A DNA stretch of 64,000 nucleotides from Bacteroidota bacterium. Its GTDB lineage: Bacteria; Bacteroidota; Ignavibacteria; UBA10030; UBA6906. The position numbers and the translations under genes were made by a program. The stretch is from positions 62,001 to 126,000 of the forward strand of contig JAUQWO010000088.1 in the NCBI GenBank assembly GCA_030835135.1, read 5' to 3'. Shown piece after piece: positions 1 to 64,000 of the stretch. Numbering within the stretch: position 1 is the stretch's first letter; the number at the start of each line of letters is the position of its first letter. A model generated the notes under the pieces. It was given only the letters and a program-made list of their open reading frames with translations, searched no databases and was not told the DNA's origin.

Positions 1-347
1 AGATGGCGCCCACGTCGCTGATGGGAATGAAGACCTCCACATCGCCCGCGGGGCGGACCCAGGAAACCGCCGGCTTCCCGCTGAAGATCGCGGATATGGT
101 GGCGCTGTTGCCCGGGGTATCGTACGTGACCCGGCAGTCGGTGCACACTCCGAATGCCGTGCGGCAATTGAAGAAGGCCCTGACGAAATCGTTCGGCTGG
201 CAGAAGGAAGGGCGCGGCACATGCTTCATCGAGGTCGTCTCGAACTGTCCGTCGGGCTGGAAGATGACCCCGATCCAGGCGAACAAGTGGCTTGTGGACA
301 ATATGTTCCCGATGTATCCTCCCGGCGATCTGAAAGTGCCGGCGTAA
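1..347 (+). CDS. 2-oxoacid:ferredoxin oxidoreductase, beta (TPP) subunit, C-terminal fragment
   Basis: About 115 C-terminal residues; the gene starts upstream of the window. The tail carries the closing pattern of KorB/VorB-type beta subunits: a QSVHTPN segment, CFIEVVSNCPSGW, then MTP and a final PPGDLKVPA. The family oxidatively decarboxylates (or reductively forms) 2-oxoacids with CoA and ferredoxin in the cytoplasm, using thiamine diphosphate bound by this subunit. The gamma subunit follows at 382, so this is the end of a korA-korB-korG type set with the alpha subunit expected just upstream. The substrate cannot be read from this fragment. Candidates are 2-oxoglutarate, branched 2-oxoacids or, given the operon downstream, 2-oxobutyrate. 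Confidence 0.85.
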   Translation, partial: MAPTSLMGMKTSTSPAGRTQETAGFPLKIADMVALLPGVSYVTRQSVHTPNAVRQLKKALTKSFGWQKEGRGTCFIEVVSNCPSGWKMTPIQANKWLVDNMFPMYPPGDLKVPA

Positions 348-381
348 CCCAGACGTTGTGGACAGGAAAGAGAGAATCGTC

Positions 382-933
382 ATGGCACATGAACTCTTGA
401 TCGCCGGCTTTGGCGGGCAGGGTGTGCTCTCGATGGGCATGACCCTCGCGTATGCAGGGATGATCGAAGGCAAAGAGGTGACCTGGATGCCGTCGTATGG
501 CCCCGAGATGCGCGGTGGCACGGCGAACTGCATCGTGATCGTCTCCGATGATCCGATCGATTCCCCGGTGGTAATGTCGTTCGATACGGTGATCGCGCTG
601 AACCAGCCCTCCATGGATAAGTTCGAGCAGGCGGTCCGGCCGGGCGGGCTGTTGCTGTACGATGCGACCAGCATCATCGTTCCGCCGAAGCGCACGGACT
701 GCACGGTGCTCGGGATCCGGGCCAGTGATGAGGCGGTGAAGTTGAAGAACACGAAAGTGCTGAACATGATCGTCCTCGGGGCCTTCCTGGAGCGGACCAG
801 GGTCCTGGAGATGCCGGCGATCCTGAAAGCGCTCCGCAAGGTGCTGCCCGAGCGGTATCATCACCTCCTGCCGGTCAACGAGCAGGCGCTGCTCCGGGGC
901 AGGGAGCTGGCGGGAGAGGCAGTGACGGTGTAG
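382..933 (+). CDS. 2-oxoacid:ferredoxin oxidoreductase, gamma subunit
   Basis: 183 residues if started at the ATG at 382, which follows a GGAAAGAGAG ribosome site; an upstream GTG at 358 is possible but less well placed. The N-terminus AGFGGQGVLSMG and the later PSYGPEMRGGTANC are the hallmark motifs of the gamma domain of pyruvate/2-oxoglutarate/isovalerate ferredoxin oxidoreductases, which forms part of the CoA-binding side of the complex. The length is normal for a stand-alone gamma subunit. It lies 34 nt behind the beta subunit, so the two are co-transcribed. No ferredoxin-like delta subunit follows, so electrons must pass to a separately encoded ferredoxin. Confidence 0.9.
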   Translation: MAHELLIAGFGGQGVLSMGMTLAYAGMIEGKEVTWMPSYGPEMRGGTANCIVIVSDDPIDSPVVMSFDTVIALNQPSMDKFEQAVRPGGLLLYDATSIIVPPKRTDCTVLGIRASDEAVKLKNTKVLNMIVLGAFLERTRVLEMPAILKALRKVLPERYHHLLPVNEQALLRGRELAGEAVTV

Positions 934-986
934 GACCAGGGGCGGTGCGGTCGGCCGCCGTTCCATCGATCAGTGAGGGAGAACAT

Positions 987-1235
987 ATGGCACAGGAATG
1001 CGTGCATTCGTGCAAGGGGCTCTGTTCGGCATTGTCCATGGCCGAGCACAGAGAAGAGGAAGCCCTGAAGGAGTACCGCCGCTTCGCCTCCGAGTGCGAT
1101 TACCCGGAGGTGGCGGAGATCCTCACGAGCCTCGTGGCGGACCGGGAGCGTGCCCTGCGCACATTGCGCGACAAGCGTCAGGAGCTCGCGGAGAAGTTCG
1201 ACGTCATTGACCGCATCAACGACACGTTCGCGTGA
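987..1235 (+). CDS. Small helical protein, degenerate paralogue of the ferritin-like protein at 1239
   Basis: 82 residues; the ATG at 987 has a GTGAGGGAGA ribosome site, and the longer reading from 945 lacks one. The protein is almost all helix. It aligns without gaps over about 33 C-terminal residues with the next protein and shares EEEALKEY (there EIEARDYY) and the TLR...EL ending. The ExxH metal-ligand pair of the partner is replaced by R and A here. An N-terminal C-x3-C-x3-C cluster with a histidine (CVHSCKGLC) could bind metal. Function unknown. The 3-nt gap to the next gene suggests translational coupling and possibly a two-chain four-helix bundle. Confidence 0.7.
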   Translation: MAQECVHSCKGLCSALSMAEHREEEALKEYRRFASECDYPEVAEILTSLVADRERALRTLRDKRQELAEKFDVIDRINDTFA

Positions 1236-1238
1236 CCC

Positions 1239-1490
1239 ATGGCCCATCCGACACATGACCGTCTGCCGTGGGGCGATCTTTCGCTCCAGGATATCCTTGC
1301 GCTCGCGATCGAGGATGAGATCGAAGCCCGCGACTATTACCGTACCGCGGCCGGGCACGCGGGGAATACCGGTACGCGCCGTATGCTCGAGGCTCTGGCG
1401 GTGATGGAGCAGGGGCACGCGGATACGCTGCGCAAGGAGCTCGAGGAATTGAAGCTGCAACAGGATATGGAAACCGGGCTGGCGGACTGA
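1239..1490 (+). CDS. Small ferritin-like/rubrerythrin-like half protein
   Basis: 83 residues, about half a normal rubrerythrin domain. Helix 1 carries EDEIEARDYY and helix 2 carries MEQGH, giving the E...Y and ExxH pattern used by ferritin-like di-iron or encapsulated-ferritin-type proteins. As only one helical hairpin is present, a metal site would need dimerisation with itself or with the paralogue encoded just upstream. It lies between ferredoxin-dependent oxidoreductase genes and a dehydrogenase, suggesting protection of an oxygen-sensitive pathway from iron or peroxide. This role is inferred. A short palindrome (GCCCCATGGGGC, 1492-1503) sits directly after the stop codon. The 98-nt gap to the next gene otherwise shows nothing clear. 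Confidence 0.75.
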   Translation: MAHPTHDRLPWGDLSLQDILALAIEDEIEARDYYRTAAGHAGNTGTRRMLEALAVMEQGHADTLRKELEELKLQQDMETGLAD

Positions 1491-1588
1491 GGCCCCATGG
1501 GGCGGGGTGAGGTGGGGCGGGGCCGGGTGCGGATGCCTGATACTACTGTAGACCATTGTACCACTTCTGCTGGAGATGACCGAACGTC

Positions 1589-2707
1589 ATGAGCAAGTAC
1601 ACGATCGCCTGGTTGCCCGGAGACGGCATCGGCAACGATGTCATGGATGCTACCCGCATCGTCCTCGATGCAATGAAACTCGACGCCGAGTATGTGCACG
1701 GGGATATCGGGTGGGAATTCTGGCGGACCGAAGGGGATGCGTTCCCGCAGCGCACGGTCGACCTCCTGAAGCGCGTGAATGCCGCCATGTTCGGCGCGAT
1801 CACGTCGAAGCCGGTGAAGGCCGCCGAAACCGAACTGGTCCCTGAACTCCGCGGCAAGGGTCTCATCTACCGCTCACCGATCGTCCGGATGCGTCAGCTG
1901 TTCGATCTGTACATCTGTCTTCGTCCGTGCAAGGCGTATGCCGGCAATCCGCTCAACCTGAAAGAGGGGATCGATCTGACGGTGTTCCGCGAGAACACCG
2001 AGGACCTGTATGCAGGCGTGGAATTCAATCCCGTGCCCCAGGAACTCGCGGATGTGCTTGCGAAGGTATCGAAACCGTTCGGCGCGTTCAAGGACAATGC
2101 CCTCGATCAGTACGCCATCTCCTGCAAGGTGAACACCAAGAAGGGATCCTCGCGCATCGTGCGTGCCGCCTTCGAGTTCGCGCGTGCCCATGGCCGCAAG
2201 AAGGTGACCATCGTCCACAAAGCGAACGTTGTCCGCGCAACGGACGGGATGTTCCTGGATGAAGCGAAGAAGGTGGCGGCGGATTTCCCGGAGATCCAGT
2301 TCGATGAAGCGAACGTGGATGCCATCTGTATGTGGCTGCTCAAGAATCCATTCAACTATGATGTGCTGGTCGCCCCGAACCTGTATGGCGACATCATCTC
2401 CGATCTCGCTGCGCAGATGGTGGGCGGACTGGGGTTTGGCTGCTCCGGCAATATCGGTCAGAAGCTCGCGGTCTTCGAGCCGTCGCATGGCAGCGCGCCG
2501 AAGTACGCCGGACAGAACAAGGTGAATCCGATCGCGACCATCCTGGCCGCGAAGATGATGCTGGACTGGCTGGGTGAGACCGAGAAGGGTGCCCAGCTGG
2601 AGCGCGCCACAGCAGCGGTCATCACGGAAGGGCGTGTGCGGACCTATGATATGGGTGGTTCGAGCACGACGACCCAGATGGCGGAGGCGATCGCAGCGCA
2701 TCTATGA
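1589..2707 (+). CDS. Beta-decarboxylating dehydrogenase (isopropylmalate/homoisocitrate/methylmalate type)
   Basis: 372 residues, full length for the NAD(P)-dependent isocitrate/isopropylmalate dehydrogenase family, with LPGDGIG at the N-terminus, FRENTEDLYAG, the acidic NLYGDIISD metal site and EPSHGSAPKYAG. These enzymes oxidise a 2-hydroxy-3-substituted succinate and decarboxylate it to a 2-oxoacid. In the substrate loop, RSPIVRMRQ aligns with RSLNVALRQ of E. coli Icd. The serine is kept but the asparagine that helps recognise the gamma-carboxylate is isoleucine. From memory, an SPIV/SPII loop is typical of archaeal and fungal isopropylmalate/homoisocitrate enzymes. I therefore doubt it is the TCA-cycle isocitrate dehydrogenase; a 3-methylmalate or 3-isopropylmalate substrate fits better. 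Its stop overlaps the next start (ATGA). Confidence 0.85.
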   Translation: MSKYTIAWLPGDGIGNDVMDATRIVLDAMKLDAEYVHGDIGWEFWRTEGDAFPQRTVDLLKRVNAAMFGAITSKPVKAAETELVPELRGKGLIYRSPIVRMRQLFDLYICLRPCKAYAGNPLNLKEGIDLTVFRENTEDLYAGVEFNPVPQELADVLAKVSKPFGAFKDNALDQYAISCKVNTKKGSSRIVRAAFEFARAHGRKKVTIVHKANVVRATDGMFLDEAKKVAADFPEIQFDEANVDAICMWLLKNPFNYDVLVAPNLYGDIISDLAAQMVGGLGFGCSGNIGQKLAVFEPSHGSAPKYAGQNKVNPIATILAAKMMLDWLGETEKGAQLERATAAVITEGRVRTYDMGGSSTTTQMAEAIAAHL

Positions 2708-3624
2708 GTGATCCCCGGTTGTTGATCCACGAAGTGGGGTTGCGCGACGGTCTCCAGATGGAGCACGAGACGGTGCCCACGGCAACGAAGCTCGGGTGGC
2801 TGCGCGCACTCGCCGCCACGGGCGTTGATATCATTCAGGTGGGCTCGTTCGTCCATCCCACGCGTGTGCCCCAGATGGCGGACACGGATGCGATGTTCCG
2901 CGAACTTACCGCGCCGGGCGGCATGGCGTCGGGCGTGGTGCTCTCCGGCCTCGTCCTGAATGAAAAGGGGCTCGAGCGGGGACTCGCGTGTGGCGTCCAG
3001 ATGTTCTGCATGGGCGTGTCCGCGAGCGAAACGCACAGCCAGAAGAATACCGGCATGTCCGTGGCCGAAGCGACCACCCGGATCATTGCCACGGCACGGC
3101 AGGCCATCGCCGCGAAGTGCCAGGTCCAGCTCTCGGTGCAATCGGCGTTCGGGTGTGGCTTTGAAGGTGCCGTGCAGCAGGATCGGGTCCTGGGGATCGT
3201 GCGCCGCTACCTGGATGCCGGCCTCACGAACATCAGTCTCGCCGATACCGCCGGTCATGCGGCCCCCGACGCCGTGGAGCGGCTGTTCACCGCCATCCGC
3301 GCGCTGGATGCCGGCGCTGAACTCACCTGTCACTTCCACAATACCTATGGCATGGCGATCGCGAATTGCATCGCCGCGCGGCGCGCGGGCGTGACGGCAT
3401 TCGAATCGTCCGTGGCGGGCCTCGGCGGATGTCCGTTCACGAAGGTCGCCGGTGGCAATGTCTGTACTGAAGACCTGATCCATATGTTCCAGCGCATGGG
3501 TGTGCGCACGGACATTCAACTCGACGGGATCATTGCCGTGGCGCGCCAGGTGGCGGATCACTTTCACCGCGACATGCCCGGCATGATCTACAAGACCGGA
3601 CCCATAAGCCCGACACACCAATGA
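2704..3624 (+). CDS. HMG-CoA lyase-family lyase, candidate citramalyl-CoA lyase
   Basis: 306 residues, one DRE-TIM barrel. The start EVGLRDGLQ is the HMG-CoA lyase form of the signature, not the DTTLRDGEQ form of isopropylmalate, homocitrate or citramalate synthases. SASETHSQKN and the catalytic-cysteine loop GLGGCPFTKVAGGN are also HMG-CoA-lyase like, and HFHNTYG supplies the metal histidines. The family cleaves 3-hydroxy-3-methyl acyl-CoAs reversibly. As I recall, the R-citramalyl-CoA lyase of Chloroflexus belongs to this family and works with a class III CoA-transferase, which is exactly the gene that follows here by ATGA overlap. HMG-CoA lyase for leucine breakdown is the main alternative, but no other leucine-degradation gene is nearby. 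Confidence 0.85.
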   Translation: MSDPRLLIHEVGLRDGLQMEHETVPTATKLGWLRALAATGVDIIQVGSFVHPTRVPQMADTDAMFRELTAPGGMASGVVLSGLVLNEKGLERGLACGVQMFCMGVSASETHSQKNTGMSVAEATTRIIATARQAIAAKCQVQLSVQSAFGCGFEGAVQQDRVLGIVRRYLDAGLTNISLADTAGHAAPDAVERLFTAIRALDAGAELTCHFHNTYGMAIANCIAARRAGVTAFESSVAGLGGCPFTKVAGGNVCTEDLIHMFQRMGVRTDIQLDGIIAVARQVADHFHRDMPGMIYKTGPISPTHQ

Positions 3625-4826
3625 CACAGAGGACGCCGTTGCTTGCAGGTATCCGGGTGCTGGACATGACGAATGTCCTGTCCGGCCCCTTCGCCACACT
3701 CCATCTCGCGCTTCTCGGCGCCGAGGTGATCAAGATCGAGAACCCGACGGATGGCGATCTGGCCCGGAAGCTGGGGTCGGTGCCGAAGTACAATCAGATG
3801 CTGATGGGCACGAGTTTCCTGGCCCAGAATGCGAACAAGCGCTCGCTCACGCTCAACCTGAAGGCGCCGGAAGGGAAGGAGATCTTCAGGAAGCTCGTTG
3901 CGACCGCGGATGTGCTCGTGGAGAACTTCCGCCCGGATGTCATGGGCAGGCTCGGTCTCTCGTACGACGTCCTCCGCTCGATCAATCCGAGGCTCATCTA
4001 TTGCGGGATCTCGGGATTCGGGCAATCCGGGCCTGATGCACTCAAGCCGGCGTATGACCAGATCATCCAGGGGTTGAGTGGGGAGATGGCGATCAACGGG
4101 GATGACCGGCTCAGCCCGCTCCGGGCCGGCTTTCCGGTGTGTGATACGGTGGGGGGATTGAACGCCGCCTTTGCCATCATGGCCGCCCTGTATCATCGTG
4201 AGCATACGGGGGAAGGCCAGAGCATCGATATTGCGCTCCTCGACTCCATCATGCCCCTGATGGGGTGGGTGGTGGCGAATCTCATGATCGGGAAGCAGGA
4301 GCCGGTCCTGATGGGGAACGACAATTTCACTGCTGCGCCATCCGGTGTGTTCGTGACACGGGACGGGTACATCAACATTGCCGCGAACAAGCAGGAACAG
4401 TGGGAAGCCGTGGCCGATGTGCTGGGCCTGCCGGAATTGAAGACCGATCCTCGCTTTCAGGAGCGGGACACGCGCAAGAAGAACCGGAAGGCGCTGACGC
4501 CGCTTCTCGAGGCCCGGCTCCGGGAACAGGACACGGCGTACTGGGTTGAGGTGCTGAACAAGCATGATGTCCCCTCCGGGGCCATCCTGACGCTGGATCA
4601 GGCGATGCATCAGCCCCAGGTGGAACACAGGAGCACCTTTACGACGTTAGAGGTAGAGGGGATCGGTGCGATCCCCCTCTTTAATATGACGGCGAAATTT
4701 GAGAAGACCCCGGGGATGGTCACGGCTCCCCCGCCCAGACTTGGCGAGCATACGGCCGAGGTGCTGCATGGGATCGGGTTCGACGAGGCGCAGATCGCCG
4801 CGCTCAAAGAGAAGAAAGTGATATAA
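3621..4826 (+). CDS. Class III CoA-transferase (CaiB/BaiF family)
   Basis: 401 residues, the usual length. The N-terminus has GIRVLDMTNVLSGPFAT, followed by LGAEVIKIENP, NKRSLTLNL and LVENFRP. The catalytic aspartate lies in PAYDQIIQGLSG, with SGFGQSGP before it and GEGQSIDIAL after it. Class III enzymes move CoA between acyl-CoA and free acids through an aspartyl-CoA anhydride. The preceding lyase overlaps by four bases, so the two are probably made in fixed ratio. A plausible reaction is succinyl-CoA (or acetyl-CoA) plus citramalate to citramalyl-CoA, as in the Chloroflexus transferase/lyase pair. Itaconate or another dicarboxylate cannot be excluded from sequence. Confidence 0.9.
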   Translation: MTQRTPLLAGIRVLDMTNVLSGPFATLHLALLGAEVIKIENPTDGDLARKLGSVPKYNQMLMGTSFLAQNANKRSLTLNLKAPEGKEIFRKLVATADVLVENFRPDVMGRLGLSYDVLRSINPRLIYCGISGFGQSGPDALKPAYDQIIQGLSGEMAINGDDRLSPLRAGFPVCDTVGGLNAAFAIMAALYHREHTGEGQSIDIALLDSIMPLMGWVVANLMIGKQEPVLMGNDNFTAAPSGVFVTRDGYINIAANKQEQWEAVADVLGLPELKTDPRFQERDTRKKNRKALTPLLEARLREQDTAYWVEVLNKHDVPSGAILTLDQAMHQPQVEHRSTFTTLEVEGIGAIPLFNMTAKFEKTPGMVTAPPPRLGEHTAEVLHGIGFDEAQIAALKEKKVI

Positions 4827-4857
4827 CACCACCCCCACTCATTCGGAGAGGTCCTGT

Positions 4858-6147
4858 ATGGGTATGACGGTCGTCGAGAAGATCCTGGCCCGGGCAAGCG
4901 GACAGACGTCGGTGAAGGCCGGCGATGTCCTGGAGCCCCGCGTGGATCTGGCAATGTCGCATGAGAATGCCGCCCTGGTCATCAATCAGTTCCTGGAGAT
5001 CTACAAGGAGACGGGCAAGGACGCGCGCGTGTGGGATCCTTCGCGCGTGGCGATCGTGTTCGACCATCGCGTTCCCGCCGAATCCGCGAAGACCGCGACG
5101 AACCAGAAGAAGGTCCGCGAGTTCGTTGCGCGTCACATGATCAGCAAGTTCCATGATATCCGCGGCGACCGTGGCGGCATTTGTCACCAGGTCCTCCCCG
5201 AAAGCGGCTATGTCCTTCCCGGGGCGGTGGTGGTCGGCACGGATTCGCATACGACGAGCCATGGTGCGCTCGGCGCGTTCGCCTTTGGCATCGGTGCCAC
5301 GGAGATGGCGTCCGTGTGGACCCTGGGATTCGCGGTGAATGTCGAGGTGCCGGCGACGATCAAGGTCGAGGTGACAGGCGAGTTCGCGCCGATGGTCGGC
5401 CCGAAGGACCTCATTCTGCACCTCATCGGCACGATCAGCGCCCAGGGGGCGAACTTCCGTGCGATCGAATTCCACGGCGAGACCATCCGCCGGATGCCGA
5501 CCTCCGGCCGGCTCGTGATCTGCAATATGTCGGTGGAAGCCGGTGCAACGGCCGGGATCGTTCCCGCCGATGACGAGACGCTGCGGTATCTCCGTGAAGA
5601 AGCAGGCGTGGCGAACCCGCCGGCTCCGGTCCAGCCGGATCCGGACGCAACGTACGTGCAGGTCGTGAAGATCGACGTGTCGACGCTCACTCCCCAGATC
5701 GCCTGTCCGCACACGGTGGACAATGTGAAGCCGATCGCCGAGGTGGTCGGGACGAAGGTGCATCAGATCGTCATTGGCTCGTGCACGAACGGCCGCCTGG
5801 ACGACATCGCGGCGGCAGCGGGGATCCTGCGTGGCAAGAAGGTCTCTGAGAATACGCGCATGCTGGTGTTCCCCGCATCGTCGCGGGTCTATCAGCGTGC
5901 GCTGGATGCGGGATATATCACGGACCTGGTGAAGGCCGGCGCGGTCGTGATGAACCCGGGATGTGGCCCGTGCCTCGGCGTGCATGAAGGTGCGCTGGGC
6001 GACGGCGAAACAGCGCTGTCGACGACGAACCGGAACTTCAAGGGGCGTATGGGCAATCCGACCGGCGCGGTGTACCTGTGCTCGCCGGCGGTTGCAGCAG
6101 CCTCAGCCGTTGAAGGCGTGATCACCGATCCGCGGAAAGGAGCATGA
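4858..6147 (+). CDS. Aconitase-superfamily dehydratase, large subunit (LeuC/HacA type)
   Basis: 429 residues, the length of the archaeal-type LeuC/HacA class rather than the longer bacterial LeuC. The [4Fe-4S] cysteines are visible in SCTNGR (about residue 308) and NPGCGPC (about 368 and 371). VVGTDSHTTSHGALGAFAFGIG is split here as VVGTDSHTT and GALGAFAFGIG, both strongly conserved. The enzyme dehydrates and rehydrates hydroxy-diacids in trans with the small subunit encoded next by ATGA overlap. Substrates of this class include 3-isopropylmalate, citramalate/citraconate and homoaconitate; the small subunit decides. An oxygen-sensitive cluster fits the ferredoxin-linked neighbours. Confidence 0.9.
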   Translation: MGMTVVEKILARASGQTSVKAGDVLEPRVDLAMSHENAALVINQFLEIYKETGKDARVWDPSRVAIVFDHRVPAESAKTATNQKKVREFVARHMISKFHDIRGDRGGICHQVLPESGYVLPGAVVVGTDSHTTSHGALGAFAFGIGATEMASVWTLGFAVNVEVPATIKVEVTGEFAPMVGPKDLILHLIGTISAQGANFRAIEFHGETIRRMPTSGRLVICNMSVEAGATAGIVPADDETLRYLREEAGVANPPAPVQPDPDATYVQVVKIDVSTLTPQIACPHTVDNVKPIAEVVGTKVHQIVIGSCTNGRLDDIAAAAGILRGKKVSENTRMLVFPASSRVYQRALDAGYITDLVKAGAVVMNPGCGPCLGVHEGALGDGETALSTTNRNFKGRMGNPTGAVYLCSPAVAAASAVEGVITDPRKGA

Positions 6148-6665
6148 GCGTCATGGCAAAGGTCGTGTATACCATCGAGAACGATATCAGCACGGATGTC
6201 ATCTATCCGGGCCGCTTCATGGCAACGGTGCTGCCCAGCGAGACCCCGGCATTCGCCTTCGCGGACGATGCGACGTTCAACGGCATGTTGAAGGCCAAGC
6301 AGGTTCCTCCGGGCAGCGTGCTGGTGGCGGGCGAGAACTTCGGATGCGGCTCCTCCCGCGAACAGGCCGTGTCCACCCTCAAGGGACATGAGCTTCTCAT
6401 CATCGCACGGAGCGTTGCGCGCATCTTCATGCAGAACGCCGTGAACCTCGGGCTCAACCTTGTTGTCGCCCCCGGTTTTGAAGCAGCACAGGGCGATGAG
6501 GTCGAGGTGAGGGGGGAAGAGGTCGTGAACGTCACCACCGGAAAGAAATTTCCGATCGAGAAGCTGCCCAGGGCCCGGCAGGCGATCGTGGACGCCGGCG
6601 GTCTGATCGCGTACACGCGCAAACGCATGGCGGAACAGGCGTCCGCCCCCGCGGGACGGGGATAA
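6144..6665 (+). CDS. Aconitase-superfamily dehydratase, small subunit (LeuD type)
   Basis: 173 residues, normal for stand-alone LeuD. The swivel-domain signature GENFGCGSSREQA is intact. In the substrate loop after DVIYPGR the sequence is FMAT. From memory, archaeal homoaconitases have YLRT here, the arginine binding the extra carboxylate, while isopropylmalate isomerases have YLVY or YLVM. The missing arginine argues for a substrate without a distal carboxylate, such as citramalate/citraconate/methylmalate or isopropylmalate. This agrees with the dehydrogenase loop at 1589. It partners the subunit at 4858, with which it overlaps by four bases. The last 15 residues are low-complexity and probably disordered. 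Confidence 0.9.
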   Translation: MSVMAKVVYTIENDISTDVIYPGRFMATVLPSETPAFAFADDATFNGMLKAKQVPPGSVLVAGENFGCGSSREQAVSTLKGHELLIIARSVARIFMQNAVNLGLNLVVAPGFEAAQGDEVEVRGEEVVNVTTGKKFPIEKLPRARQAIVDAGGLIAYTRKRMAEQASAPAGRG

Positions 6666-6675
6666 CAGGGAGCAT

Positions 6676-7137
6676 ATGGAAGCAACAGAGCATGTGACCC
6701 GCACGAAGTCCTTCACGTACAAGACCAGCACGACGTGGACGGAAGGGCGGAGCGGGACCATTGCGTCGGAGGGGAAGCCCACGATGAAGATCTCCAGTCC
6801 ACCTGAGTTCAAGGGGGAACGGGGGGTCTGGACCCCGGAAGATCTCTTCGTGGGATCGGTGGAGGTGTGTCATATGACGACGTTCCTGTCGTTCGCCGCG
6901 CAGAAGAAACTTGCGATCGTCTCGTACCGGAGTCGGGCCAACGGCGTGCTGGAATATATTGATGACGATTACCGCTTCACGCGCATCGTGATCTTTCCGA
7001 CGATCACGGTGGGAGCCGGTGTGGTGGAAACGGATGTGCACGCGCTCCTCCGGGAGGCGGAAAAGCATTGTCTCGTCGCGAACTCGATCGCTTCGATCGT
7101 CGAGGTCAATCCCACCATCATCGTTCACCAGGGATGA
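6676..7137 (+). CDS. OsmC-like peroxiredoxin-family protein
   Basis: 153 residues with the OsmC/Ohr fold pattern: TPEDLFVGSVEVC with the first cysteine at residue 65, and EAEKHCLVANSI with the second at residue 132. The family reduces organic hydroperoxides through this cysteine pair in the cytoplasm, though many OsmC-like members have no tested substrate. It lies 10 nt after the dehydratase small subunit, so it is probably the last gene of the operon. It may shield the iron-sulfur enzymes and ferredoxin oxidoreductase from peroxides. The start ATG at 6676 follows GGGGATAACAGGGAG, a good ribosome site. Confidence 0.85.
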   Translation: MEATEHVTRTKSFTYKTSTTWTEGRSGTIASEGKPTMKISSPPEFKGERGVWTPEDLFVGSVEVCHMTTFLSFAAQKKLAIVSYRSRANGVLEYIDDDYRFTRIVIFPTITVGAGVVETDVHALLREAEKHCLVANSIASIVEVNPTIIVHQG

Positions 7138-7159
7138 GACCGCCGTGGGTGTCCGTATC

Positions 7160-7188
7160 TTGGAATTCCGTCCCGAATTCGATATACT
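7160..7188 (+). promoter_or_regulatory. Candidate sigma-70 promoter of hemN
   Basis: TTGGAA and TATACT are separated by exactly 17 nt. The predicted transcript start, near 7195, leaves about 15 nt before the chosen ATG at 7210, with a GGAGG at 7200-7204 inside it. This separates hemN from the upstream operon. Confidence 0.5.
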
Positions 7189-7209
7189 GAAGGTGTGATG
7201 GAGGATATC

Positions 7210-8601
7210 ATGGGACGACCGCTCTCGAACATCGATGTAGCACTGCTGAAGAAATATGACCGTCCGGGCCCGCGCTATACGAGCTACCCGACGGCACCGC
7301 TCTTTCAGCCTGCCTTTACGGCGACGGATTTTGCCGAAGAGATCCGGGCGACGAATGCGCCCGGGACCAACGCCGACCTTTCGCTGTACTTTCATTTTCC
7401 GTTCTGCGATACGCTCTGCTATTTCTGCGGGTGTACGATGCTGGTCACCCGCGACCGGAACCGCATCGACGAGTATCTGCGGTACCTGAAAAGGGAAATG
7501 GCATCAGTGGCGCCCCTGATCGCCCCCGATCGTCAGGTGACCCAGTTGCACTGGGGCGGTGGGACGCCGACCCATCTGACTCCCGACCAGATCCGGGACA
7601 TTGCGTCGACGATCAGGTCATCGTTCCGCTTTGCCCCCGATGCCGAATGCAGCGTGGAGATCGATCCGCGCGAGCTGGATCGCGCCCACCTGGAGGCGCT
7701 CAGTGCGGCGGGCTTCAACCGGATGAGTATGGGTGTGCAGGATTTCGAGCACGAGGTGCAGGCCGCGGTGAATCGTATCCAGCCCGCATCGGTGTCGCGG
7801 CAGGTGTACGACTGGGCGCGCGAGCTGGGATTCTCCAGCATCAATATCGATCTCATGTACGGCCTGCCGCACCAGACGCTCGCGTCGTTCGAACGGACCA
7901 TCCGCGGCGTGCTGACCTATGGTCCAGACCGCATCGCCGTTTTCAACTACGCGCACGTTCCCTGGCTCAAGCCGCACCAGAAGCTCATCCAACAGGCGGA
8001 CCTCCCGTCGCCCGAAGAGAAGCTGGACATCCTTAAGATGACGATCGAGCTGCTCACCTCCTCCGGCTACGAGTATATCGGCATGGATCACTTTGCACGG
8101 CCGGACGATGAGCTTGCGCGGGCGCGCGAGGAACGGACGCTGTACAGGAACTTCCAGGGGTATTCGACGAAGGCAGGTGCCGATCTGTACGGATTCGGCA
8201 TGTCGTCGATCAGCCACTTCACCAACATTTACGCCCAGAACACGAAGACCCTGTCCGAATACTACAAGGCGCTCGATGCGGGGACGCTCGCCACACACGT
8301 GGGGTACCGGATGACGGACGATGACCACATCCGCAAGTATGTGATCATCCGCCTGATGTGCGATCTGGAGTTGGACATTCCGGCGGTGGAGAAGCGGTTC
8401 GGGATCGTGTTCGACGACTACTTCGCGGCGGCGCGCGCCGCTCTCATCCCCCTCGAGGAGGACGGCCTTATTGAGTCCTCCCCATCACGCATCACCGTCA
8501 TTGGCCCCGGCCGGCTCCTGCTGAGGAACATCGCCATGTGTTTCGATGCCTACCTCGAACGGATGTCGAAGGAGCGGCCGATCTTCTCGCGGACCGTCTG
8601 A
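7210..8601 (+). CDS. hemN: Oxygen-independent coproporphyrinogen III oxidase
   Basis: 463 residues from the ATG at 7210, which has GGAGG five nt upstream; starts at 7195 (GTG) and 7198 lack one. It is a radical-SAM enzyme with the cluster motif CDTLCYFCGC (C-x3-C-x2-C-x-C) near residue 60, YFHFPF just before it, and GGGTPTHL after it. The N-terminal YDRPGPRYTSYPTAP is characteristic of true HemN rather than HemW. It oxidatively decarboxylates two propionate side chains of coproporphyrinogen III in haem synthesis without oxygen. The C-terminal HemN domain (RLMCDLELDIPAVEKRFG) is present. A monocistronic unit under the promoter at 7160 is likely. Confidence 0.93.
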   Translation: MGRPLSNIDVALLKKYDRPGPRYTSYPTAPLFQPAFTATDFAEEIRATNAPGTNADLSLYFHFPFCDTLCYFCGCTMLVTRDRNRIDEYLRYLKREMASVAPLIAPDRQVTQLHWGGGTPTHLTPDQIRDIASTIRSSFRFAPDAECSVEIDPRELDRAHLEALSAAGFNRMSMGVQDFEHEVQAAVNRIQPASVSRQVYDWARELGFSSINIDLMYGLPHQTLASFERTIRGVLTYGPDRIAVFNYAHVPWLKPHQKLIQQADLPSPEEKLDILKMTIELLTSSGYEYIGMDHFARPDDELARAREERTLYRNFQGYSTKAGADLYGFGMSSISHFTNIYAQNTKTLSEYYKALDAGTLATHVGYRMTDDDHIRKYVIIRLMCDLELDIPAVEKRFGIVFDDYFAAARAALIPLEEDGLIESSPSRITVIGPGRLLLRNIAMCFDAYLERMSKERPIFSRTV

Positions 8602-8734
8602 TCACGGATGCGGGAGAGCGCCCGGCGGGCAGGTGTACACATATATCCACCGGATGCGGATAGAATGCCCGATTGCTGGTCGGTTTGCGCGTTCTCCCCG
8701 GGCGCGAATTTTGCTACTCTGTTGATGGACGACC

Positions 8735-9289
8735 ATGCAGATCGGAGCCACGACATGGGGGCAACAATGGATGCCCCCCGCCATTGAATCCCGGGCAGCC
8801 GGGATGAGTGGCCGCAGGGGTGAGGGAACGGGGGATAGTGCCGTTGCTGATCCACGCGGTGCTGCATCTGCATATGCTGGCGGAGCGAGCGGACGGCCGG
8901 GCACGGTAACCGGTAGCGATGCTGCAGCAGATGTGAGCGGCCCCAAAGAATGTCAGACCTGCCAGCGGAGGAAATACTCCGACCGGTCCTCCGATCCCAC
9001 CGTTTCGTTCCAGACTCCCACGTCGTTGAGCCCGGACCAGGCCTCTACTGCGGTCCGTGCACACGAACAGCAGCATGTGGTGCACGAGCAGGCCCGCGCC
9101 CGTGAGAACGGCCAGCGCGTTGTTGCGCAGAGCGTGACCATTCATTCCGCGATCTGTCCCGAATGCGGTCGCTCCTATGTCTCTGGCGGAACCACGACCA
9201 CAACGACGAAACCCGCGGAGAATGGATACTCCGCCTCGGGTGGCGCGAGTGGCAGCACCGCCGGCGCATTGGTCGACCGTCGGTTCTGA
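8735..9289 (+). CDS. Small zinc-ribbon/HExxH protein of unknown function
   Basis: 184 residues. A disordered Gly/Ala-rich front (about 1-70) is followed by a compact conserved-looking core: ECQTCQRRKY (CxxC), DPTVSFQTP, VRAHEQQHVVHE (an HExxH metal motif with a third histidine close by), VVAQSVTIHS and ICPECGRSYVSGG (second CxxC). I recall similar cores in small proteins of Firmicutes and other phyla annotated only as hypothetical or putative metalloprotease-like. There is no signal peptide or membrane segment. The tail is low-complexity. The two CxxC pairs probably form one zinc site and HExxH another; proteolytic activity is unproven. The 133-nt gap upstream shows no hairpin or clear promoter. 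Confidence 0.65.
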   Translation: MQIGATTWGQQWMPPAIESRAAGMSGRRGEGTGDSAVADPRGAASAYAGGASGRPGTVTGSDAAADVSGPKECQTCQRRKYSDRSSDPTVSFQTPTSLSPDQASTAVRAHEQQHVVHEQARARENGQRVVAQSVTIHSAICPECGRSYVSGGTTTTTTKPAENGYSASGGASGSTAGALVDRRF

Positions 9290-9311
9290 TCCCGCCAAAC
9301 CTGCCTTCTGC

Positions 9312-9340
9312 TTGCTTCTTCACGTGCGAAGTACGATATT
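9312..9340 (+). promoter_or_regulatory. Candidate promoter of the sensor kinase gene
   Basis: TTGCTT and GATATT are spaced 17 nt apart. The predicted transcript start lies about 12 nt before the ATG at 9359, and no ribosome-binding site is seen in between. Confidence 0.35.
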
Positions 9341-9358
9341 TTCCAGAACAACCCGCAT

Positions 9359-12300
9359 ATGCGTCCACTTCCCCATATGTGCTGTCTCGTCGTGATGCTG
9401 CTGCTGTTCGGATCCTCTGCTCCGGCGCAGCTCTCGCGATTGAACGATTCCTGGCGCTGGGTCCGGTTTGGTACTGAATCGGGCCTTCCCTCTGCTGTTA
9501 TCCATGCCATCTACGAATCGGGTGACCATGTGGCCTGGGTCCATACCGGTCGCGGGCTGGCATGGTATGACGGACACGCGTGGCGGGAAGCGCATATTGA
9601 GGGTCTGCCGGAGGTGAGCGCCGGACTCATACGCATTTCTCCCGACACCGCGGGACTGCTCGTTGCGTTTCATGGGACCGTGTATTCGGTCCGGTACGAT
9701 GGCGTCCGGAAGATCCCGATCAAGAGATCGGGAGAAGATCTCGGGGTTGCCGGGTGCTGGCGTGACCGGGATGGAAGTATCATTCTGCTGGGATCCTCGG
9801 CGCTCTATCGGTTGCGGGATGGCGAAGTCCAGGAGATCGATGATCCGCAGTTGCCGGCGATCATCAAGCGTCGCAACGAATCCTCCATATCGCTGTACCC
9901 CACGCACGGGGGACTCTGGCTCCGCTCGGGCGGGTCTCTTTCGCGTTACGATTCCGCGGGATGGAAGCAGGTGTTCCGCTCGTCGGAGGGGTATCTGAGG
10001 GTCCATCAGATCGTGGAGGCGAAACAGGGCAATGCGGTCGCGGTCCTCGAACCCGAAAGCGGTTCGATCCGGATCATGGAACATGTCCCCGGGGGCACGC
10101 TCTCCGAGTTGGAAGGGGAATCGGGCGACCTGATCGAGTCGATGAGTGTGAGTGCCAGCGGAACAGTGCTGCTGTTGTACTCCTCGGGCGAACTGCGCCA
10201 GAAGGAGGGGAAGACATGGACATGGTTACCTCCGTTCCCGTCGCCCGTCCGCGATGCGCGTGTCGTGGAATTCATGTCGAATGGCGATCTCTGGGTGGGT
10301 GGCAATGATGGCCTGTACCTGTGCCGGCTCAACCTCCTTCGCTGGGAGGTGTGGGATGAGCCCGGCCCCTCGCTCTCCAATTGGGTCAACGAGATCCTCC
10401 GGGGGCGCGACGGGACGATCTGGATCGGCACACGCGATGGGCTGCAGCGGCGATCGCCCGATGGGACGATCACGTGGATCCGCAGTATCGATGGGATGCC
10501 CCTTGGCCGTGTGACCGCGGTCGGCGAGGACCTTCATGGCGCGATCTGGATCGGCAGTGGCGCGGACTTCGACGGAGCGTTCCGGTATGATGGCAAGACA
10601 TGGAAACACATCGGCGAAGCGGATGGCCTGCGCGCCCCCCGGGTACACCGGATCACGCGGGACAGACACGGACGACTCTGGTTCCTGTGTATCAATAAGT
10701 CCGGCGTGCTGCAGAACGATTTTTCCGATGAGCCGGGAGCCTTCATGCTCGGGGCGAACGGTTTCGAGCATTGGGGGATGGAGAGGGGGCTGTTGGACGG
10801 ACGCGTCTATAGTTTCGTTGAGGACTCCCGCGGGGGATACTGGTTCGGTACGTACACAGGCCTGAGCCGGTATCGCGACGGCCAGTGGACGTACTGGTCT
10901 GCCCACACAAGGGGGCTGCATTCCGAACGCGTGTTCACTCTGGCGATCGATTCATCCGATATCGTTCATTTCGCCCATCAGTTTGCCGACCTCGGGTATA
11001 TCGATAGCCGTGACAGCGTCCACTATGTGACCCGGGATGCGGGACTCATCGGGATGGAGGTCTGGGAGGTAAGGTTCGATTCCCGCGGCTGGTTGTGGGC
11101 CGCGACGAAATCGGGGCTCGCATGCTGGAACGGAAGCGACTGGTATCATTTTGGGACGTACAGCGGCCTGCGGAACGACCGCCTCTGGCCCGTGCTTCCC
11201 CTGGATACAACGGTCCTCGTGGGTACGGAAGGACGGGGCGTGGCCGTCCTCCATCTCAATGGCCTGAACCGCTTCGCTCCCCGCGTCGTCATCGATGAGC
11301 CGCTCGTGGAGAACTATGATGTCACCCTGACCTGGAAGGTGCTTGCGGCATGGGGCGACACTCCGAGCGATCAGATCGAAACGCGCTATCGTCTCTCGGG
11401 CGGCACGTGGTCGTCCTGGTCCATCGATCACGGCATCATCTTTCGCGATCTGCGTCCCGGAGACTATCGGCTCGACATTGAGGCGAAGAGTTCGCCGGCG
11501 GTGGCGACCGCACCGTACACGCCGGTCTGGTTCGATGTTCCGCCGCCGCTGTATCTGCGCCCGGTCTTCTTCGTGCCGGCCACGGTCACCGCGATCGTGC
11601 TCATCTCGCTCTCTGTATTGATGTGGATTCGCAACCGGACGTACAACCGGATCACGCGTGAGAACGAGGCGAGGTTCCGCGCACAGTATAAGGGGAATCC
11701 TGTCCCGACGTTCACGTTCCGCAGGTCGGAGGGAGGATACCGGCTCACGGACTATAATGATGCCGCGCTCACGATGACCCTCGGCCATGCCGCGAAGTGG
11801 GTCGGCCTTCTGTATGAAGAGATCCTGCCGCATGCGCCGGAGGGTCGTGTGCTCATGGATCAATGCTATCGGTCGCGGAGCACGATCAGGACCGAATACC
11901 GGTATGAGTATCAATCCGTGGCACGCGTGGCCGATCTGATGGTGAGCTTTGCCTTCGTGCCGCCGGACCTGGTCCTGGTGCACACGGAGGATGTTACCGA
12001 ACGGCAGCGGAGCGAGCGTCAGCTGCGGGAATCCGGCGAGCAGTTGCGTGCCCTTGCCGTGCGACTGCAATCGGTGCGCGAGGAAGAGCGTACGCGTCTC
12101 TCGCGAGAGATCCACGACGAACTCGGGCAGATCATGACGGGCCTGAAGATGGACCTTGCCTGGATCCGCCGCAGGGTGCTGGACCTGGGCCATGGACTTC
12201 CGGAGGCCGTGGCCCAACGCATGATGCAGATGAACGCGCTGCTCGAGGATGCGATCCATACGGTGCGCAAGATCGCCGGACAGCTCCGTCCGGCGATCCT

Positions 12301-12697
12301 CGACGACCTCGGGATCGTGCCCGCGATGGAATGGCAGGCGCGAGACTTCTCGGAGCGGACGGGGATCCCCTGCAGTCTCGATCTGGGGACGGAGGATCTT
12401 CCGCTCGCCCGCGAGGCGGCGACCGAATTGTTCCGCATCTACCAGGAGATGCTCACGAATGTCGCACGCCACGCCCAGGCCACGCAGGTTGAGGTCCGCC
12501 TGCGACAGGCCAATGGTTCCCTGGAACTCGTGGTGTGCGATAACGGCCGCGGCATCAGTGTCTCGGATGCCGAGCGGCGTACGTCACTCGGCATCCTCGG
12601 CATGGAGGAGCGGGCGAAACGGATCGGTGGCACATTGTCGATCGGTCCGGGCACTGCAGGTGGGACCGTTGCAGGCGTTGTGGTTCCTGTCTCATAG
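9359..12697 (+). CDS. Membrane sensor histidine kinase with periplasmic beta-propeller
   Basis: 1112 residues. There is a signal peptide (about 1-24), two seven-bladed-propeller repeats of the ligand_bind type up to about residue 630 (recurrent GxxWIG, DxxGxxWxGT strands such as GTIWIGTRDG), a Y_Y_Y-like beta-sandwich (about 640-725) and one transmembrane helix (about 736-757). A PAS-like domain follows (about 770-880), then a HisKA_3 phosphoacceptor with EIHDELGQ (His near 918) and a HATPase with DNGRGIS (near 1060). It would sense a periplasmic ligand and phosphorylate the regulator at 12708. Such propeller sensors in Bacteroidota often detect glycans, but no sugar gene is adjacent, so the ligand is unknown. 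No receiver domain is fused, unlike the Bacteroides hybrid forms. Confidence 0.92.
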   Translation: MRPLPHMCCLVVMLLLFGSSAPAQLSRLNDSWRWVRFGTESGLPSAVIHAIYESGDHVAWVHTGRGLAWYDGHAWREAHIEGLPEVSAGLIRISPDTAGLLVAFHGTVYSVRYDGVRKIPIKRSGEDLGVAGCWRDRDGSIILLGSSALYRLRDGEVQEIDDPQLPAIIKRRNESSISLYPTHGGLWLRSGGSLSRYDSAGWKQVFRSSEGYLRVHQIVEAKQGNAVAVLEPESGSIRIMEHVPGGTLSELEGESGDLIESMSVSASGTVLLLYSSGELRQKEGKTWTWLPPFPSPVRDARVVEFMSNGDLWVGGNDGLYLCRLNLLRWEVWDEPGPSLSNWVNEILRGRDGTIWIGTRDGLQRRSPDGTITWIRSIDGMPLGRVTAVGEDLHGAIWIGSGADFDGAFRYDGKTWKHIGEADGLRAPRVHRITRDRHGRLWFLCINKSGVLQNDFSDEPGAFMLGANGFEHWGMERGLLDGRVYSFVEDSRGGYWFGTYTGLSRYRDGQWTYWSAHTRGLHSERVFTLAIDSSDIVHFAHQFADLGYIDSRDSVHYVTRDAGLIGMEVWEVRFDSRGWLWAATKSGLACWNGSDWYHFGTYSGLRNDRLWPVLPLDTTVLVGTEGRGVAVLHLNGLNRFAPRVVIDEPLVENYDVTLTWKVLAAWGDTPSDQIETRYRLSGGTWSSWSIDHGIIFRDLRPGDYRLDIEAKSSPAVATAPYTPVWFDVPPPLYLRPVFFVPATVTAIVLISLSVLMWIRNRTYNRITRENEARFRAQYKGNPVPTFTFRRSEGGYRLTDYNDAALTMTLGHAAKWVGLLYEEILPHAPEGRVLMDQCYRSRSTIRTEYRYEYQSVARVADLMVSFAFVPPDLVLVHTEDVTERQRSERQLRESGEQLRALAVRLQSVREEERTRLSREIHDELGQIMTGLKMDLAWIRRRVLDLGHGLPEAVAQRMMQMNALLEDAIHTVRKIAGQLRPAILDDLGIVPAMEWQARDFSERTGIPCSLDLGTEDLPLAREAATELFRIYQEMLTNVARHAQATQVEVRLRQANGSLELVVCDNGRGISVSDAERRTSLGILGMEERAKRIGGTLSIGPGTAGGTVAGVVVPVS

Positions 12698-12707
12698 GAG
12701 AGAAGAC

Positions 12708-13343
12708 GTGAAATTCCTCATTGTGGATGATCATACCGTGGTGCGCCGGGGGATCCGACAGATCCTTGTTGACGCGTTCGATTCGTGCGAGGTGGCGGAG
12801 GCGCAGAACGCGGCGGAACTCATGACGATGATCCGTGCGGAGACATGGGATGCGGTGGTGCTGGATATCACGCTGCCCGACCGGAACGGACTGGATGTGC
12901 TGAAGGATCTCAAACAGGAGCGTCCGCACCTGCCGGTCGTGGTGCTGAGCATGCATCCGGAAGAGCAATTCGCGGTCCGCGTCCTCCGGGCAGGTGGCGT
13001 GGGGTATGTCCCGAAAGAGAGTGCTTCGGAAGAATTGACCACGGCGATCAACCTCGGACTGAAGGGGCAGCGGTACATGAGTCCGGCACTGGCCCGCAAG
13101 ATCGCATTCGACTCGGTCGCCAATCTGAAGGACCTTCCGGAACCGATCGAACTGTCGGACCGGGAGATCCAGGTCCTCTGCCTGATCGCTGAAGGAAAGA
13201 CGTTATCGGAAATGGGGGACATTCTGACGCTGAGTACCAAGACCGTTAGCACGTATCGGGCCCGATTGATGGAAAAGACGGGTGCGGTGACCAATGCGGA
13301 CCTGATCCATTACGCCATCGCTCAGGGATATGTCATCAAATAG
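12708..13343 (+). CDS. NarL/LuxR-family response regulator
   Basis: 211 residues from a GTG at 12708 with AGGAG at 12696-12700; the much longer in-frame reading from 12249 overlaps the kinase and is not credible. The receiver domain has the acidic pair (IVDDH), phosphoacceptor (VVLDITLP), VVLSMH and the KES lysine. A linker leads to a LuxR helix-turn-helix starting LSDREIQVLCLIAEGKT. It sits 10 nt behind the HisKA_3 kinase, its obvious partner. Targets probably include the operator-like repeats directly downstream at 13363-13412. Confidence 0.93.
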   Translation: MKFLIVDDHTVVRRGIRQILVDAFDSCEVAEAQNAAELMTMIRAETWDAVVLDITLPDRNGLDVLKDLKQERPHLPVVVLSMHPEEQFAVRVLRAGGVGYVPKESASEELTTAINLGLKGQRYMSPALARKIAFDSVANLKDLPEPIELSDREIQVLCLIAEGKTLSEMGDILTLSTKTVSTYRARLMEKTGAVTNADLIHYAIAQGYVIK

Positions 13344-13362
13344 GCAGTGACTGCCATCCTGA

Positions 13363-13404
13363 CTTCCTCAAATTCCTACACGGCTTCCTGCATTTCCTAC
13401 ACGG
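13363..13404 (+). repeat. Two tandem 21-bp repeats, operator-like
   Basis: Units 13363-13383 and 13384-13404 match at 18 of 21 positions; the last 11 bases (TTCCTACACGG) are identical. The 21-bp period equals two DNA turns, so two protein dimers would bind the same face. It lies between the response regulator gene and its truncated paralogue. Confidence 0.7.
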
Positions 13405-13412
13405 ACGTGTAG
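13397..13412 (+). promoter_or_regulatory. Inverted repeat CTACAC-N4-GTGTAG
   Basis: A perfect 6-4-6 inverted repeat that overlaps the end of the second 21-bp repeat. NarL-type regulators commonly bind short inverted heptamers, so this is a reasonable site for the regulator at 12708; binding is inferred. Confidence 0.45.
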
Positions 13413-13503
13413 TCCTTTCCCCGCTCTTTCCCGCCAGAATCAGACTTTCAGGAATTGATTTACGGTCAGCTGAAGCGTACGTTGATCACGGAACGCAAAG
13501 ATC

Positions 13504-13908
13504 ATGTTGACCACCACTCACCACGGCCAGATGCAGATCGTCCTAGCGGAGCCGCACCCACTTGTGCGGCGCGGATTGATGCAGATCCTGAAGGATGGCT
13601 TCGACCGTTGCACGGTCCATGAGGCGAAGAACGCGAACGAGTTGATGGAAGAGGTCTCGTCCAGTGCACCGGATCTTCTGGTCGTTGATCTCTCTCTGCC
13701 CGGCGGTCCGGGGCTGGGGATCCTGAAGCGCATTCAGGGTCGTGTCGGGACCTCGGTGCCGGTGATCGTGACCTCGGATGATCCGGGTCCGGAGTTCACG
13801 AAGAGCGCACTCCAGGCGGGGGCGACGGCTGTCGTGTTGAAGGAGCGCGCGGATGAAGAGCTGTTGTATACCATAGAATCTGTGAGACAGGGGCACCATC
13901 TGTACTGA
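13504..13908 (+). CDS. Receiver-only response regulator, degenerate paralogue
   Basis: 134 residues: a receiver domain without any output domain. It is clearly a copy of the regulator at 12708 (GLMQILKDGFDRC against GIRQILVDAFDSC; EAKNANELM against EAQNAAELM). The phosphoacceptor VVDLSLP, the switch threonine and VLKER lysine remain. The first acidic residue of the magnesium pair is E and the second has become proline (LAEPHP). It ends naturally after the receiver (RQGHHLY), so no frameshift needs to be assumed. It could act as a phosphate sink or as a competitor for the kinase. Phosphorylation may be weak because of the altered acidic pair. Confidence 0.85.
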   Translation: MLTTTHHGQMQIVLAEPHPLVRRGLMQILKDGFDRCTVHEAKNANELMEEVSSSAPDLLVVDLSLPGGPGLGILKRIQGRVGTSVPVIVTSDDPGPEFTKSALQAGATAVVLKERADEELLYTIESVRQGHHLY

Positions 13909-13934
13909 CCCTTTTGTGTATACCACCGGGGAGA

Positions 13935-13970
13935 GATGGTGACGGCGCGAGGGGAAACGCCGTCACCATC
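13935..13970 (+). terminator. Perfect 13-bp hairpin after the receiver gene
   Basis: GATGGTGACGGCG pairs with CGCCGTCACCATC around a 10-nt loop; it is followed by TGTGCTTT rather than a long T-run. It ends the two-component unit. Confidence 0.75.
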
Positions 13971-14069
13971 TGTGCTTTCAGGGCGGTTCCCCCGGTGCTC
14001 CTCTCCATGTGCCTCCCCCATTTCCTGCAATTCAGGATGGAATGACGTATATTATCGTCTCCACTATCC

Positions 14070-15149
14070 ATGCAGGCAATGTCCAACGTACGATTCTCCA
14101 CCCCGGGCCGGGTGTGCCTCTTCGGCGAACACCAGGACTATCTCCATCTCCCCGTCATTCCTTCCGCCATTTCCCTGCGCATCGCCATCGACGCGCGCCA
14201 CACGGATGAGAGGACGGTCCACATCGACCTCCCCGATATGCAGAGCGGCGACCGATTCTCCCTCGATGGTCCGCTGGAATACAGGAACGACCGGGACTAT
14301 CTGCGCAGTGGGGTGAACGTCATCCGCCGCCACGGCTTCACGTTCAGCAAAGGCGTGCGGGCATGGATGGAAGGGAAGATCCCCATCAATGCCGGGACGT
14401 CCAGTTCCTCCGCCATGCTCGTCACATGGATCGCCGTCCTCGGGCGATTGAGCGATCAGGAGCAGATGCTCTCTCCTGAAGAATGCGCACGGCTCGCGCA
14501 CGAGGCTGAGGTGATCGAATTCGGCGAACCCGGCGGGCAGATGGACCACTACGCAACGGCGCTGGGCGGCATCCTTACCATCGACTTTGCTCCGGCGCTG
14601 CACATCGAGAAGCTCCCTCTCACGCTCGGCACATTCGTCCTTGGCAACTCCCGTGAACCGAAGGACACCAAAGGCATCCTCGCGCGCGTCAAGAACCAGG
14701 TGGTGACACTGTCACACGTCCTCGAGCGTCGGCACCCCGGCTTCTCGTTGCACACGGCAACGGCCGGGACGATCGCAGACCTCGCGCCGGAGCTGAACGC
14801 CGAACAGGTGACCCTCTTGCAGGGAACGGTCAGGAACCGGCAGCTGACGCATGATGCGCGGCAGATCCTGACCTCCCCATCGCCGGATCATCGTCAGATC
14901 GGTGCATTGCTGACGGAGCACCAGGCGGTCCTCCGTGACGTGCTTCGTATCTCCACTCCCAAGATCGACCGGATGATCGCGGCAGCGAATGCCGCCGGGG
15001 CCTATGGAGGGAAGATCAATGGGTCGGGGGGAGGTGGCTGCATGTTCGCGTACGCTCCCGACGGTCCCGAGCGTGTTGCGCAGGCAGTGCGTGATGCTGG
15101 CGGCGACGCGTGGGTGGTCAGCATGGCGGAGGGTGTCCGTGCCGAGTGA
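14070..15149 (+). CDS. GHMP-family sugar kinase (galactokinase-like)
   Basis: 359 residues from 14070, or from the ATG at 14079. The galactokinase-type first motif is GRVCLFGEHQDYL, where true GalK has GEHTDYN. The phosphate loop is INAGTSSSSAM and the third motif is KINGSGGGGCMFAY. FGEPGGQMDHYATALGG provides the catalytic-base region. It phosphorylates the anomeric or another hydroxyl of a monosaccharide with ATP. The changed residues after GEH.DY and the absence of GalT/GalE nearby make plain galactose doubtful. It is the first gene of an operon with a nucleotidyltransferase and an MFS transporter, the logic of a sugar salvage pathway (import, sugar-1-phosphate, NDP-sugar), comparable to the two halves of the fucokinase/pyrophosphorylase FKP. 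A TATATT at 14048-14053 may be its -10 box. Confidence 0.85.
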   Translation: MQAMSNVRFSTPGRVCLFGEHQDYLHLPVIPSAISLRIAIDARHTDERTVHIDLPDMQSGDRFSLDGPLEYRNDRDYLRSGVNVIRRHGFTFSKGVRAWMEGKIPINAGTSSSSAMLVTWIAVLGRLSDQEQMLSPEECARLAHEAEVIEFGEPGGQMDHYATALGGILTIDFAPALHIEKLPLTLGTFVLGNSREPKDTKGILARVKNQVVTLSHVLERRHPGFSLHTATAGTIADLAPELNAEQVTLLQGTVRNRQLTHDARQILTSPSPDHRQIGALLTEHQAVLRDVLRISTPKIDRMIAAANAAGAYGGKINGSGGGGCMFAYAPDGPERVAQAVRDAGGDAWVVSMAEGVRAE

Positions 15150-16038
15150 TCATGCCCCATCCGGAGGCCACCGCCTGGTGATCCTTGCCGGTGGCCTTTC
15201 GTCGCGTATGGCTGCCACCGCTTCACAATTCGGCGCGCCGGACGCTGTGACTTCCGCGCAGATCGCACGTGGCGGCAAGACCATGGTCGGTGTGGACCCT
15301 GCGGGGCGCCCGTTGATCTCGTATCTGACATGGAATGCTGCATCGGCGGGCTATGCCCAGGTGGTCCTTCTGCTTGGTGGGCGCAATGCCGCGCTCAGAG
15401 AGTATATTGAAGAGCGATCGGCAGCCGGTGAGTTCCCGGGGATCCGGTGGACGTTCGCGACGCAGCCCGTCCCCGAGGGAAGGAGCAAGCCGCTCGGGAC
15501 CGCCGATGCCCTGGACCATGCCCTGCGCGCGGTGCCGGAATGGTCCGGACATGCGTTCACGGTGTGCAATGGCGATAATCTCTATTCACCCCGGGCGTTC
15601 CGGCTGATGGCAGAATGCGAGGCGCCGCATGCCCTGATCGACTATGATCGATCGGCACTGCGGTTCGACGAAGAGCGCATCCGCAGTTTTGCGGTTCTCG
15701 TCAAGGATGCGGCCGGGTATCTTCAGGAGATCATCGAGAAGCCCGGAGAGGCCGGGCTTGCCCGTGCACGCGAGGCGAGCGGGCGTGTCGGCGTGAGCAT
15801 GAACATCTTCCGGTTCTCGTATGATGCGATCCTCCCTGTTCTCCGGAGCCTTCCGCTGCATCCTGTGCGCGGTGAGAAGGAATTACCGGCAGCAGTGGAG
15901 GCGTTGCTCCGTGCCGATCCTCATGCCGTCCGCGCCCTCCCGCTCGCGGAGCATGTCCCTGACCTGACCGGTGTCCATGATATCGGCGTCCTGCGCGACT
16001 ACCTGGCCAGGGTGCCCGGAGGGAGTGCGGCCTCGTGA
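15139..16038 (+). CDS. Sugar-phosphate nucleotidyltransferase-like protein
   Basis: 299 residues from a GTG at 15139, preceded by GGAGG at 15128-15132; it overlaps the kinase end by 11 nt. The longer reading from 14989 has no ribosome site. The Rossmann-like NTP-transferase fold starts LVILAGGLSSRM and has KPLGTADALDHAL and VCNGDNLY, the divalent-metal aspartate. Usual members have a lysine-containing GxGTRL..T...PK signature; here the first loop is looser (GGLSSRMAATASQFG) with GGKTM further on. It may form an NDP-sugar from the product of the kinase at 14070. The substrate is unknown. Confidence 0.8.
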   Translation: MPSDHAPSGGHRLVILAGGLSSRMAATASQFGAPDAVTSAQIARGGKTMVGVDPAGRPLISYLTWNAASAGYAQVVLLLGGRNAALREYIEERSAAGEFPGIRWTFATQPVPEGRSKPLGTADALDHALRAVPEWSGHAFTVCNGDNLYSPRAFRLMAECEAPHALIDYDRSALRFDEERIRSFAVLVKDAAGYLQEIIEKPGEAGLARAREASGRVGVSMNIFRFSYDAILPVLRSLPLHPVRGEKELPAAVEALLRADPHAVRALPLAEHVPDLTGVHDIGVLRDYLARVPGGSAAS

Positions 16039-17234
16039 ACCGACCGTCCACTGCGCAGGGAGAGAGGCTGTTCACGCCACAATTCTTCCTGATGTGTCTC
16101 TACTCTTTCACGGTATTCCTTTCGGCATTTCAGCTGTTCCCGACGGCTCCGATACGGATCATCGATCTGGGGGGCTCGACGTTCACGGCCGGGCTCTTCC
16201 TTGGCTTCCTCACGTATGCGTCGGCATTGTCGGCCCCCTTGACAGGCGCTCTGGCGGACCGCTGGGGGCGCAGGAAGGTCCTGATCATCGGGAGCAGCGC
16301 ACTGACGGTGTTCTCGATCGGGTATGCTGTGAGCCCGAATTACTACATCCCGCTGGTCATTGTTGTCTTCCACGGGATCTTCTGGTCCGGCCTGCTGTCA
16401 GCTTCCTCCGCATACATCACGGATATCATCCCTGCCCATCGCCGTGCGGAAGGCATCAGCTACTGGGGCATGGCAAGCATCCTGTCGGTGGCCGTGGCCC
16501 CATCGTTGGGTCTGTGGATCTATTCGTTCGGATGGGCGTGGCTCTGTGCATCCATCGGGGCGATGAACCTGATGATGCTGCTCATCGCCTGGAAACTGCC
16601 GGAGACCTCGCGGCCTCACAGCGATCCCGGTCCGCTGCCGGGACTGCGCGATCTTGTGGAATGGCGCGTGCTTGCGCTGTCGCTCGCCCTCTTTATGTAC
16701 GCAGTGGGGCATGGTGGTGCCACAGCATTCTCCGCCGTCTTCGCGCGCGCGCATGGCATCGAGCCTCCCGGACTCTTCTTCACCGTGAACGCTGTCATGA
16801 TCCTCGTGACGCGTCCGCTGGCCGGACCGCTCGCGGACCGCCTGGGCCATCACAAGATCATGATCCCCAGCCTCGCGCTGATATTCGTCGGCCTGCTGCT
16901 GCTGGCGTTCGGCACGAACAAGGTCACCTTCATCGCGGCCGCGGTCGTCTATGGCCTCGGAATCGGCAATGTGTTCCCCGTATTCTCGGCGTACATCATT
17001 CAGCGTGTGCCGGCGAACAGGCGGGGGGCTGCGTTCGGGAGTGTGCTCGCGGCCTTCGATACGGGGATCGGCACAGGGTCGATCATGACAGGATTGTTGA
17101 TCGGGCACTTCGGCTATCAGGCTGCGTTCCTGGCGACCGCGGCGCTGGCCGGGTGTGCCATTCCGTATTTCCTGATCGTGGAGAAGCGGCTGAACTTCGA
17201 CGTGATCGTGGATGGCGAACGGACGGTGGGCTGA
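16035..17234 (+). CDS. Major facilitator superfamily transporter
   Basis: 399 residues with about 12 hydrophobic segments. The loop 2-3 signature GALADRWGRRKVLIIG and its repeat PLADRLGHHKIMI in the second half are classic MFS. The GTG start overlaps the TGA of the preceding gene (GTGA), so all three genes form one operon. In this context it most likely moves the sugar handled by the kinase, by proton symport or as an exporter. The direction and substrate cannot be told from sequence. Confidence 0.9.
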   Translation: MNRPSTAQGERLFTPQFFLMCLYSFTVFLSAFQLFPTAPIRIIDLGGSTFTAGLFLGFLTYASALSAPLTGALADRWGRRKVLIIGSSALTVFSIGYAVSPNYYIPLVIVVFHGIFWSGLLSASSAYITDIIPAHRRAEGISYWGMASILSVAVAPSLGLWIYSFGWAWLCASIGAMNLMMLLIAWKLPETSRPHSDPGPLPGLRDLVEWRVLALSLALFMYAVGHGGATAFSAVFARAHGIEPPGLFFTVNAVMILVTRPLAGPLADRLGHHKIMIPSLALIFVGLLLLAFGTNKVTFIAAAVVYGLGIGNVFPVFSAYIIQRVPANRRGAAFGSVLAAFDTGIGTGSIMTGLLIGHFGYQAAFLATAALAGCAIPYFLIVEKRLNFDVIVDGERTVG

Positions 17235-17240
17235 AAACGC

Positions 17241-17275
17241 GAACACTCCGTCCCGGGTTTCGGGATGGAGTGTTC
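17241..17275. terminator. Bidirectional hairpin between convergent genes
   Basis: 15-bp arms (17241-17255 and 17261-17275) beginning GAACACTCC and ending GGAGTGTTC, with one G-T pair and a 5-nt loop. It serves the MFS gene and gpmA. Confidence 0.75.
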
Positions 17276-17298
17276 AGTTGCAGCAGGGTCTGACCGCG

Positions 17299-18045
17299 TT
17301 ACTTCTTCTTCAGTTGGTCCGCAACGGCTTTGGCGGCGGCTTCGATGGCCGCGGTGTCGCCGAGGTAATAGTGACGGATCGGCTTCAGGTCGTCGTCGAG
17401 TTCATACACGAGGGGCACGGCCGTGGGGATGTTCAGCTCCACGATCTCCGACTCGGGGACGTTGTCCAGATACTTCACGAGCGCGCGGAGACTATTCCCG
17501 TGGGCCGCGATGAGCACGCGTTTGCCGGACTTCACGGCGGGGGCGATGGTCTCGTGCCAGTACGGCAGGAACCGCGCCACGGTATCCTTCAGCGACTCCG
17601 TCAGCGGCATGTCCTTCGGATCGAGTCCGGCATAGCGGGGATCGTGTGAAGGGTGGCGCGGATCGGTGGGCGTGAGCGGCGGCGGCGGGATGTCGTAGCT
17701 GCGGCGCCAGATCTTCACCTGGTCCAGTCCGTGCTTCTCGGCCGTCTCGGCCTTGTTCAGCCCCTGCAGCCCCCCGTAGTGCCGCTCATTCAGACGCCAC
17801 GTGTTGTGGATCGGGATGTACATCTGTCCCTGCTCCTCCAGGGCGGTCCACAGCGTCTTGATGGCACGCGAGAGCACTGACGTGTAGGCAACATCGAACA
17901 CGAAGCCTTCCTTCTTCAGGGTCCGGCCCGCTTCGCGCGCCTCCTCCATCCCCTTCTCGCTCAATCCAACATCGGTCCATCCGGTGAACCGGTTCTCTTT
18001 GTTCCAGGTGCTCTCACCGTGGCGGAGCAGCACGATCTTCTTCAT
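17299..18045 (-). CDS. gpmA: 2,3-bisphosphoglycerate-dependent phosphoglycerate mutase
   Basis: 248 residues, the standard dPGM length; the in-frame extension upstream to 18501 is spurious. The start [12 protein letters not shown] carries the phosphohistidine; [13 protein letters not shown] and [14 protein letters not shown] are the other catalytic motifs, and the C-terminal helix ends in KKK. It interconverts 3- and 2-phosphoglycerate in glycolysis and gluconeogenesis. It is divergent from the antiporter at 18172. A weak promoter (TTGCAA-N17-TACCTT, 18115 down to 18087) could drive it, and AGAAGGA precedes the ATG. Confidence 0.95.
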
Positions 18046-18138
18046 TGTCTCTGAGTCCTTCTCTGGTGGCGGTGATACGTTCACGTAAGGTACGAGTTTT
18101 TTCGTGGTGTTGCAAAGACACCGGACGCAGGATTCTCC

Positions 18139-18166
18139 TTGAAGGGCACAGGTTTTTTTGTATCTT
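18139..18166 (+). promoter_or_regulatory. Candidate promoter of the antiporter gene, near-leaderless
   Basis: TTGAAG and TATCTT are 16 nt apart. The expected transcript start falls at about 18173, essentially on the ATG at 18172, which has no ribosome-binding site. Confidence 0.4.
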
Positions 18167-18171
18167 CGGGT

Positions 18172-19635
18172 ATGAGCCTTGAACTCCTGCTGCTGATCGG
18201 GTCCTTCCTTATCCTGCTGAGCATCGCGATCGCGCGGATCTCGGACAATGCCGGTGTGCCCGTTCTCGTATTGTTCCTGGGTGTCGGCATGCTGGCGGGG
18301 GTCGATGGGCCCGGCGGGATCGTGTACGACAATACGGCGCTCACGCAATCGGTGGGCATCATCTGTCTCATTTTCATCCTGTTCGCGGGCGGTCTGGATA
18401 CGCACTGGTCCGATACCCGCCCCGTGGCGTTCCAGGCCTTCAGTCTTGCTACCATCGGCGTTCTTGGCACCGCGCTTGCAGCGGGGCTCTTCGCCCATCA
18501 TGTGCTCGGCTTCCCACTCGCGTACGGCCTCCTGCTCGGGTCGGTCATCTCGTCCACGGATGCGGCGGCGGTGTTCTCTGTCTTGCGATCAAGGAATGTG
18601 AACCTGCGCGGCACCCTCCGGCCACTGCTGGAGCTGGAATCGGGCAGCAACGATCCGATGGCGGTCCTGCTCACCATAGGCCTGATCGCCTACATACAAC
18701 ATCCCTCGACCGGGATCGTGGACTTCGCGGTGCTGTTCCTGAAGCAGATGGGCTTCGGGGCGGTCGCCGGCATCGCCTTCGGAAAAGCGATGCAGTTCAT
18801 CTTCAACCGGATACGGTTCTCGTACGAGGCGATGTATCCGGTCTTCGGACTCGCGTACGCAGCCTTCGCCTACGCCGTCACGGCCCAGATCGGAGGCAGT
18901 GGCTTCCTGGCCGTCTATCTCATCGGCATCGTCGCCGGTGTCGGCGGCTACCTGCATCAGAAGAGCATGATCCGGTTCTTCGACGGTGTGGCGTGGCTGG
19001 CACAGATCAGCATGTTCGTTACCCTCGGCCTGCTGGTCACCCCCTCGCGCGCGCTGGGCGACCTCGGTGCCGGTCTGCTGCTCTCCCTCTTCCTGATGTT
19101 CATCGCCCGGCCGGCCGGGGTCCTCCTGTCACCAGGCATGACGGCACGGTCGTGGAACGAACGATTCTTCATCGCCTGGACGGGCCTCCGCGGTGCGGTC
19201 CCCATCGTGCTCGCGACCTTCCCGTTGATCGCCGGCATCGCGCACGCCGACCGCATCTTCAATCTCGTGTTCTTCGTGGTCCTGACCTCAACCCTGCTCC
19301 AGGGATGGTCCATACCGCCCGTTGCACGGTTCTTCAAGGTGGATGCGCCCGCCGAACGACGGCGGAAGTATCCGCTGGAGATGATCTCTTCCGATGGGAT
19401 CAACACCGGGCTTGTGGACCTCGTGCTGCCCGCCGGATCAGCCGCTGCCGGCAAGTCGATCGTGGAACTCGGGTTGCCCCGGGACACGCTCATCGTGCTC
19501 GTGGGGCGGAACGATACCTATCTCGTCCCGACCGGCGGAACGGTCCTTGAGGAGGGCGATACCCTGCTCGCGCTCGCCGGCGATGCGCAGCTGCCGGCGC
19601 TCCGCTCAGCGCTCGGCCAGAAGAAGTCCGAGTGA
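18172..19635 (+). CDS. CPA1 cation/proton antiporter with RCK_C domain (NhaP2/CvrA type)
   Basis: 487 residues from the ATG at 18172. Around 12-13 membrane segments are seen up to about residue 385, with [23 protein letters not shown] and [15 protein letters not shown]; the ND pair in the last is typical of electroneutral NhaP-type exchangers. The C-terminal part (from about 410) is a TrkA-C/RCK_C domain ([17 protein letters not shown]...LALAGDAQL) that binds a ligand and gates transport. It probably exchanges K+ (or Na+) for protons across the inner membrane in pH and ion homeostasis. It is transcribed alone. Confidence 0.92.
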
Positions 19636-19728
19636 ATGCCACTATCCTCTATCGCGGGAGTTCCGTATATTGCTCACGGTCGTTCACCGCATTCCGCTCC
19701 ATCGGATCCACCAGCACATGCAGCCACC

Positions 19729-20730
19729 ATGACCTCCCGCGAACGCGTCTTTGCAGCCCTGGACCATCGCACACCGGACCGCGCTCCGCGCGATCTCTGG
19801 GTGCTTCCCTACGTGACCCTCTTCCGCCGCGAGGAGCGCGATGCCCTCCTGCGCCGATTCCCATCCGACTTCGCGAGTCCCGAGATCAGTCCGGGTTCCG
19901 ATGACCGGGACCTGGTAAAACTGATGCACGAGGGGATGTACACGGATGAATGGGGGAGTGTCTGGCATGTTGCAGAGCCGGGCGTGGTGGGAGAAGTGAA
20001 GCGGCCCGTGCTCGCCGAGTGGAGTGCGCTGCAGCATTTCCAGCCGCCCTGGGATTTCCTCACAACGCGCGACTGGAATCACATCAACAGGATGTGCGAG
20101 GGATCGGACAGGTTCGTGCTTTCCAGTGTGTGTGCCCGTCCGTTCGAACGATTGCAGTTCCTCCGTGGGACCGAGAATCTCTACATGGACCTTGCCGAGG
20201 ATTCCGCGGAGTTGCGGACATTGATCGGGATGGTGCGCGACTTCTATCGCGAGGATGTCACGCTCTGGTCGCGCTCGGCGGTGGACGGGGTCATGCTCAT
20301 GGACGACTGGGGATCGAACATCGCCCTTCTGATCAGTCCGGAGATGTGGCGCGCGGTGTTCAAACCGATCTACAAGGAATTCTGCGACATCATCCACCGC
20401 GCGGGGAAGCGTGTCTTCTTCCATTCCGACGGGAACATCGAAGCCATTTATCCCGACCTCATCGAGGTGGGAGTGGATGCATTGAATTCGCAGCTGTTCT
20501 GCATGAACATCGAGGAACTGGGGAGGAAGTACCGGGGGAAGATCACGTTCTGGGGCGAGATCGACAGGCAGCGCGTGCTGCCGTACGGCACGCCGGCGGA
20601 GGTCCGTGCCGCCGTACAGCGGGTGCGGGCTGCGCTGGATGATGGCACCGGCGGTGTGATCGCGCAATGTGAGTGGGGGAAGGACAATGCGCGGGAGAAC
20701 GTTGAAGCGGTGTACGAAGCATGGACATGA
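19729..20730 (+). CDS. URO-D-family protein of unknown function
   Basis: 333 residues from the ATG at 19729 (MTSRERVFAALDHRTPDR, the usual beginning of this clan); a longer reading from 19636 lacks support. It is a TIM-barrel protein of the uroporphyrinogen decarboxylase superfamily with MLMDDWGSN, a VFFHSDGNIEAI segment and a VDALNSQ segment. The HxC...C zinc motif of the corrinoid methyltransferases MtaA/MtbA is not present (HSD instead) and the arginine-rich HemE N-terminus is lacking. It is therefore neither a proven methyltransferase nor HemE. A second member lies convergently 22 nt away. Confidence 0.8.
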   Translation: MTSRERVFAALDHRTPDRAPRDLWVLPYVTLFRREERDALLRRFPSDFASPEISPGSDDRDLVKLMHEGMYTDEWGSVWHVAEPGVVGEVKRPVLAEWSALQHFQPPWDFLTTRDWNHINRMCEGSDRFVLSSVCARPFERLQFLRGTENLYMDLAEDSAELRTLIGMVRDFYREDVTLWSRSAVDGVMLMDDWGSNIALLISPEMWRAVFKPIYKEFCDIIHRAGKRVFFHSDGNIEAIYPDLIEVGVDALNSQLFCMNIEELGRKYRGKITFWGEIDRQRVLPYGTPAEVRAAVQRVRAALDDGTGGVIAQCEWGKDNARENVEAVYEAWT

Positions 20731-20752
20731 CGGGCGTCCACGCGCCGGCCGG

Positions 20753-21703
20753 TCAGTAGTTCCCCTCCGCCCGCCACGTCTCGAGCATCGCTTCGTACCG
20801 TTCGAGCGGGAGGCCGGTATAGACGCAATTGCTCGTTGAGAAGATGTAGCCGCCTCCCGGCATCCCGTGTCGGAGGGCGTACCGGACGTTCTCCCGGATC
20901 TCGTCGCGCGTACCGGACTGCAACAGCCCGCAATTCACATTTCCGATCAGACATACCTGCCCGCCGTAGCGTTTCTTCACTTCTGCGATATCCACTCCCG
21001 CCTGCGGATCGATCGAGTGCAACGCGTGCGGGCCGGTCTCGATCAGCTGATCCAGGATCGGCCGGATGTCGCCATCCGTGTGTTTGATCGTGTAGAACCC
21101 CATGGCACGGTAGCGGGCGATCGCCTCCTTGAGGTAGGGCGTAATGAACTCGGCGAACATGCCCGGACTCAGGAAGGGCCCTTCGTTGAAGCAGTAGTCC
21201 GAACAGAGCGCGAACCCATCGAGTCCGCCGTGGGCCCTGAGCGCCGCGGCCTTTGCCACCCACTGTTCCACCAGGGCACGTGCCTCCGCATGCACGGCGT
21301 CGGCATCGTCTGCGATGCGGTAACAGAACTCGGAGAGCCGTTCACCGTCCGGGATCGCGAAGGTCGGGTCGCCATGCATCATGATGAAGTACCGGTCACC
21401 CGTCCGCTCCCGGATGATGTCGATGATCCGGCATGCCTCCTCCACCGAGTCGGGGTTCTGGTGGATGAAGATGGCATCGTGCTCGAACCGCTCGGCGGTA
21501 CGGATGTAGAGGTCTGCCATGTCCCGGCGGTGCAGCTCCCGTTCCTTCTCCTCCATCTGGTCCCACTGCGCATAGTGCCGGTGGATCGGATGCACCCGCC
21601 CGAACGCCTCCATGGTCAGAAAGAACACGAGTTCAAAATGGGGGACACGCCCGGTGATGGGGCGGCGTTCGAGGGCCGCCATGAAGCGTTCGCGTGGGGT
21701 CAT
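20753..21703 (-). CDS. Second URO-D-family protein
   Basis: 316 residues from the ATG at 21703 (MTPRERFMAALERRPITGR). It shares the fold and layout with the gene at 19729 but is not a close copy. The core motifs are YTIKHTDGDIRPILDQL, HSIDPQAGVDIAEVK, LIGNVNCGLLQSGT and GYIFSTSNCV. Such proteins are frequent in glycan-degrading Bacteroidota, Planctomycetes and Lentisphaerae beside glycosidases and have no agreed function. It is 44 nt behind the PycTM-like gene and probably the third gene of the fucosidase operon. The two convergent URO-D genes leave no room for a terminator hairpin between them. Confidence 0.8.
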   Translation of the reverse strand: MTPRERFMAALERRPITGRVPHFELVFFLTMEAFGRVHPIHRHYAQWDQMEEKERELHRRDMADLYIRTAERFEHDAIFIHQNPDSVEEACRIIDIIRERTGDRYFIMMHGDPTFAIPDGERLSEFCYRIADDADAVHAEARALVEQWVAKAAALRAHGGLDGFALCSDYCFNEGPFLSPGMFAEFITPYLKEAIARYRAMGFYTIKHTDGDIRPILDQLIETGPHALHSIDPQAGVDIAEVKKRYGGQVCLIGNVNCGLLQSGTRDEIRENVRYALRHGMPGGGYIFSTSNCVYTGLPLERYEAMLETWRAEGNY

Positions 21704-21747
21704 GCTGGCCGATCTGTTTCCTGTGTGTGGGACGTCCGGGATGATGG

Positions 21748-22257
21748 TCACCGTGCGAGATCGTAGACCGCAAGGAGCCACGGCACGATGGAGATGTACC
21801 ACGCAAGCTGCGCGCGCTGGATCCAGCGGTACTTGGCCGTGGCGATCTCGGCCGTGCGGTGGGTCTGCTCGATCAGATCATCCAGATACTCTTCTGCCGT
21901 GATGCTCTTGACCGTGTTGCTGTAGGCAGCGTCGTTCATGCGGGCGATGCTGCCGAAGAAGATGATGGAGGAGGTTGTCCGTGATGTGCGGGGGCCCGAG
22001 CTCAGCGACAGGAACAGGATGCCGAGGAGCAGGCCGCCGGCGGAAAGCACGACGAGCAGCACGGTGACGTAGGAAACGTCACCGATACGGGTGATGAGCG
22101 CTGCGAGCACGGCAAGCATGGTGGTGTTGATCCCGATCAAGGTGGAGACCTTCGTGTCAGCCGCCACGTTGGTCTTGAGCTGGCGGGTGAGCGCCAACTC
22201 CATCATCGCGATGCGTCGCTGGATATCCATAGGGTCCTGCTGTGTGGTGGGTTGCAT
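21748..22257 (-). CDS. Pycsar-effector-like (PycTM/DUF5706) membrane protein without a cyclase
   Basis: 169 residues from the ATG at 22257, one base after the stop of the fucosidase; an alternative ATG is at 22230. An amphipathic N-terminus with ADTKVSTLIGINTTMLAVL is followed by a second membrane segment (VTVLLVVLSAGGLLLGILFL), then the FFGSIARM motif, a coiled cytoplasmic segment with EEYLDDLIEQTHRTAEIATAKYRW and a last membrane segment. This order matches the PycTM domain, whose members in Pycsar anti-phage systems open membrane damage when bound by cCMP or cUMP. No nucleotide cyclase gene is nearby. The family call is from recognition of the pattern; a defence role is uncertain here. Confidence 0.7.
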   Translation of the reverse strand: MQPTTQQDPMDIQRRIAMMELALTRQLKTNVAADTKVSTLIGINTTMLAVLAALITRIGDVSYVTVLLVVLSAGGLLLGILFLSLSSGPRTSRTTSSIIFFGSIARMNDAAYSNTVKSITAEEYLDDLIEQTHRTAEIATAKYRWIQRAQLAWYISIVPWLLAVYDLAR

Positions 22258-22258
22258 G

Positions 22259-24313
22259 TCATTCGTGGAACAGACGGTCCGTGGCGACCGGTACCTGTGG
22301 GGCACCGGCACGGCCCCAGGTCAGGACCAGCCCGTCGCCACCTTCACCCTGGAAATAGTCGATGGCAATGCTGTGGTATCCTGCGGACAGTGGGACCATT
22401 GCCGAGCGCTCCGACAGCGAATGCAGTCCGTCGTGGTCTACCACCACCTGTCCGTCGATGGTCAGCCTGCTTCCGTCATCCGAGGCAAGTGTGAACGCAT
22501 ACACTCCCGTTGCATCGACACGGATCAGGCCATTGTACTGCACACCGTACCATTCCGCGCCTGCGGGGCGAACGGGGGTGATGTCCGGCACGATCCCGGT
22601 CTTCATCGGCGTGAGCGAGCGGAAGTCCGGCAGCGCTTTCCACCGTCCTTCATACTGTGCGTACTGCAGTCCCGGGAGGGGATCCCTGACCGCGAGCGCT
22701 GCGAGGGGCTCCACCTTGCGGAACGTCCGGGATGATGCCAGCCCGACCGCTCCGGTCTTCCTGAAATTCCGGGCCGTGACCGTGGTGGTTGTGGTGAGCA
22801 CGATCGGCGTGGTGGTCATGGTGGATGAGGTCGTGGGGGCGCTCCCATCCAGCGTGTAGCGGGTGACGATGCGAGCGGGTTGCTTCGCAAGCGTGACATG
22901 CAGGGTGTCGCAGAAGATGTCCGCGGAGGCCATGATCTGCGGGGCGGTGATGATGGCAGGGGAGCCGGCGATATCGACCGCGAGCACGGTATTGATCGTA
23001 TCGGGTGGTGTTGTCGGGAGCGTGACCTCGATGCCTTCATCCGTTGCGCGCATGGGGAGAGCGGCATGTGACGGGTTGGCCAGGAGATATGCTCTACGCA
23101 CCCTGTTCGTGAGTCCGGGAAGAAGGAGGGTGCCCGTGGACGGCCAGTCGAAGATATGGAAGTAGAGACGTGTGCCCCCCTTGATCGCCTTCTGGGTGCA
23201 CCGTCCGAAGGGGACCGTGGCGAACGGACTTGCCGTGGTCCCGTGGATCGCTTCGCCATTGCTCTTCATCCACGCGCCGATGGCCTCCAGGCGTTCGATG
23301 CTTTCGGGCGGGAACGTGCCGTCCGCCCGCGGTCCGATATTCAGCAGGTAGTTGCCTCCCTTGGAGGCGATATCGGCAAGCATGCGGAGGAGATCCCTGG
23401 ATGACTTCCACGCGGTGTCATGGTCGTTATATCCCCAGTGGTCGTTCATCGTCATGCAGGTCTCCCAATCCACGCCGGGCAATCCTGTTGCCGGGATCTC
23501 CTGTTCGGGTGTGCCGTAGTCTCCCGCGGACACGCCGCCCGCGGAGAAACCCTGCATGCCAGCGCGGCCGCCGTCCACGCGGTTGTTGATGATGATGTGC
23601 GGGGCGTGGGAGCGGACGAACGTGGCAAGGTCTGCGCCGCGCGTCATGTTCCAGGTGGATTCCCATTCGCCGTCGAACCAGAGGATACCGATGTCGCCGT
23701 ACGTCGTGACCAGTGTGCGGAGATGCTCTTTCATAAAGGCAACGTACCGGTCGAAGTCCGCCCCCACCGTATCGCGGTCCGTCTCCCATGCACGACGGGG
23801 GAGGTAGTCGGGATGATGCCAGTCCATGATCGAATAGTACCAGCAGATGCGCATGCCCTGCTTGTGGCATTCATCGGAGAGCTCTTTCATGATGTCGCGC
23901 TTGAACGGCGTGGACATCACATCGAAATCGGTTCCCGGCGCATCGAAGAGCGCGAAGCCGTCGTGGTGCTTGCTGGTGATGACGATGTACTTCATGCCGG
24001 CGGCTTTGGCCATGCGGACCCAGGCTGCGGGGTCGAATTTCGTGGGGTTGAACTGTGCCACGAATCCATCGTAGGTCTTCAGGGGTATCTGGGCGGAGAA
24101 CCGTATCCATTCGCCGTAGTCGGTCCGGCCGTTCCATGATCCGGCGGGGACGGCATAGAGTCCCCAGTGGATGAACAGGCCGAACCGTGCCTCGCGCCAC
24201 CAGTCCATGCGGGTGTTCCGGGCCGGTTTCTGAGCCTGGAGGGGGAGCAGGGGAGCCGCGAGAACGGTGATCAGGAGAGCCACGAGAGCGTGGTGGAGGA
24301 GAGACGTGCGCAT
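22259..24313 (-). CDS. Secreted alpha-L-fucosidase (GH29) with CHB_HEX_C and PA14 domains
   Basis: 684 residues from the ATG at 24313 (AAAGG upstream). There is a signal peptide to about residue 28, then a GH29 catalytic barrel beginning WWREARFGLFIHWGLYAVPAG, with SKHHDGFALF and the nucleophile aspartate in ILWFDGEWE (about residue 213). A C-terminal beta-sandwich is followed by a chitobiase-C-like domain (RYTLDGSAPTTSS) and a PA14 domain (FTLASDDGSRLTIDG) that probably binds glycan. It would release terminal fucose outside the cytoplasmic membrane. It is the first gene of an operon with the PycTM-like and URO-D genes. No T9SS tail is present. Confidence 0.92.
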   Translation of the reverse strand: MRTSLLHHALVALLITVLAAPLLPLQAQKPARNTRMDWWREARFGLFIHWGLYAVPAGSWNGRTDYGEWIRFSAQIPLKTYDGFVAQFNPTKFDPAAWVRMAKAAGMKYIVITSKHHDGFALFDAPGTDFDVMSTPFKRDIMKELSDECHKQGMRICWYYSIMDWHHPDYLPRRAWETDRDTVGADFDRYVAFMKEHLRTLVTTYGDIGILWFDGEWESTWNMTRGADLATFVRSHAPHIIINNRVDGGRAGMQGFSAGGVSAGDYGTPEQEIPATGLPGVDWETCMTMNDHWGYNDHDTAWKSSRDLLRMLADIASKGGNYLLNIGPRADGTFPPESIERLEAIGAWMKSNGEAIHGTTASPFATVPFGRCTQKAIKGGTRLYFHIFDWPSTGTLLLPGLTNRVRRAYLLANPSHAALPMRATDEGIEVTLPTTPPDTINTVLAVDIAGSPAIITAPQIMASADIFCDTLHVTLAKQPARIVTRYTLDGSAPTTSSTMTTTPIVLTTTTTVTARNFRKTGAVGLASSRTFRKVEPLAALAVRDPLPGLQYAQYEGRWKALPDFRSLTPMKTGIVPDITPVRPAGAEWYGVQYNGLIRVDATGVYAFTLASDDGSRLTIDGQVVVDHDGLHSLSERSAMVPLSAGYHSIAIDYFQGEGGDGLVLTWGRAGAPQVPVATDRLFHE

Positions 24314-24452
24314 GGGAGACCTTTCCGAATGGTACGGCAAGATACACATTCGGAACGGGTTTCTCAAATGCGTTTCATTCGCGGGACGGATCGGCCGGCC
24401 GTGGACTCACGTGTGACGGCGACGTTGGACCACAGGATGATCGGCGCACATC

Positions 24453-24497
24453 TGCAGGGGCGGTCCTCCCGCTTAGTGGGACGGGACCGCCCCTGCA
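24453..24497. terminator. 14-bp hairpin after the cytochrome gene
   Basis: TGCAGGGGCGGTCC (24453-24466) pairs perfectly with 24484-24497, with a smaller inner stem. It follows the minus-strand gene at 24512 and resembles the GGGGCG palindromes at 38105 and 62422. Confidence 0.65.
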
Positions 24498-24511
24498 TGC
24501 GATGGGCCATG

Positions 24512-25627
24512 CTATTTGATGAGCGACATCTTCTTCGTGGTCGAGAACGTTCCGGCCTGCATGCGGGTGAAGTAGACACCGGAGGCAACGCGTTTGCCGT
24601 CAGTGTCCTTGCCATCCCATTCGACCGTGTATGTTCCGGCCGCGAACTCCTGGAAGTCCGTCAGTTCTCTGACCAGCCGGCCATGAACGTCATACACCGC
24701 GAGGTTGACCCGTTCAGCTTTCGGGAGGGAAAATTGGATCCGGGTCTCCGGGTTGAACGGATTCGGATAGTTCTGATCGAGATGATATGTGGCAGGTTCG
24801 CCGATGCGCTCTGCAACGTTCGATGACGTGTGCGGGTCGCCATGGCACTGCGTGCACTCCATCTTGGCTGCGACCGTATCCGTGGCGGAGGCTCCGTGGC
24901 AGGTCATGCATGTTCCGACCGAGGCCGGGGCGACATACAACGGAGCGAAGGATCCTGCGAGTTCATCATTCAGGATCTTGGCGGCGTACGCGGCCACGTC
25001 GCCGGTCAGGCGCGCGCAGCGTTCTTTCCGTTCGGCGGAGGAGTTCTTGAAGCCGGCAGCCTCCACCCACAGCGCGTTGGATGTATGGCAGAGAACCGAG
25101 CCGCTGATGGTTTGCACGAGGGACTGGTCGTACCTGTTTTCTGTGAACGTATGGGCTACGGCGCGGTCATTGGACTGGTCTGTGGGGAACTTGGATTGGG
25201 TATACCAACCGAAGAGTTCGCTGGCAAGCACGCTGATGCGCGCCTGAGCAGAGACGAGGGAGATCACAGCGGCTGCGCCGTTGGGTGCGCCACAGGTGGC
25301 CCCCCAGCCCGCTCCACCTCCTGAACCGTACACCATGATCTCTGCGGGGAACGAGCTCCACGGTTCACCGATCTTCTCTGCGAGGGCTTTCACCAGCCCG
25401 TAGAAGGCGCCATAGCAGCAACCTTTGGCGTAGTATGCCTGATGGCCGTAGTTGCGGACCACCTCCACATCGAGGGCCTGGTAGGGGTATGGCCAGGCGG
25501 CCATGGACGGGCCAGCAGAGAGAGGTGAACGTGACACAAGGCTGAGGGCGCCAGCGCCGACGGCCATTGCCGCGACGGCCTTTGTCCCGTTCTGAAGGAA
25601 TTGCTTCCTGGTAAGTGCATCGGACAT
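24512..25627 (-). CDS. Split-Soret-cytochrome-like dihaem protein with T9SS sorting domain
   Basis: 371 residues from the ATG at 25627 (GAGGAG upstream). The N-terminus TRKQFLQNG plus a hydrophobic run is a Tat-like signal with RK in place of RR. Residues about 40-250 match the C_GCxxG_C_C layout of split-Soret cytochromes: KGCCYGAFYGL, YGSGGGAGWGATCG, SGSVLCHTS and RCARLTGDVAA. Two haem c sites follow (CMTCH, CTQCH). The last 80 residues are a type A T9SS sorting domain (LDQNYPNPFNPET ... KKMSLIK). In Desulfovibrio the homologue is periplasmic and carries two haems and an iron-sulfur cluster. Here the tail implies export to or beyond the outer membrane, so a role in electron exchange at the surface is possible. 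Confidence 0.8.
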   Translation of the reverse strand: MSDALTRKQFLQNGTKAVAAMAVGAGALSLVSRSPLSAGPSMAAWPYPYQALDVEVVRNYGHQAYYAKGCCYGAFYGLVKALAEKIGEPWSSFPAEIMVYGSGGGAGWGATCGAPNGAAAVISLVSAQARISVLASELFGWYTQSKFPTDQSNDRAVAHTFTENRYDQSLVQTISGSVLCHTSNALWVEAAGFKNSSAERKERCARLTGDVAAYAAKILNDELAGSFAPLYVAPASVGTCMTCHGASATDTVAAKMECTQCHGDPHTSSNVAERIGEPATYHLDQNYPNPFNPETRIQFSLPKAERVNLAVYDVHGRLVRELTDFQEFAAGTYTVEWDGKDTDGKRVASGVYFTRMQAGTFSTTKKMSLIK

Positions 25628-25736
25628 GGTGATCTCCTCGATCGGTGAGGTGTGTGTGTGGGCTGGTGCGAGGGTGGGATTTGCTGACACTCCCCCGGAC
25701 GAGAGAGACCATTCAACAGTTGTACCAAAAATCTGT

Positions 25737-25764
25737 TGTTAACGATTGGTAGATTTATCGTCAA
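25737..25764 (-). promoter_or_regulatory. Possible promoter of the cytochrome gene
   Basis: Read on the minus strand: TTGACG (25764-25759), 16 nt, TTAACA (25742-25737), in a locally AT-rich stretch. It would give a leader of about 100 nt. The remaining gap to serA (25765-25887) holds only a short unconvincing reading frame. Confidence 0.3.
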
Positions 25765-25887
25765 CTCTGGAAGGCAGAAATCGCGGATTTGGGAATTGGA
25801 TATTCGTTTTTGAGAAGAGTGATGACATTCGCATCACCGTATGCGTCGATGATGTAGAAGATCTCATCAGTATCGACGCTGCTCTCC

Positions 25888-27087
25888 TCAGATGATCCGC
25901 ACGCGGATCGTGTGCGCCACATTCTGCAGATCGTCGAAGAGCGCATCCTTGTAGTGCGCGTCCACATCCGCAAGCACGTACCCGATGTGTTCGTTCGTGC
26001 GGAGGTACTGGGTGATGACGTTCACATTGTTCTTCCCGAAGATCCCGTTGATCTGCGAGAGCACGCCCGGAACATTCTCGTGGATGTGCAACAGGCGGTG
26101 TGCCGGATGCCCGTCCGTACGCGGGGCTGTGATGCGGGGGAAATTCACGCTCGCCGTTGTCGCGCCGGTGGCAACGTATTCCACAAGCTTCCCCGACACG
26201 AACTCGGCGATATTCTCCTGGGCTTCCTCCGTGCTGCCCCCGATGTGCGGGGTGAGCAGAACGTTCGGGAGTCCGTGGAGCGGTGTCGTGAACGGCTCAT
26301 TGCCGTCCCGTGGTTCGGTGGGGAAGACATCGACCGCTGCCCCGGAGAGGTGCCCGGACCGCAGTGCCGCGGCCATTGCCTCGATGTCCACCACGTGCCC
26401 ACGGCTGAGGTTCAGCAGGCATGCGCCGGGTTTCATCAGGGCGAGCGCCCGCTCGGAGATCATGTTCGTGTTGGCGGGACTCCCGTCCACGTGGACGGTC
26501 ACGATGTCCGCGATCCGGAGGACCTCATCCACGGACCCCAGTCGCGTCGCATTGCCGATCGACAGCTTATCGACCGTGTCGAAGTAGTAGACGTCCATCC
26601 CCATGGCTTCGGCAAGCGTGGAGACCTGTGAACCGATGTTGCCGAACCCGATGATACCGAGCTTCTTGCCCCGCACTTCGCGGGCGTGATCGGCGGATTT
26701 CTCCCAGCCGCCCGCATGGGCGCGGACGATCTTCGGATACACACGCCGGACGAGGAAGATGATCTCGGCGATGACCAGCTCCGCCACGCTCCGGGTATTG
26801 CTATAGGGAGCGTTGAAGACCGCGACGCCCTTCAATGATGCTGCCCGCAGATCGATCTGGTTCGTCCCGATGCAGAAGGCGCCGACCGCCAGGAGATCCG
26901 GCGCATGGGCCAGGACACGTTCGGTGATCTGGGTGCGCGAGCGTATCCCGAGAAGCGCGACGCCCTTCAATGCCTTGATGAGTTCATCGTCATCCATCGC
27001 GCCGGCAGCGGATTCGATGGTGGCTCCTCCGCGGTGGAAGGCTTCGTGGGCGCGCGGGTGGATGTTCTCGAGCAGCAGTGCTTTCAT
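25888..27087 (-). CDS. serA: D-3-phosphoglycerate dehydrogenase, short ACT form
   Basis: 399 residues from the ATG at 27087; a GTG at 27111 is an alternative. The length and domain order are those of the E. coli-type enzyme: substrate-binding halves, a Rossmann domain with GIIGFGNIGSQV, LLTPHIGGSTEEAQ carrying the catalytic histidine, and a single C-terminal ACT domain (HENVPGVLSQINGIF) that senses serine. It oxidises 3-phosphoglycerate to 3-phosphohydroxypyruvate, the first step of serine synthesis. It stands 61 nt downstream of the glycosidase at 27149 and may be read from it, though the functions are unrelated. Confidence 0.93.
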   Translation of the reverse strand: MKALLLENIHPRAHEAFHRGGATIESAAGAMDDDELIKALKGVALLGIRSRTQITERVLAHAPDLLAVGAFCIGTNQIDLRAASLKGVAVFNAPYSNTRSVAELVIAEIIFLVRRVYPKIVRAHAGGWEKSADHAREVRGKKLGIIGFGNIGSQVSTLAEAMGMDVYYFDTVDKLSIGNATRLGSVDEVLRIADIVTVHVDGSPANTNMISERALALMKPGACLLNLSRGHVVDIEAMAAALRSGHLSGAAVDVFPTEPRDGNEPFTTPLHGLPNVLLTPHIGGSTEEAQENIAEFVSGKLVEYVATGATTASVNFPRITAPRTDGHPAHRLLHIHENVPGVLSQINGIFGKNNVNVITQYLRTNEHIGYVLADVDAHYKDALFDDLQNVAHTIRVRII

Positions 27088-27148
27088 GTCCTTCAGACTC
27101 CTCAGTGTCACACGTACGGCCGGATCGTCAGCCGCCCGGTATCATCGC

Positions 27149-29464
27149 TCACCGGTCGGGTATCGCAGGGGAGACCGGCAGGAGGGTGGCTCCTGTGCCG
27201 GGGTCGAGCACGAGCGTATGGTTGCCCGGCGGCAGATCGAACCGCACGGTCTTTCCGGAGCGCAACGTGATCGTGTGCGCGCCGCCGTTCTTCATATGGA
27301 CCACGAGCAGGCCGTTGCCGGCATACACGATCTCGCCGTTCGTGGCGTACACATGCGCACCGCCCGACCGGAGAATGGAACGTAGTGGCTGGTCCGCGGC
27401 GTGCGGGACAGCGATATACCATGCCTGATGGTCGTGGAAGACCTTGCGTGCGACCGCGGCGTGGCCGCTTGCGACGTATGACCCGAACACTTCCGCGGCG
27501 GGGTCATCGACGGCGAACAGGGGTGCGAGCGGCGTCGTGCCGGTGGTGTAAGTGCGTGCGGTATCGCCAGGCATCAGGATGCGCACCGCGGGTGCCGTAG
27601 CGGTCGTTTCGGCGATCAGGGAGAACCCGGTGAGGGCCGTGCAGTGCCCGACGTCCAATGTGCTACCATCACTGTAGCCCGGTGCGTAATACCAGACCAC
27701 CGTGCGTCCGGCTGAAGCGACCTGTGTGCGGAGGTATGTGCGTTGTTCCGGGGTGAGGACCCAGATATTACCGAAGACGATGGTCTTGTAGTGACGGAGG
27801 TCGACGAGGGGAAGATCGTCGAGATGGACCGGATCGAACACCACGCCGCTCTTGAATGCGGCAAGCGTGGCATGGTCGATCGTGAGCGTACTGAACGGGT
27901 CGGTTCCGCGCAGGCTTGCCGTGTGATAGAAGCTTCCGGTATCATAGACGAAGAGCACATCCGCATCACTCGTATAGGGTGAGCGCAACCGGGCATCAGC
28001 GATCACCTTCATGGCGCTGATGTCCTGCATGATCACGGAGTGATCCCATGTGCCCCTGCTGCCGCGCTGGTTGTACCGGACATTGTCCAGATCGACACCC
28101 GCCACGCCGAAATCGTAGAACCACAGTCCCATCCCCTTCGTTGCGCTGAACAGGACATTGCGCCGTACGGCGGCGACCCCGTTCCGGAGGATGAGGTCGT
28201 GGTCGCCGGCCTGCGGGATCGGGATCGTTGGTTCGGCGTCCATCTCGTCCAGCCAGAGTTTCCGGTGGAGCCGGACAGACATGATCAGGCTGCGTGAGCG
28301 GTAGGCATCGCCCGGTTTCAGGGCTTCCGGTTCATAGGCCTGAGGACCGGAGAGATAATCGATGAACGGGGAAGCAAGGACCCGTTGGAGTTCGAGGTGT
28401 CCGCCGGCGGCCTGCCGGCCGAACGTGGAGAAGTAGTACCCGTAGAACGTGCCGGCGATCAGCGGGCGGGGCCATGCCTCCTTTGCCGTGCGCGCGAAGT
28501 GGATGATATTATCGGCGACCAGTTCATGCACGCAGCGGTAATAGTCCATCGTACGGCCTTCGGTGGCCGGGTCGCGGAAGATGCCCCGCGTGGCGCTCCG
28601 TGCATCCAGTCCGGGCACGCGTGCCGAGGCGAAGGTGACGGCGGGATCGTTCCATGCGCGGCGGAGCGCCTCCTCGGAACCGTAGCGCTTCTTCAGCCAG
28701 CTCGCGAACACGTGGTTCATCGGTTCGCTGACATCCGGTTCGTTCCGGTAGAACCCCCAGTTATGCCATTCGCCGTAGACGCCGTTGGCGACCTGGATCC
28801 CGGCGAGCGCGCGGCCCTCGGGAGTTCGTGCCAGGAGGCGGAGGAACTCGCGGAGGCGCGCAGTGGCTTCGGTCTTCCAGAGGGCTGATGCCATGCTGAC
28901 ACGTTCCGCGGGACCGTTATCTTCTTCGATGATGCGCGGGAATCCTTCCGTGCTTTCATTCCGGGGATGGGTATCCGCATAGCGCACCCACTCTTCCGGG
29001 TGGCGGCGCATCCACCATTTGGGTGCGGTCACGTGAAAGCGGATGATGACACCGGCATCTCGCCGTGCCTGCAGCACGCCGGCGATCTGGCGGCGAGCGA
29101 GGGAGATGTCCATCGTTCCATCTTCCCGCCAGCAATGATCGAAGAAGAGGTCCACCTGGAAGAGGCGGAACCCGCGTGCAGCGAACTGTCCGATGGTGCG
29201 CGCGGGAAGTTCTTCCCAGGACCACCGTCCTCCGGGGACATCCGTCAGGGCATAGATCATCGGGCTGACCGCCTCACCATTGAGGTGGATCGTCGGTCGT
29301 CCGTTGACCATGCGCACATCGGAGCGCAAGGCGGTTGCTGCGCTGGCCTCCGTTCCGGAGGCTGCGGGGAGGCACAGGCTCAGCGCAAGCAGGCCTGTAA
29401 GGAAGAGGCGGCGGTCTTTGCCCGGCCGTCGGCGGGGGCGGAGGTGATCCTGGGCAAAATGCAT
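27149..29464 (-). CDS. Secreted GH42-like (clan GH-A) glycoside hydrolase
   Basis: 771 residues from the ATG at 29464; a TTG at 29497 with AAGGG before it would add 11. There is an Arg-rich N-region and a signal peptide, then a TIM barrel with FRLFQVDLFFDHCW, VANGVYGEWHNWG (acid/base region) and KLWLDEMD (likely nucleophile glutamate). A Rossmann-like domain follows, resembling the GH42 trimerisation domain (VLTPEQRTYLRTQVASAG), then a small beta domain. A beta-galactosidase-like activity outside the cytoplasm is plausible, but the acid/base lacks the usual Asn-Glu pair, so substrate and even activity are open. No T9SS tail is present. Confidence 0.75.
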   Translation of the reverse strand: MHFAQDHLRPRRRPGKDRRLFLTGLLALSLCLPAASGTEASAATALRSDVRMVNGRPTIHLNGEAVSPMIYALTDVPGGRWSWEELPARTIGQFAARGFRLFQVDLFFDHCWREDGTMDISLARRQIAGVLQARRDAGVIIRFHVTAPKWWMRRHPEEWVRYADTHPRNESTEGFPRIIEEDNGPAERVSMASALWKTEATARLREFLRLLARTPEGRALAGIQVANGVYGEWHNWGFYRNEPDVSEPMNHVFASWLKKRYGSEEALRRAWNDPAVTFASARVPGLDARSATRGIFRDPATEGRTMDYYRCVHELVADNIIHFARTAKEAWPRPLIAGTFYGYYFSTFGRQAAGGHLELQRVLASPFIDYLSGPQAYEPEALKPGDAYRSRSLIMSVRLHRKLWLDEMDAEPTIPIPQAGDHDLILRNGVAAVRRNVLFSATKGMGLWFYDFGVAGVDLDNVRYNQRGSRGTWDHSVIMQDISAMKVIADARLRSPYTSDADVLFVYDTGSFYHTASLRGTDPFSTLTIDHATLAAFKSGVVFDPVHLDDLPLVDLRHYKTIVFGNIWVLTPEQRTYLRTQVASAGRTVVWYYAPGYSDGSTLDVGHCTALTGFSLIAETTATAPAVRILMPGDTARTYTTGTTPLAPLFAVDDPAAEVFGSYVASGHAAVARKVFHDHQAWYIAVPHAADQPLRSILRSGGAHVYATNGEIVYAGNGLLVVHMKNGGAHTITLRSGKTVRFDLPPGNHTLVLDPGTGATLLPVSPAIPDR

Positions 29465-29723
29465 GGAAAAGGATAGCAAAAAGTTCGAAAGAAACAAAAC
29501 CCTTGGAAGTGACCCGGGAAAATCGTATCATTGTGTACTGCAAACCAGCAGCATTCCGTAACCGGTCATCGTATCGGGAGCGGACGTGAGAGTGTCGCTC
29601 TCCGATCATGATGCGCAAGGTTTTGACGGGACGGATGTTGTTGACCGCGACAAGCGGATCCCTCCGGATATCGTTCACGTAACGATCACTTCCCACTCGG
29701 CGTAACGCCAGCAGAACTTCGCA

Positions 29724-29739
29724 CCAGTATGTATACTGG
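29724..29739 (+). promoter_or_regulatory. Palindrome CCAGTAT-GT-ATACTGG upstream of rhlE
   Basis: A perfect 7-2-7 palindrome that contains a TATACT (29732-29737) suitable as a -10 box, 42 nt before the rhlE start. No -35 box is seen, so an activator or a repressor site is possible. The rest of 29465-29779 (315 nt between divergent genes) holds no credible gene. Confidence 0.35.
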
Positions 29740-29779
29740 GCGTGCAGGATATTGTCTTCAACTATTTCAGGTTTCCCTC

Positions 29780-31327
29780 ATGGGATTTTCCTCACTGGGC
29801 CTTTCAGGTCCTGTCATGCAGGGTGTTGCAGCGGCCGGCTATACGGTCCCGACACCCATTCAATCACTTGCTATCCGCCCTGCCCTTGCAGGCCGTGATA
29901 TCATCGGTCTTGCCCAGACGGGCACGGGGAAGACGGCCGCATTCGTGCTGCCGCTCCTCAACCAGTTGTCGACCGAGGCCGGGGACCGCGGGCGTCATGC
30001 TCCTCCCCGTGCACTGGTCCTTACCCCGACCCGCGAACTGGCACAGCAGATCCATAAGGCCGTGGACACCTACGGCAAATTCCTGTCCCTCCGTTCCATT
30101 GCCGTGTACGGCGGGGTGGACATGAACAAGCAGCTCAAATTGATGGCCCGCGGCGTTGACATCGTCATCGCCACGCCGGGCAGGTTGCTCGATCACATGC
30201 AGCGGAAGTCCGTCAGCCTGGGGTCCGTGAAGGTCCTCGTGCTGGACGAGGCGGACCGCATGCTGGACATGGGCTTCATCAAGGATGTCCGGACGATCAT
30301 TGCCGGCGTGCCCAGGGTGCGGCAGACGATGCTCTTCTCGGCCACCATGCCCGAAGAGATCGAGTCGCTGGCGAGCGAGGTCCTGAACGATCCCGAGACC
30401 GTGGAAGCCGGCGAGCGCCGGAACCCGGTCGAGACCATCGAGCAGCATTTCTATTCCGTGCAGCCCGATGCCAAGAGTGCGCTGTTGATGCACGCCATCG
30501 AGCAGGAGAAGATGGAGAGCGTGCTGGTGTTCACGCGCACGAAGCACGGTGCCGACAAGATCGCGCGCCGGCTCGACCGTGCGGGGATCAGCACCGCGGC
30601 GATCCATTCCAACCGGACGCAGGGTCAGCGTGACCGTGCGCTGGAGTCGTTCAAGCGCGGATCGATCCGTGTGCTTGTGGCCACGGACATCGCGGCCCGC
30701 GGCATCGATGTGAACGGCATCTCGCATGTCGTGAACCTCGATATTCCGCAGCAGGCGGAAGATTACATCCATCGCATCGGCCGTACGGGCCGGGCGGGTG
30801 CCGAAGGGGATGCGATCACGTTCGTGACGCGTGAGGACCAGCAGTTCCTTCGCAGGATCGAGAAATACACCGGGAAGCACATTGCGATCCGGTCGTATCC
30901 CGGCTTCGTGGCACCCCCGCCGTCCGCGAAGACGCCCGGGCATCATGCGTCTGCCCCGAGGACGTCAGGGCATCATACGTCTGCTCCGCGGCATGGTGCG
31001 CATCAATCCCCGCAGCCCCAGTCGGCATCGCATCAGCCGGTAACGAACGCCTCCACGCAGCAGATCACCGCTGCGCAGGCACCTGCGCGGCGGTTCTCCC
31101 CGCGTCCGGGCTCCGCGCCGAAAGCCGCGGTGGACCGTGTGTACCGTCCGGCCGGACAGTCGGGCGCGCCGAAGAAGAAGGCCGGTGGCGCCGGCAAGCC
31201 GTGGGAGAAGACCGCGGGAAAGAAGAAGCGGCGCACCCCGATGCTTGCCGTGCGGAAGAAGTCCCCGCCCAAGAAACTGGATGCGTTCTCGTCACACACC
31301 GGCGGTTCCGGCTGGTCCAATTACTGA
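29780..31327 (+). CDS. rhlE: DEAD-box RNA helicase
   Basis: 515 residues from the ATG at 29780 (MGFSSLGLSGPVMQG, the normal RhlE beginning); the in-frame ATG at 29729 overlaps the promoter palindrome. All core motifs are present: the Q motif (PTPIQ), AQTGTGKT, PTRELAQQ, TPGRLLDHM, DEAD, SAT, and HRIGRTGRAG. The final 120 residues are rich in Pro, Ala, Ser, His and then Lys/Arg, a disordered RNA-binding tail. It remodels RNA in ribosome assembly or decay and is often cold-induced. typA follows after 15 nt, giving a translation/ribosome unit. Confidence 0.92.
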   Translation: MGFSSLGLSGPVMQGVAAAGYTVPTPIQSLAIRPALAGRDIIGLAQTGTGKTAAFVLPLLNQLSTEAGDRGRHAPPRALVLTPTRELAQQIHKAVDTYGKFLSLRSIAVYGGVDMNKQLKLMARGVDIVIATPGRLLDHMQRKSVSLGSVKVLVLDEADRMLDMGFIKDVRTIIAGVPRVRQTMLFSATMPEEIESLASEVLNDPETVEAGERRNPVETIEQHFYSVQPDAKSALLMHAIEQEKMESVLVFTRTKHGADKIARRLDRAGISTAAIHSNRTQGQRDRALESFKRGSIRVLVATDIAARGIDVNGISHVVNLDIPQQAEDYIHRIGRTGRAGAEGDAITFVTREDQQFLRRIEKYTGKHIAIRSYPGFVAPPPSAKTPGHHASAPRTSGHHTSAPRHGAHQSPQPQSASHQPVTNASTQQITAAQAPARRFSPRPGSAPKAAVDRVYRPAGQSGAPKKKAGGAGKPWEKTAGKKKRRTPMLAVRKKSPPKKLDAFSSHTGGSGWSNY

Positions 31328-31342
31328 CACTGACATTTTCGG

Positions 31343-33184
31343 ATGCACATGCACAGCAAAGAAACGATCCGCAACATCGCCATCATCGCCCACGTGGATC
31401 ATGGGAAGACGACGCTCGTGGACCACATGCTGCGTCAAACGGGCACGTTCCGTTCGAACCAGACGTTGGTGACGAGGGTCATGGACTCGAATGACCTCGA
31501 GCGTGAGCGCGGCATCACCATCCTGGCCAAGAACACCGCCATCAATTATAAGGGCACGAAGATCAACATTGTGGACACTCCCGGCCACGCCGATTTCGGC
31601 GGGGAAGTGGAGCGGACCCTCACGATGGTGGACGGCGTGCTGCTGCTGGTGGACGCCGCCGAAGGGCCGCTCCCGGGCACGAAGTTCGTGCTCAAGAAAT
31701 CGCTCGACCTGAACCGGAAGCCGATCGTGGTCATCAACAAGATCGACCGGAAGGATGCGCGCGCCCACGAAGTGCTGGACGAGGTGTTTGACCTTTTCCT
31801 GTCCCTGGGTGCGAACGAAGAGCAGCTGGATTTCCCGACGATCTACTGCATCGCCAAGCAGGGGATCGCGAAGAACGAACTGGAAGATGAGGGTGTGAAC
31901 CTCGAGCCGCTGCTGGACGCGATCGTCAAGCACGTACCGCCGCCTCCGGGCGATCCGAACGGATTGTTCCAGATGCTGGTGACCACCATCGATTACAATG
32001 ACTATCTCGGGCGACTGGGCATCGGCCGGATCCATCGTGGCGCCGTCAAACTCGGTTCCCCGATGCACATCGTGCACCGGGATGGGGTCGTGGAAGATGC
32101 CCGCGTGACCAAGATCTACACCTTCGACGGTCTCAAACGCCTCGAAGTCGAAGAGGCCGGCGTGGGCGACATCATTGCGGTGGCCGGGATGGAGGATGTG
32201 GACATCGGCGAGACCATCGCCGATGCCGGTGATCCTACCCAGCTGCCGTTCGTGGCGATCGAAGAGCCGACGCTGTCCATGAACTTCATCGTGAACAACA
32301 GTCCGTTCGCGGGCCGGGATGGGAAGTATGTCACCACCCGTCACCTGAGCGAACGGTTGATCCGCGAGCTGCGATCGAATGTCAGTCTGCGCATCGAGCT
32401 CACCGACTCGCCCGACACGTTCAAAGTGAGCGGCCGTGGTGAGTTGCATCTGGCGATCCTCATCGAGACCATGCGGCGTGAAGGGTACGAGTTCCAGGTG
32501 TCGCGTCCCGAGGTGATCTACAAGCGCATCGACGATGTGCTCTCGGAGCCGATGGAGCACGTGATCATCGACGTGCCGGAGGAATTCGTCGGGGTGGTCA
32601 TCGAGAACATCGGCCGCCGGCGCGGCGAGATGAAGAACATGATCGCGTCACCGGGCAATACCCGGCTCGAGTTCATCGTGCCCGCGCGTGGCCTCATCGG
32701 ATTCCGCGGTGAGTTCATGACGCAGACCAAGGGCACCGGGATCCTGCATCACAATTTCCACGGGTACGACCCGTACAAGGGCGACATCACGCAGCGCACG
32801 AAGGGTGCCCTGGTATCGATGGAGACCGGCGATTCGGTTGCGTATGGCATGTGGAAACTGTCGGAGCGTTCCGTGTTCTTCATCGATCCCGGCACGAAGG
32901 TGTACGAGGGGATGATCGTGGGCGAGAACTCCCGCGAGCACGACATGACGGTGAACGTCTGCAAGACGAAGCAGCTCACGAATATGCGCGCCTCCGGGTC
33001 GGATGAGGCCGTGCGGTTGGAGCCGGCCCGCCTGCTCACGCTGGAACAGGCCATCGAGTGGATCGGCGACGACGAGCTCGTGGAGGTGACACCGCAGAGC
33101 ATCCGGTTACGCAAACGTCATCTCAACGCGGACGTCCGGAAACGGATGGGCAAGAAGGTGGCGGAAGCCGACGCCGAAGCATAA
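31343..33184 (+). CDS. typA: Ribosome-associated GTPase TypA/BipA
   Basis: 613 residues, full length. The GTPase domain has [39 protein letters not shown] and NKIDRKDAR. Domains II and III, and the TypA-specific C-terminal domain with [20 protein letters not shown], follow. It binds 70S ribosomes and supports assembly and translation at low temperature or under stress. Its pairing with rhlE, also linked to cold growth and ribosome assembly, makes functional sense. Confidence 0.96.
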
Positions 33185-33205
33185 GCAAGAATGAGGGTGT
33201 ACAAA

Positions 33206-33238
33206 GAACGGGGTCCCGTGCGTTACGGGACCCCGTTC
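33206..33238. terminator. Bidirectional 14-bp perfect hairpin
   Basis: GAACGGGGTCCCGT (33206-33219) and its exact complement at 33225-33238, loop 5 nt, between convergent typA and the barrel protein gene. Confidence 0.8.
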
Positions 33239-33261
33239 GTGTGTTCAGCCGATGGTGCAGG

Positions 33262-33921
33262 TCAGAAGGTGATACCTGCGGTGATGATCGGCACGTAGGT
33301 GCTGGTGCCTTCCTCCATCAAGACCCAGTTGACGCGGGCTTCGGCGTACAGCGCGAATGCGCTGAAGTCCAGGTCCGTGCCCACGCCCGCATTGAATGCC
33401 CCGACGGTCTGGGTCTTGAGGATCGTGATCGGCGAGAGCTTCACGCCGTTCACCGACAGGATCACGTCGGTTGCGGTGACGTGGGTGATGCCGCCGCCGC
33501 CGGTGATGTAGGGTTTCACGACCGGCAGGGGAAGGATGGTCAGCTTCAGGTTCGCGGAACCCGAGATCATATCCACCTTGCCGCCATCTTCAAAGGCCAC
33601 CGGGAACCCGGGCAGAACGCTCTGGACATAGCTCTTGAACTTGTCCTTGTCCGGCGAGAGGGTGAGGTAATCACCGGACACGCGGATCTTCAGGATCCCG
33701 AGGCCGAAATCGAGATGCACACCGCCGCCCAGGCCGAGGCCGTACACTTCTTCGATCGCCACCTGTGCCGTTCCGGTCGAGTTCGGAATGCCGGCGAGCT
33801 GTTTGGCCTTTGCATTGATGTCAGAATTGAACATATTACCATGGACACCGAAGCCGATCGACTGCGCCGAGGCCGATGCGGCCAGCAGCAGGGCCCCGAA
33901 CAACAGGACATGACGTTTCAT
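33262..33921 (-). CDS. Predicted outer-membrane beta-barrel protein
   Basis: 219 residues with a clear signal peptide (MKRHVLLFGALLLAASASAQ) cut after about residue 20. The mature part consists of alternating amphipathic strands (GLGLGGGVHLDFGL, KPYITGGGGITHV, ALYAEARVNWVLM) and ends in a terminal phenylalanine (ITAGITF), as required for Bam-dependent barrels. This suggests a small 8-stranded barrel of the OmpA/OmpW-like type. The function is unknown. A GGAGG ribosome site precedes the start. Confidence 0.75.
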   Translation of the reverse strand: MKRHVLLFGALLLAASASAQSIGFGVHGNMFNSDINAKAKQLAGIPNSTGTAQVAIEEVYGLGLGGGVHLDFGLGILKIRVSGDYLTLSPDKDKFKSYVQSVLPGFPVAFEDGGKVDMISGSANLKLTILPLPVVKPYITGGGGITHVTATDVILSVNGVKLSPITILKTQTVGAFNAGVGTDLDFSAFALYAEARVNWVLMEEGTSTYVPIITAGITF

Positions 33922-34109
33922 ACATCCTCCACGTAGGTTGTGTATGCGAGTTGGAAAGAGGCGCGAGTGATCGTCGCTTCAGGAATGCTCTTGTTGAATC
34001 TATGGTGTTCTCTCCTCTTTTTCAAGTGCTTATTCCATTCGTGCAACAAATGAGGTCCGCGGTCGAACCTTTTGCCCCGTCACCGTGTTTTTTGTTGTGG
34101 AGGCACATC

Positions 34110-34664
34110 ATGAACTTTCGCACGTTGGCGCTCGCAGCCGGCGTTCTCGCACTTCTGGCCTTTTCTGCGGGTTGTGATCGCGGATTGGGGCCCATCACAG
34201 AGGACACCGGCTTCAGCGGCATCATCACGTACAAGAACTGGCCGCCGGCGGACAGCATGTTCGGTCTGCGCCTGGTGGCACTCGAGCAGTATCCTACGGA
34301 CAGCAGCGGATTGATGATGTCACTGCTCGGTGGGCATGCTGCGGTGTATCCCCACCTGACGACCGGCGTCATCGGATCGCTGGCGATCCTCGGATTCGTG
34401 GCGACCGATCCTGTCCATGCCGATACGGTCCACTACGTCTTTACTAAAGAGGGGACCGTCCTGAAGGAAGGGACCTACAACTACGTTGTGCTTGCGTGGC
34501 AGTACGGACCGAATGTGTTCGCGGATTGGGCGCCGGTCGGGGTCTATACGCAGAAGGCCGGTACCTTCGAGCCTGCACCGGTGTTCGTGCAGGAGCGTCG
34601 CATGCGCGAGAACGTCGATATCAATGTTGACTTCCACAACCCTCCACCGAAACCATGGAAATGA
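34110..34664 (+). CDS. Lipoprotein of unknown function paired with a TonB receptor
   Basis: 184 residues from the ATG at 34110, with GGAGG at 34099-34103; a longer frame from 33876 is spurious. The signal peptide ends in a lipobox with cysteine (LLAFSAGC, residue 22). The mature protein looks like a beta-sandwich with GFSGIITYKNWPP at its start, resembling a carboxypeptidase-like or transthyretin-like fold, though I do not recognise the family. The stop overlaps the start of the TonB-dependent receptor, so it may be a surface-exposed helper for the same substrate. Confidence 0.75.
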   Translation: MNFRTLALAAGVLALLAFSAGCDRGLGPITEDTGFSGIITYKNWPPADSMFGLRLVALEQYPTDSSGLMMSLLGGHAAVYPHLTTGVIGSLAILGFVATDPVHADTVHYVFTKEGTVLKEGTYNYVVLAWQYGPNVFADWAPVGVYTQKAGTFEPAPVFVQERRMRENVDINVDFHNPPPKPWK

Positions 34665-36862
34665 TCAGGCGTATCCAGTTCCTCCTCCTGCTCGCCTGTG
34701 TCACGCTTCCCGCGTTCGCAGACGGCGGCAGCGTTGCCGGACGGGTCACTGCCGTGACCGACGGACGCAGTGAACCACTCGTGGGTGCGGTGGTGCTTGT
34801 GCAGGGGACCGTCCGCGGGACGACAACGAATCTCAAGGGCGAATATCGCATCGCCGACCTTCCCCCCGGCGTGCATACGCTGGTGTTCTCGATGGTCGGG
34901 TACCAGCGCCTCACCCGTCCGGGCGTGACCGTCGAGGCGGGTCGGGAAGCAACGGTCGATGCGGAACTCCGCTCTGTGCCGGTGCAGATCGATCAGGTGG
35001 TCGTCACGGCCAGCCGCCGTGCACAGTCGCTGGAAGAGGTCCCGGTCAGTATCTCGGTGCTCGATGCTGAGGATATCCGCGAACGGAATGCCCTCGTGCT
35101 CGATGATGCCCTGCGGTACATCCCGGGCGTGAACATGACCGGCTTCCAGGTGAACATCCGCGGATCCTCCGGGTACAACCGTGGCGCAGGGAGCAGGGTG
35201 CTGCTCCTGCTCGACGGCATCCCGTTCATCACGGGCGATACCGGTGAATTGAACTTCGAGACGATCCCGATCGGGCAGGTGGACCGGATCGAGGTGGTGA
35301 AGGGTGCGAGCTCCGCGCTGTACGGTTCCAACGCATTGGGCGGGGTCATCAATGTCATCACCAAGGAGATCCCGGACCGTCCGAGCACGCAGGTGCGGTT
35401 CTTCGCGGGGACGTATGACCAGCCGTCGTATGATGCCTGGAAGTGGACCGACAAGCAGCGATTCTACAACGGACAGTCGGTGAGCCACGCCTACAGGTCG
35501 GGCGATCTGGGCGTCGGACTGTTCGTGTCGCGCCAGTTCGATGATGGCTACCGCCGGAACGACTACCGCCGGCGGTACAATATCTACGCGAAGATCAAAG
35601 AGGATTACGAAAAGCAGAGTTCGCTGACGATGACCTTCGGGCTGTTGTACCAGTATGGCGGGCAGTTCCTGTACTGGCGCAGTCTGGATTCAGCGACCTA
35701 CCCGCCGCTGGCACAGGCGGATGATAATGTCAAGTCGATCAGGTACTTCACGACCGCCCAGTACACATCTTTGATCGGCGAGAATGCCCAGCTGACGAAC
35801 CGGGTGATGTGGTTCCATAACGACTGGGGGTTCGAAACGCGGTCCGGTATCGGGCGGGCAGAATCCGTGGCGGACGATATTCGGTATGAATCGGTCGCGA
35901 CGATCATCCCTTCGGATATGCATACCATCACGACCGGGGTGGATGCGAATGTGGACCTGATCGGGGGTGATGTCGTGGGCGGGCGTACGATCTGGGGGTT
36001 CGCACTATTCGGACAGGATGAGATCAGGCTTGCCGCGCCACTGACGATGACCGTCGGCGCACGGTATGACTTCTCGTCGGTGGGCATCACAGCTCCCGGT
36101 GGTCAGATCAATCCCAAACTGGCCTTCGCCTACAATCCGTTCGAAGGAACGTCAGTGCGCACCTCGATAGCACGCGGGTTCCGGGTGCCGGCCGTCGCGG
36201 AGGCATTCCTGATGGCCGGCTTCAACAATATCATGGCGCGGCCGAACGAGGACCTGAAGCCCGAGAAGAGCTGGTCGTTCGAGGTGGGGGCATCGCAGCG
36301 GTTGGGCGAGATCGGGACCTTCGATATCGCTGCGTTCCGGACGGACTATGACAACCTGATCGAGGTGGATGTGGTGGACACGTCGGCGGGATCGCTCCTC
36401 TTTCAGTGGCGCAACGTGGCGAACGCGCGGGTGTCGGGCGTGGAGACCTCGCTCAAGCTCGGTCTCTTTGACGGCGCGTTGCAGTACAGTTTTGGTTACA
36501 CGTATGTATGGCCGGAGGACCTGACGCACCACGACATTCTGCGGTACCGCCCCCGGCATCTGTTCTACACCTCGCTGGGCAGCACGATCGGACCGCTCCA
36601 TGCGTCCGCGGATTTCCGGTACATCAGCAAGTCGGACCGGGTGGATGATATCCTCGGGAAGAATGGCATCGTGCCCGATGGTGACGAGCGGGTGGAGATC
36701 ATGGTCGCCGATTTCCGGTTGGGTGCCGACTTCACGCTGTTCAGCATCCCGCTTACGGCCACCGCGAGCGTGAACAATGCATTCCAGTACAACTATGTCG
36801 AATTGATCGGCAACATCATGCCGCCGCGCACGTATGGACTGGTACTCGAAGCCCGTATGTGA
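34655..36862 (+). CDS. TonB-dependent receptor with carboxypeptidase-like N-terminal domain
   Basis: 735 residues. There is a signal peptide (to about 22), a CarboxypepD_reg-like domain (about 26-105, with GTTTNLKGEYRIADLPPGVHTL), a plug domain (about 115-235: VVVTASRRAQSLEEVP, RIEVVKGASSALYGSNALGGVINV) and a 22-stranded barrel ending in VLEARM. The start is 34655 or the ATG at 34661; the latter gives an ATGA overlap with the lipoprotein stop. Ligand unknown: the receptor has the vitamin/siderophore look (short plug, no SusD partner), so a glycan-type SusC is unlikely. Confidence 0.9.
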   Translation: MEMIRRIQFLLLLACVTLPAFADGGSVAGRVTAVTDGRSEPLVGAVVLVQGTVRGTTTNLKGEYRIADLPPGVHTLVFSMVGYQRLTRPGVTVEAGREATVDAELRSVPVQIDQVVVTASRRAQSLEEVPVSISVLDAEDIRERNALVLDDALRYIPGVNMTGFQVNIRGSSGYNRGAGSRVLLLLDGIPFITGDTGELNFETIPIGQVDRIEVVKGASSALYGSNALGGVINVITKEIPDRPSTQVRFFAGTYDQPSYDAWKWTDKQRFYNGQSVSHAYRSGDLGVGLFVSRQFDDGYRRNDYRRRYNIYAKIKEDYEKQSSLTMTFGLLYQYGGQFLYWRSLDSATYPPLAQADDNVKSIRYFTTAQYTSLIGENAQLTNRVMWFHNDWGFETRSGIGRAESVADDIRYESVATIIPSDMHTITTGVDANVDLIGGDVVGGRTIWGFALFGQDEIRLAAPLTMTVGARYDFSSVGITAPGGQINPKLAFAYNPFEGTSVRTSIARGFRVPAVAEAFLMAGFNNIMARPNEDLKPEKSWSFEVGASQRLGEIGTFDIAAFRTDYDNLIEVDVVDTSAGSLLFQWRNVANARVSGVETSLKLGLFDGALQYSFGYTYVWPEDLTHHDILRYRPRHLFYTSLGSTIGPLHASADFRYISKSDRVDDILGKNGIVPDGDERVEIMVADFRLGADFTLFSIPLTATASVNNAFQYNYVELIGNIMPPRTYGLVLEARM

Positions 36863-36923
36863 TGCCGTCGCTGTACGAGCCCTGCAGAACGATATCAGGT
36901 AACAGAACAATCAAGGAGGATGT

Positions 36924-38066
36924 ATGAAGATGATCGCCCGCGTGATGTTGAGTGCTGCCCTGGTGTGTACGGGGGTGGCCGGTGCCAGTGCACAGGGCAT
37001 CACCATCGACACCAACGATGTGAAAGCGATGTATGCCGTCGGGACGACGACGTCGTTCCGGTCGGATACCCTGACGAATCAGCTGGATATCGGGACCACG
37101 GGTGCGACCTCGTGGGATTTCAGTGGATTGCTTACGCACACACGGCTGAACCTGCGGAGCGTCGTGCCGTCCTCGACACCGTACTTCGCGTCGAATTTTC
37201 CGACCGCGACGCATGCGCTGAGCGACACGGCGTTCACGTACTCCTTCGTCGATGGAACGTTCGGACACGTGACCCTGAAGGGTGCCGGCTATAATTATAT
37301 GACCTTCACCGGTGGCGATCTGCTGGACTGGGGTTTCAAGGGGACGGGGAACGCGTACATCGTGGGCAATCCTTTCCCGGCCCAGGGTGCATGGACCAAG
37401 TCGCCGGCAGCGGTCTATTACAGTCTTCCGTTGTTTCTCAGCAAGACCTGGACCACCACGTTCGTTGAGACCCTCTCCGGGAGTGCGGTGATCCTGGGCG
37501 GCACGGTGAATGTCGGTCCGACGCTGACCAATCACACGATCACGTACACGGTGGATGCCTACGGTCCGCTGAAGATCCCCGGTGGCAGTACGCAGGAAGC
37601 GCTGCGCATCCGGAAGGTGGATCGGTTCTCCACCACAACGAGCTCGGGAGTCCGCGTCGGCTATGTGATCCTTGCGAAGAATGGTGCTTCGGTCCAGTTC
37701 AATGTCGGCGATACGAACGCGGTTGCGGGTACAGCGTCCGTGTCGAGCCTACAGTGGACGACCGAGACACCGACCACAGTGCGTCAGGTGAACGAGACCC
37801 CGGCCATCTTTACGCTGGCGCAGAACTATCCGAACCCCTTCAATCCGTCGACCACGATCCGGTTCTCGCTGCCCGACCGGCAGGCGGTCACGCTCCGCAT
37901 CTACAACCTCCTCGGCGAAGAGGTGGGGATGATCGTGAACGAGACGCTGGGTGCAGGTGAGCACGCGGTGGAGTTCGATGCGAAGGGGTTGGCGACTGGC
38001 ATGTATCTGTACAAGCTGCAGGCGGGTGGGATGACACAGACGAGGAGAATGCTGCTCGTGAAGTAG
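36924..38066 (+). CDS. Secreted protein with T9SS sorting domain
   Basis: 380 residues, with AAGGAGG before the start and a signal peptide of about 23 residues ending ASA. The central 270 residues are Thr/Ser/Gly-rich beta structure (GATSWDFSGL, YSFVDGTFGHVTLKG) with no family I recognise. The last 80 residues are a type A sorting domain (LAQNYPNPFNPST ... RRMLLVK) that directs export through the type IX machinery and surface attachment. It is 61 nt after the TonB receptor, so it may belong to the same transcription unit. Confidence 0.85.
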   Translation: MKMIARVMLSAALVCTGVAGASAQGITIDTNDVKAMYAVGTTTSFRSDTLTNQLDIGTTGATSWDFSGLLTHTRLNLRSVVPSSTPYFASNFPTATHALSDTAFTYSFVDGTFGHVTLKGAGYNYMTFTGGDLLDWGFKGTGNAYIVGNPFPAQGAWTKSPAAVYYSLPLFLSKTWTTTFVETLSGSAVILGGTVNVGPTLTNHTITYTVDAYGPLKIPGGSTQEALRIRKVDRFSTTTSSGVRVGYVILAKNGASVQFNVGDTNAVAGTASVSSLQWTTETPTTVRQVNETPAIFTLAQNYPNPFNPSTTIRFSLPDRQAVTLRIYNLLGEEVGMIVNETLGAGEHAVEFDAKGLATGMYLYKLQAGGMTQTRRMLLVK

Positions 38067-38104
38067 GTGGCAGGGGGTGAAGAGGGGTGGTGTGTGGTAT
38101 CACT

Positions 38105-38140
38105 CGTAGGGGCGTTCCGTATGTGCGGGACGCCCCTACG
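38105..38140. terminator. 15-bp hairpin of the GTAGGGGCG type
   Basis: Arms 38105-38119 and 38126-38140 (CGTAGGGGCGTTCCG against CGGGACGCCCCTACG, one G-T pair). It lies between convergent genes and shares its outer arm with the repeats at 62422. Confidence 0.7.
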
Positions 38141-38154
38141 ACGTTCTACGGGGT

Positions 38155-38847
38155 TTACTGTACTTCCAGCAGTTCGATCTCGAAGATCAGGGTTGCGTTC
38201 GGCGGGATGACGTTGCCGGCACCCTGTTCGCCATAGGCCAGAGTGGAGGGGATGAAGAGTTCCCACTTCGCGCCTTCCTTCATCAGCAGGAGAGCTTCGG
38301 TCCAGCCGGGGATCACGCCGTTGCACGGGAACACCGCGGGCTGCCCATGCTTGAACGAACTGTCGAACTCCGTGCCATCGAGCAGGCGGCCGGTGTAGTT
38401 CGTCTTCACGGTCGATGCCGCGAGGGGTTTCTTCCCCTTGCCGTCGGCGATCACACGGTACTGCAGTCCGCTGGGCAGTGTGATGACACCCGGCTTCTTT
38501 GCATTCTCGGCGAGGAACGCCGCACCCTCGGTGGCATTCTTCATCGCCTGGGCGCGCGCGCGCTCTTCCTGCTTGATCTGCATCTCACGGCTGAACGCAC
38601 GCATCGTGTCCTGGATCTCCGCCTCGGTCATCATGTGCTTCGAGGTATCCAGCTTCGCGTCCATCACACCCCGCAGGAATGCTTCGGGAGAGATGGCGAT
38701 CGAATCGCGATGCAGATTCTTACCAACGCTCATGCCGATGCTGTAGCTGATCTTGTCCTGGCGGGTCTCGAGCTTCACGTTCTTTTCCTGTTGGGATTGG
38801 CAACCTGTGATTCCGGCCAGAAGCAGCACGGCCAAGAGGTATCGCAT
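38155..38847 (-). CDS. FKBP-type peptidyl-prolyl isomerase lipoprotein (FkpA/Mip-like)
   Basis: 230 residues from the ATG at 38847 (AAAGGA upstream); the longer frame to 39273 is not supported. There is a lipoprotein signal with cysteine at residue 16 (LLLAGITGC). The FKBP_N dimerisation domain is helical (KISYSIGMSVGKNL, EMQIKQEERARAQAMK) and is followed by the FKBP domain (ITLPSGLQYRVI, GTEFDSSF, VIPGWTEALLLM, YGEQGAGNVIPPNATLIFEIELL). It assists folding of envelope proteins in the periplasm. Expression from the promoter at 38937-38965 is likely. Confidence 0.93.
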   Translation of the reverse strand: MRYLLAVLLLAGITGCQSQQEKNVKLETRQDKISYSIGMSVGKNLHRDSIAISPEAFLRGVMDAKLDTSKHMMTEAEIQDTMRAFSREMQIKQEERARAQAMKNATEGAAFLAENAKKPGVITLPSGLQYRVIADGKGKKPLAASTVKTNYTGRLLDGTEFDSSFKHGQPAVFPCNGVIPGWTEALLLMKEGAKWELFIPSTLAYGEQGAGNVIPPNATLIFEIELLEVQ

Positions 38848-38936
38848 GGGGAGTTCCTTTCTGGTGATGATGGGGGCCTGCCGCAGTGGCAGGATCCCAT
38901 CCCGCCCGACCGATGCCGACAGACATATATCCTTTA

Positions 38937-38965
38937 AATATACGGAAATTCCCCGAGAGAACCAA
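38937..38965 (-). promoter_or_regulatory. Candidate promoter of the FKBP gene
   Basis: On the minus strand TTGGTT (38965-38960), 17 nt, TATATT (38942-38937). The leader would be about 80 nt. Confidence 0.5.
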
Positions 38966-39000
38966 TCGTGACCGGAGGTCCCGGGGAGGGGCGGGCGTCC

Positions 39001-39029
39001 TTGTAGTTTGCGCTCCGATTCTCTATATT
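39001..39029 (+). promoter_or_regulatory. Candidate promoter of the symporter gene
   Basis: TTGTAG (39001-39006), 17 nt, TATATT (39024-39029), giving a leader of about 190 nt before the ATG at 39227. Confidence 0.5.
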
Positions 39030-39226
39030 GAACCACCGCACTGCTTTCATACTTCACGCTCCTTTTGCACCACCTCGCAGCGAACGCCAGGGAGCCGGCG
39101 CAGACGTGTGCCCTGTCTGTGCCCCCCCCGGGGAATCCGCCGCGGCGCCGTCTCCGGATGCGCTCCGACGTGCCCGGTGCCTGGCCCCCCTGCGGCCGAG
39201 GTCCACATTCACAGAAAGGACACCAT

Positions 39227-40888
39227 ATGCCTTCAATTGGTCTCAGCGTCCTGGATTGGCTGATCATTGCCATCTACTTCGCGTTCATCCTCGGGTTGGG
39301 CTACTACCTGAAGCGGTTCACGAAGAGCCAGGAAGATTTCTTCATGGCGGGCCGGAAGAACAGTGCCTGGGTGGCGGGAATCGCCTTCCTCTCGGCCAAC
39401 CTGGGAGCGCTGGAGCTCCTCGGGATGACCGGCAACACCTTCAAGTACGGGATGTACGTCGCCCATTTCTACTGGATCGGTGCGATCCCCGCGATGCTCT
39501 TTCTCGGCGTGTACATGATGCCGTTCTACTACAGCAGCCGCATCCATTCCGTGCCGGGGTATCTCAAGCTCCGGTTCGATGAGCGGACCCGCGTGCTGAA
39601 TGCCATCGCCTTTGCGATCATGACCGTGCTGGTCTCCGGCATCAACCTGTACGCCATGGCCCTCGTGCTCCACACGTTTCTCGGCTGGAATTGGGATATC
39701 AGCATGTGGGTCTCGGCCGCGACCGTAGCCGTGTATGTCACGATGAGCGGGTTGCTGTCCGCGATCTTCACCGAGATCGTGCAGTTCTTCCTTATCTGGT
39801 TCGGGCTCTTCCTCGTGGCGATCCTCGGGGTGATCGAGATCGGCGGTATCAACGAAGTGTTCGCGCGCGTGCAAGAATCGTACAGCACGCTGTGGTCCAC
39901 CTCGGCGAACGCGGCAGACAACGGGATGGCGGTGACCTGGGGCGGCATCGTTCTCGGACTCGGGTTCGTGTTGTCCTTCGGGTACTGGACGACCGACTTC
40001 CTCGTCGTCCAGCGTGCGTTCTCGGCGAAGGACCTCCGCGCCGCGCGCATGACACCGGTGATCGCATCGTTCTTCAAGATGGCGGTGCCGTTCATCGTCA
40101 TCGCGGCCGGACTCGTGGCACTCATCCTGGCGAACGATCCGCACTCGGGGTTCGCGCTGCTCACCGATGGCGGGCAGGTGAATTACGATTCCGCACTGCC
40201 GCTGCTCATCGTCCGGTACTATCCGGAGGGTCTGATCGGCCTCGGCGTTACCGCCTTGCTCGCGGGGTTCATGGCCGGGCAGGCGGGGAACGTGAGCGCA
40301 TTCAATACGGTGTGGACCTATGACATCTACAAGGCGCTGATCAAGAAGGATGCGAGCGACGACCACCTGTTGTGGATGGGCCGGGTGACCACGATCGTCG
40401 GCATCATCATCAGCGTGGGCACGGCGTACTGGGCCAAGAGTTTTCCGAGCATCATGGACTACATGCAGGCGATCTTCTCATGGGTGAATGCGCCCCTGTT
40501 CGCGACGATGCTCCTCGGCATGTTCGTGGTGTGGATCACCCCGGCCGGTGCCTTCTGGGGTCTGGTGATCGGCATGGGATCGTCCTTCCTGATGTTCCTT
40601 GCGGCAAAATTCCAATGGGTCGATGGCAGCGTCTTCACGCTGTCTGCGAATGCCAGCGAAATGGCGATCAACTTCTGGCGCGCATGGTGGGCCTGGCTGC
40701 TCTGTTTCGGTTCCACGATCGTGATCAGTCTCTTCACCGAGAAGAGGCCGCGTGAAGAACTTGTCGGGCTCGTCAAAGGGCTGACCCCGACCTCGGGCGA
40801 CGAGGGCATTCCGTTCCTGAAGCGTCCCGCGTTCTACGCGATCCTGTCTCTGATCGTCCTTGTCATTCTCAACATCATGTACTGGTAG
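39227..40888 (+). CDS. Sodium:solute symporter (SSS family)
   Basis: 553 residues from the ATG at 39227 (AAAGGA upstream), with about 14 hydrophobic segments. Family landmarks are FILGLGYYLKRFTKSQEDFFMAGR near the N-terminus, split here as GLGYYLKRFTKS and DFFMAGRKN, then SANLGALELLGMTG, and LGVTALLAGFMAGQAGNVSAFNT. The LLAGFMA/N-S segment belongs to the sodium site. It would import a sugar, inositol, amino acid or similar solute with Na+; a sugar is more likely, since glucose/inositol-type SSS members share the layout. A 66-residue membrane protein follows 12 nt later. Confidence 0.9.
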   Translation: MPSIGLSVLDWLIIAIYFAFILGLGYYLKRFTKSQEDFFMAGRKNSAWVAGIAFLSANLGALELLGMTGNTFKYGMYVAHFYWIGAIPAMLFLGVYMMPFYYSSRIHSVPGYLKLRFDERTRVLNAIAFAIMTVLVSGINLYAMALVLHTFLGWNWDISMWVSAATVAVYVTMSGLLSAIFTEIVQFFLIWFGLFLVAILGVIEIGGINEVFARVQESYSTLWSTSANAADNGMAVTWGGIVLGLGFVLSFGYWTTDFLVVQRAFSAKDLRAARMTPVIASFFKMAVPFIVIAAGLVALILANDPHSGFALLTDGGQVNYDSALPLLIVRYYPEGLIGLGVTALLAGFMAGQAGNVSAFNTVWTYDIYKALIKKDASDDHLLWMGRVTTIVGIIISVGTAYWAKSFPSIMDYMQAIFSWVNAPLFATMLLGMFVVWITPAGAFWGLVIGMGSSFLMFLAAKFQWVDGSVFTLSANASEMAINFWRAWWAWLLCFGSTIVISLFTEKRPREELVGLVKGLTPTSGDEGIPFLKRPAFYAILSLIVLVILNIMYW

Positions 40889-40900
40889 GAGGATATCACC

Positions 40901-41101
40901 ATGAAACCCATCTGGTATTTCGTTGGCATTCTCCTGCTGGCCATTGGCATCCTGGTTCTGGGTGCGGGCCTGGTCGGATTGGCTTCCGGTGAGGTGTCGA
41001 ACACCGTTCTCGGGTCCCTGCACCCGCGTGTCTGGTGGGGGGCCATCATGACCGTCGCCGGGGCGCTGTTCCTGCTGTTCAATAGGAAATCCGTTGTCTG
41101 A
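40901..41101 (+). CDS. Small two-helix membrane protein after the symporter
   Basis: 66 residues with AGGAGG before the ATG. Two hydrophobic helices (FVGILLLAIGILVLGAGL and WWGAIMTVAGALFLLF) flank a short loop with a VSNTVLGSLHP segment. I know no family for it. Position and spacing suggest a co-expressed partner of the symporter. The 190 nt that follow it show only imperfect short hairpins. Confidence 0.7.
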   Translation: MKPIWYFVGILLLAIGILVLGAGLVGLASGEVSNTVLGSLHPRVWWGAIMTVAGALFLLFNRKSVV

Positions 41102-41292
41102 TTGTTCGGGACGGGGGTCCCCCGCGGAGGTGAGTGTTCTGTGATCAGGTATCGATTTTCGCCATGAACGGGGGGATCGCATACCGGCCGTGAACAGGAC
41201 CCGTCACGCGGGGGAAACGGCGGGTCTGTGCTGAAACCGTTCGGGAATACAGCCGTAGTATCAGGTGTAGACACGACCACTCGGAGACGGCA

Positions 41293-41685
41293 ATGGAAGC
41301 GCAGAAACATATCACTCTCGTCGGCATTCTCACTCTTGTCCATAGCGGATTGTTGGTGGCTGTTGCCATCCTGGCCTTCGGGGTCCTGGCTGGCATCGGT
41401 GCCGTGAGCGGGGACGAGGATGCATTCATGGTCATGGGGATCATTGGTACGGTGCTGGGCGGGTTCCTGCTCTTCCTGTCCATCCCCGGCATCATCGGAG
41501 GGATCGCACTTCTGCAGCGCGCGCGCTGGTCCCGGATCTTCATGATCGTCCTGAGCGCATTCAAGTTTCTGGATGTTCCGATCGGCACGGCGCTGGGCGT
41601 CTATACGATCTACGTCATGCTCCGGCCGGATGTGATCGCGGTCCTGGATCCCCCGGCAGCACAACCGGTTGTGGTAACGACCTGA
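41293..41685 (+). CDS. Small integral membrane protein of unknown function
   Basis: 130 residues with four hydrophobic segments (ITLVGILTLVHSGLLVAVAIL, quoted in part as GILTLVHSGLLVA; IIGTVLGGFLLFLSIPGIIGGI; RIFMIVLSAFKFL; GVYTIYVMLRP). The pattern is seen in many small conserved proteins of soil bacteria with no assigned role. It has no visible promoter or strong ribosome site and is followed by a solid hairpin at 41698. Confidence 0.7.
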   Translation: MEAQKHITLVGILTLVHSGLLVAVAILAFGVLAGIGAVSGDEDAFMVMGIIGTVLGGFLLFLSIPGIIGGIALLQRARWSRIFMIVLSAFKFLDVPIGTALGVYTIYVMLRPDVIAVLDPPAAQPVVVTT

Positions 41686-41697
41686 CCATGTCACCGC

Positions 41698-41722
41698 GGG
41701 AGGGCGCGCTGGGCGCCCTCCC
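41698..41722 (+). terminator. 10-bp GC-rich hairpin
   Basis: GGGAGGGCGC (41698-41707) pairs perfectly with GCGCCCTCCC (41713-41722); a C-rich stretch, not a T-run, follows. Confidence 0.6.
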
Positions 41723-41774
41723 GGGGGCCTCCCTCCCCCCCCCCTTCTCATCCAACTTCGACGCACTCGTCCCG

Positions 41775-41804
41775 TTGAACGGATCACCGCATCTTCCGTA
41801 TACT
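41775..41804 (+). promoter_or_regulatory. Candidate promoter of the metal ATPase operon
   Basis: TTGAAC (41775-41780), 18 nt, TATACT (41799-41804). It predicts a leader of about 105 nt before 41918. Confidence 0.5.
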
Positions 41805-41897
41805 GACAAATGCTCAGGATATTCAGCATAGCGCTGGTGCTTGCCGGACCGGGAAGGGCCGAAGTCTTCGCTTGCATCGCTCGGAGGGATTGCGGAT

Positions 41898-41913
41898 ATT
41901 GAATCAGTTCAAT
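41898..41913 (+). promoter_or_regulatory. Palindrome ATTGAA-TCAG-TTCAAT at the copA start
   Basis: A perfect 6-4-6 inverted repeat ending four bases before the first usable GTG, in the place where a ribosome site should be. It could be an operator or a small hairpin controlling translation. Confidence 0.4.
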
Positions 41914-41917
41914 AGCC

Positions 41918-44191
41918 GTGCGAGTGACCGTAGTGCCCCCTGTTTCCCTGGAACGCATTCAGACGATCTCCCTCCCCGTCGAAGGCATGACGTGCGCCAG
42001 CTGCGTCAGCCGCGTGGAGAAGGCTGCTGCGTCCCTGCCCGGTGTCCATACTGCTGTCGCCAACCTCGCCAGCGAAAAGCTGACACTCACCATCGAGCCG
42101 GGGCGGACGGATCTCCAGCGGTTGAAGTCCGCTGTCGAGAATGCCGGCTACACCCTGACCCTTCCTGCAGCGAACGACGGTGCCGGTCAACCGCCTGCCC
42201 GCGATGCCGCTCTCGCGTCGCTCCGTTCGGAACTCGTCCTCAGCGTTGTGCTCTCACTGCCCGTCATGATCCTCAGCATGCTCGCCATGTCGCCAGGCGT
42301 CATGGCGCAGGGATGGTTCGATCACGACACGCTGAACAGGATCCTGTTCCTCCTGACGGTCCCCGTGATCTTCCTGCCGGGTAAGCGATTCTTTGCCGGG
42401 ATGTGGGCAGCCACGCGACAGGGCACGGCGGACATGAACACGCTGGTGGCAGTGGGTACGGGGGCTGCGTTCGCGTACAGTACCGTGGCTGTGCTCTTCC
42501 CGCGGTGGCTTGGACATTCCGGCGGAATGCCCGACGTGTACTTCGACACGACCGCCACGATCATCACCCTGATCCTCCTCGGCAAGTACCTCGAGCTGCG
42601 GGCCAAGCGCCGGGCGTCCGATGCATTGAAGATGCTGCTGTCGCTGCAGCCCGCGACCGCCCGCATCGTCCGTGACGAAGGGATCGAGACCATCCCACAA
42701 TCACAGGTCGCCGTCGGGGACATCCTCACCGTCAGGCCTGGCGAACGGATCCCGGTGGATGGCGTCGTGGTGTATGGCGCGACGGCGGTCGATGAATCGA
42801 TGGTCACCGGCGAGAGCATTCCCGTCGACAAGGCCGCAGGCGACACGGTGATCGGCGGCACCATGAACGTGAATGGTGCCATCGACTTCCGGGCGACGGC
42901 CGTAGGCTCGGCGACCGTGCTCCAGCGGATCGTGAAGCTCGTGGAAGAAGCGCAGGGATCGAAAGCGCCGATCCAGCACCTTGCCGACAGGATCGCCGCG
43001 GTGTTCGTTCCCACCGTCATCGGCATCGCCGCCATTACGTTCCTCGTGTGGCTCCTCGCCGTGCAGGTGCCGTTCGTTCAGGCCCTGGTCCACGCCATCG
43101 CCGTGCTCATCATCGCATGTCCGTGCGCGCTCGGGCTTGCAACCCCGGCAGCGATCATGGTGGGGACGGGCGCCGGTGCACGCATGGGCGTGTTGATCAG
43201 GAATGCAGAGGCGTTGGAACGCATCGGTGCCATCACGACCGTGGTCTTTGACAAGACGGGGACACTGACCACCGGGAACATCAGCGTCGTCCGCGTCACA
43301 CCGGCGGTCGGAACGGAGCGCGACCGGGTCCTCGCCCTGGCGTCGGCATTGGAGGCCCGGTCGGAACACCCTCTTGCACAGGCGATCGTCCGGGCTGCAC
43401 AGGACGAGGGGTTGACAGTTCCCGTGGCGACGTCCTTCACCGCCCTCACCGGGGTTGGGGTCACGGGCATGGTCGATGGCATGGAGGTTCATGTCGGCCG
43501 GCCGGTGGGCGATCACGGCCTGGCGACGGTGCCCGGTGATCTCCGCGACGCGATCGCCGCCGACATGCAGCAGGGGCGTACCGTTGTGCTGGTCCAGGCA
43601 GGTGGTGTTGCCATCGGTGCGATCGCGCTGGCGGACACGATCAAACGTGGTTCAACGGATGCCGTCCATGCGTTGACGGACCTCCATGTGCGGTCGGTGA
43701 TGCTCACCGGAGACCATCCCGACGCGGCGCGATCGATCGCACGCCAGGCGGACATCACCGACGTGCACGCAGGCCTGCTGCCGGAAGGAAAGGTGGAGCG
43801 CATCAAAGCTCTGCAGGCGAAGGGAGAGAAGGTGGCAATGGTGGGTGACGGCATCAATGATGCGCCCGCACTCGCGGCCGCCGATGTGGGTGTGGCAATG
43901 GGTACGGGTACCGATGTTGCCATGGAGACCGCGGACCTCACCATCGTCAAGGGCGACCTTGCGGGGGTGGTGCGCGCCATCGGTCTTTCGCGGCGGACGA
44001 TCGCAACGATCCGTCAGAATCTGTTCTGGGCGTTCCTCTATAATGTTCTTGGCATCCCCCTTGCCGCCGCCGGCCTGCTCGATCCGATGATCGCGGCCGC
44101 TGCGATGGCGTTCAGTTCCGTGAGTGTGCTCACCAATGCACTCCGGCTCCGCAGGGCGGTCAGGGATGATCTGACACCGACCACACATTGA
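41918..44191 (+). CDS. copA: Copper-type P1B ATPase
   Basis: 757 residues from a GTG at 41918; other GTG codons at 41924 and 41933 are equally possible and an in-frame stop at 41900 limits extension. One N-terminal heavy-metal domain has GMTCASC (about residues 23-29). Then come membrane helices, the actuator TGES, the transport motif IACPCALGLATP (CPC near residue 400), the phosphorylated DKTGTLTTG (near 443), EHPLAQAI, and the hinge MVGDGINDAPALAAADVG. CPC with a C-terminal N/S-containing helix points to Cu(I), possibly Ag(I), export from the cytoplasm. Downstream genes are for arabinose use and start after 20 nt, so the operon boundary is unclear. Confidence 0.92.
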   Translation: MRVTVVPPVSLERIQTISLPVEGMTCASCVSRVEKAAASLPGVHTAVANLASEKLTLTIEPGRTDLQRLKSAVENAGYTLTLPAANDGAGQPPARDAALASLRSELVLSVVLSLPVMILSMLAMSPGVMAQGWFDHDTLNRILFLLTVPVIFLPGKRFFAGMWAATRQGTADMNTLVAVGTGAAFAYSTVAVLFPRWLGHSGGMPDVYFDTTATIITLILLGKYLELRAKRRASDALKMLLSLQPATARIVRDEGIETIPQSQVAVGDILTVRPGERIPVDGVVVYGATAVDESMVTGESIPVDKAAGDTVIGGTMNVNGAIDFRATAVGSATVLQRIVKLVEEAQGSKAPIQHLADRIAAVFVPTVIGIAAITFLVWLLAVQVPFVQALVHAIAVLIIACPCALGLATPAAIMVGTGAGARMGVLIRNAEALERIGAITTVVFDKTGTLTTGNISVVRVTPAVGTERDRVLALASALEARSEHPLAQAIVRAAQDEGLTVPVATSFTALTGVGVTGMVDGMEVHVGRPVGDHGLATVPGDLRDAIAADMQQGRTVVLVQAGGVAIGAIALADTIKRGSTDAVHALTDLHVRSVMLTGDHPDAARSIARQADITDVHAGLLPEGKVERIKALQAKGEKVAMVGDGINDAPALAAADVGVAMGTGTDVAMETADLTIVKGDLAGVVRAIGLSRRTIATIRQNLFWAFLYNVLGIPLAAAGLLDPMIAAAAMAFSSVSVLTNALRLRRAVRDDLTPTTH

Positions 44192-44211
44192 ACGAATACG
44201 GAAAGGCACCT

Positions 44212-45906
44212 ATGGAAGCGGGATCTGTTGTCATCGGCGTGGACTACGGCACGGATTCCGTGCGCACGGTGATCGTTGACGCGGCCCATGGCCGCGAGAT
44301 GGCATCGGCGGTCTTCTCGTATCCCCGCTGGGAGAAGGGGATGTACTGCGATCCTCCCACCAACCGCTTCCGTCAGCATCCGTTGGACTACCTGGAGGGG
44401 TTGGAATACACCGTGAAGACCGCGCTCGCCGCTGCCCCGGCGGGAACGGCGGGCCGGGTGAAAGGGATCTCGATCGATACCACCGGATCGACCCCCGTTG
44501 CGGTGGACAGGAAGGGGACGCCTCTTGCGCTGACACCGGGGTTCGAAGAGGAGCCCGATGCGATGTTCATTCTCTGGAAGGACCATACTGCGGTCCGTGA
44601 AGCGGCCGAGATCAATACGGTGGCAAAGAGCTGGGGGGGAATCGACTATACCGAATTCGAGGGCGGGATCTACTCGTCGGAATGGTTCTGGGCAAAACTG
44701 CTGCATGTCCTCCGCGTGAACCCCCGTATCCGTGAGGCAGCGCATTCCTGGGTGGAGCACTGCGACTGGATCCCGGCGATCCTGACGGGCACGACCGACC
44801 CGTTGACGATGAAACGCTCCCGTTGCGCCGCCGGGCACAAGGCCATGTGGCATGCATCCTACCACGGGCTGCCGGCCGAGGAGTTTCTCGTACGGCTGGA
44901 TCCACTCCTGACCGGCCTTCGGGCTCGACTGTTCAACGAGACCTACACGAGTGATGTTGCGGCCGGGCAGCTCACGCCCGCATGGGCAGCGAAGCTCGGC
45001 CTTCCTTCGTCCGTTACCGTCGGCGTGGGGGCCTTTGATGCCCACATGGGAGCGGTCGGCGGAGAGATCCGTCCCTACGTGCTGACGAAGATCATGGGCA
45101 CGTCCACATGTGATATGCTGGTCGCGCCGACCGCCGACCTGGGCAACAAGCCCGTACGTGGTATCTGCGGACAGGTAGATGGTTCGATCCTTCCCGGAAT
45201 GGTGGGGCTCGAAGCGGGGCAATCTGCCTTCGGCGATGTCTATGCGTGGTTCATCGATGTGCTGCTCTGGCCCGTTCGTCACGTGATCGGGACCTCCGGT
45301 CTCGTGGACGCCGCGACGCGCGCGAAGCTCATCGAAGAAGCAGAAGAGAAGACCATCCGTGCCCTGTCCGATGCCGCCTCCGCGATCGCGCCGGAGACCT
45401 CCGGCGTCCTGGCGCTCGACTGGATGAATGGCCGCCGCACGCCCGACGCGAACCAGTTGCTGAAGGGAGCGATCGCGGGGTTGAACCTGGGCAGTGATGC
45501 TCCCCGCATCTTCCGTGCGCTCGTGGAGGCGACCGCGTTCGGTGCGCGCCAGATCGTGGATCGCTTCCGCGCCGAGGGCGTCCGGATCGATGGTGTCATC
45601 GCGCTGGGCGGTGTCGCCAAGAAATCGCCGTTCATCATGCAGATCGTTGCCGATGTGATGGGGATGCCCATCGCGGTTCCGCGGTCGGACCAGACATGTG
45701 CGCTGGGCGCTGCCATGTGTGCCGCGGCAGCGGCGGGAGTGCATCCCACCCTGGATGCAGCGAAGAAGGCCATGGGCAGTGGTGTCGAACGCGAATACCG
45801 TCCGGACCCGGGCCGCACGGCCCTGTATGCCGCCCTGTACGAGCGCTATCAACGATTGGGTGCATTCATCGAATCCGAGATCATGAAGGAACACCAGACA
45901 GCATGA
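44212..45906 (+). CDS. araB: Ribulokinase
   Basis: 564 residues from the ATG at 44212, with GGAAAGG upstream; a TTG at 44188 overlaps copA. It is a FGGY-family kinase with GVDYGTDSVRTVIVD at the phosphate site, ISIDTTGSTPVAVD, FILWKDHTAV, the long AraB-specific central part (EHCDWIPAILTGT) and VIALGGVAKKSPFIMQI near the end. It phosphorylates L-ribulose on O5. The ATGA overlap with araD and the isomerase gene marks a tight L-arabinose operon. Confidence 0.93.
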   Translation: MEAGSVVIGVDYGTDSVRTVIVDAAHGREMASAVFSYPRWEKGMYCDPPTNRFRQHPLDYLEGLEYTVKTALAAAPAGTAGRVKGISIDTTGSTPVAVDRKGTPLALTPGFEEEPDAMFILWKDHTAVREAAEINTVAKSWGGIDYTEFEGGIYSSEWFWAKLLHVLRVNPRIREAAHSWVEHCDWIPAILTGTTDPLTMKRSRCAAGHKAMWHASYHGLPAEEFLVRLDPLLTGLRARLFNETYTSDVAAGQLTPAWAAKLGLPSSVTVGVGAFDAHMGAVGGEIRPYVLTKIMGTSTCDMLVAPTADLGNKPVRGICGQVDGSILPGMVGLEAGQSAFGDVYAWFIDVLLWPVRHVIGTSGLVDAATRAKLIEEAEEKTIRALSDAASAIAPETSGVLALDWMNGRRTPDANQLLKGAIAGLNLGSDAPRIFRALVEATAFGARQIVDRFRAEGVRIDGVIALGGVAKKSPFIMQIVADVMGMPIAVPRSDQTCALGAAMCAAAAAGVHPTLDAAKKAMGSGVEREYRPDPGRTALYAALYERYQRLGAFIESEIMKEHQTA

Positions 45907-46625
45907 ATCCGTATGCCGAACTGCAAGCGCGGGCACTCGCCTGCAACCTCCGCCTTCCCGCATCGGGTCTCGTGACGGGGACCTTCGGGAATGCGAGCGC
46001 ATTCGACCGTCAGCGCGGTGTGTTCGCGATCAAGCCGAGCGGTGTACCGTTCAGCGAACTGAACGCAGAGGATCTGCCGGTGCTGGATGTGACCGGCACG
46101 GTGGTGTATGGTTCGCTGCGGCCGTCGTCGGACATGCCGACGCATGCGTTGTTGTACAAGTCATGGCCGGACCTCGGCGGTGTCGTGCACACGCATTCAC
46201 CGTATGCCGTGGCGTGGGCGCAGGCGATGCGGCCCATTCCCGTCTTCGGTACGACACATGCGGACCATTGTGACGGCGATATTCCCTGTACCGCACCGAT
46301 GGCCGACGACCGGATCGAAGGCGACTATGAGGTGGAGACCGGGCGACAGATCCTGGACACCCTTGCCGGGTATTCCCACACGGACGTGACCATGATCCTT
46401 GTCGCATGTCACGGTCCGTTCACCTGGGGTGCGACCCCGGAGAAGGCCGTGGACAATAGTATCGCGCTGGAGCTCATCGCGCAGATGGCGCTGCACACGA
46501 TCCGGATCGCACCGGCGACGCCGCGCCTGAAGGAGTCGTTGTTGAAGAAACACTTTGAACGCAAACACGGGCCTGGCGCGTATTATGGACAGGCCACCCC
46601 CACGAGCGAGGACACACCCCAATGA
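45903..46625 (+). CDS. araD: L-ribulose-5-phosphate 4-epimerase
   Basis: 240 residues, class II aldolase fold. The start is the ATG at 45903, inside the ATGA overlap with araB. TGTFGNAS and KPSGVPF bind phosphate; HTHSPYA and HCDGDIPC carry zinc ligands, and VACHGPFTWG the third histidine. It converts L-ribulose 5-phosphate to D-xylulose 5-phosphate for the pentose phosphate pathway. Confidence 0.93.
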   Translation: MNPYAELQARALACNLRLPASGLVTGTFGNASAFDRQRGVFAIKPSGVPFSELNAEDLPVLDVTGTVVYGSLRPSSDMPTHALLYKSWPDLGGVVHTHSPYAVAWAQAMRPIPVFGTTHADHCDGDIPCTAPMADDRIEGDYEVETGRQILDTLAGYSHTDVTMILVACHGPFTWGATPEKAVDNSIALELIAQMALHTIRIAPATPRLKESLLKKHFERKHGPGAYYGQATPTSEDTPQ

Positions 46626-48100
46626 GAAATCTTCCCGTAGTGAACACCGGCCTGATCGCTGTCAGTCGTGATTGTTTCCCCGCAGAGTTGTCCCGCACAC
46701 GCCGCATCCAGGTGGCGGCAGAGTGCGCGAAGGCCGGGATCCCGGTCGTGGAACTCGAGACGGTCGTGGAGAATGAGAACGACGTGGTGAAGGCATTGAA
46801 GGAGATCGCGGAGAAGAAGATCAACGCGCTCTGTCTGTACCTTGGCAATTTCGGTCCGGAGGGGCCGACCACCTTGCTGGCGCAGAAGTTCGGTGGACCG
46901 GTCATGCTGGCGGCAGCGGCCGAGGATTCCGGCAAGGATCTCTACGCGGGACGCGGGGATGCGTATTGCGGGATGCTGAGCGCGTCCTACAACGTCGGTC
47001 TCCGGCGGCTCAAGGTCCATCTGCCGTCGTATCCGGTGGGCACCCCCGCGGAAGTCGCCGGGATGATCCGCGACTTCATCCCCGTCGCCCGTGTTTCCCT
47101 CGGACTGCGGAACCTGAAGGTCTTCTCCTTCGGTCCACGTCCGCACGACTTTCTCACGTGCCATGCCCCGATCCAACCCTTGTTCGATCTGGGCGTGGAG
47201 GTGATGGAGAACAGCGAGCTGGACATGTACGATCTGTTCCAGCAGAAGAAGGGTGACGCCCGCATCAAAGCGCTGGCCGCGGATATGGCGAAGGACCTCG
47301 GGCGCGGGAACACCTATCCGGAGTTGCTCGAGCCGCTTGCGCAGTTCGAGCTGGCCCTGCTGGACTACATGGAGAAGAACCTCGGTGCATCGTCGTACGC
47401 CGTGTTCTCCAACAAGTGCTGGCCGGCATTCGAGAAGTATTTCGGCTTCACGCCGTGCTACATCAACGGCCACCTTGCGCAGCAGGGTATTCCGATCTCC
47501 TGCGAGTCGGACATCTATGGTGCCTTGAGCGAATATGTTGTCACCTGTGCCACCATGCTTCCCCCCGCCATCCTGGACATCAATAATACGGTGCCCTATG
47601 ATATGATCGAGGAGGCGAAGGGGCAGGTCCGCGATTACTCGCCGCATGATCTCTGGATGGGTTTCCATTGCGGGAATACATCGTCCTCCTGCATGGCAAC
47701 GTCGATGATGAAGTATCAGTTGATCATGCACCGGATGATGGAGCCGGACAAGGAGCCGAACATCACGCGGGGAACGCTCGAAGGCCGCATCAAGCCGGGT
47801 TCGGTGACGATCTTCCGTCTACAGTCAACCTCCGATGCCCTGCTCCGCGCGTATGTGGCGGAAGGCGAGATCCTGGACATCGATCCGAAGTCGTTCGGAT
47901 CGATCGCGGTGTTCGCCGTGCGTGAAATGGCACGGTTCTACCGTCACGTATTGCTGGAGAAGCGTTTCCCGCATCATACGGCGGTGGCGTTCGATCACGC
48001 CGGCCGGGCACTCTATGATGCGATGCGGCTCATCGGGGTGCATGATGTCGGCTTCAATCAGCCCAGGGGGATGATGTATCCCACCGAACACCCCTTCTGA
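46622..48100 (+). CDS. FucI/AraA-superfamily sugar isomerase in the ara operon
   Basis: 492 residues, overlapping araD by ATGA. It belongs to the L-fucose isomerase-related group (COG2407 type), not the usual AraA: PVVELETVVENENDV, LGNFGPEGPTTLLAQKF, CWPAFEKYFGFTPC, CESDIYGALSEYV (metal glutamate/aspartate), and MGFHCGNTSSSC with a histidine. As the operon otherwise lacks an arabinose isomerase, this enzyme most likely makes L-ribulose from L-arabinose. Other substrates, such as L-fucose (a fucosidase is encoded in the window) or D-arabinose, remain possible. Confidence 0.85.
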   Translation: MRNLPVVNTGLIAVSRDCFPAELSRTRRIQVAAECAKAGIPVVELETVVENENDVVKALKEIAEKKINALCLYLGNFGPEGPTTLLAQKFGGPVMLAAAAEDSGKDLYAGRGDAYCGMLSASYNVGLRRLKVHLPSYPVGTPAEVAGMIRDFIPVARVSLGLRNLKVFSFGPRPHDFLTCHAPIQPLFDLGVEVMENSELDMYDLFQQKKGDARIKALAADMAKDLGRGNTYPELLEPLAQFELALLDYMEKNLGASSYAVFSNKCWPAFEKYFGFTPCYINGHLAQQGIPISCESDIYGALSEYVVTCATMLPPAILDINNTVPYDMIEEAKGQVRDYSPHDLWMGFHCGNTSSSCMATSMMKYQLIMHRMMEPDKEPNITRGTLEGRIKPGSVTIFRLQSTSDALLRAYVAEGEILDIDPKSFGSIAVFAVREMARFYRHVLLEKRFPHHTAVAFDHAGRALYDAMRLIGVHDVGFNQPRGMMYPTEHPF

Positions 48101-48134
48101 TCGAGGGGTGATCGGTCGGATGATGAACCAGCGG

Positions 48135-48162
48135 CCCCGGCAGGGAATCTCTCCCGCCGGGG
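48135..48162. terminator. Hairpin between convergent isomerase and reductase genes
   Basis: CCCCGGCAGGGA against TCCCGCCGGGG with one bulged base and a 5-nt loop. Confidence 0.6.
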
Positions 48163-48186
48163 TCGTCGCGTTCCGGGATATCCGGG

Positions 48187-48891
48187 TCAGCGTGCGGCCG
48201 TGGTCCCCTGCAGGACGTTGATGGTGACCATGGGATTCTTCGTGGATGCGTAGAGGCGGATCCAGAGCGCGAGAAACATCTCGGTTCCCCGCGCCGTGGT
48301 GATGTCGCCGAGATCGAGGATACTGGACCGTTGCCAGCCGAACCACTCGCCGAGGTATCGTTGCACCTCGGCCTTGGCGGCGGCATCGTTGCCCGAGACG
48401 AAGATCGTATGGTCACCGGAGACCACCGCCGGGCTCACCATCACCGACGCATTCACGGTATTCAGTGACTTCACCACCTTGAGTGCCGGGAAGGCACGCT
48501 GAATCTGTTCAGCGAGCGAGTCCGTATTACAGACAGACAGGGTCGGCGGGAAACCCTTCGAGAAGTCCAGCGGGTTCGCGATGTCGATCAGGATCTTCCC
48601 GGCCAGATCCTTCGGGTCGGCAGACGCCAGTGCTGCGAGTGAGCCTCCACCGGCGGTCGCATTGATCAGGACCTCACCGTGCCGGGCGGCGTCCCTGAAT
48701 GGTGCCAGCGTCGCCTTCGGGTTGTCCTTGATCCATGCGGAGAAGGGCGCGCTTCCCATGCCGGTCTTTTCCGTGCGGGCCAGGGTTCCCGCGACATCAC
48801 GGGTGCCGAACTGGACATCATGACCTCGTGCCATGAGTGCGCCTCCCACGACCTGGGCGACCATCCCGGTGCCAAAGATACCGATCTTCAT
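48187..48891 (-). CDS. NADP-binding reductase related to F420-dependent NADP reductase
   Basis: 234 residues. The N-terminal Rossmann motif is IGIFGTGMVAQVVGGAL, followed by RGHDVQFGTRD for the NADP phosphate. INATAGGGSLAAL, KILIDIANPLDFSKGFPP and VVKSLNTVNASVMV follow, the usual signature series of this family. Many members in bacteria without F420 have unknown substrates. It is transcribed alone, convergent with the ara operon and divergent from the sigma factor. Confidence 0.85.
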   Translation of the reverse strand: MKIGIFGTGMVAQVVGGALMARGHDVQFGTRDVAGTLARTEKTGMGSAPFSAWIKDNPKATLAPFRDAARHGEVLINATAGGGSLAALASADPKDLAGKILIDIANPLDFSKGFPPTLSVCNTDSLAEQIQRAFPALKVVKSLNTVNASVMVSPAVVSGDHTIFVSGNDAAAKAEVQRYLGEWFGWQRSSILDLGDITTARGTEMFLALWIRLYASTKNPMVTINVLQGTTAAR

Positions 48892-48986
48892 TGAGGATCC
48901 TTACGTGTTGGTGATGGATATGTGCTCAAAAGAACACCGGCACGGCAGAATTCATTCCCGTGACGGCGGAGTCCCCACAACCTTCC

Positions 48987-49002
48987 GACGCCGGGAGGCG
49001 TC
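48987..49002 (+). promoter_or_regulatory. Inverted repeat GACGCC-GGGA-GGCGTC before the ECF sigma gene
   Basis: A perfect 6-4-6 repeat 22 nt upstream of the sigma-factor ATG. It could be an RNA hairpin with a GNRA-like loop or an operator. No canonical promoter was identified in the 132-nt gap. Confidence 0.4.
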
Positions 49003-49023
49003 CAAGAGATACGACAGGTCTGC

Positions 49024-49593
49024 ATGCACGACTCCGAACTCATAGCAAAAGCACAGGGAGGGGACTGGTCCGCCTTCGGCGAACTGATCCGTCGCCACGA
49101 CGCGGCCGTACTCTCGCTTGCCGCGCGGTTCGTGCATAATGCAGATGATGCGAAGGACGTGTACCAGGAGGTCCTGATCCGGGTCTATCGTGGCCTTCCT
49201 TCGTTCCGGGGCGACAGTCAGTTTGCCACGTGGCTGCACCGGATCACGGTGAATGTGTGCGTGTCGTTCATGCGCCAGAGGAAGCGTGCCGGGACACGGA
49301 ACGGTGTACAGGGCGACGATGATGTGGACGGGGTGGATCTTCCCGTGGTGGAGCCGGTGTCCGATGCGGTCGCGCCGGACCGCCGGGCAATGGACGGCGA
49401 GATCCGGGATCGGATCACGCGTGCGCTCGATGTTTTGTCGCCCCGTCAGCGCATGGTCTTCACGCTCTATCATGAGCAGGAATACACGCTGAAGGAGATC
49501 GCTGGAACCCTGCAGTGTGGTGAAGGAACGGTGAAGAGGTATCTGTATGATGCAACCCGTGCGATGCGCCGGGAACTGAGCGATCTGCTTTAG
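49024..49593 (+). CDS. ECF RNA polymerase sigma factor
   Basis: 189 residues. Region 2 contains FGELIRRHDAAVL, DAKDVYQEVLIRVYRGLPSFRG and FATWLHRITVNVC; region 4 contains LSPRQRMVFTLYHEQEYTLKEIAGTL and the recognition helix GEGTVKRYLYDATRAMR. A charged linker of about 35 residues joins them. It is 11 nt before its anti-sigma factor and is expected to direct transcription of this operon and others in response to an envelope signal. The start ATG at 49024 has AGGTCTGC only as a weak ribosome site. Confidence 0.93.
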   Translation: MHDSELIAKAQGGDWSAFGELIRRHDAAVLSLAARFVHNADDAKDVYQEVLIRVYRGLPSFRGDSQFATWLHRITVNVCVSFMRQRKRAGTRNGVQGDDDVDGVDLPVVEPVSDAVAPDRRAMDGEIRDRITRALDVLSPRQRMVFTLYHEQEYTLKEIAGTLQCGEGTVKRYLYDATRAMRRELSDLL

Positions 49594-49604
49594 GAGGACG
49601 GCCA

Positions 49605-50537
49605 ATGATGATGTTCCATAGACACTACCGGGAATTGCTGCCGTTGCGCGCTGCCGGACGGCTCTCGGCGACCGACGCGGTGAAGCTCGACAGGCATCTG
49701 GACGGATGTGTGGAATGCCGGAAGGAGCTTGACGAGATCCGTCATCTGCAGGCGATCATGACGGCGGTTGCAGGTGAGCGGTCCACCGATCCTGCGCTCG
49801 CCGCGGCCCGGACGCGGACGGCGGATGCGTTCCGTGACAGCGCGTATGCCCATGGCCGGAGGCGGCGAGACCGGTTCCCGCGCGCAGGACTCGTTCCGCC
49901 TGGAGTGGCCTATGCGGGTGTCGGACTTGCGCTGCTGGCGATGGGGTTCTTCGGTGGCAGACTCATCGGACAGCGGAGCGGTGCCGGGGATCAACTGGCT
50001 GCAGGAGACCCGGAGATCCGCGTGATGCAGGTCGTGATGCCGCAGGGCGAAAAGGACTCGGTTGTGGTCACCTACGAGCAGGTCAGGAGCGTTCGTCTCC
50101 ACGGAACCCTGAACGATCCGGCGGTGATGCACGTCCTTGCGCGCGCCCTGGTCAACGGCGACAATGCCGGTGTCCGGCTGCGCGCGCTGGAGGCGGTGGC
50201 GGCCACCGACCGGCCGACCCGTGGGCGGGAGGTCCGTGCAGCGTTGTTGCTTGCGCTCACGACCGATCCGAACGTCGGTGTGCGCCGGCAGGCGCTGGGC
50301 GCGCTTCGCCGTATGCCACCCGACACCGGTGTGCGGGACGCGCTCCTGCAGGTGCTGATGCACGACACGAATCCCGGCCTGCGCATCGCGGCGATCAACG
50401 CACTCGATTCGCTCGGCACCACCGTGGCGCTCACCGATGAGGCCACGCGTTCATCCCTCCGGCAACTCGTCGCGCGGGATGAGAATCTCTATGTTCAGGT
50501 CAAAGCACGATCACTTCTCGAAGGACGTATCCAATGA
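49605..50537 (+). CDS. Membrane anti-sigma factor fused to HEAT repeats
   Basis: 310 residues, with AGGAGG upstream. The N-terminal zinc-finger anti-sigma domain has HLDGCVECRKEL (H-x3-C-x2-C). One transmembrane helix lies near residues 100-125 (GVAYAGVGLALLAMGFFGG). Outside the membrane the sequence carries several HEAT-like repeats (VRLRALEAVAAT, VRRQALGALRRMP, LRIAAINALDSLG). The N-part should hold the sigma factor at the membrane, and the periplasmic HEAT solenoid may sense a protein partner, perhaps the DUF4097 protein that overlaps its stop codon. Confidence 0.85.
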   Translation: MMMFHRHYRELLPLRAAGRLSATDAVKLDRHLDGCVECRKELDEIRHLQAIMTAVAGERSTDPALAAARTRTADAFRDSAYAHGRRRRDRFPRAGLVPPGVAYAGVGLALLAMGFFGGRLIGQRSGAGDQLAAGDPEIRVMQVVMPQGEKDSVVVTYEQVRSVRLHGTLNDPAVMHVLARALVNGDNAGVRLRALEAVAATDRPTRGREVRAALLLALTTDPNVGVRRQALGALRRMPPDTGVRDALLQVLMHDTNPGLRIAAINALDSLGTTVALTDEATRSSLRQLVARDENLYVQVKARSLLEGRIQ

Positions 50538-51625
50538 GACACACAGCCCATATGGCGATGATCGCACTCCTGGTGACGGCGGGCGTGGCACTGGGAAGTG
50601 CCGGTGAGCGGCAGTTCACGTTCACCGTGAAGAAGGGCGACAAGCTGGATGTGCGGTTGCAGAGCGGGTCCATTGCGGTCCAGACGTGGGACAAGGACGA
50701 GGTTTCCCTTCGTGTGCACAGCACCGGCGATGAAGACCTGAACGAGGTGTCCGCGACGCAGGGCGGGGGGACCATTCTGGTCGAGGATCACGGTGGCTGT
50801 GACCTCTCCGTGGTTGCCCGGGTGCCGGCGACCTTCGATCTGAACCTCATGACGGGTGCAGGCGATATCGGCATCAAGGGTTCGATCACCGGCGAGGTCC
50901 ATACCTCCACGGGCGGCGGTGATGTTGCCGTCGGGAAAACCACCGGCAGCGTACAGGTGCAGACCGCCGGGGGTGATATCCAGATCGAGGAGGTCAGTGG
51001 GGATGTGCGATTGAATACCGCCGGCGGCGGCGTATCGGTGAGGGCTGTTGCCGGTCAGGCGGAGATCATGACCGCCGGGGGCGACATGATCATCGGGAGT
51101 GTCGCCAAGACGCTCCGTGCAAGCACTGCGGGTGGCGATATACGACTGGAATCGGTCGGGAGTGATTGCGACGTCTCGACCTCCGGCGGAAGCATCAGTG
51201 TCGGTACGTGCACGGGCAGGACCTCGCTCCGGACGTCGGGTGGCGACATCGACCTCCGGTCCGGCAAGGGGAATCTCTCGGTCAGCACTGCCGGCGGGAC
51301 CGTCAATCTGCGGAGTGTTCAGGGATCCGTGCATGCGCGAACCTCGGCGGGCGATATGAACGTGAATCTCGATCCTGCCGTCGGGGAGTCGAGTGTGATC
51401 TCGACCGGGGCCGGGGACATCGTATTCACGATCTCCGGCGATGCGAATGCAACGATCGATGCACGGAGCCCGGTCTTCCCCGGAAGCGAAGAAGAAAGTG
51501 GCGTACGGTCGGACTTCCCGGTCGTGAAGAAGAAGGGAGAGACTGTGGAAGTGAAGCTCGGCGCGGGCTCGCACAGGGTCCAGCTCGAGACGCGGATGGG
51601 CGAGATCGTCATCCGGAAGAAGTGA
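50534..51625 (+). CDS. Exported DUF4097-type repeat protein
   Basis: 363 residues, ATGA overlap with the anti-sigma gene, and a signal peptide of about 22 residues. The mature protein is a beta-helix/solenoid built of at least ten short repeats of the type TAGGDI/TSGGDIDL spaced roughly 18-20 residues, preceded by VKKGDKLDVRLQSGSIAVQTWD. This is the DUF4097 (putative adhesin) architecture. Such proteins commonly sit behind ECF sigma/anti-sigma pairs, where they may sense or report envelope state. The function is unproven. Periodic codons also make the DNA internally repetitive. Confidence 0.88.
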   Translation: MRHTAHMAMIALLVTAGVALGSAGERQFTFTVKKGDKLDVRLQSGSIAVQTWDKDEVSLRVHSTGDEDLNEVSATQGGGTILVEDHGGCDLSVVARVPATFDLNLMTGAGDIGIKGSITGEVHTSTGGGDVAVGKTTGSVQVQTAGGDIQIEEVSGDVRLNTAGGGVSVRAVAGQAEIMTAGGDMIIGSVAKTLRASTAGGDIRLESVGSDCDVSTSGGSISVGTCTGRTSLRTSGGDIDLRSGKGNLSVSTAGGTVNLRSVQGSVHARTSAGDMNVNLDPAVGESSVISTGAGDIVFTISGDANATIDARSPVFPGSEEESGVRSDFPVVKKKGETVEVKLGAGSHRVQLETRMGEIVIRKK

Positions 51626-51651
51626 GTCCGTGCGGTGATCGAGGCAAAGGG

Positions 51652-51679
51652 AAGGGGCAGACCGCATGGTCTGCCCCTT
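51652..51679. terminator. 12-bp perfect hairpin between convergent genes
   Basis: AAGGGGCAGACC (51652-51663), loop GCAT, and its complement 51668-51679. Confidence 0.75.
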
Positions 51680-51713
51680 GCGTATGGAACCACTCCTCAG
51701 CGTGCCCTGACGC

Positions 51714-53957
51714 TCACAGGCCCCACCGGATCCCCGCGTAGACCATTCTCCCGCCCAGCGGACCCCAGATCAGCGATGCATCGAAGAACGGAGACGATGG
51801 CGATGGTGCATCGATGATGGGGTCGTCCTGCCGGAAGTCGAACAGATTCTCCACACCGACGTACAGCTCGAGTCCGGCGAACAGTGTGCGTGCGACCTGG
51901 GCGTTCACCATGGCGAACGCCGGTGAGGTGGATCGCCCCTGTGACCCGGCGGGATTTGTTGCCGTGGACGGGATCCGCTTGGCACCGAACCATTGCACGG
52001 TGAGGTCGTAGGCAGTGCGCGGGTCGCCGGGTGTCTCCTGTTCCGTGCTGTAGGCGATGTTCACCAGCGCCCGGTGTTGTGCGTTGAGTGCGCGTTGCAG
52101 CCAGATGCCACCGAGCTTCTGTTGCACATCCAGGTACCGGTACGCGAGGCGGGTCTCCAATCGCTCCAGTGGCTGGACGTTCAGTTCCAGCTGCACGCTG
52201 TTCGCATACGATCCATTGGCAAGACTCGTGAAGACCACCTCGCGCGGGCGGGAGTCCAGGTCCGCAACGACCTGCCGTTCGAAGAACGTATGGTAGACGT
52301 CCAGGCTGACGGTTGCCTGCCGGTACTCCACGAGAAAGTAGTGGGTGATATTTCCCCCGGCATTCCAGGCCACTTCCTGATCCAACCCGTAGCCGAAAGC
52401 GCGGGTTGCATCGATCGACACCGCCCGTGAGCTCGCAAAGACCGTCGCATTCTCCGCGAAGATGCTCGCCGTTCGGTACCCGCGTCCGCCGCTCGCGCGG
52501 AAGACCCAGTCTTCATCCGGACTGTAGCGCACGTGGAGTCGTGGAGTGATCATCGTGCCGTAGGCATTGTGCTGGTCGGCCCGGATGCCAGCGACCACCG
52601 TAAATTCGTCCAGCGGCTTGTACGTGTATTCGAAGAACACACCGGGGACGCGCTCGATGCGATCATAGGGTGTCCGCGCGAACTGCTCGCTGAACCTATC
52701 GAAGAGGAAGCTTGCCCCGGTGCGGAACGTGTGCTCCGTCGAGCCGATCATCGACTGGTAGATCACGTTGAGGTAGCCTGTCTCTTCGGTGCCATCGTAG
52801 GAGCGGGGACCGTAGAGGGACGACGCGGTATAGCGTCCGAGTGACCATTGTATCCCGAAACTCTGGTAGGGGCGGCCTTCGAACACATGACCGGTCTTCC
52901 CGCTGATGCGGAGGTACTGGGTATGGGTGGTATAGTGAAACATCCGGTTCGCGGCATCCTGCCCGCCCCTCCCGGTGCCCCCTTCTTTCTGATCCTTGAG
53001 AAACTGGAGCACCACCTGTCCTTCCCAGCCGGTCTCCGAGTGGAACCCCCACCGCTGGATCGCGTTGAAGGTCGAGAAGACCGGCATGTCCATGAACCGG
53101 TCGCCGTTCCGGTCGATCTCCATGTTCTGGGTGCTCGCATGAAGCAGGGTCATCATCGACCAGTGTTCTCCGAGGGCCTGGCGGAAATTGAGGTTCCCCT
53201 CGAAGCGCTGGTCATTGTTGCCGTACATGTTCAGGAAGAAGCGCTTCTCCTCCTCGTCGCCCGGCTTGCGGAGGTCCACGTCGATCTGTCCGGTGATGGA
53301 CTCGTAGCCGTTCGCCACGGCACCGACGCCTTTTGAGACGTTGATGCCCCGTATCCATGGGCCCGGAATGAAGGTGAGCCCGACATTGGACGTCAGGCCC
53401 CGGATGTACGGCATGTTCTCCAGGGAGGTCTGGGTGTAGATCCCGGAGAGCCCGAGCATCTCGATCTGCTTCGTGCCGGTGATCGCATCTGTGAATGACA
53501 CGTCGACGGACGGGTTGGTCTCGAAGCTTTCAGAGAGATTGCAGCACGCAGCCTTTGCGAGTTCCTTCCCCGTCATGCGTTGGACGGGTGCAGCGCTCAG
53601 GTAATCAATGGCGATCCCTGACCGTTCTCCGGTTGTTTGAACGCCCTCGACTTCGCGGACCAGCGGATCCAGAGTGATCTGCAGATCGGTCTCGCTCCCA
53701 ACAGTGATCGTGTCGGGTGCATATGCCGCATGACGGATCACCAATTGGCGGGTGGATGCGACGACGGGGAGTGTAAATGCCCCCTCCGCGTCCGTGGATG
53801 TCCCGCGTGAGGTCCCGAGCCAGAAGACATTGGCGCCGGCGACCGGACTGAACTCCCCGTTCGTTTCGCGTGAACGTACCATCCCCCGCACGAGCTCCTC
53901 AGCGGCTGTCGCAAGGACAGGGAGGAGCAGCAAGAAGAACAGCATTCTCGCTCTCAT
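51714..53957 (-). CDS. TonB-dependent receptor, probable metal (copper) uptake
   Basis: 747 residues from the ATG at 53957 (GAGGAGGG upstream). There is a signal peptide of about 18 residues, a CarboxypepD_reg-like domain (about 20-100: FWLGTSRGTSTDAEGAFTLP), a plug with the unusual cysteine pair KAACCNLSESFETNPSVD, IEMLGLSGIYTQ and GYESITGQIDVDLRKPG, and a barrel. As I recall this receptor type is regularly encoded beside heavy-metal-domain and HYC_CC_PP proteins in Bacteroidota, exactly as here, which points to copper or a related metal. The last residue is leucine, not the common phenylalanine. Confidence 0.9.
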   Translation of the reverse strand: MRARMLFFLLLLPVLATAAEELVRGMVRSRETNGEFSPVAGANVFWLGTSRGTSTDAEGAFTLPVVASTRQLVIRHAAYAPDTITVGSETDLQITLDPLVREVEGVQTTGERSGIAIDYLSAAPVQRMTGKELAKAACCNLSESFETNPSVDVSFTDAITGTKQIEMLGLSGIYTQTSLENMPYIRGLTSNVGLTFIPGPWIRGINVSKGVGAVANGYESITGQIDVDLRKPGDEEEKRFFLNMYGNNDQRFEGNLNFRQALGEHWSMMTLLHASTQNMEIDRNGDRFMDMPVFSTFNAIQRWGFHSETGWEGQVVLQFLKDQKEGGTGRGGQDAANRMFHYTTHTQYLRISGKTGHVFEGRPYQSFGIQWSLGRYTASSLYGPRSYDGTEETGYLNVIYQSMIGSTEHTFRTGASFLFDRFSEQFARTPYDRIERVPGVFFEYTYKPLDEFTVVAGIRADQHNAYGTMITPRLHVRYSPDEDWVFRASGGRGYRTASIFAENATVFASSRAVSIDATRAFGYGLDQEVAWNAGGNITHYFLVEYRQATVSLDVYHTFFERQVVADLDSRPREVVFTSLANGSYANSVQLELNVQPLERLETRLAYRYLDVQQKLGGIWLQRALNAQHRALVNIAYSTEQETPGDPRTAYDLTVQWFGAKRIPSTATNPAGSQGRSTSPAFAMVNAQVARTLFAGLELYVGVENLFDFRQDDPIIDAPSPSSPFFDASLIWGPLGGRMVYAGIRWGL

Positions 53958-53979
53958 AAATCCCTCCTCGATGGTATGG

Positions 53980-54321
53980 TCAGTGTGTGTGTGCGTTGTC
54001 GCGATACAGGCAGCACTCGGGCAGTGCACTATACACGGCGTCGGGCGCTGTGTGACTATCGGTGTCATGTCCGACAGCCGCAAGCCGGCGCTGGAGTGAA
54101 TCCGCGGTGACCGCCGTGGTCACGAACGCGACCTTGAGCATCTTCGTGGACTTGTTCCAGCGGGCAAATTTCACGCCTTTGATGCTGACCGCTTTCTCAA
54201 TGCGGGTCTTGCACTGTCCGCAGTTACCCGCAACGCGGAATTCCGTTTCTGTGACATCCTGGGCGAAGACGGTGAGGGATGAACCGACGACAAACAGCAA
54301 TGAAAGCAGCAGATGTCTCAT
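53980..54321 (-). CDS. Exported heavy-metal-associated (HMA) domain protein
   Basis: 113 residues from the ATG at 54321 (AGGAGG upstream), signal peptide of about 20 residues. The HMA fold has the metal loop GNCGQCKTRIEKAV (CxxC), then the KGVKFARWNKSTKMLKV strand, split here as VKFARWNK and TKMLKVAF. A C-terminal extra (PECCLYRDNAHTH) adds two cysteines and two histidines, possibly a second site. It is a likely periplasmic metallochaperone for the receptor encoded 22 nt downstream. Confidence 0.88.
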   Translation of the reverse strand: MRHLLLSLLFVVGSSLTVFAQDVTETEFRVAGNCGQCKTRIEKAVSIKGVKFARWNKSTKMLKVAFVTTAVTADSLQRRLAAVGHDTDSHTAPDAVYSALPECCLYRDNAHTH

Positions 54322-54410
54322 GGTGAACCTCCTGATCAGAGTAATGTGTGACTGTGAACGTACCGGTGCCGTCACGGCATGGCCGTGCGGTGAGGGACGA
54401 CGTCAGCCTC

Positions 54411-54788
54411 TCAGATCAGGAAGCAGCTGTGCAGGATGGTGAGCGGGGGTGATGTGCCGGGGGGGAACGCCGGAGAATGATGCCCGTGTCTGATGTCCGC
54501 GAGCCCGGACCGGTCGTCCTGGACCGGTATGATGACGGTAGCAGCATCCGGCGTGGAGATCTCGTGGGTTGATGCGGTGTGGTCATCGGACACGAGCAGA
54601 GATACGGAGACCGTCGTACAGCACTCCGCCTCCGCTTCCGCATCGCCGCAGCACCAATCGGGTTCCGCAGTGGACGACCCGAGGTGTGAGGCAACAGGGA
54701 CGGGGCCGCAATAGTGCGTGGAGATGGTCATCCCGACCGTCACGACGCAATACAGGAGCACCAACGCTATCCGGCCAATGTAGCTCAT
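54411..54788 (-). CDS. HYC_CC_PP-family small protein
   Basis: 125 residues from the ATG at 54788; the longer frame to 54920 is not supported. An N-terminal hydrophobic segment is followed by the family-defining motifs THYCGP and DWCCGD, with ECC a few residues later. The C-terminal half is rich in His, Asp and Ser (DDHTASTHE, HGHHSPAFPPG) and the PP element. It occurs with metal-type TonB receptors; a metal-binding role at the membrane is plausible but untested. It is the first gene of the minus-strand trio. Confidence 0.82.
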   Translation of the reverse strand: MSYIGRIALVLLYCVVTVGMTISTHYCGPVPVASHLGSSTAEPDWCCGDAEAEAECCTTVSVSLLVSDDHTASTHEISTPDAATVIIPVQDDRSGLADIRHGHHSPAFPPGTSPPLTILHSCFLI

Positions 54789-54794
54789 AGTTCT

Positions 54795-54823
54795 AAGTAA
54801 CGGTATTTGCACATGAGGTGCAA
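54795..54823 (-). promoter_or_regulatory. Promoter/operator region of the metal uptake trio
   Basis: A perfect inverted repeat TTGCAC-N5-GTGCAA (54807-54823) supplies a -35-like TTGCAC on the minus strand, 17 nt before TTACTT (54800-54795). A repressor bound there would block the promoter. The predicted start lies almost on the ATG at 54788. The remaining gap to 55068 contains C/G homopolymer runs and no clear promoter for the exporter. Confidence 0.4.
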
Positions 54824-55067
54824 GGGGGGGCGTCTCCCTGGGGGGGGCTCGCCGTGTTGTTCCTAATGAAACAACAAAGCCGGGAACAAGCAGCAGTGCA
54901 ATGGGGGTTGATTGAGCCACAGGGCGGGTTCGCGGATCGGCTGCGCGCGATTTTTGCCTTTTTTCAGCCTCCTGACTAAGCCGCGGGGGCCGTCCGCGTG
55001 TCTAAGAAGTTGGCGCCCTCAGACCGGGGCCAAGAACCGTTTTCCTCCTTTTTCCACAGGGTCGCTC

Positions 55068-56573
55068 ATGAAGCGCTGGTTGACCGTTGGACTGATAGTG
55101 ATCGTGGCGGGTGTTGCCGCGTATGCGTTCTTCTTCCGGGAAGACAAAACAAAATACGAGTTCCGGCTGGACAAGATATCCGAAGGGGATATCACGATGT
55201 ACGTGACGGCGACGGGAACCATCAATGCGGTCATCAGCGTGGAAGTTGGCACGCAGGTATCGGGCATCATAGCCAAGTTGTATGCGGATTTCAACTCGAT
55301 CGTGCGTGAGGGCCAGGTCATCGCCCAGATCGATCCCACGTTCCTGCAACAGGCGGTGAAGGATGCGACCGCGAGTCTCGAGCGCGCGCGGGCGCAGTTC
55401 AATGATGCGAAGCGGACCGTCGACCGCACGAAGTCGCTCTTCGACAAGAATCTTGAATCTCAGGCGAACTATGATGCCGCGTTGACCGCCTTTGAATCGA
55501 ACCAGGCGGCATTGAAGATGGCACAGGCGAGTCTGGATCGAGCGAAGATCAATCTGGCGTACGCCACGATCTACGCACCGATCAGCGGCGTGGTGATCGA
55601 CCGCAAGGTGAATGTCGGGCAGACCGTGGCCGCGAGTTTCTCGTCGCCGACCCTCTATACTATTGCCAACGATCTCCAGAAGATGCAGGTCCAGGCGACC
55701 ATCGACGAATCGGATATCGGGCGGATCACGGTCGGACAGGAAGCAACGTTCACCGTGGATGCGTATCCCGATGACCGCTTCACCGGCACGGTCTCGCAGA
55801 TCCGGCTCGCGCCGGTGACGATCCAGAATGTCGTCAATTACACCGTCATCATCGACGTGGACAACCGGGATCTGAAGCTCATGCCCGGCATGACGGCCAA
55901 CGTCCGGGTCCTAGTCGGCAGCGCCCGGAATGTCATCCGCGTATCGAACATGGCGCTGCGGCTTCAGCCGCCGGCGGAGCTGGTGGACAGCGCAAAGGTC
56001 AAGGAGATGGCGGGCTCCGGACAGGGTGGGGGGGAGCGGGGCCGGTGGGCTGATGGTGGTCCGGGTGCACGGGAAGGTGGCAGGCCGGGCGAGGGTGGAG
56101 GCGAACGCATGGGCATGATGAAGGGGTTGCGGGATTCGATCCTGGCGGCCCATGGAGGGAAGATGGAGGAGGATGAACTCAGGGCAGAGATGCGCAAAGT
56201 GTTCGAGAAGATGCGTCCGGCCCGACCGACATCTATTGTGAAGCCTCCGGCGCGCGCCGGCCAGCAGACGAAGTTCGGCATTCAGAGTGTGTTCCCGGAA
56301 TTGCAGAAGAGCGTGAGCACCACGAGCCGTCAGCGTGCGCGCGGCCGCGTCTGGGTCCTGACCGCGGAGAAGAAGCTCGTTCCTGTCCAGGTGACCACGG
56401 GGCTGTCGGATGGGAAATACACCGAGATCATGAATTCGACGTTGAAGGCCGGCGATGAGGTCGTGCTGGGCGCGACCTCCAGTGCCGCAGCGAAGGCCGG
56501 CGGGCAGGGCACGACCAACCCGCTCGCGCCCACGCCCCAGCGGCCGATGGGTGGCGGAGGACCGCCGCGATGA
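55068..56573 (+). CDS. MacA-like periplasmic adaptor with Gly/Met-rich insert
   Basis: 501 residues from the ATG at 55068; the in-frame extension to 54912 has no support. It has one N-terminal membrane anchor, a lipoyl half ([23 protein letters not shown]), a coiled-coil hairpin (about 100-165), the other lipoyl half ([20 protein letters not shown]), then beta-barrel and membrane-proximal domains. Between about residues 300 and 410 lies an insert absent from standard MacA, rich in Gly, Arg, Glu and Met ([24 protein letters not shown]), followed by a helical part. It links the ABC transporter (56570, 57361) to an outer-membrane channel not encoded here. Confidence 0.9.
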
Positions 56574-57364
56574 CCACGCGTCCGCCTGAGGGACAGGCCG
56601 GCCGGAACGGGGCGCTCATCCGCATCGAGCACCTCGCCAAGACGTATGCACTTGGCGAGGTGGATGTCCATGCGCTCCGTGGTGTCAGCCTGGAAGTGGA
56701 ACGCGGCGAATTCGTCGCCATCATGGGTGCGTCGGGTTCGGGGAAGTCCACATTCATGAACATCATCGGCTGTCTGGATACCCCGACGAAGGGGGACTAC
56801 GTCCTCGAGGACATCGATGTCAGCAAGCTGACGCGCGACGAGCTTGCTATCATCCGCAATCAGAAGATCGGGTTCGTGTTCCAGGGCTTCAATCTGCTTT
56901 CGCGCACATCCGCGCTGGAAAATGTCGAGCTCCCTCTGCTGTATTGTGCGATGTCCAACAAGGATCGCCACGACCGTGCTGTTGCAGCGCTCCAGCGGGT
57001 GGGTCTTGCCGACCGTATGCACCATTTTCCGAATCAGTTGTCGGGCGGACAGCAGCAGCGAGTCGCCATCGCGCGGGCGCTGGTGAACGACCCGAGTATC
57101 GTCCTGGCGGACGAACCGACGGGGAACCTCGACAGCCGCACGAGTGTGGAAGTGATGGGCATCCTGCAGGAACTCAATGCCAACGGGATCACGATCATCA
57201 TGGTCACCCACGAGCCGGATATCGCGCAGTTCACGAAACGGCAGATCGTATTCCGTGATGGCAAGGTCCGGTCAGACAAACTGAATCCTGCGCAACGGAA
57301 CGCGGCCGAGGTACTGAAGGAAATGCCGATGGTCGATGACGACGAGGAGGAAGCCGCAGCATGA
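56570..57364 (+). CDS. MacB/LolD-type ABC transporter ATP-binding protein
   Basis: 264 residues, ATGA overlap on both sides. Walker A is GASGSGKST, the signature [15 protein letters not shown], and Walker B ILVADEP-like ([12 protein letters not shown]); a Q-loop (VFQGFNLL) and H-loop (TIIMVTHEP) are present. A C-terminal acidic tail (DDDEEEAAA) is unusual. It powers the MacB-type permease encoded next; ATPase and permease are split, unlike E. coli MacB. Confidence 0.94.
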
Positions 57365-58578
57365 AAACGTTGAATATCCTCCGGTCGGCCTTCCGGGCCC
57401 TGCGCCGGAACAAGATGCGCTCCTTCCTGACGATGCTGGGCATCATCATCGGTGTTGCCGCGGTGATCGCGATGCTCGCGATCGGGCAGGGGGCGGAATA
57501 CTCGGTGAAGCAACAGATCTCCGCGCTCGGGACGAACGTGCTGATCATCTTCCCGGGATCGCAGCAGCAGGGCGGGATCCGGGTGGGCGCCGGATCTGTG
57601 ACCACGCTTACCGAGGAAGACGCGATCGCGATCGCGAAGGAATGCCCAGCCGTGGCGTACGTGTCGCCGGGAGCCCGGTCGGGCGGACAGGCGATCGCCG
57701 GCAATCTGAATTGGGGCACGAGCATCGAAGGGACGGGGGCGGACTATCTCGAGATCCGTTCGTGGCCGGTCGAATACGGTGAGTTCTACACCGAACAGGA
57801 CGTGAAGGCGGCGGCCAAGGTGTGTGTGCTGGGCGCTACGGTGGCCGAGAACCTCTTCCCGGAGAGCTCTCCCATCGGCCAGACCGTGCGCCTGCGGAAC
57901 ATGCCTGCCCGTGTCGTGGGCGTGCTGTCCAAGAAGGGCCAGAACGCGATGGGGATGGACCAGGATGATGTGATCCTCGCCCCGTACACGACCGTGCTGC
58001 GCCGCCTGTCGCATTCGCCGTATCTCCGCCAGGTGATCGTGTCCGCCACGAGTCCGGCCACGATCAATGAAGCGCAGCGACAGATCACCGAACTCCTGCG
58101 CATGCGGCACAAGATCGCATCGTACGACGCGGATGATTTCACGATCCGGAATCAATCCGACCTTGCGGCAACCGCCACCGCGACGACAGAGATCCTGACG
58201 ATCCTGCTCGCGAGCATCGCCTCGGTGTCGCTGCTTGTCGGCGGCATCGGGATCATGAACATCATGCTGGTGTCGGTCACTGAACGCACCCGTGAGATCG
58301 GCATCCGGATGTCGGTCGGTGCGCGCGGACGGGACATCCTCACGCAGTTTCTCATCGAAGCACTGGTGCTCAGTCTGCTGGGAGGTTTGTTGGGGATCGC
58401 ACTGGGGGTGGGCGGGTCGCTGGCCATCTCGGGTTTTGCGAAGTGGCCGACGATCATCACGGCGTTCTCGATCATCCTCTCCTTCGGATTCTCGATCGCC
58501 ATCGGGATCTTCTTCGGGTTCTATCCGGCGCGCAAGGCAGCGATGCTCAATCCGATCGACGCCCTGCGCTACGAATGA
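57361..58578 (+). CDS. MacB-type ABC transporter permease
   Basis: 405 residues. One N-terminal helix with [20 protein letters not shown] is followed by a periplasmic MacB_PCD domain of about 220 residues, then three helices of the FtsX type ([27 protein letters not shown], quoted in part as [20 protein letters not shown]). It transmits ATP-driven movement to the adaptor for export of a periplasmic substrate (peptide, toxin, siderophore or lipid). Its overlap with the ATPase gene secures equal synthesis. Confidence 0.93.
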
Positions 58579-58612
58579 CCGCTGCGGCCCGGGGTGTGCC
58601 GGGCGGGGTATG

Positions 58613-58641
58613 AGGTGGTGCTCAGTGTGTGAGCACCACCT
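58613..58641. terminator. 12-bp hairpin overlapping the stop of the convergent lipoprotein gene
   Basis: AGGTGGTGCTCA (58613-58624) and its exact complement 58630-58641, loop 5 nt. The right arm and loop lie in the last codons of the gene at 58622. Confidence 0.6.
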
Positions 58642-59500
58642 TCAGGGAGATGTCGATCGGTGATGAGTTCGCGCCGGATCCCCGCTCTCCCCGCATGCCC
58701 CCACCGGACCCCCTGCCTCCGCCGGGACCCCGGCCACCACCACCGCCCTGCATGCCACCTTCGCCCTGCATATCCTCACCGCCGGGAGGCATCATACCTC
58801 CACCACCGTCATGACTTCCACGCTGACCCCCTCCGGTCCGCCCCATCATCCCTTCCATGGTACCGGTCTCCAGTGCCACGCCCAGGTCCTTGTTCGGTTG
58901 CACACCGATCCCGTGCGGATGTGCAGCATCGCGCAGCAGTGGAACGCGAAGCTCGTAGGTCAGACCGCCGGTCGCATCACTGAGTCTGGCCTGGATCTGC
59001 TTCTCGGACAACAATGAGACGATCAACCCCTCTTCCCCATCGGGGCCAAGGAGTTCCATTTCAGACTTCATGACATCCCCGCCGTGTCCGGCCGGGGGCG
59101 GGTCCAGAGACCTGTCGCCGGGAGGTGCCATGATCTCATCCATCGATGGTGGTGGACCGCCTGGCGTCCCCATGGGGTATCGTATTCCGATCGTCTTCGC
59201 GCTGCCGCCGGCCGGGTCGAACCATACGGTGAATCCGCCTCGGCGGATCTGGGATTGCCGCACCCGATCGGTCGTCGAAACCATGAGGTAGAAATAGTCG
59301 GTATCGTGGCTGACGGCCACATTCACTCCGGACTTGTCAACGTAGAGAGGCAGGCCGACCCAATCCTTCGCATCGCCGTCGACGGCGAAGGGCTTTTCGT
59401 GAAACGTACTCGTCAAAGAGGTTGTGCCGCATCCGTTGAAGATGAGCATGGCCGCGGCCAGAGAGGTGAGAGTGGTTGCTGCGGTGCGGAGTGTGACCAT
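58622..59500 (-). CDS. Lipoprotein with DOMON/CBM9-like domain and Gly/Met-rich tail
   Basis: 292 residues from the ATG at 59500. The lipobox cysteine is near residue 25 (MLIFNGC). Residues about 35-115 look like a CBM9/DOMON-type beta-sandwich (FAVDGDAKDWVGLPLYVD, YFYLMVSTTD, FTVWFDPAGG). The middle carries a strand set (LTYELRVPLLRDAAHPHGIG). The tail of about 70 residues is built of Gly, Met, Arg and His (GGMQGGGGGRGPGGG) and ends with a hydrophobic strand. It is convergent with the MacAB genes, whose adaptor has a similar Gly/Met-rich stretch. Function unknown. Confidence 0.72.
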   Translation of the reverse strand: MVTLRTAATTLTSLAAAMLIFNGCGTTSLTSTFHEKPFAVDGDAKDWVGLPLYVDKSGVNVAVSHDTDYFYLMVSTTDRVRQSQIRRGGFTVWFDPAGGSAKTIGIRYPMGTPGGPPPSMDEIMAPPGDRSLDPPPAGHGGDVMKSEMELLGPDGEEGLIVSLLSEKQIQARLSDATGGLTYELRVPLLRDAAHPHGIGVQPNKDLGVALETGTMEGMMGRTGGGQRGSHDGGGGMMPPGGEDMQGEGGMQGGGGGRGPGGGRGSGGGMRGERGSGANSSPIDISLKVVLTH

Positions 59501-59712
59501 GTGCGTATCCTTCCGTGAGACGTCGTGGATCATGTACCAGTATACGGATTTCCTGGGTGGAAGTGTGCCGGTCGTGAACGAATTCTTAGGTTAGGATGGT
59601 ACATCCCGGATGGTGCCTCCCGGGATGGAGCCGGTTGCGAATCCCGCCTGTGAGCCGTATCTTCGTTCACGTCCCAACTGAACCGTATCCGCGCACTTTC
59701 AGGAGATGCATC

Positions 59713-60501
59713 ATGAAACAGATCCTTGTTGCTCTGCTGCTCCTTCCGCTCTTCGCTGTGTCCCCCGGGATCGAGGAACATCTCACGGCGATGAAGACCA
59801 CAAAGGATGCTGTCCAGGACTTTGTCGAGAGCGGCATAGCCTACGGTTCGTTCTCGTACCCGACGGCGTGCGCGACGATCCCGGTGGCGAAGCGCGCAGC
59901 CGTGGTCCGCGCCGTCGGCGAGTTTGCACGGTCGTTCACCAAGTCGCAGGCGTTCCTGCAATGGTATGCCTCCTACCGGGACGAGAAGAAACCCTCCTCG
60001 CCCGAAACGACGCCGGCCATGGCCGACTCGAGGGCGAAACAGATCGCTGAACTGAAGGCCAGTATCGCCGAGCAGGAAAAGAACCAGGCGAAGGCCCCCG
60101 CCGACCAGAAGGGGATCTACCGGGATGTGATCGCTTCCCTCCGCCAGATGGTGAAGGAATTGGAGAAGTCCGATCCTGAACAGGACGCCCAGATGGATAC
60201 GTTCATCAAGCAGGGGAATGATGAGGCCGCGAGGCAGTACAAGGAGAAGGTCGCCGCATGGGAGAAGGAATATCCGGAGGGAGATCCGAAACCGTTGCTG
60301 AAACGGCGCCTGAAGGAATTCCTGGATGCGACCGCCAATGTGGACTTTGCCGCGAAGCTCGTGAAGAAGGACGATGCGATGGTCTTTGTGAACCCGGCGT
60401 ATGAGAACAAGGACGGCCGGTGGAAGACCACCTTCCGTGCGGGCAAAGAGGCCACGGAGGCCGCGCGTGCGTTCGCGCAACAGTGGCTCAAAGAACTCTA
60501 G
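59713..60501 (+). CDS. Exported helical protein of unknown function
   Basis: 262 residues from the ATG at 59713 (AGGAG upstream); the longer frame from 59596 is unsupported. A signal peptide (MKQILVALLLLPLFAVSPG) precedes an almost wholly helical, charged protein: a coiled-coil stretch (RAKQIAELKASIAEQEKNQ), KELEKSDPEQDAQMDTF and a C-terminal KEATEAARAFAQQWLKEL. I know no family. The next gene, a glycosidase, begins on the base following its stop codon. The 212 nt upstream contain TATACT- and TATCTT-like boxes but no convincing -35. Confidence 0.75.
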   Translation: MKQILVALLLLPLFAVSPGIEEHLTAMKTTKDAVQDFVESGIAYGSFSYPTACATIPVAKRAAVVRAVGEFARSFTKSQAFLQWYASYRDEKKPSSPETTPAMADSRAKQIAELKASIAEQEKNQAKAPADQKGIYRDVIASLRQMVKELEKSDPEQDAQMDTFIKQGNDEAARQYKEKVAAWEKEYPEGDPKPLLKRRLKEFLDATANVDFAAKLVKKDDAMVFVNPAYENKDGRWKTTFRAGKEATEAARAFAQQWLKEL

Positions 60502-62268
60502 ATGCGCCGGCTCGTCCTTCTCATCGTCGGGCTGATATTCCTCCCCGCTCTCTGCGCGGCGCAAAGCTCCGGGATCACCACATACTGCAACCCGGTGGAT
60601 CTCGACTACCGGTACAACTGGGAGCAATCCGACAGGAATATCTCGTACCGCTCAGGAGCCGACCCGGTGATCGTCTATCACCGGGGGACCTACTATTTGT
60701 TCGCGACGATCTCCGGCGGCTGGTGGCGTTCGCCGGATATGCTTCACTGGCAGTTCGTGGAACCGAACGTGTGGCCGGTGGATGACAATTGCGCCCCTGC
60801 CGGGCTCTTCGTGCGGGACACGTTCTATCTGTTCCAGTCTGCATTCGAGCCCCGGCCGGTGTACTGGACAACGAATCTCGACTCCGGCGACCTGCATGTC
60901 TTTACGCCGCGCCTGGAGAGTCCGCCCGGTGCGGCAGGGCCGTGGGACCCCGGTGTGTTCCATGATGAAGACACGGACCGCTGGTATCTGTACTGGGGGT
61001 CCTCGAACGTCTATCCGATCTGGGGGATCGAACTCGATCATGCGGCGAAGTTCGCGTACCGGGGCACGGCGAAGGCGCTCATGTTTCTTCATCCGGATCA
61101 GCACGGGTGGGAGCGGTTCGGGCGGGACCACACGGACCCGCGTCTCCCCTTCATCGAGGGGGCGTGGATGACGAAACACCGGGGCAAGTACTACCTTCAG
61201 TATGGTGCTCCGGGGACGGAGCACAACGTCTATGCGAATGGGGTCTATGTCGCGGATGATCCACTCGGACCCTTCGTGTACGCACCGAACAATCCCATCT
61301 CATACAAGCCCGGAGGGTTCGTGACGGGCGCGGGTCATGGCAATACCTTCCAGGACCGGCACGGCAATTACTGGAACACCGGCACGCCGTGGATCGCGGT
61401 GAACTGGGATTTCGAGAGACGCATCGCGCAGTTCCCTGCCGCATTCGACAGCGCCGGGTTGTTCCACGCCTCCACGCGATTCGGTGACCTGCCGCACCGC
61501 CTTCCCACGGGACCGGTCGCCGATCCGGCGGAACTGTTCGCAGGGTGGATGTTGCTCTCCTACCGGAAGACGGTGACGGCGACCGGGTCCGCCGCAGGAT
61601 ATGCGCCGGCGGCGCTGACGGACGAGGACCCTCGCTCGTACTGGCTTGCGGACGGCAATGTGGCCGGCCGATCGGTGACGGTGGATCTTGGTGCGGTCGC
61701 CTCCGTGCGCGCCGTGCAGGTGAACTTTGCTGATCATCAGTCGGGGCTGTACCGGATGGACTCCACCGTGTACACACAGTTCAGGATCGTTGCCTCGGCG
61801 GACAGCGTGCACTGGCAGACGATCGCCGACCTGTCGCACGAGCGGCGCGACCGCCCGAATGCGTACATCGAGATCCCTTCACCGGTGCAGGCCCGGTACA
61901 TTCGCTATGCGCATCTGCACGTCAGTGCACGGACCCTTGCGATCTCCGACATCAGGGTCTTCGGCCATCGCGATGTGCCTTTTCCCGCGGTCCCACAGCG
62001 CCTTGCGGTACGCCGACACGACGATGAGCGTGATGCGACGATCGTATGGGATCCGGTTCCGGGAGCGGTGGGATACAACATCCTGTGGGGTATTGCGCCG
62101 GAGAAACTCTATCAGACCTATCAGGTGTTCGCCGACAGGCCATCGCAGATCGAGCTGCGGGCGTTGACCGTGGGACAGACCTACAACGTGGCCATCGAGG
62201 CATTCAATGAGGCGGGGGTGTCGGCGCGATCGGGGGTTCTGGCATTGCCCTCAGGTTTGAACAGGTAG
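60502..62268 (+). CDS. Secreted GH43-like glycosidase with F5/8-type and Fn3 domains
   Basis: 588 residues starting directly on the base after the preceding stop. Signal peptide to about residue 20. The five-bladed propeller (about 25-350) has GADPVIVYHRGTYYLFAT with the base aspartate, WDPGVFHDEDTDRWYLYWG and FIEGAWMTKHRGKYYLQY with the likely acid glutamate. A discoidin-like carbohydrate-binding domain (about 355-490) and a fibronectin III domain (about 500-588) follow. It probably acts on arabinose- or xylose-containing glycans outside the cell, which suits the arabinose operon. No T9SS tail is present. Its TAG stop is the first part of the palindromic repeat at 62268. Confidence 0.88.
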   Translation: MRRLVLLIVGLIFLPALCAAQSSGITTYCNPVDLDYRYNWEQSDRNISYRSGADPVIVYHRGTYYLFATISGGWWRSPDMLHWQFVEPNVWPVDDNCAPAGLFVRDTFYLFQSAFEPRPVYWTTNLDSGDLHVFTPRLESPPGAAGPWDPGVFHDEDTDRWYLYWGSSNVYPIWGIELDHAAKFAYRGTAKALMFLHPDQHGWERFGRDHTDPRLPFIEGAWMTKHRGKYYLQYGAPGTEHNVYANGVYVADDPLGPFVYAPNNPISYKPGGFVTGAGHGNTFQDRHGNYWNTGTPWIAVNWDFERRIAQFPAAFDSAGLFHASTRFGDLPHRLPTGPVADPAELFAGWMLLSYRKTVTATGSAAGYAPAALTDEDPRSYWLADGNVAGRSVTVDLGAVASVRAVQVNFADHQSGLYRMDSTVYTQFRIVASADSVHWQTIADLSHERRDRPNAYIEIPSPVQARYIRYAHLHVSARTLAISDIRVFGHRDVPFPAVPQRLAVRRHDDERDATIVWDPVPGAVGYNILWGIAPEKLYQTYQVFADRPSQIELRALTVGQTYNVAIEAFNEAGVSARSGVLALPSGLNR

Positions 62269-62340
62269 GGCGGTGCATGCACCGCCCGTACGCGGGTATC
62301 GTCATGTTCGTGGGTACCCCGTACCGACGAAGGTATCGGC
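62268..62340 (+). repeat. Palindrome-headed intergenic repeat, copy 1
   Basis: 73 nt. The first 20 bases (62268-62287) are a perfect palindrome of GGGCGGTGCA and its complement; the rest includes CGGGTATCGTCATGTTCGTG. It matches copy 2 at 69 of 73 positions. Confidence 0.8.
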
Positions 62341-62425
62341 AGGTTCGTTCACGCACCGTATCGACGAAGGTAACGTTATGTCCACGGCCACTGGGCCACC
62401 GATGTCAGGCGTCCACGGAATGTAG

Positions 62426-62498
62426 GGGCGGTGCATGCACCGCCCCTACGCGGGTATCGTCATGTTCGTGGGTACACCGTACCGACGAAGGCATCGTC
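62426..62498 (+). repeat. Palindrome-headed intergenic repeat, copy 2
   Basis: The second copy starts 158 nt after the first. Its palindrome is longer: 28 nt (62422-62449), GTAGGGGCGGTGCA and its complement with no loop. Between the copies a partial third copy of the 3' part is seen (CACCGTATCGACGAAGG near 62355). No gene is present in 62269-62521. Confidence 0.8.
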
Positions 62499-62521
62499 AC
62501 GCGGACGTCGTGTTCACTGCC

Positions 62522-64000
62522 TTACCGCAACACCACCATCGGACGGACGATCGATCCTGTGCGGGTCATCAGGCGGTAGTAGTACACACCGCTGGTCATT
62601 CCGTGTGCCTGGAAGGGGATCGTATGGACCCCGGGCGGCATGACCCCATCAACCAGTGTCGCAACGCTCTGTCCCGTCACGGTGTACACCTCCAGGCGAA
62701 CCACCTGGGAGGCAGCAAGGTCGAACCGGATGGTGGTGGACGGGTTGAATGGGTTCGGGTAATTCTGGTGCAGGACGATGGCGGACGGCAGCGGCGATGT
62801 CAGTGGAGCGGCGGCGGTGACAAAAGCAGCCGTGCCGATCAGCGGAATGTCGATGTACGATGATCCCCCCGCCTCCGCGGTGAACACCGCCTGCGAGGAC
62901 CGGAAGTACGGGATGATATGTGCGCGGTTCCCATCCCACATGTCGAGCGAATTGATCTCGATGCCCACGGAATGGGAGGGTGGCACTTTGTGAGAGAGCG
63001 CCTCTCCTTCCGCATCGTAGTGGCCATCCACCGGGGAATCCGCGGACAGTACGCCCAGCGGCATGTGGGTCAGCAGTTTCCATTCGCCTCCGCCAGCACC
63101 TGGCGCCACATCGAACAACCGCACGTTGGCCTGGAACGGACCGCCGTCGCCACGCAACTGCACGCGTGCCCTCGGAATGCCGGTGATATCGAGCGTGTCG
63201 GACAGTTGCGGCGACCGGAAGCGGACCGGTGTGGCGCGGAACGCAGTCAGGAATGCCGCGCCACTGTAGCTTTCATTCCAGGCGCGCTCTGTCGTGTATG
63301 CGGGGTCATGCACGAGCGAGAATGGATAGCTTTCCGTTACCCCTGCCGGGGTCGGCGAAAGGTAGCCGATGCCGCTGTCGCCCGGTGCATCTCCGGTCGG
63401 GTACAGGCGCAGGGACGATGCCGGCTCGGGAGGCCAGACGGGAGTCTCCCGGTGCGGCCACCCCGGGCGGTCATCCGCGAAGATGACCCGGGGGGTTGTG
63501 ACCTCAGGAAGCATCGGTGCTTCGAGCCAGTGATGGAACCAGTCCAGCATCATCTGCACGGTGAAGAGATACTCCGGAACGTTCACCGGCTCGCTGTGTC
63601 CATTGGTCCCGAAGTAGGACCAGATGGGGATCCCACGCGCGGCAAGCTGTGTGCGTGCGCGGATCGCGCCGTTCACCGGGAAGATCACATCGGCCCACCC
63701 GAGACTCTGGATCACGGGGATCCTGACGCTGTCCACAAACGGGGAGAGGTCGCGTTGCGCAATGAACGCGCGGACGGAGTCCATGTTCTCCATGAGCACG
63801 AACGAGCGGATGCGGTCACGGATCGGATCGTACCGCACCGATCCAAGGGAGAGTTCGGTCTGGAGTTGTTGTTTGACCGTATTGTTCGGTGCGAGGTCCG
63901 CGGCATACGATGGCGGAGCAAGCAGTGTGGCGATACAGCGGATGCCGGGGATCCTGTTGATCGCGGCGATCCAGGCATGGACACCACCCTGCGAACCGCC
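62522..64000 (-). CDS. Secreted S15/CocE-like alpha/beta hydrolase with T9SS tail, 5' part missing
   Basis: About 492 C-terminal residues; the frame stays open to the window edge. The edge itself encodes GGSQGG, the nucleophile elbow with the catalytic serine. The aspartate lies in LGWADVIFPV and the histidine in GTNGHSEP, completing the triad. A jelly-roll domain of the X-prolyl dipeptidyl-peptidase C-terminal type follows (VQLRGDGGPFQANVRLFDVA), then a T9SS type A sorting domain (LHQNYPNPFNPST ... RPMVVLR). It is likely a secreted peptidase or acyl/ester hydrolase kept on the cell surface. The exact substrate cannot be inferred without the N-terminal part. Confidence 0.85.
   Translation of the reverse strand, partial: GGSQGGVHAWIAAINRIPGIRCIATLLAPPSYAADLAPNNTVKQQLQTELSLGSVRYDPIRDRIRSFVLMENMDSVRAFIAQRDLSPFVDSVRIPVIQSLGWADVIFPVNGAIRARTQLAARGIPIWSYFGTNGHSEPVNVPEYLFTVQMMLDWFHHWLEAPMLPEVTTPRVIFADDRPGWPHRETPVWPPEPASSLRLYPTGDAPGDSGIGYLSPTPAGVTESYPFSLVHDPAYTTERAWNESYSGAAFLTAFRATPVRFRSPQLSDTLDITGIPRARVQLRGDGGPFQANVRLFDVAPGAGGGEWKLLTHMPLGVLSADSPVDGHYDAEGEALSHKVPPSHSVGIEINSLDMWDGNRAHIIPYFRSSQAVFTAEAGGSSYIDIPLIGTAAFVTAAAPLTSPLPSAIVLHQNYPNPFNPSTTIRFDLAASQVVRLEVYTVTGQSVATLVDGVMPPGVHTIPFQAHGMTSGVYYYRLMTRTGSIVRPMVVLR

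Follow-up and report, generated by a model that had tools for sequence, protein, structure and literature searches.

Split-Soret cytochrome c is a homodimer with stacked haems and a split Soret band. The structure used for comparison here, PDB entry 1h21, comes from Desulfovibrio desulfuricans ATCC 27774, whose split-Soret cytochrome c (Ddes_2150) is periplasmic. A split-Soret mutant is reported to have had no phenotype in a Desulfovibrio alaskensis screen (PMC4215793), and expression in D. desulfuricans is reported to fall with nitric oxide. The four-cysteine domain of these proteins belongs to family C_GCAxxG_C_C (PF09719), some of whose members are listed as selenoproteins (PMC9312934, PMC13188914). 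Two other described systems are relevant to the present locus: type A cargo of the type IX secretion system (T9SS), recognized by a C-terminal sorting domain (TIGR04183/PF18962), and ars operons whose products ArsP, ArsE and ArsG are reported as organoarsenical resistance proteins (PMC9144182). A link of a split-Soret cytochrome to T9SS or arsenic was not found in the literature searched; a single paper came up for split-Soret together with arsenic, and it does not appear to connect the two. The same literature gave nothing on T9SS together with multihaem cytochromes, nothing on split-Soret selenoproteins, and no ars operon in which a split-Soret or T9SS protein takes part.

The window analysed here (the whole stretch of 64,000 nucleotides from a Bacteroidota bacterium of the class Ignavibacteria) codes a protein that relates to all of these systems. 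It has the domain order, the fold, the four-cysteine site and the two C-terminal CxxCH motifs of 1h21 but, unlike that periplasmic protein, ends with a T9SS sorting tail. PF09719 accounts for ~120 residues, whereas the window protein combines this domain, matched above the curated cut-off, with both a haem segment and a sorting domain. With type A cargo it has in common the sorting domain and a genome bearing SprA; it differs in being a presumed cofactor-bearing cytochrome with a Tat-like RK signal, where Sec-like cargo are the rule in this genome. The split-Soret gene of relatives sits in runs of ArsP, ArsE-like and ArsG-like genes, to which the window's copy is unlinked. We consider the protein to be probably a surface redox protein that crosses the inner membrane, is loaded with haem and an iron-sulfur centre, and is sorted by a SprA-dependent route. 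Its features, all on the minus strand, are the following:

24512 to 25627, minus: split-Soret-type cytochrome with T9SS sorting tail (P0001), 371 aa
25628 to 25645, minus: ribosome-binding site region read from the sequence, AGGAGATCACC ahead of the ATG
25502 to 25627, minus: export signal, residues 1-42, motif LTRKQFLQ (RK, not RR)
24821 to 25480, minus: split-Soret domain, residues 50-269, with C70, C112, C180 and C204 as predicted ligands of Fe-S type and H181 and H267 as candidate distal haem ligands
24896 to 24910, minus: haem motif 1, CMTCH, residues 240-244
24842 to 24856, minus: haem motif 2, CTQCH, residues 258-262
24515 to 24769, minus: T9SS type A C-terminal sorting domain, residues 287-371, from profile and structure matches

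The start codon of the ORF is the ATG at 25627, with an AGGAG ribosome-binding site ahead of it. The gene is flanked by those for a fucosidase and a 2-hydroxyacid dehydrogenase; nearby there are also genes for two URO-D-family proteins, adjacent and on opposite strands (19636-20730, plus; 20753-21802, minus; possibly methyltransferase-like). None of these neighbours is a plausible redox partner and the idea of a local partner was rejected. The gene stands alone, with no ars genes beside it in the window. A PycTM (Pycsar effector-like) membrane protein is encoded at 21748-22311 (minus), and a search of the window against Rfam returned no matches.

Assignment to the split-Soret family, made originally from the letters of the DNA, is borne out. 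The NCBIfam model NF047622 (split-Soret) matches residues 50-266 with 159 bits (E 1.6e-46), 1h21 matches the same stretch with E 6e-34, and PF09719 covers residues 78-218 with 47.1 bits (cut-off 27). Since the NF047622 score falls short of the equivalog cut-off of 400 bits, the protein represents a distinct branch of the same domain family rather than the Desulfovibrio orthologue. When an AlphaFold2 model, for which 21 relatives were used, is compared with known structures, 1h21 comes first (VIA-align Z 26.5, rmsd 3.3, 208 residues aligned, 33% identity), as it does in Foldseek (rank 1, E 9e-13). The haem segment of the model has a pLDDT below 50, as expected because the cofactors are absent from it. 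The genome codes a second protein matching C_GCAxxG_C_C (G000:C23:105194-105574, minus, L001; 102 bits, frame of 170 residues).

Both haem sites foreseen in the original prediction are present, and the conserved cysteine pattern outside CxxCH, on which that prediction had staked itself beforehand, was found: C70, C112, C180 and C204 are invariant in an alignment of 21 rows, as are H62, H181 and both CxxCH motifs, and the four cysteines align with cysteines of 1h21. The invariant residues and the fold suggest that the four-cysteine site would hold an iron-sulfur centre as in 1h21. In six Desulfobacterota relatives (L185, L187, L190, L191, L192, L194) the position of C70, in a column read by eye, has an in-frame TGA read as selenocysteine, which indicates that C70 is a reactive or metal-binding position. 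Every homologue compared, 57 tailed and 12 tail-less, has two CxxCH motifs and a histidine no more than about a dozen residues past the second. With H181 as well, each chain would have four histidines, as many as two bis-His haems require. H62 was rejected as a general haem ligand: it is invariant in the tailed family, but 1h21 and several Desulfobacterota members have a tyrosine there, which makes H181 and H267 the better candidates.

The predicted fusion to a T9SS tail was confirmed by two models that pass their own cut-offs on residues 287-367, Por_Secre_tail (35 bits, cut-off 27) and TIGR04183 (33 bits, cut-off 23). FlgD_ig outscores Por_Secre_tail on the same residues (41 versus 35 bits), so that the tail could be read as a FlgD-like Ig domain unused for T9SS export, the protein then staying in the periplasm. 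We hold this to be highly improbable: beyond the cut-offs passed by the sorting-tail models, the C-terminal domain of the AlphaFold2 model has the PorU CTD among its best structural matches (Z 10.6; PorZ sorting domain, Z 8.8), the genome has SprA, the T9SS component searched for (one frame, summed 1069.8 bits), with at least 150 sorting tails, and 12/12 Desulfobacterota copies tested are tail-less, one of them nested in the tailed clade. The split-Soret fold, the tail, SprA and some 150 tailed proteins thus make placement at the cell surface, as originally proposed, a fair inference. Among the 153 tailed ORFs compared in this genome only three have CxxCH: the window protein, a small monohaem protein (L144), and an octahaem c552-like protein with eight CxxCH and a T9SS tail (L135; contig C46, 71-2236, plus), apparently a second multihaem protein sent to the surface.

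The search for further fusions in Ignavibacteria-like genomes that the original prediction called for was productive, and its fear that the fusion might be absent from all relatives proved unfounded. A scan of genome contigs yielded 20 relatives with the fusion, mostly from Ignavibacteriae/Bacteroidetes MAGs. The split-Soret domain is carried by 64/391 genomes of the window's class, and the tail is present in 57/57 tested copies of the tailed lineage (earlier, the first 30 loci were all tailed). No carrier outside the class was present among a phylum-wide draw of 395 genomes. Within the window's own family the gene was found in 5/21 genomes and is lacking in both remaining genomes of its genus; the distribution is therefore patchy. 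A plasmid search for the split-Soret gene returned matches to sorting tails only. One tailed sequence comes from a 9 kb contig of a MAG labelled Trueperaceae (L020), which is probably mis-binned. In the Desulfobacterota class reached through a Desulfobacteraceae locus (L028), 15/241 genomes have the domain, and none of the Desulfobacterota split-Soret loci showed a sorting tail in its flanking DNA.

A tree of the split-Soret domain alone (69 rows; L027 was omitted because its frame is broken) places the copy of Desulfobacteraceae UBA2174 (L100, the same gene as L028, 6001-6822, plus) inside the tailed clade with supports of 99/96 and 99/97. This copy is tail-less, has an RR signal, lies on a long branch (0.72) and is known from a MAG record. 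Its position keeps the tailed rows from falling together on a single side of any branch. The simplest reading is that the gene was acquired from a tailed lineage and then lost the tail, which presumably had no secretion system to serve in the new host.

The export signal was originally described as Tat-like with RK instead of RR. This holds for the motif LTRKQFLQ, which is a family trait rather than a quirk of the window protein: of 55 tailed members in which a script located a motif, 50 have RK and none has the canonical RR. The five departures are RS, RG, RH, KR and L018 (RQ by eye, the script having matched an upstream RH). The readable signals of the tail-less Desulfobacterota proteins, unlike that of the window protein, are all RR. 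Loss of RR throughout the tailed lineage is one reason to consider that these proteins use Sec, the change from RR to RK, RS, RG or RQ marking lost Tat dependence and the Fe-S centre being either assembled beyond the cytoplasm or missing. Sec is the route of the T9SS cargo already known (PMC5445135), and the h-region of the window protein (best 15-residue Kyte-Doolittle mean, 2.09) overlaps the Sec range. On the other hand, an RK-x-F-L motif kept in 50/55 members would be needless for a free Sec signal, and the weakly hydrophobic h-regions of the tailed family (median 1.62) are near those of the RR signals of the window's genome (1.48) and far from the value of 2.28 for Sec-like T9SS cargo of that genome, a set chosen with a hydrophobicity floor and thus biased upward. 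The genome has TatC and normal RR signals, and in 2/153 tailed ORFs the signal is a canonical RR one. These code a DUF362 protein (L125; C80, 49-1731, minus) and a DUF1501 protein (L173; C16, 52-1662, minus), both candidate cargo for Tat followed by T9SS. Their presence speaks against the Sec reading and makes a Tat-to-T9SS passage plausible here, though one that would not be unique to the split-Soret protein. Weighing these observations, we give export by Sec a substantial chance, somewhat short of even. Attachment of c-type haem occurs in the periplasm; of the preassembled cofactors originally proposed, this leaves the Fe-S centre as the one candidate.

On the preferred reading, that of a probable surface redox protein, the precursor would cross the inner membrane by its RK-type, Tat-derived signal, through Tat or Sec. 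Two c-type haems would be attached in the periplasm and the four-cysteine site would take an iron-sulfur centre as in 1h21. The sorting domain would then take the folded protein through the SprA translocon to be anchored or released, and outside the cell the dihaem/Fe-S unit may move electrons.

The setting in which it would do so was approached through gene context. Together with the minus-strand location, the linkage to ars genes is an addition to what had been noted earlier for this gene. Of the 59 loci of relatives compared, 11 have a MarR regulator gene directly upstream and 18 a gene for a TPR protein, mostly behind a PAS/sigma-54 activator. Three or more of ArsR, ArsE-like thioredoxin, ArsP, thioredoxin and ArsG/DsbD-like permease are found in 18/59 loci; 41/59 have fewer than three such neighbours. 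A frequent run in linked relatives is ArsR-ArsE/Trx-ArsP-Trx-ArsG/DsbD-SSC, and L207, L011, L230 and L233 have a same-strand ars run with the split-Soret gene at its start or end. An ArsP permease gene lies within 15 kb of the split-Soret gene in 22/64 genomes against ~0.5 expected at random, a comparison whose P-value is nominal as the genomes are not independent. ArsP is also commoner in genomes with a split-Soret protein (49/64) than in those without (133/327; Fisher 2e-7). Among Desulfobacterota contexts ArsP is nearby in 1/13 only, at the nested copy. The window's genome has a cluster of ArsP, ArsR, SBF and ArsG-like genes apart from the split-Soret gene, on contig C47.

Because the gene is repeatedly embedded in the ArsR-ArsE-ArsP-Trx-ArsG run of relatives, metal(loid)/thiol stress is the most likely setting for the surface split-Soret protein, a function read from linkage that we put forward tentatively. 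A general role in extracellular electron transfer, such as respiration with minerals or partner cells, the ars linkage then being no more than a sign of common stress regulation or of a mobile neighbourhood of resistance genes, appears rather unlikely. It would be in keeping with the second multihaem T9SS cargo of the same genome and with the location of a split-Soret gene beside cytochrome b reported for Pyrodictium (PMC8105010). A cytochrome b-like membrane protein, judged by sequence, is likewise encoded directly downstream of the split-Soret gene in two Desulfobacterota genomes (L247, 8686-9390, plus; L248, 1934-2638, plus). However, no porin-cytochrome conduit or multihaem gene lies beside the gene in the window or recurs beside it in relatives, two haems are few for long-range conduction, and at least seven families have the linkage to ArsP, in differing gene orders. 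Within the tentatively favoured stress setting, a specifically arsenical role for the family is unlikely. Its most explicit version, slightly less likely still, would make the protein the extracellular redox arm of organoarsenical/metalloid efflux: trivalent arsenicals delivered by ArsP/ArsG would be oxidised (or thiol-bound forms processed) at the surface by an enzyme exported folded, by Tat and then T9SS, their re-entry being prevented.

There seems to be, in Ignavibacteria-like Bacteroidota, a conserved family of surface-carried split-Soret-type redox proteins that is undescribed as far as the searched literature goes. In it, a periplasmic type of cytochrome would have been moved to the cell surface by gain of a T9SS tail, the fusion being fixed across a bacterial class and the tail apparently dropped once a copy had passed into a different lineage. 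The family could show whether a protein that bears cofactors is able to pass through Tat and then T9SS, and its recurrent place in ars-type operons provides a concrete lead on split-Soret function.
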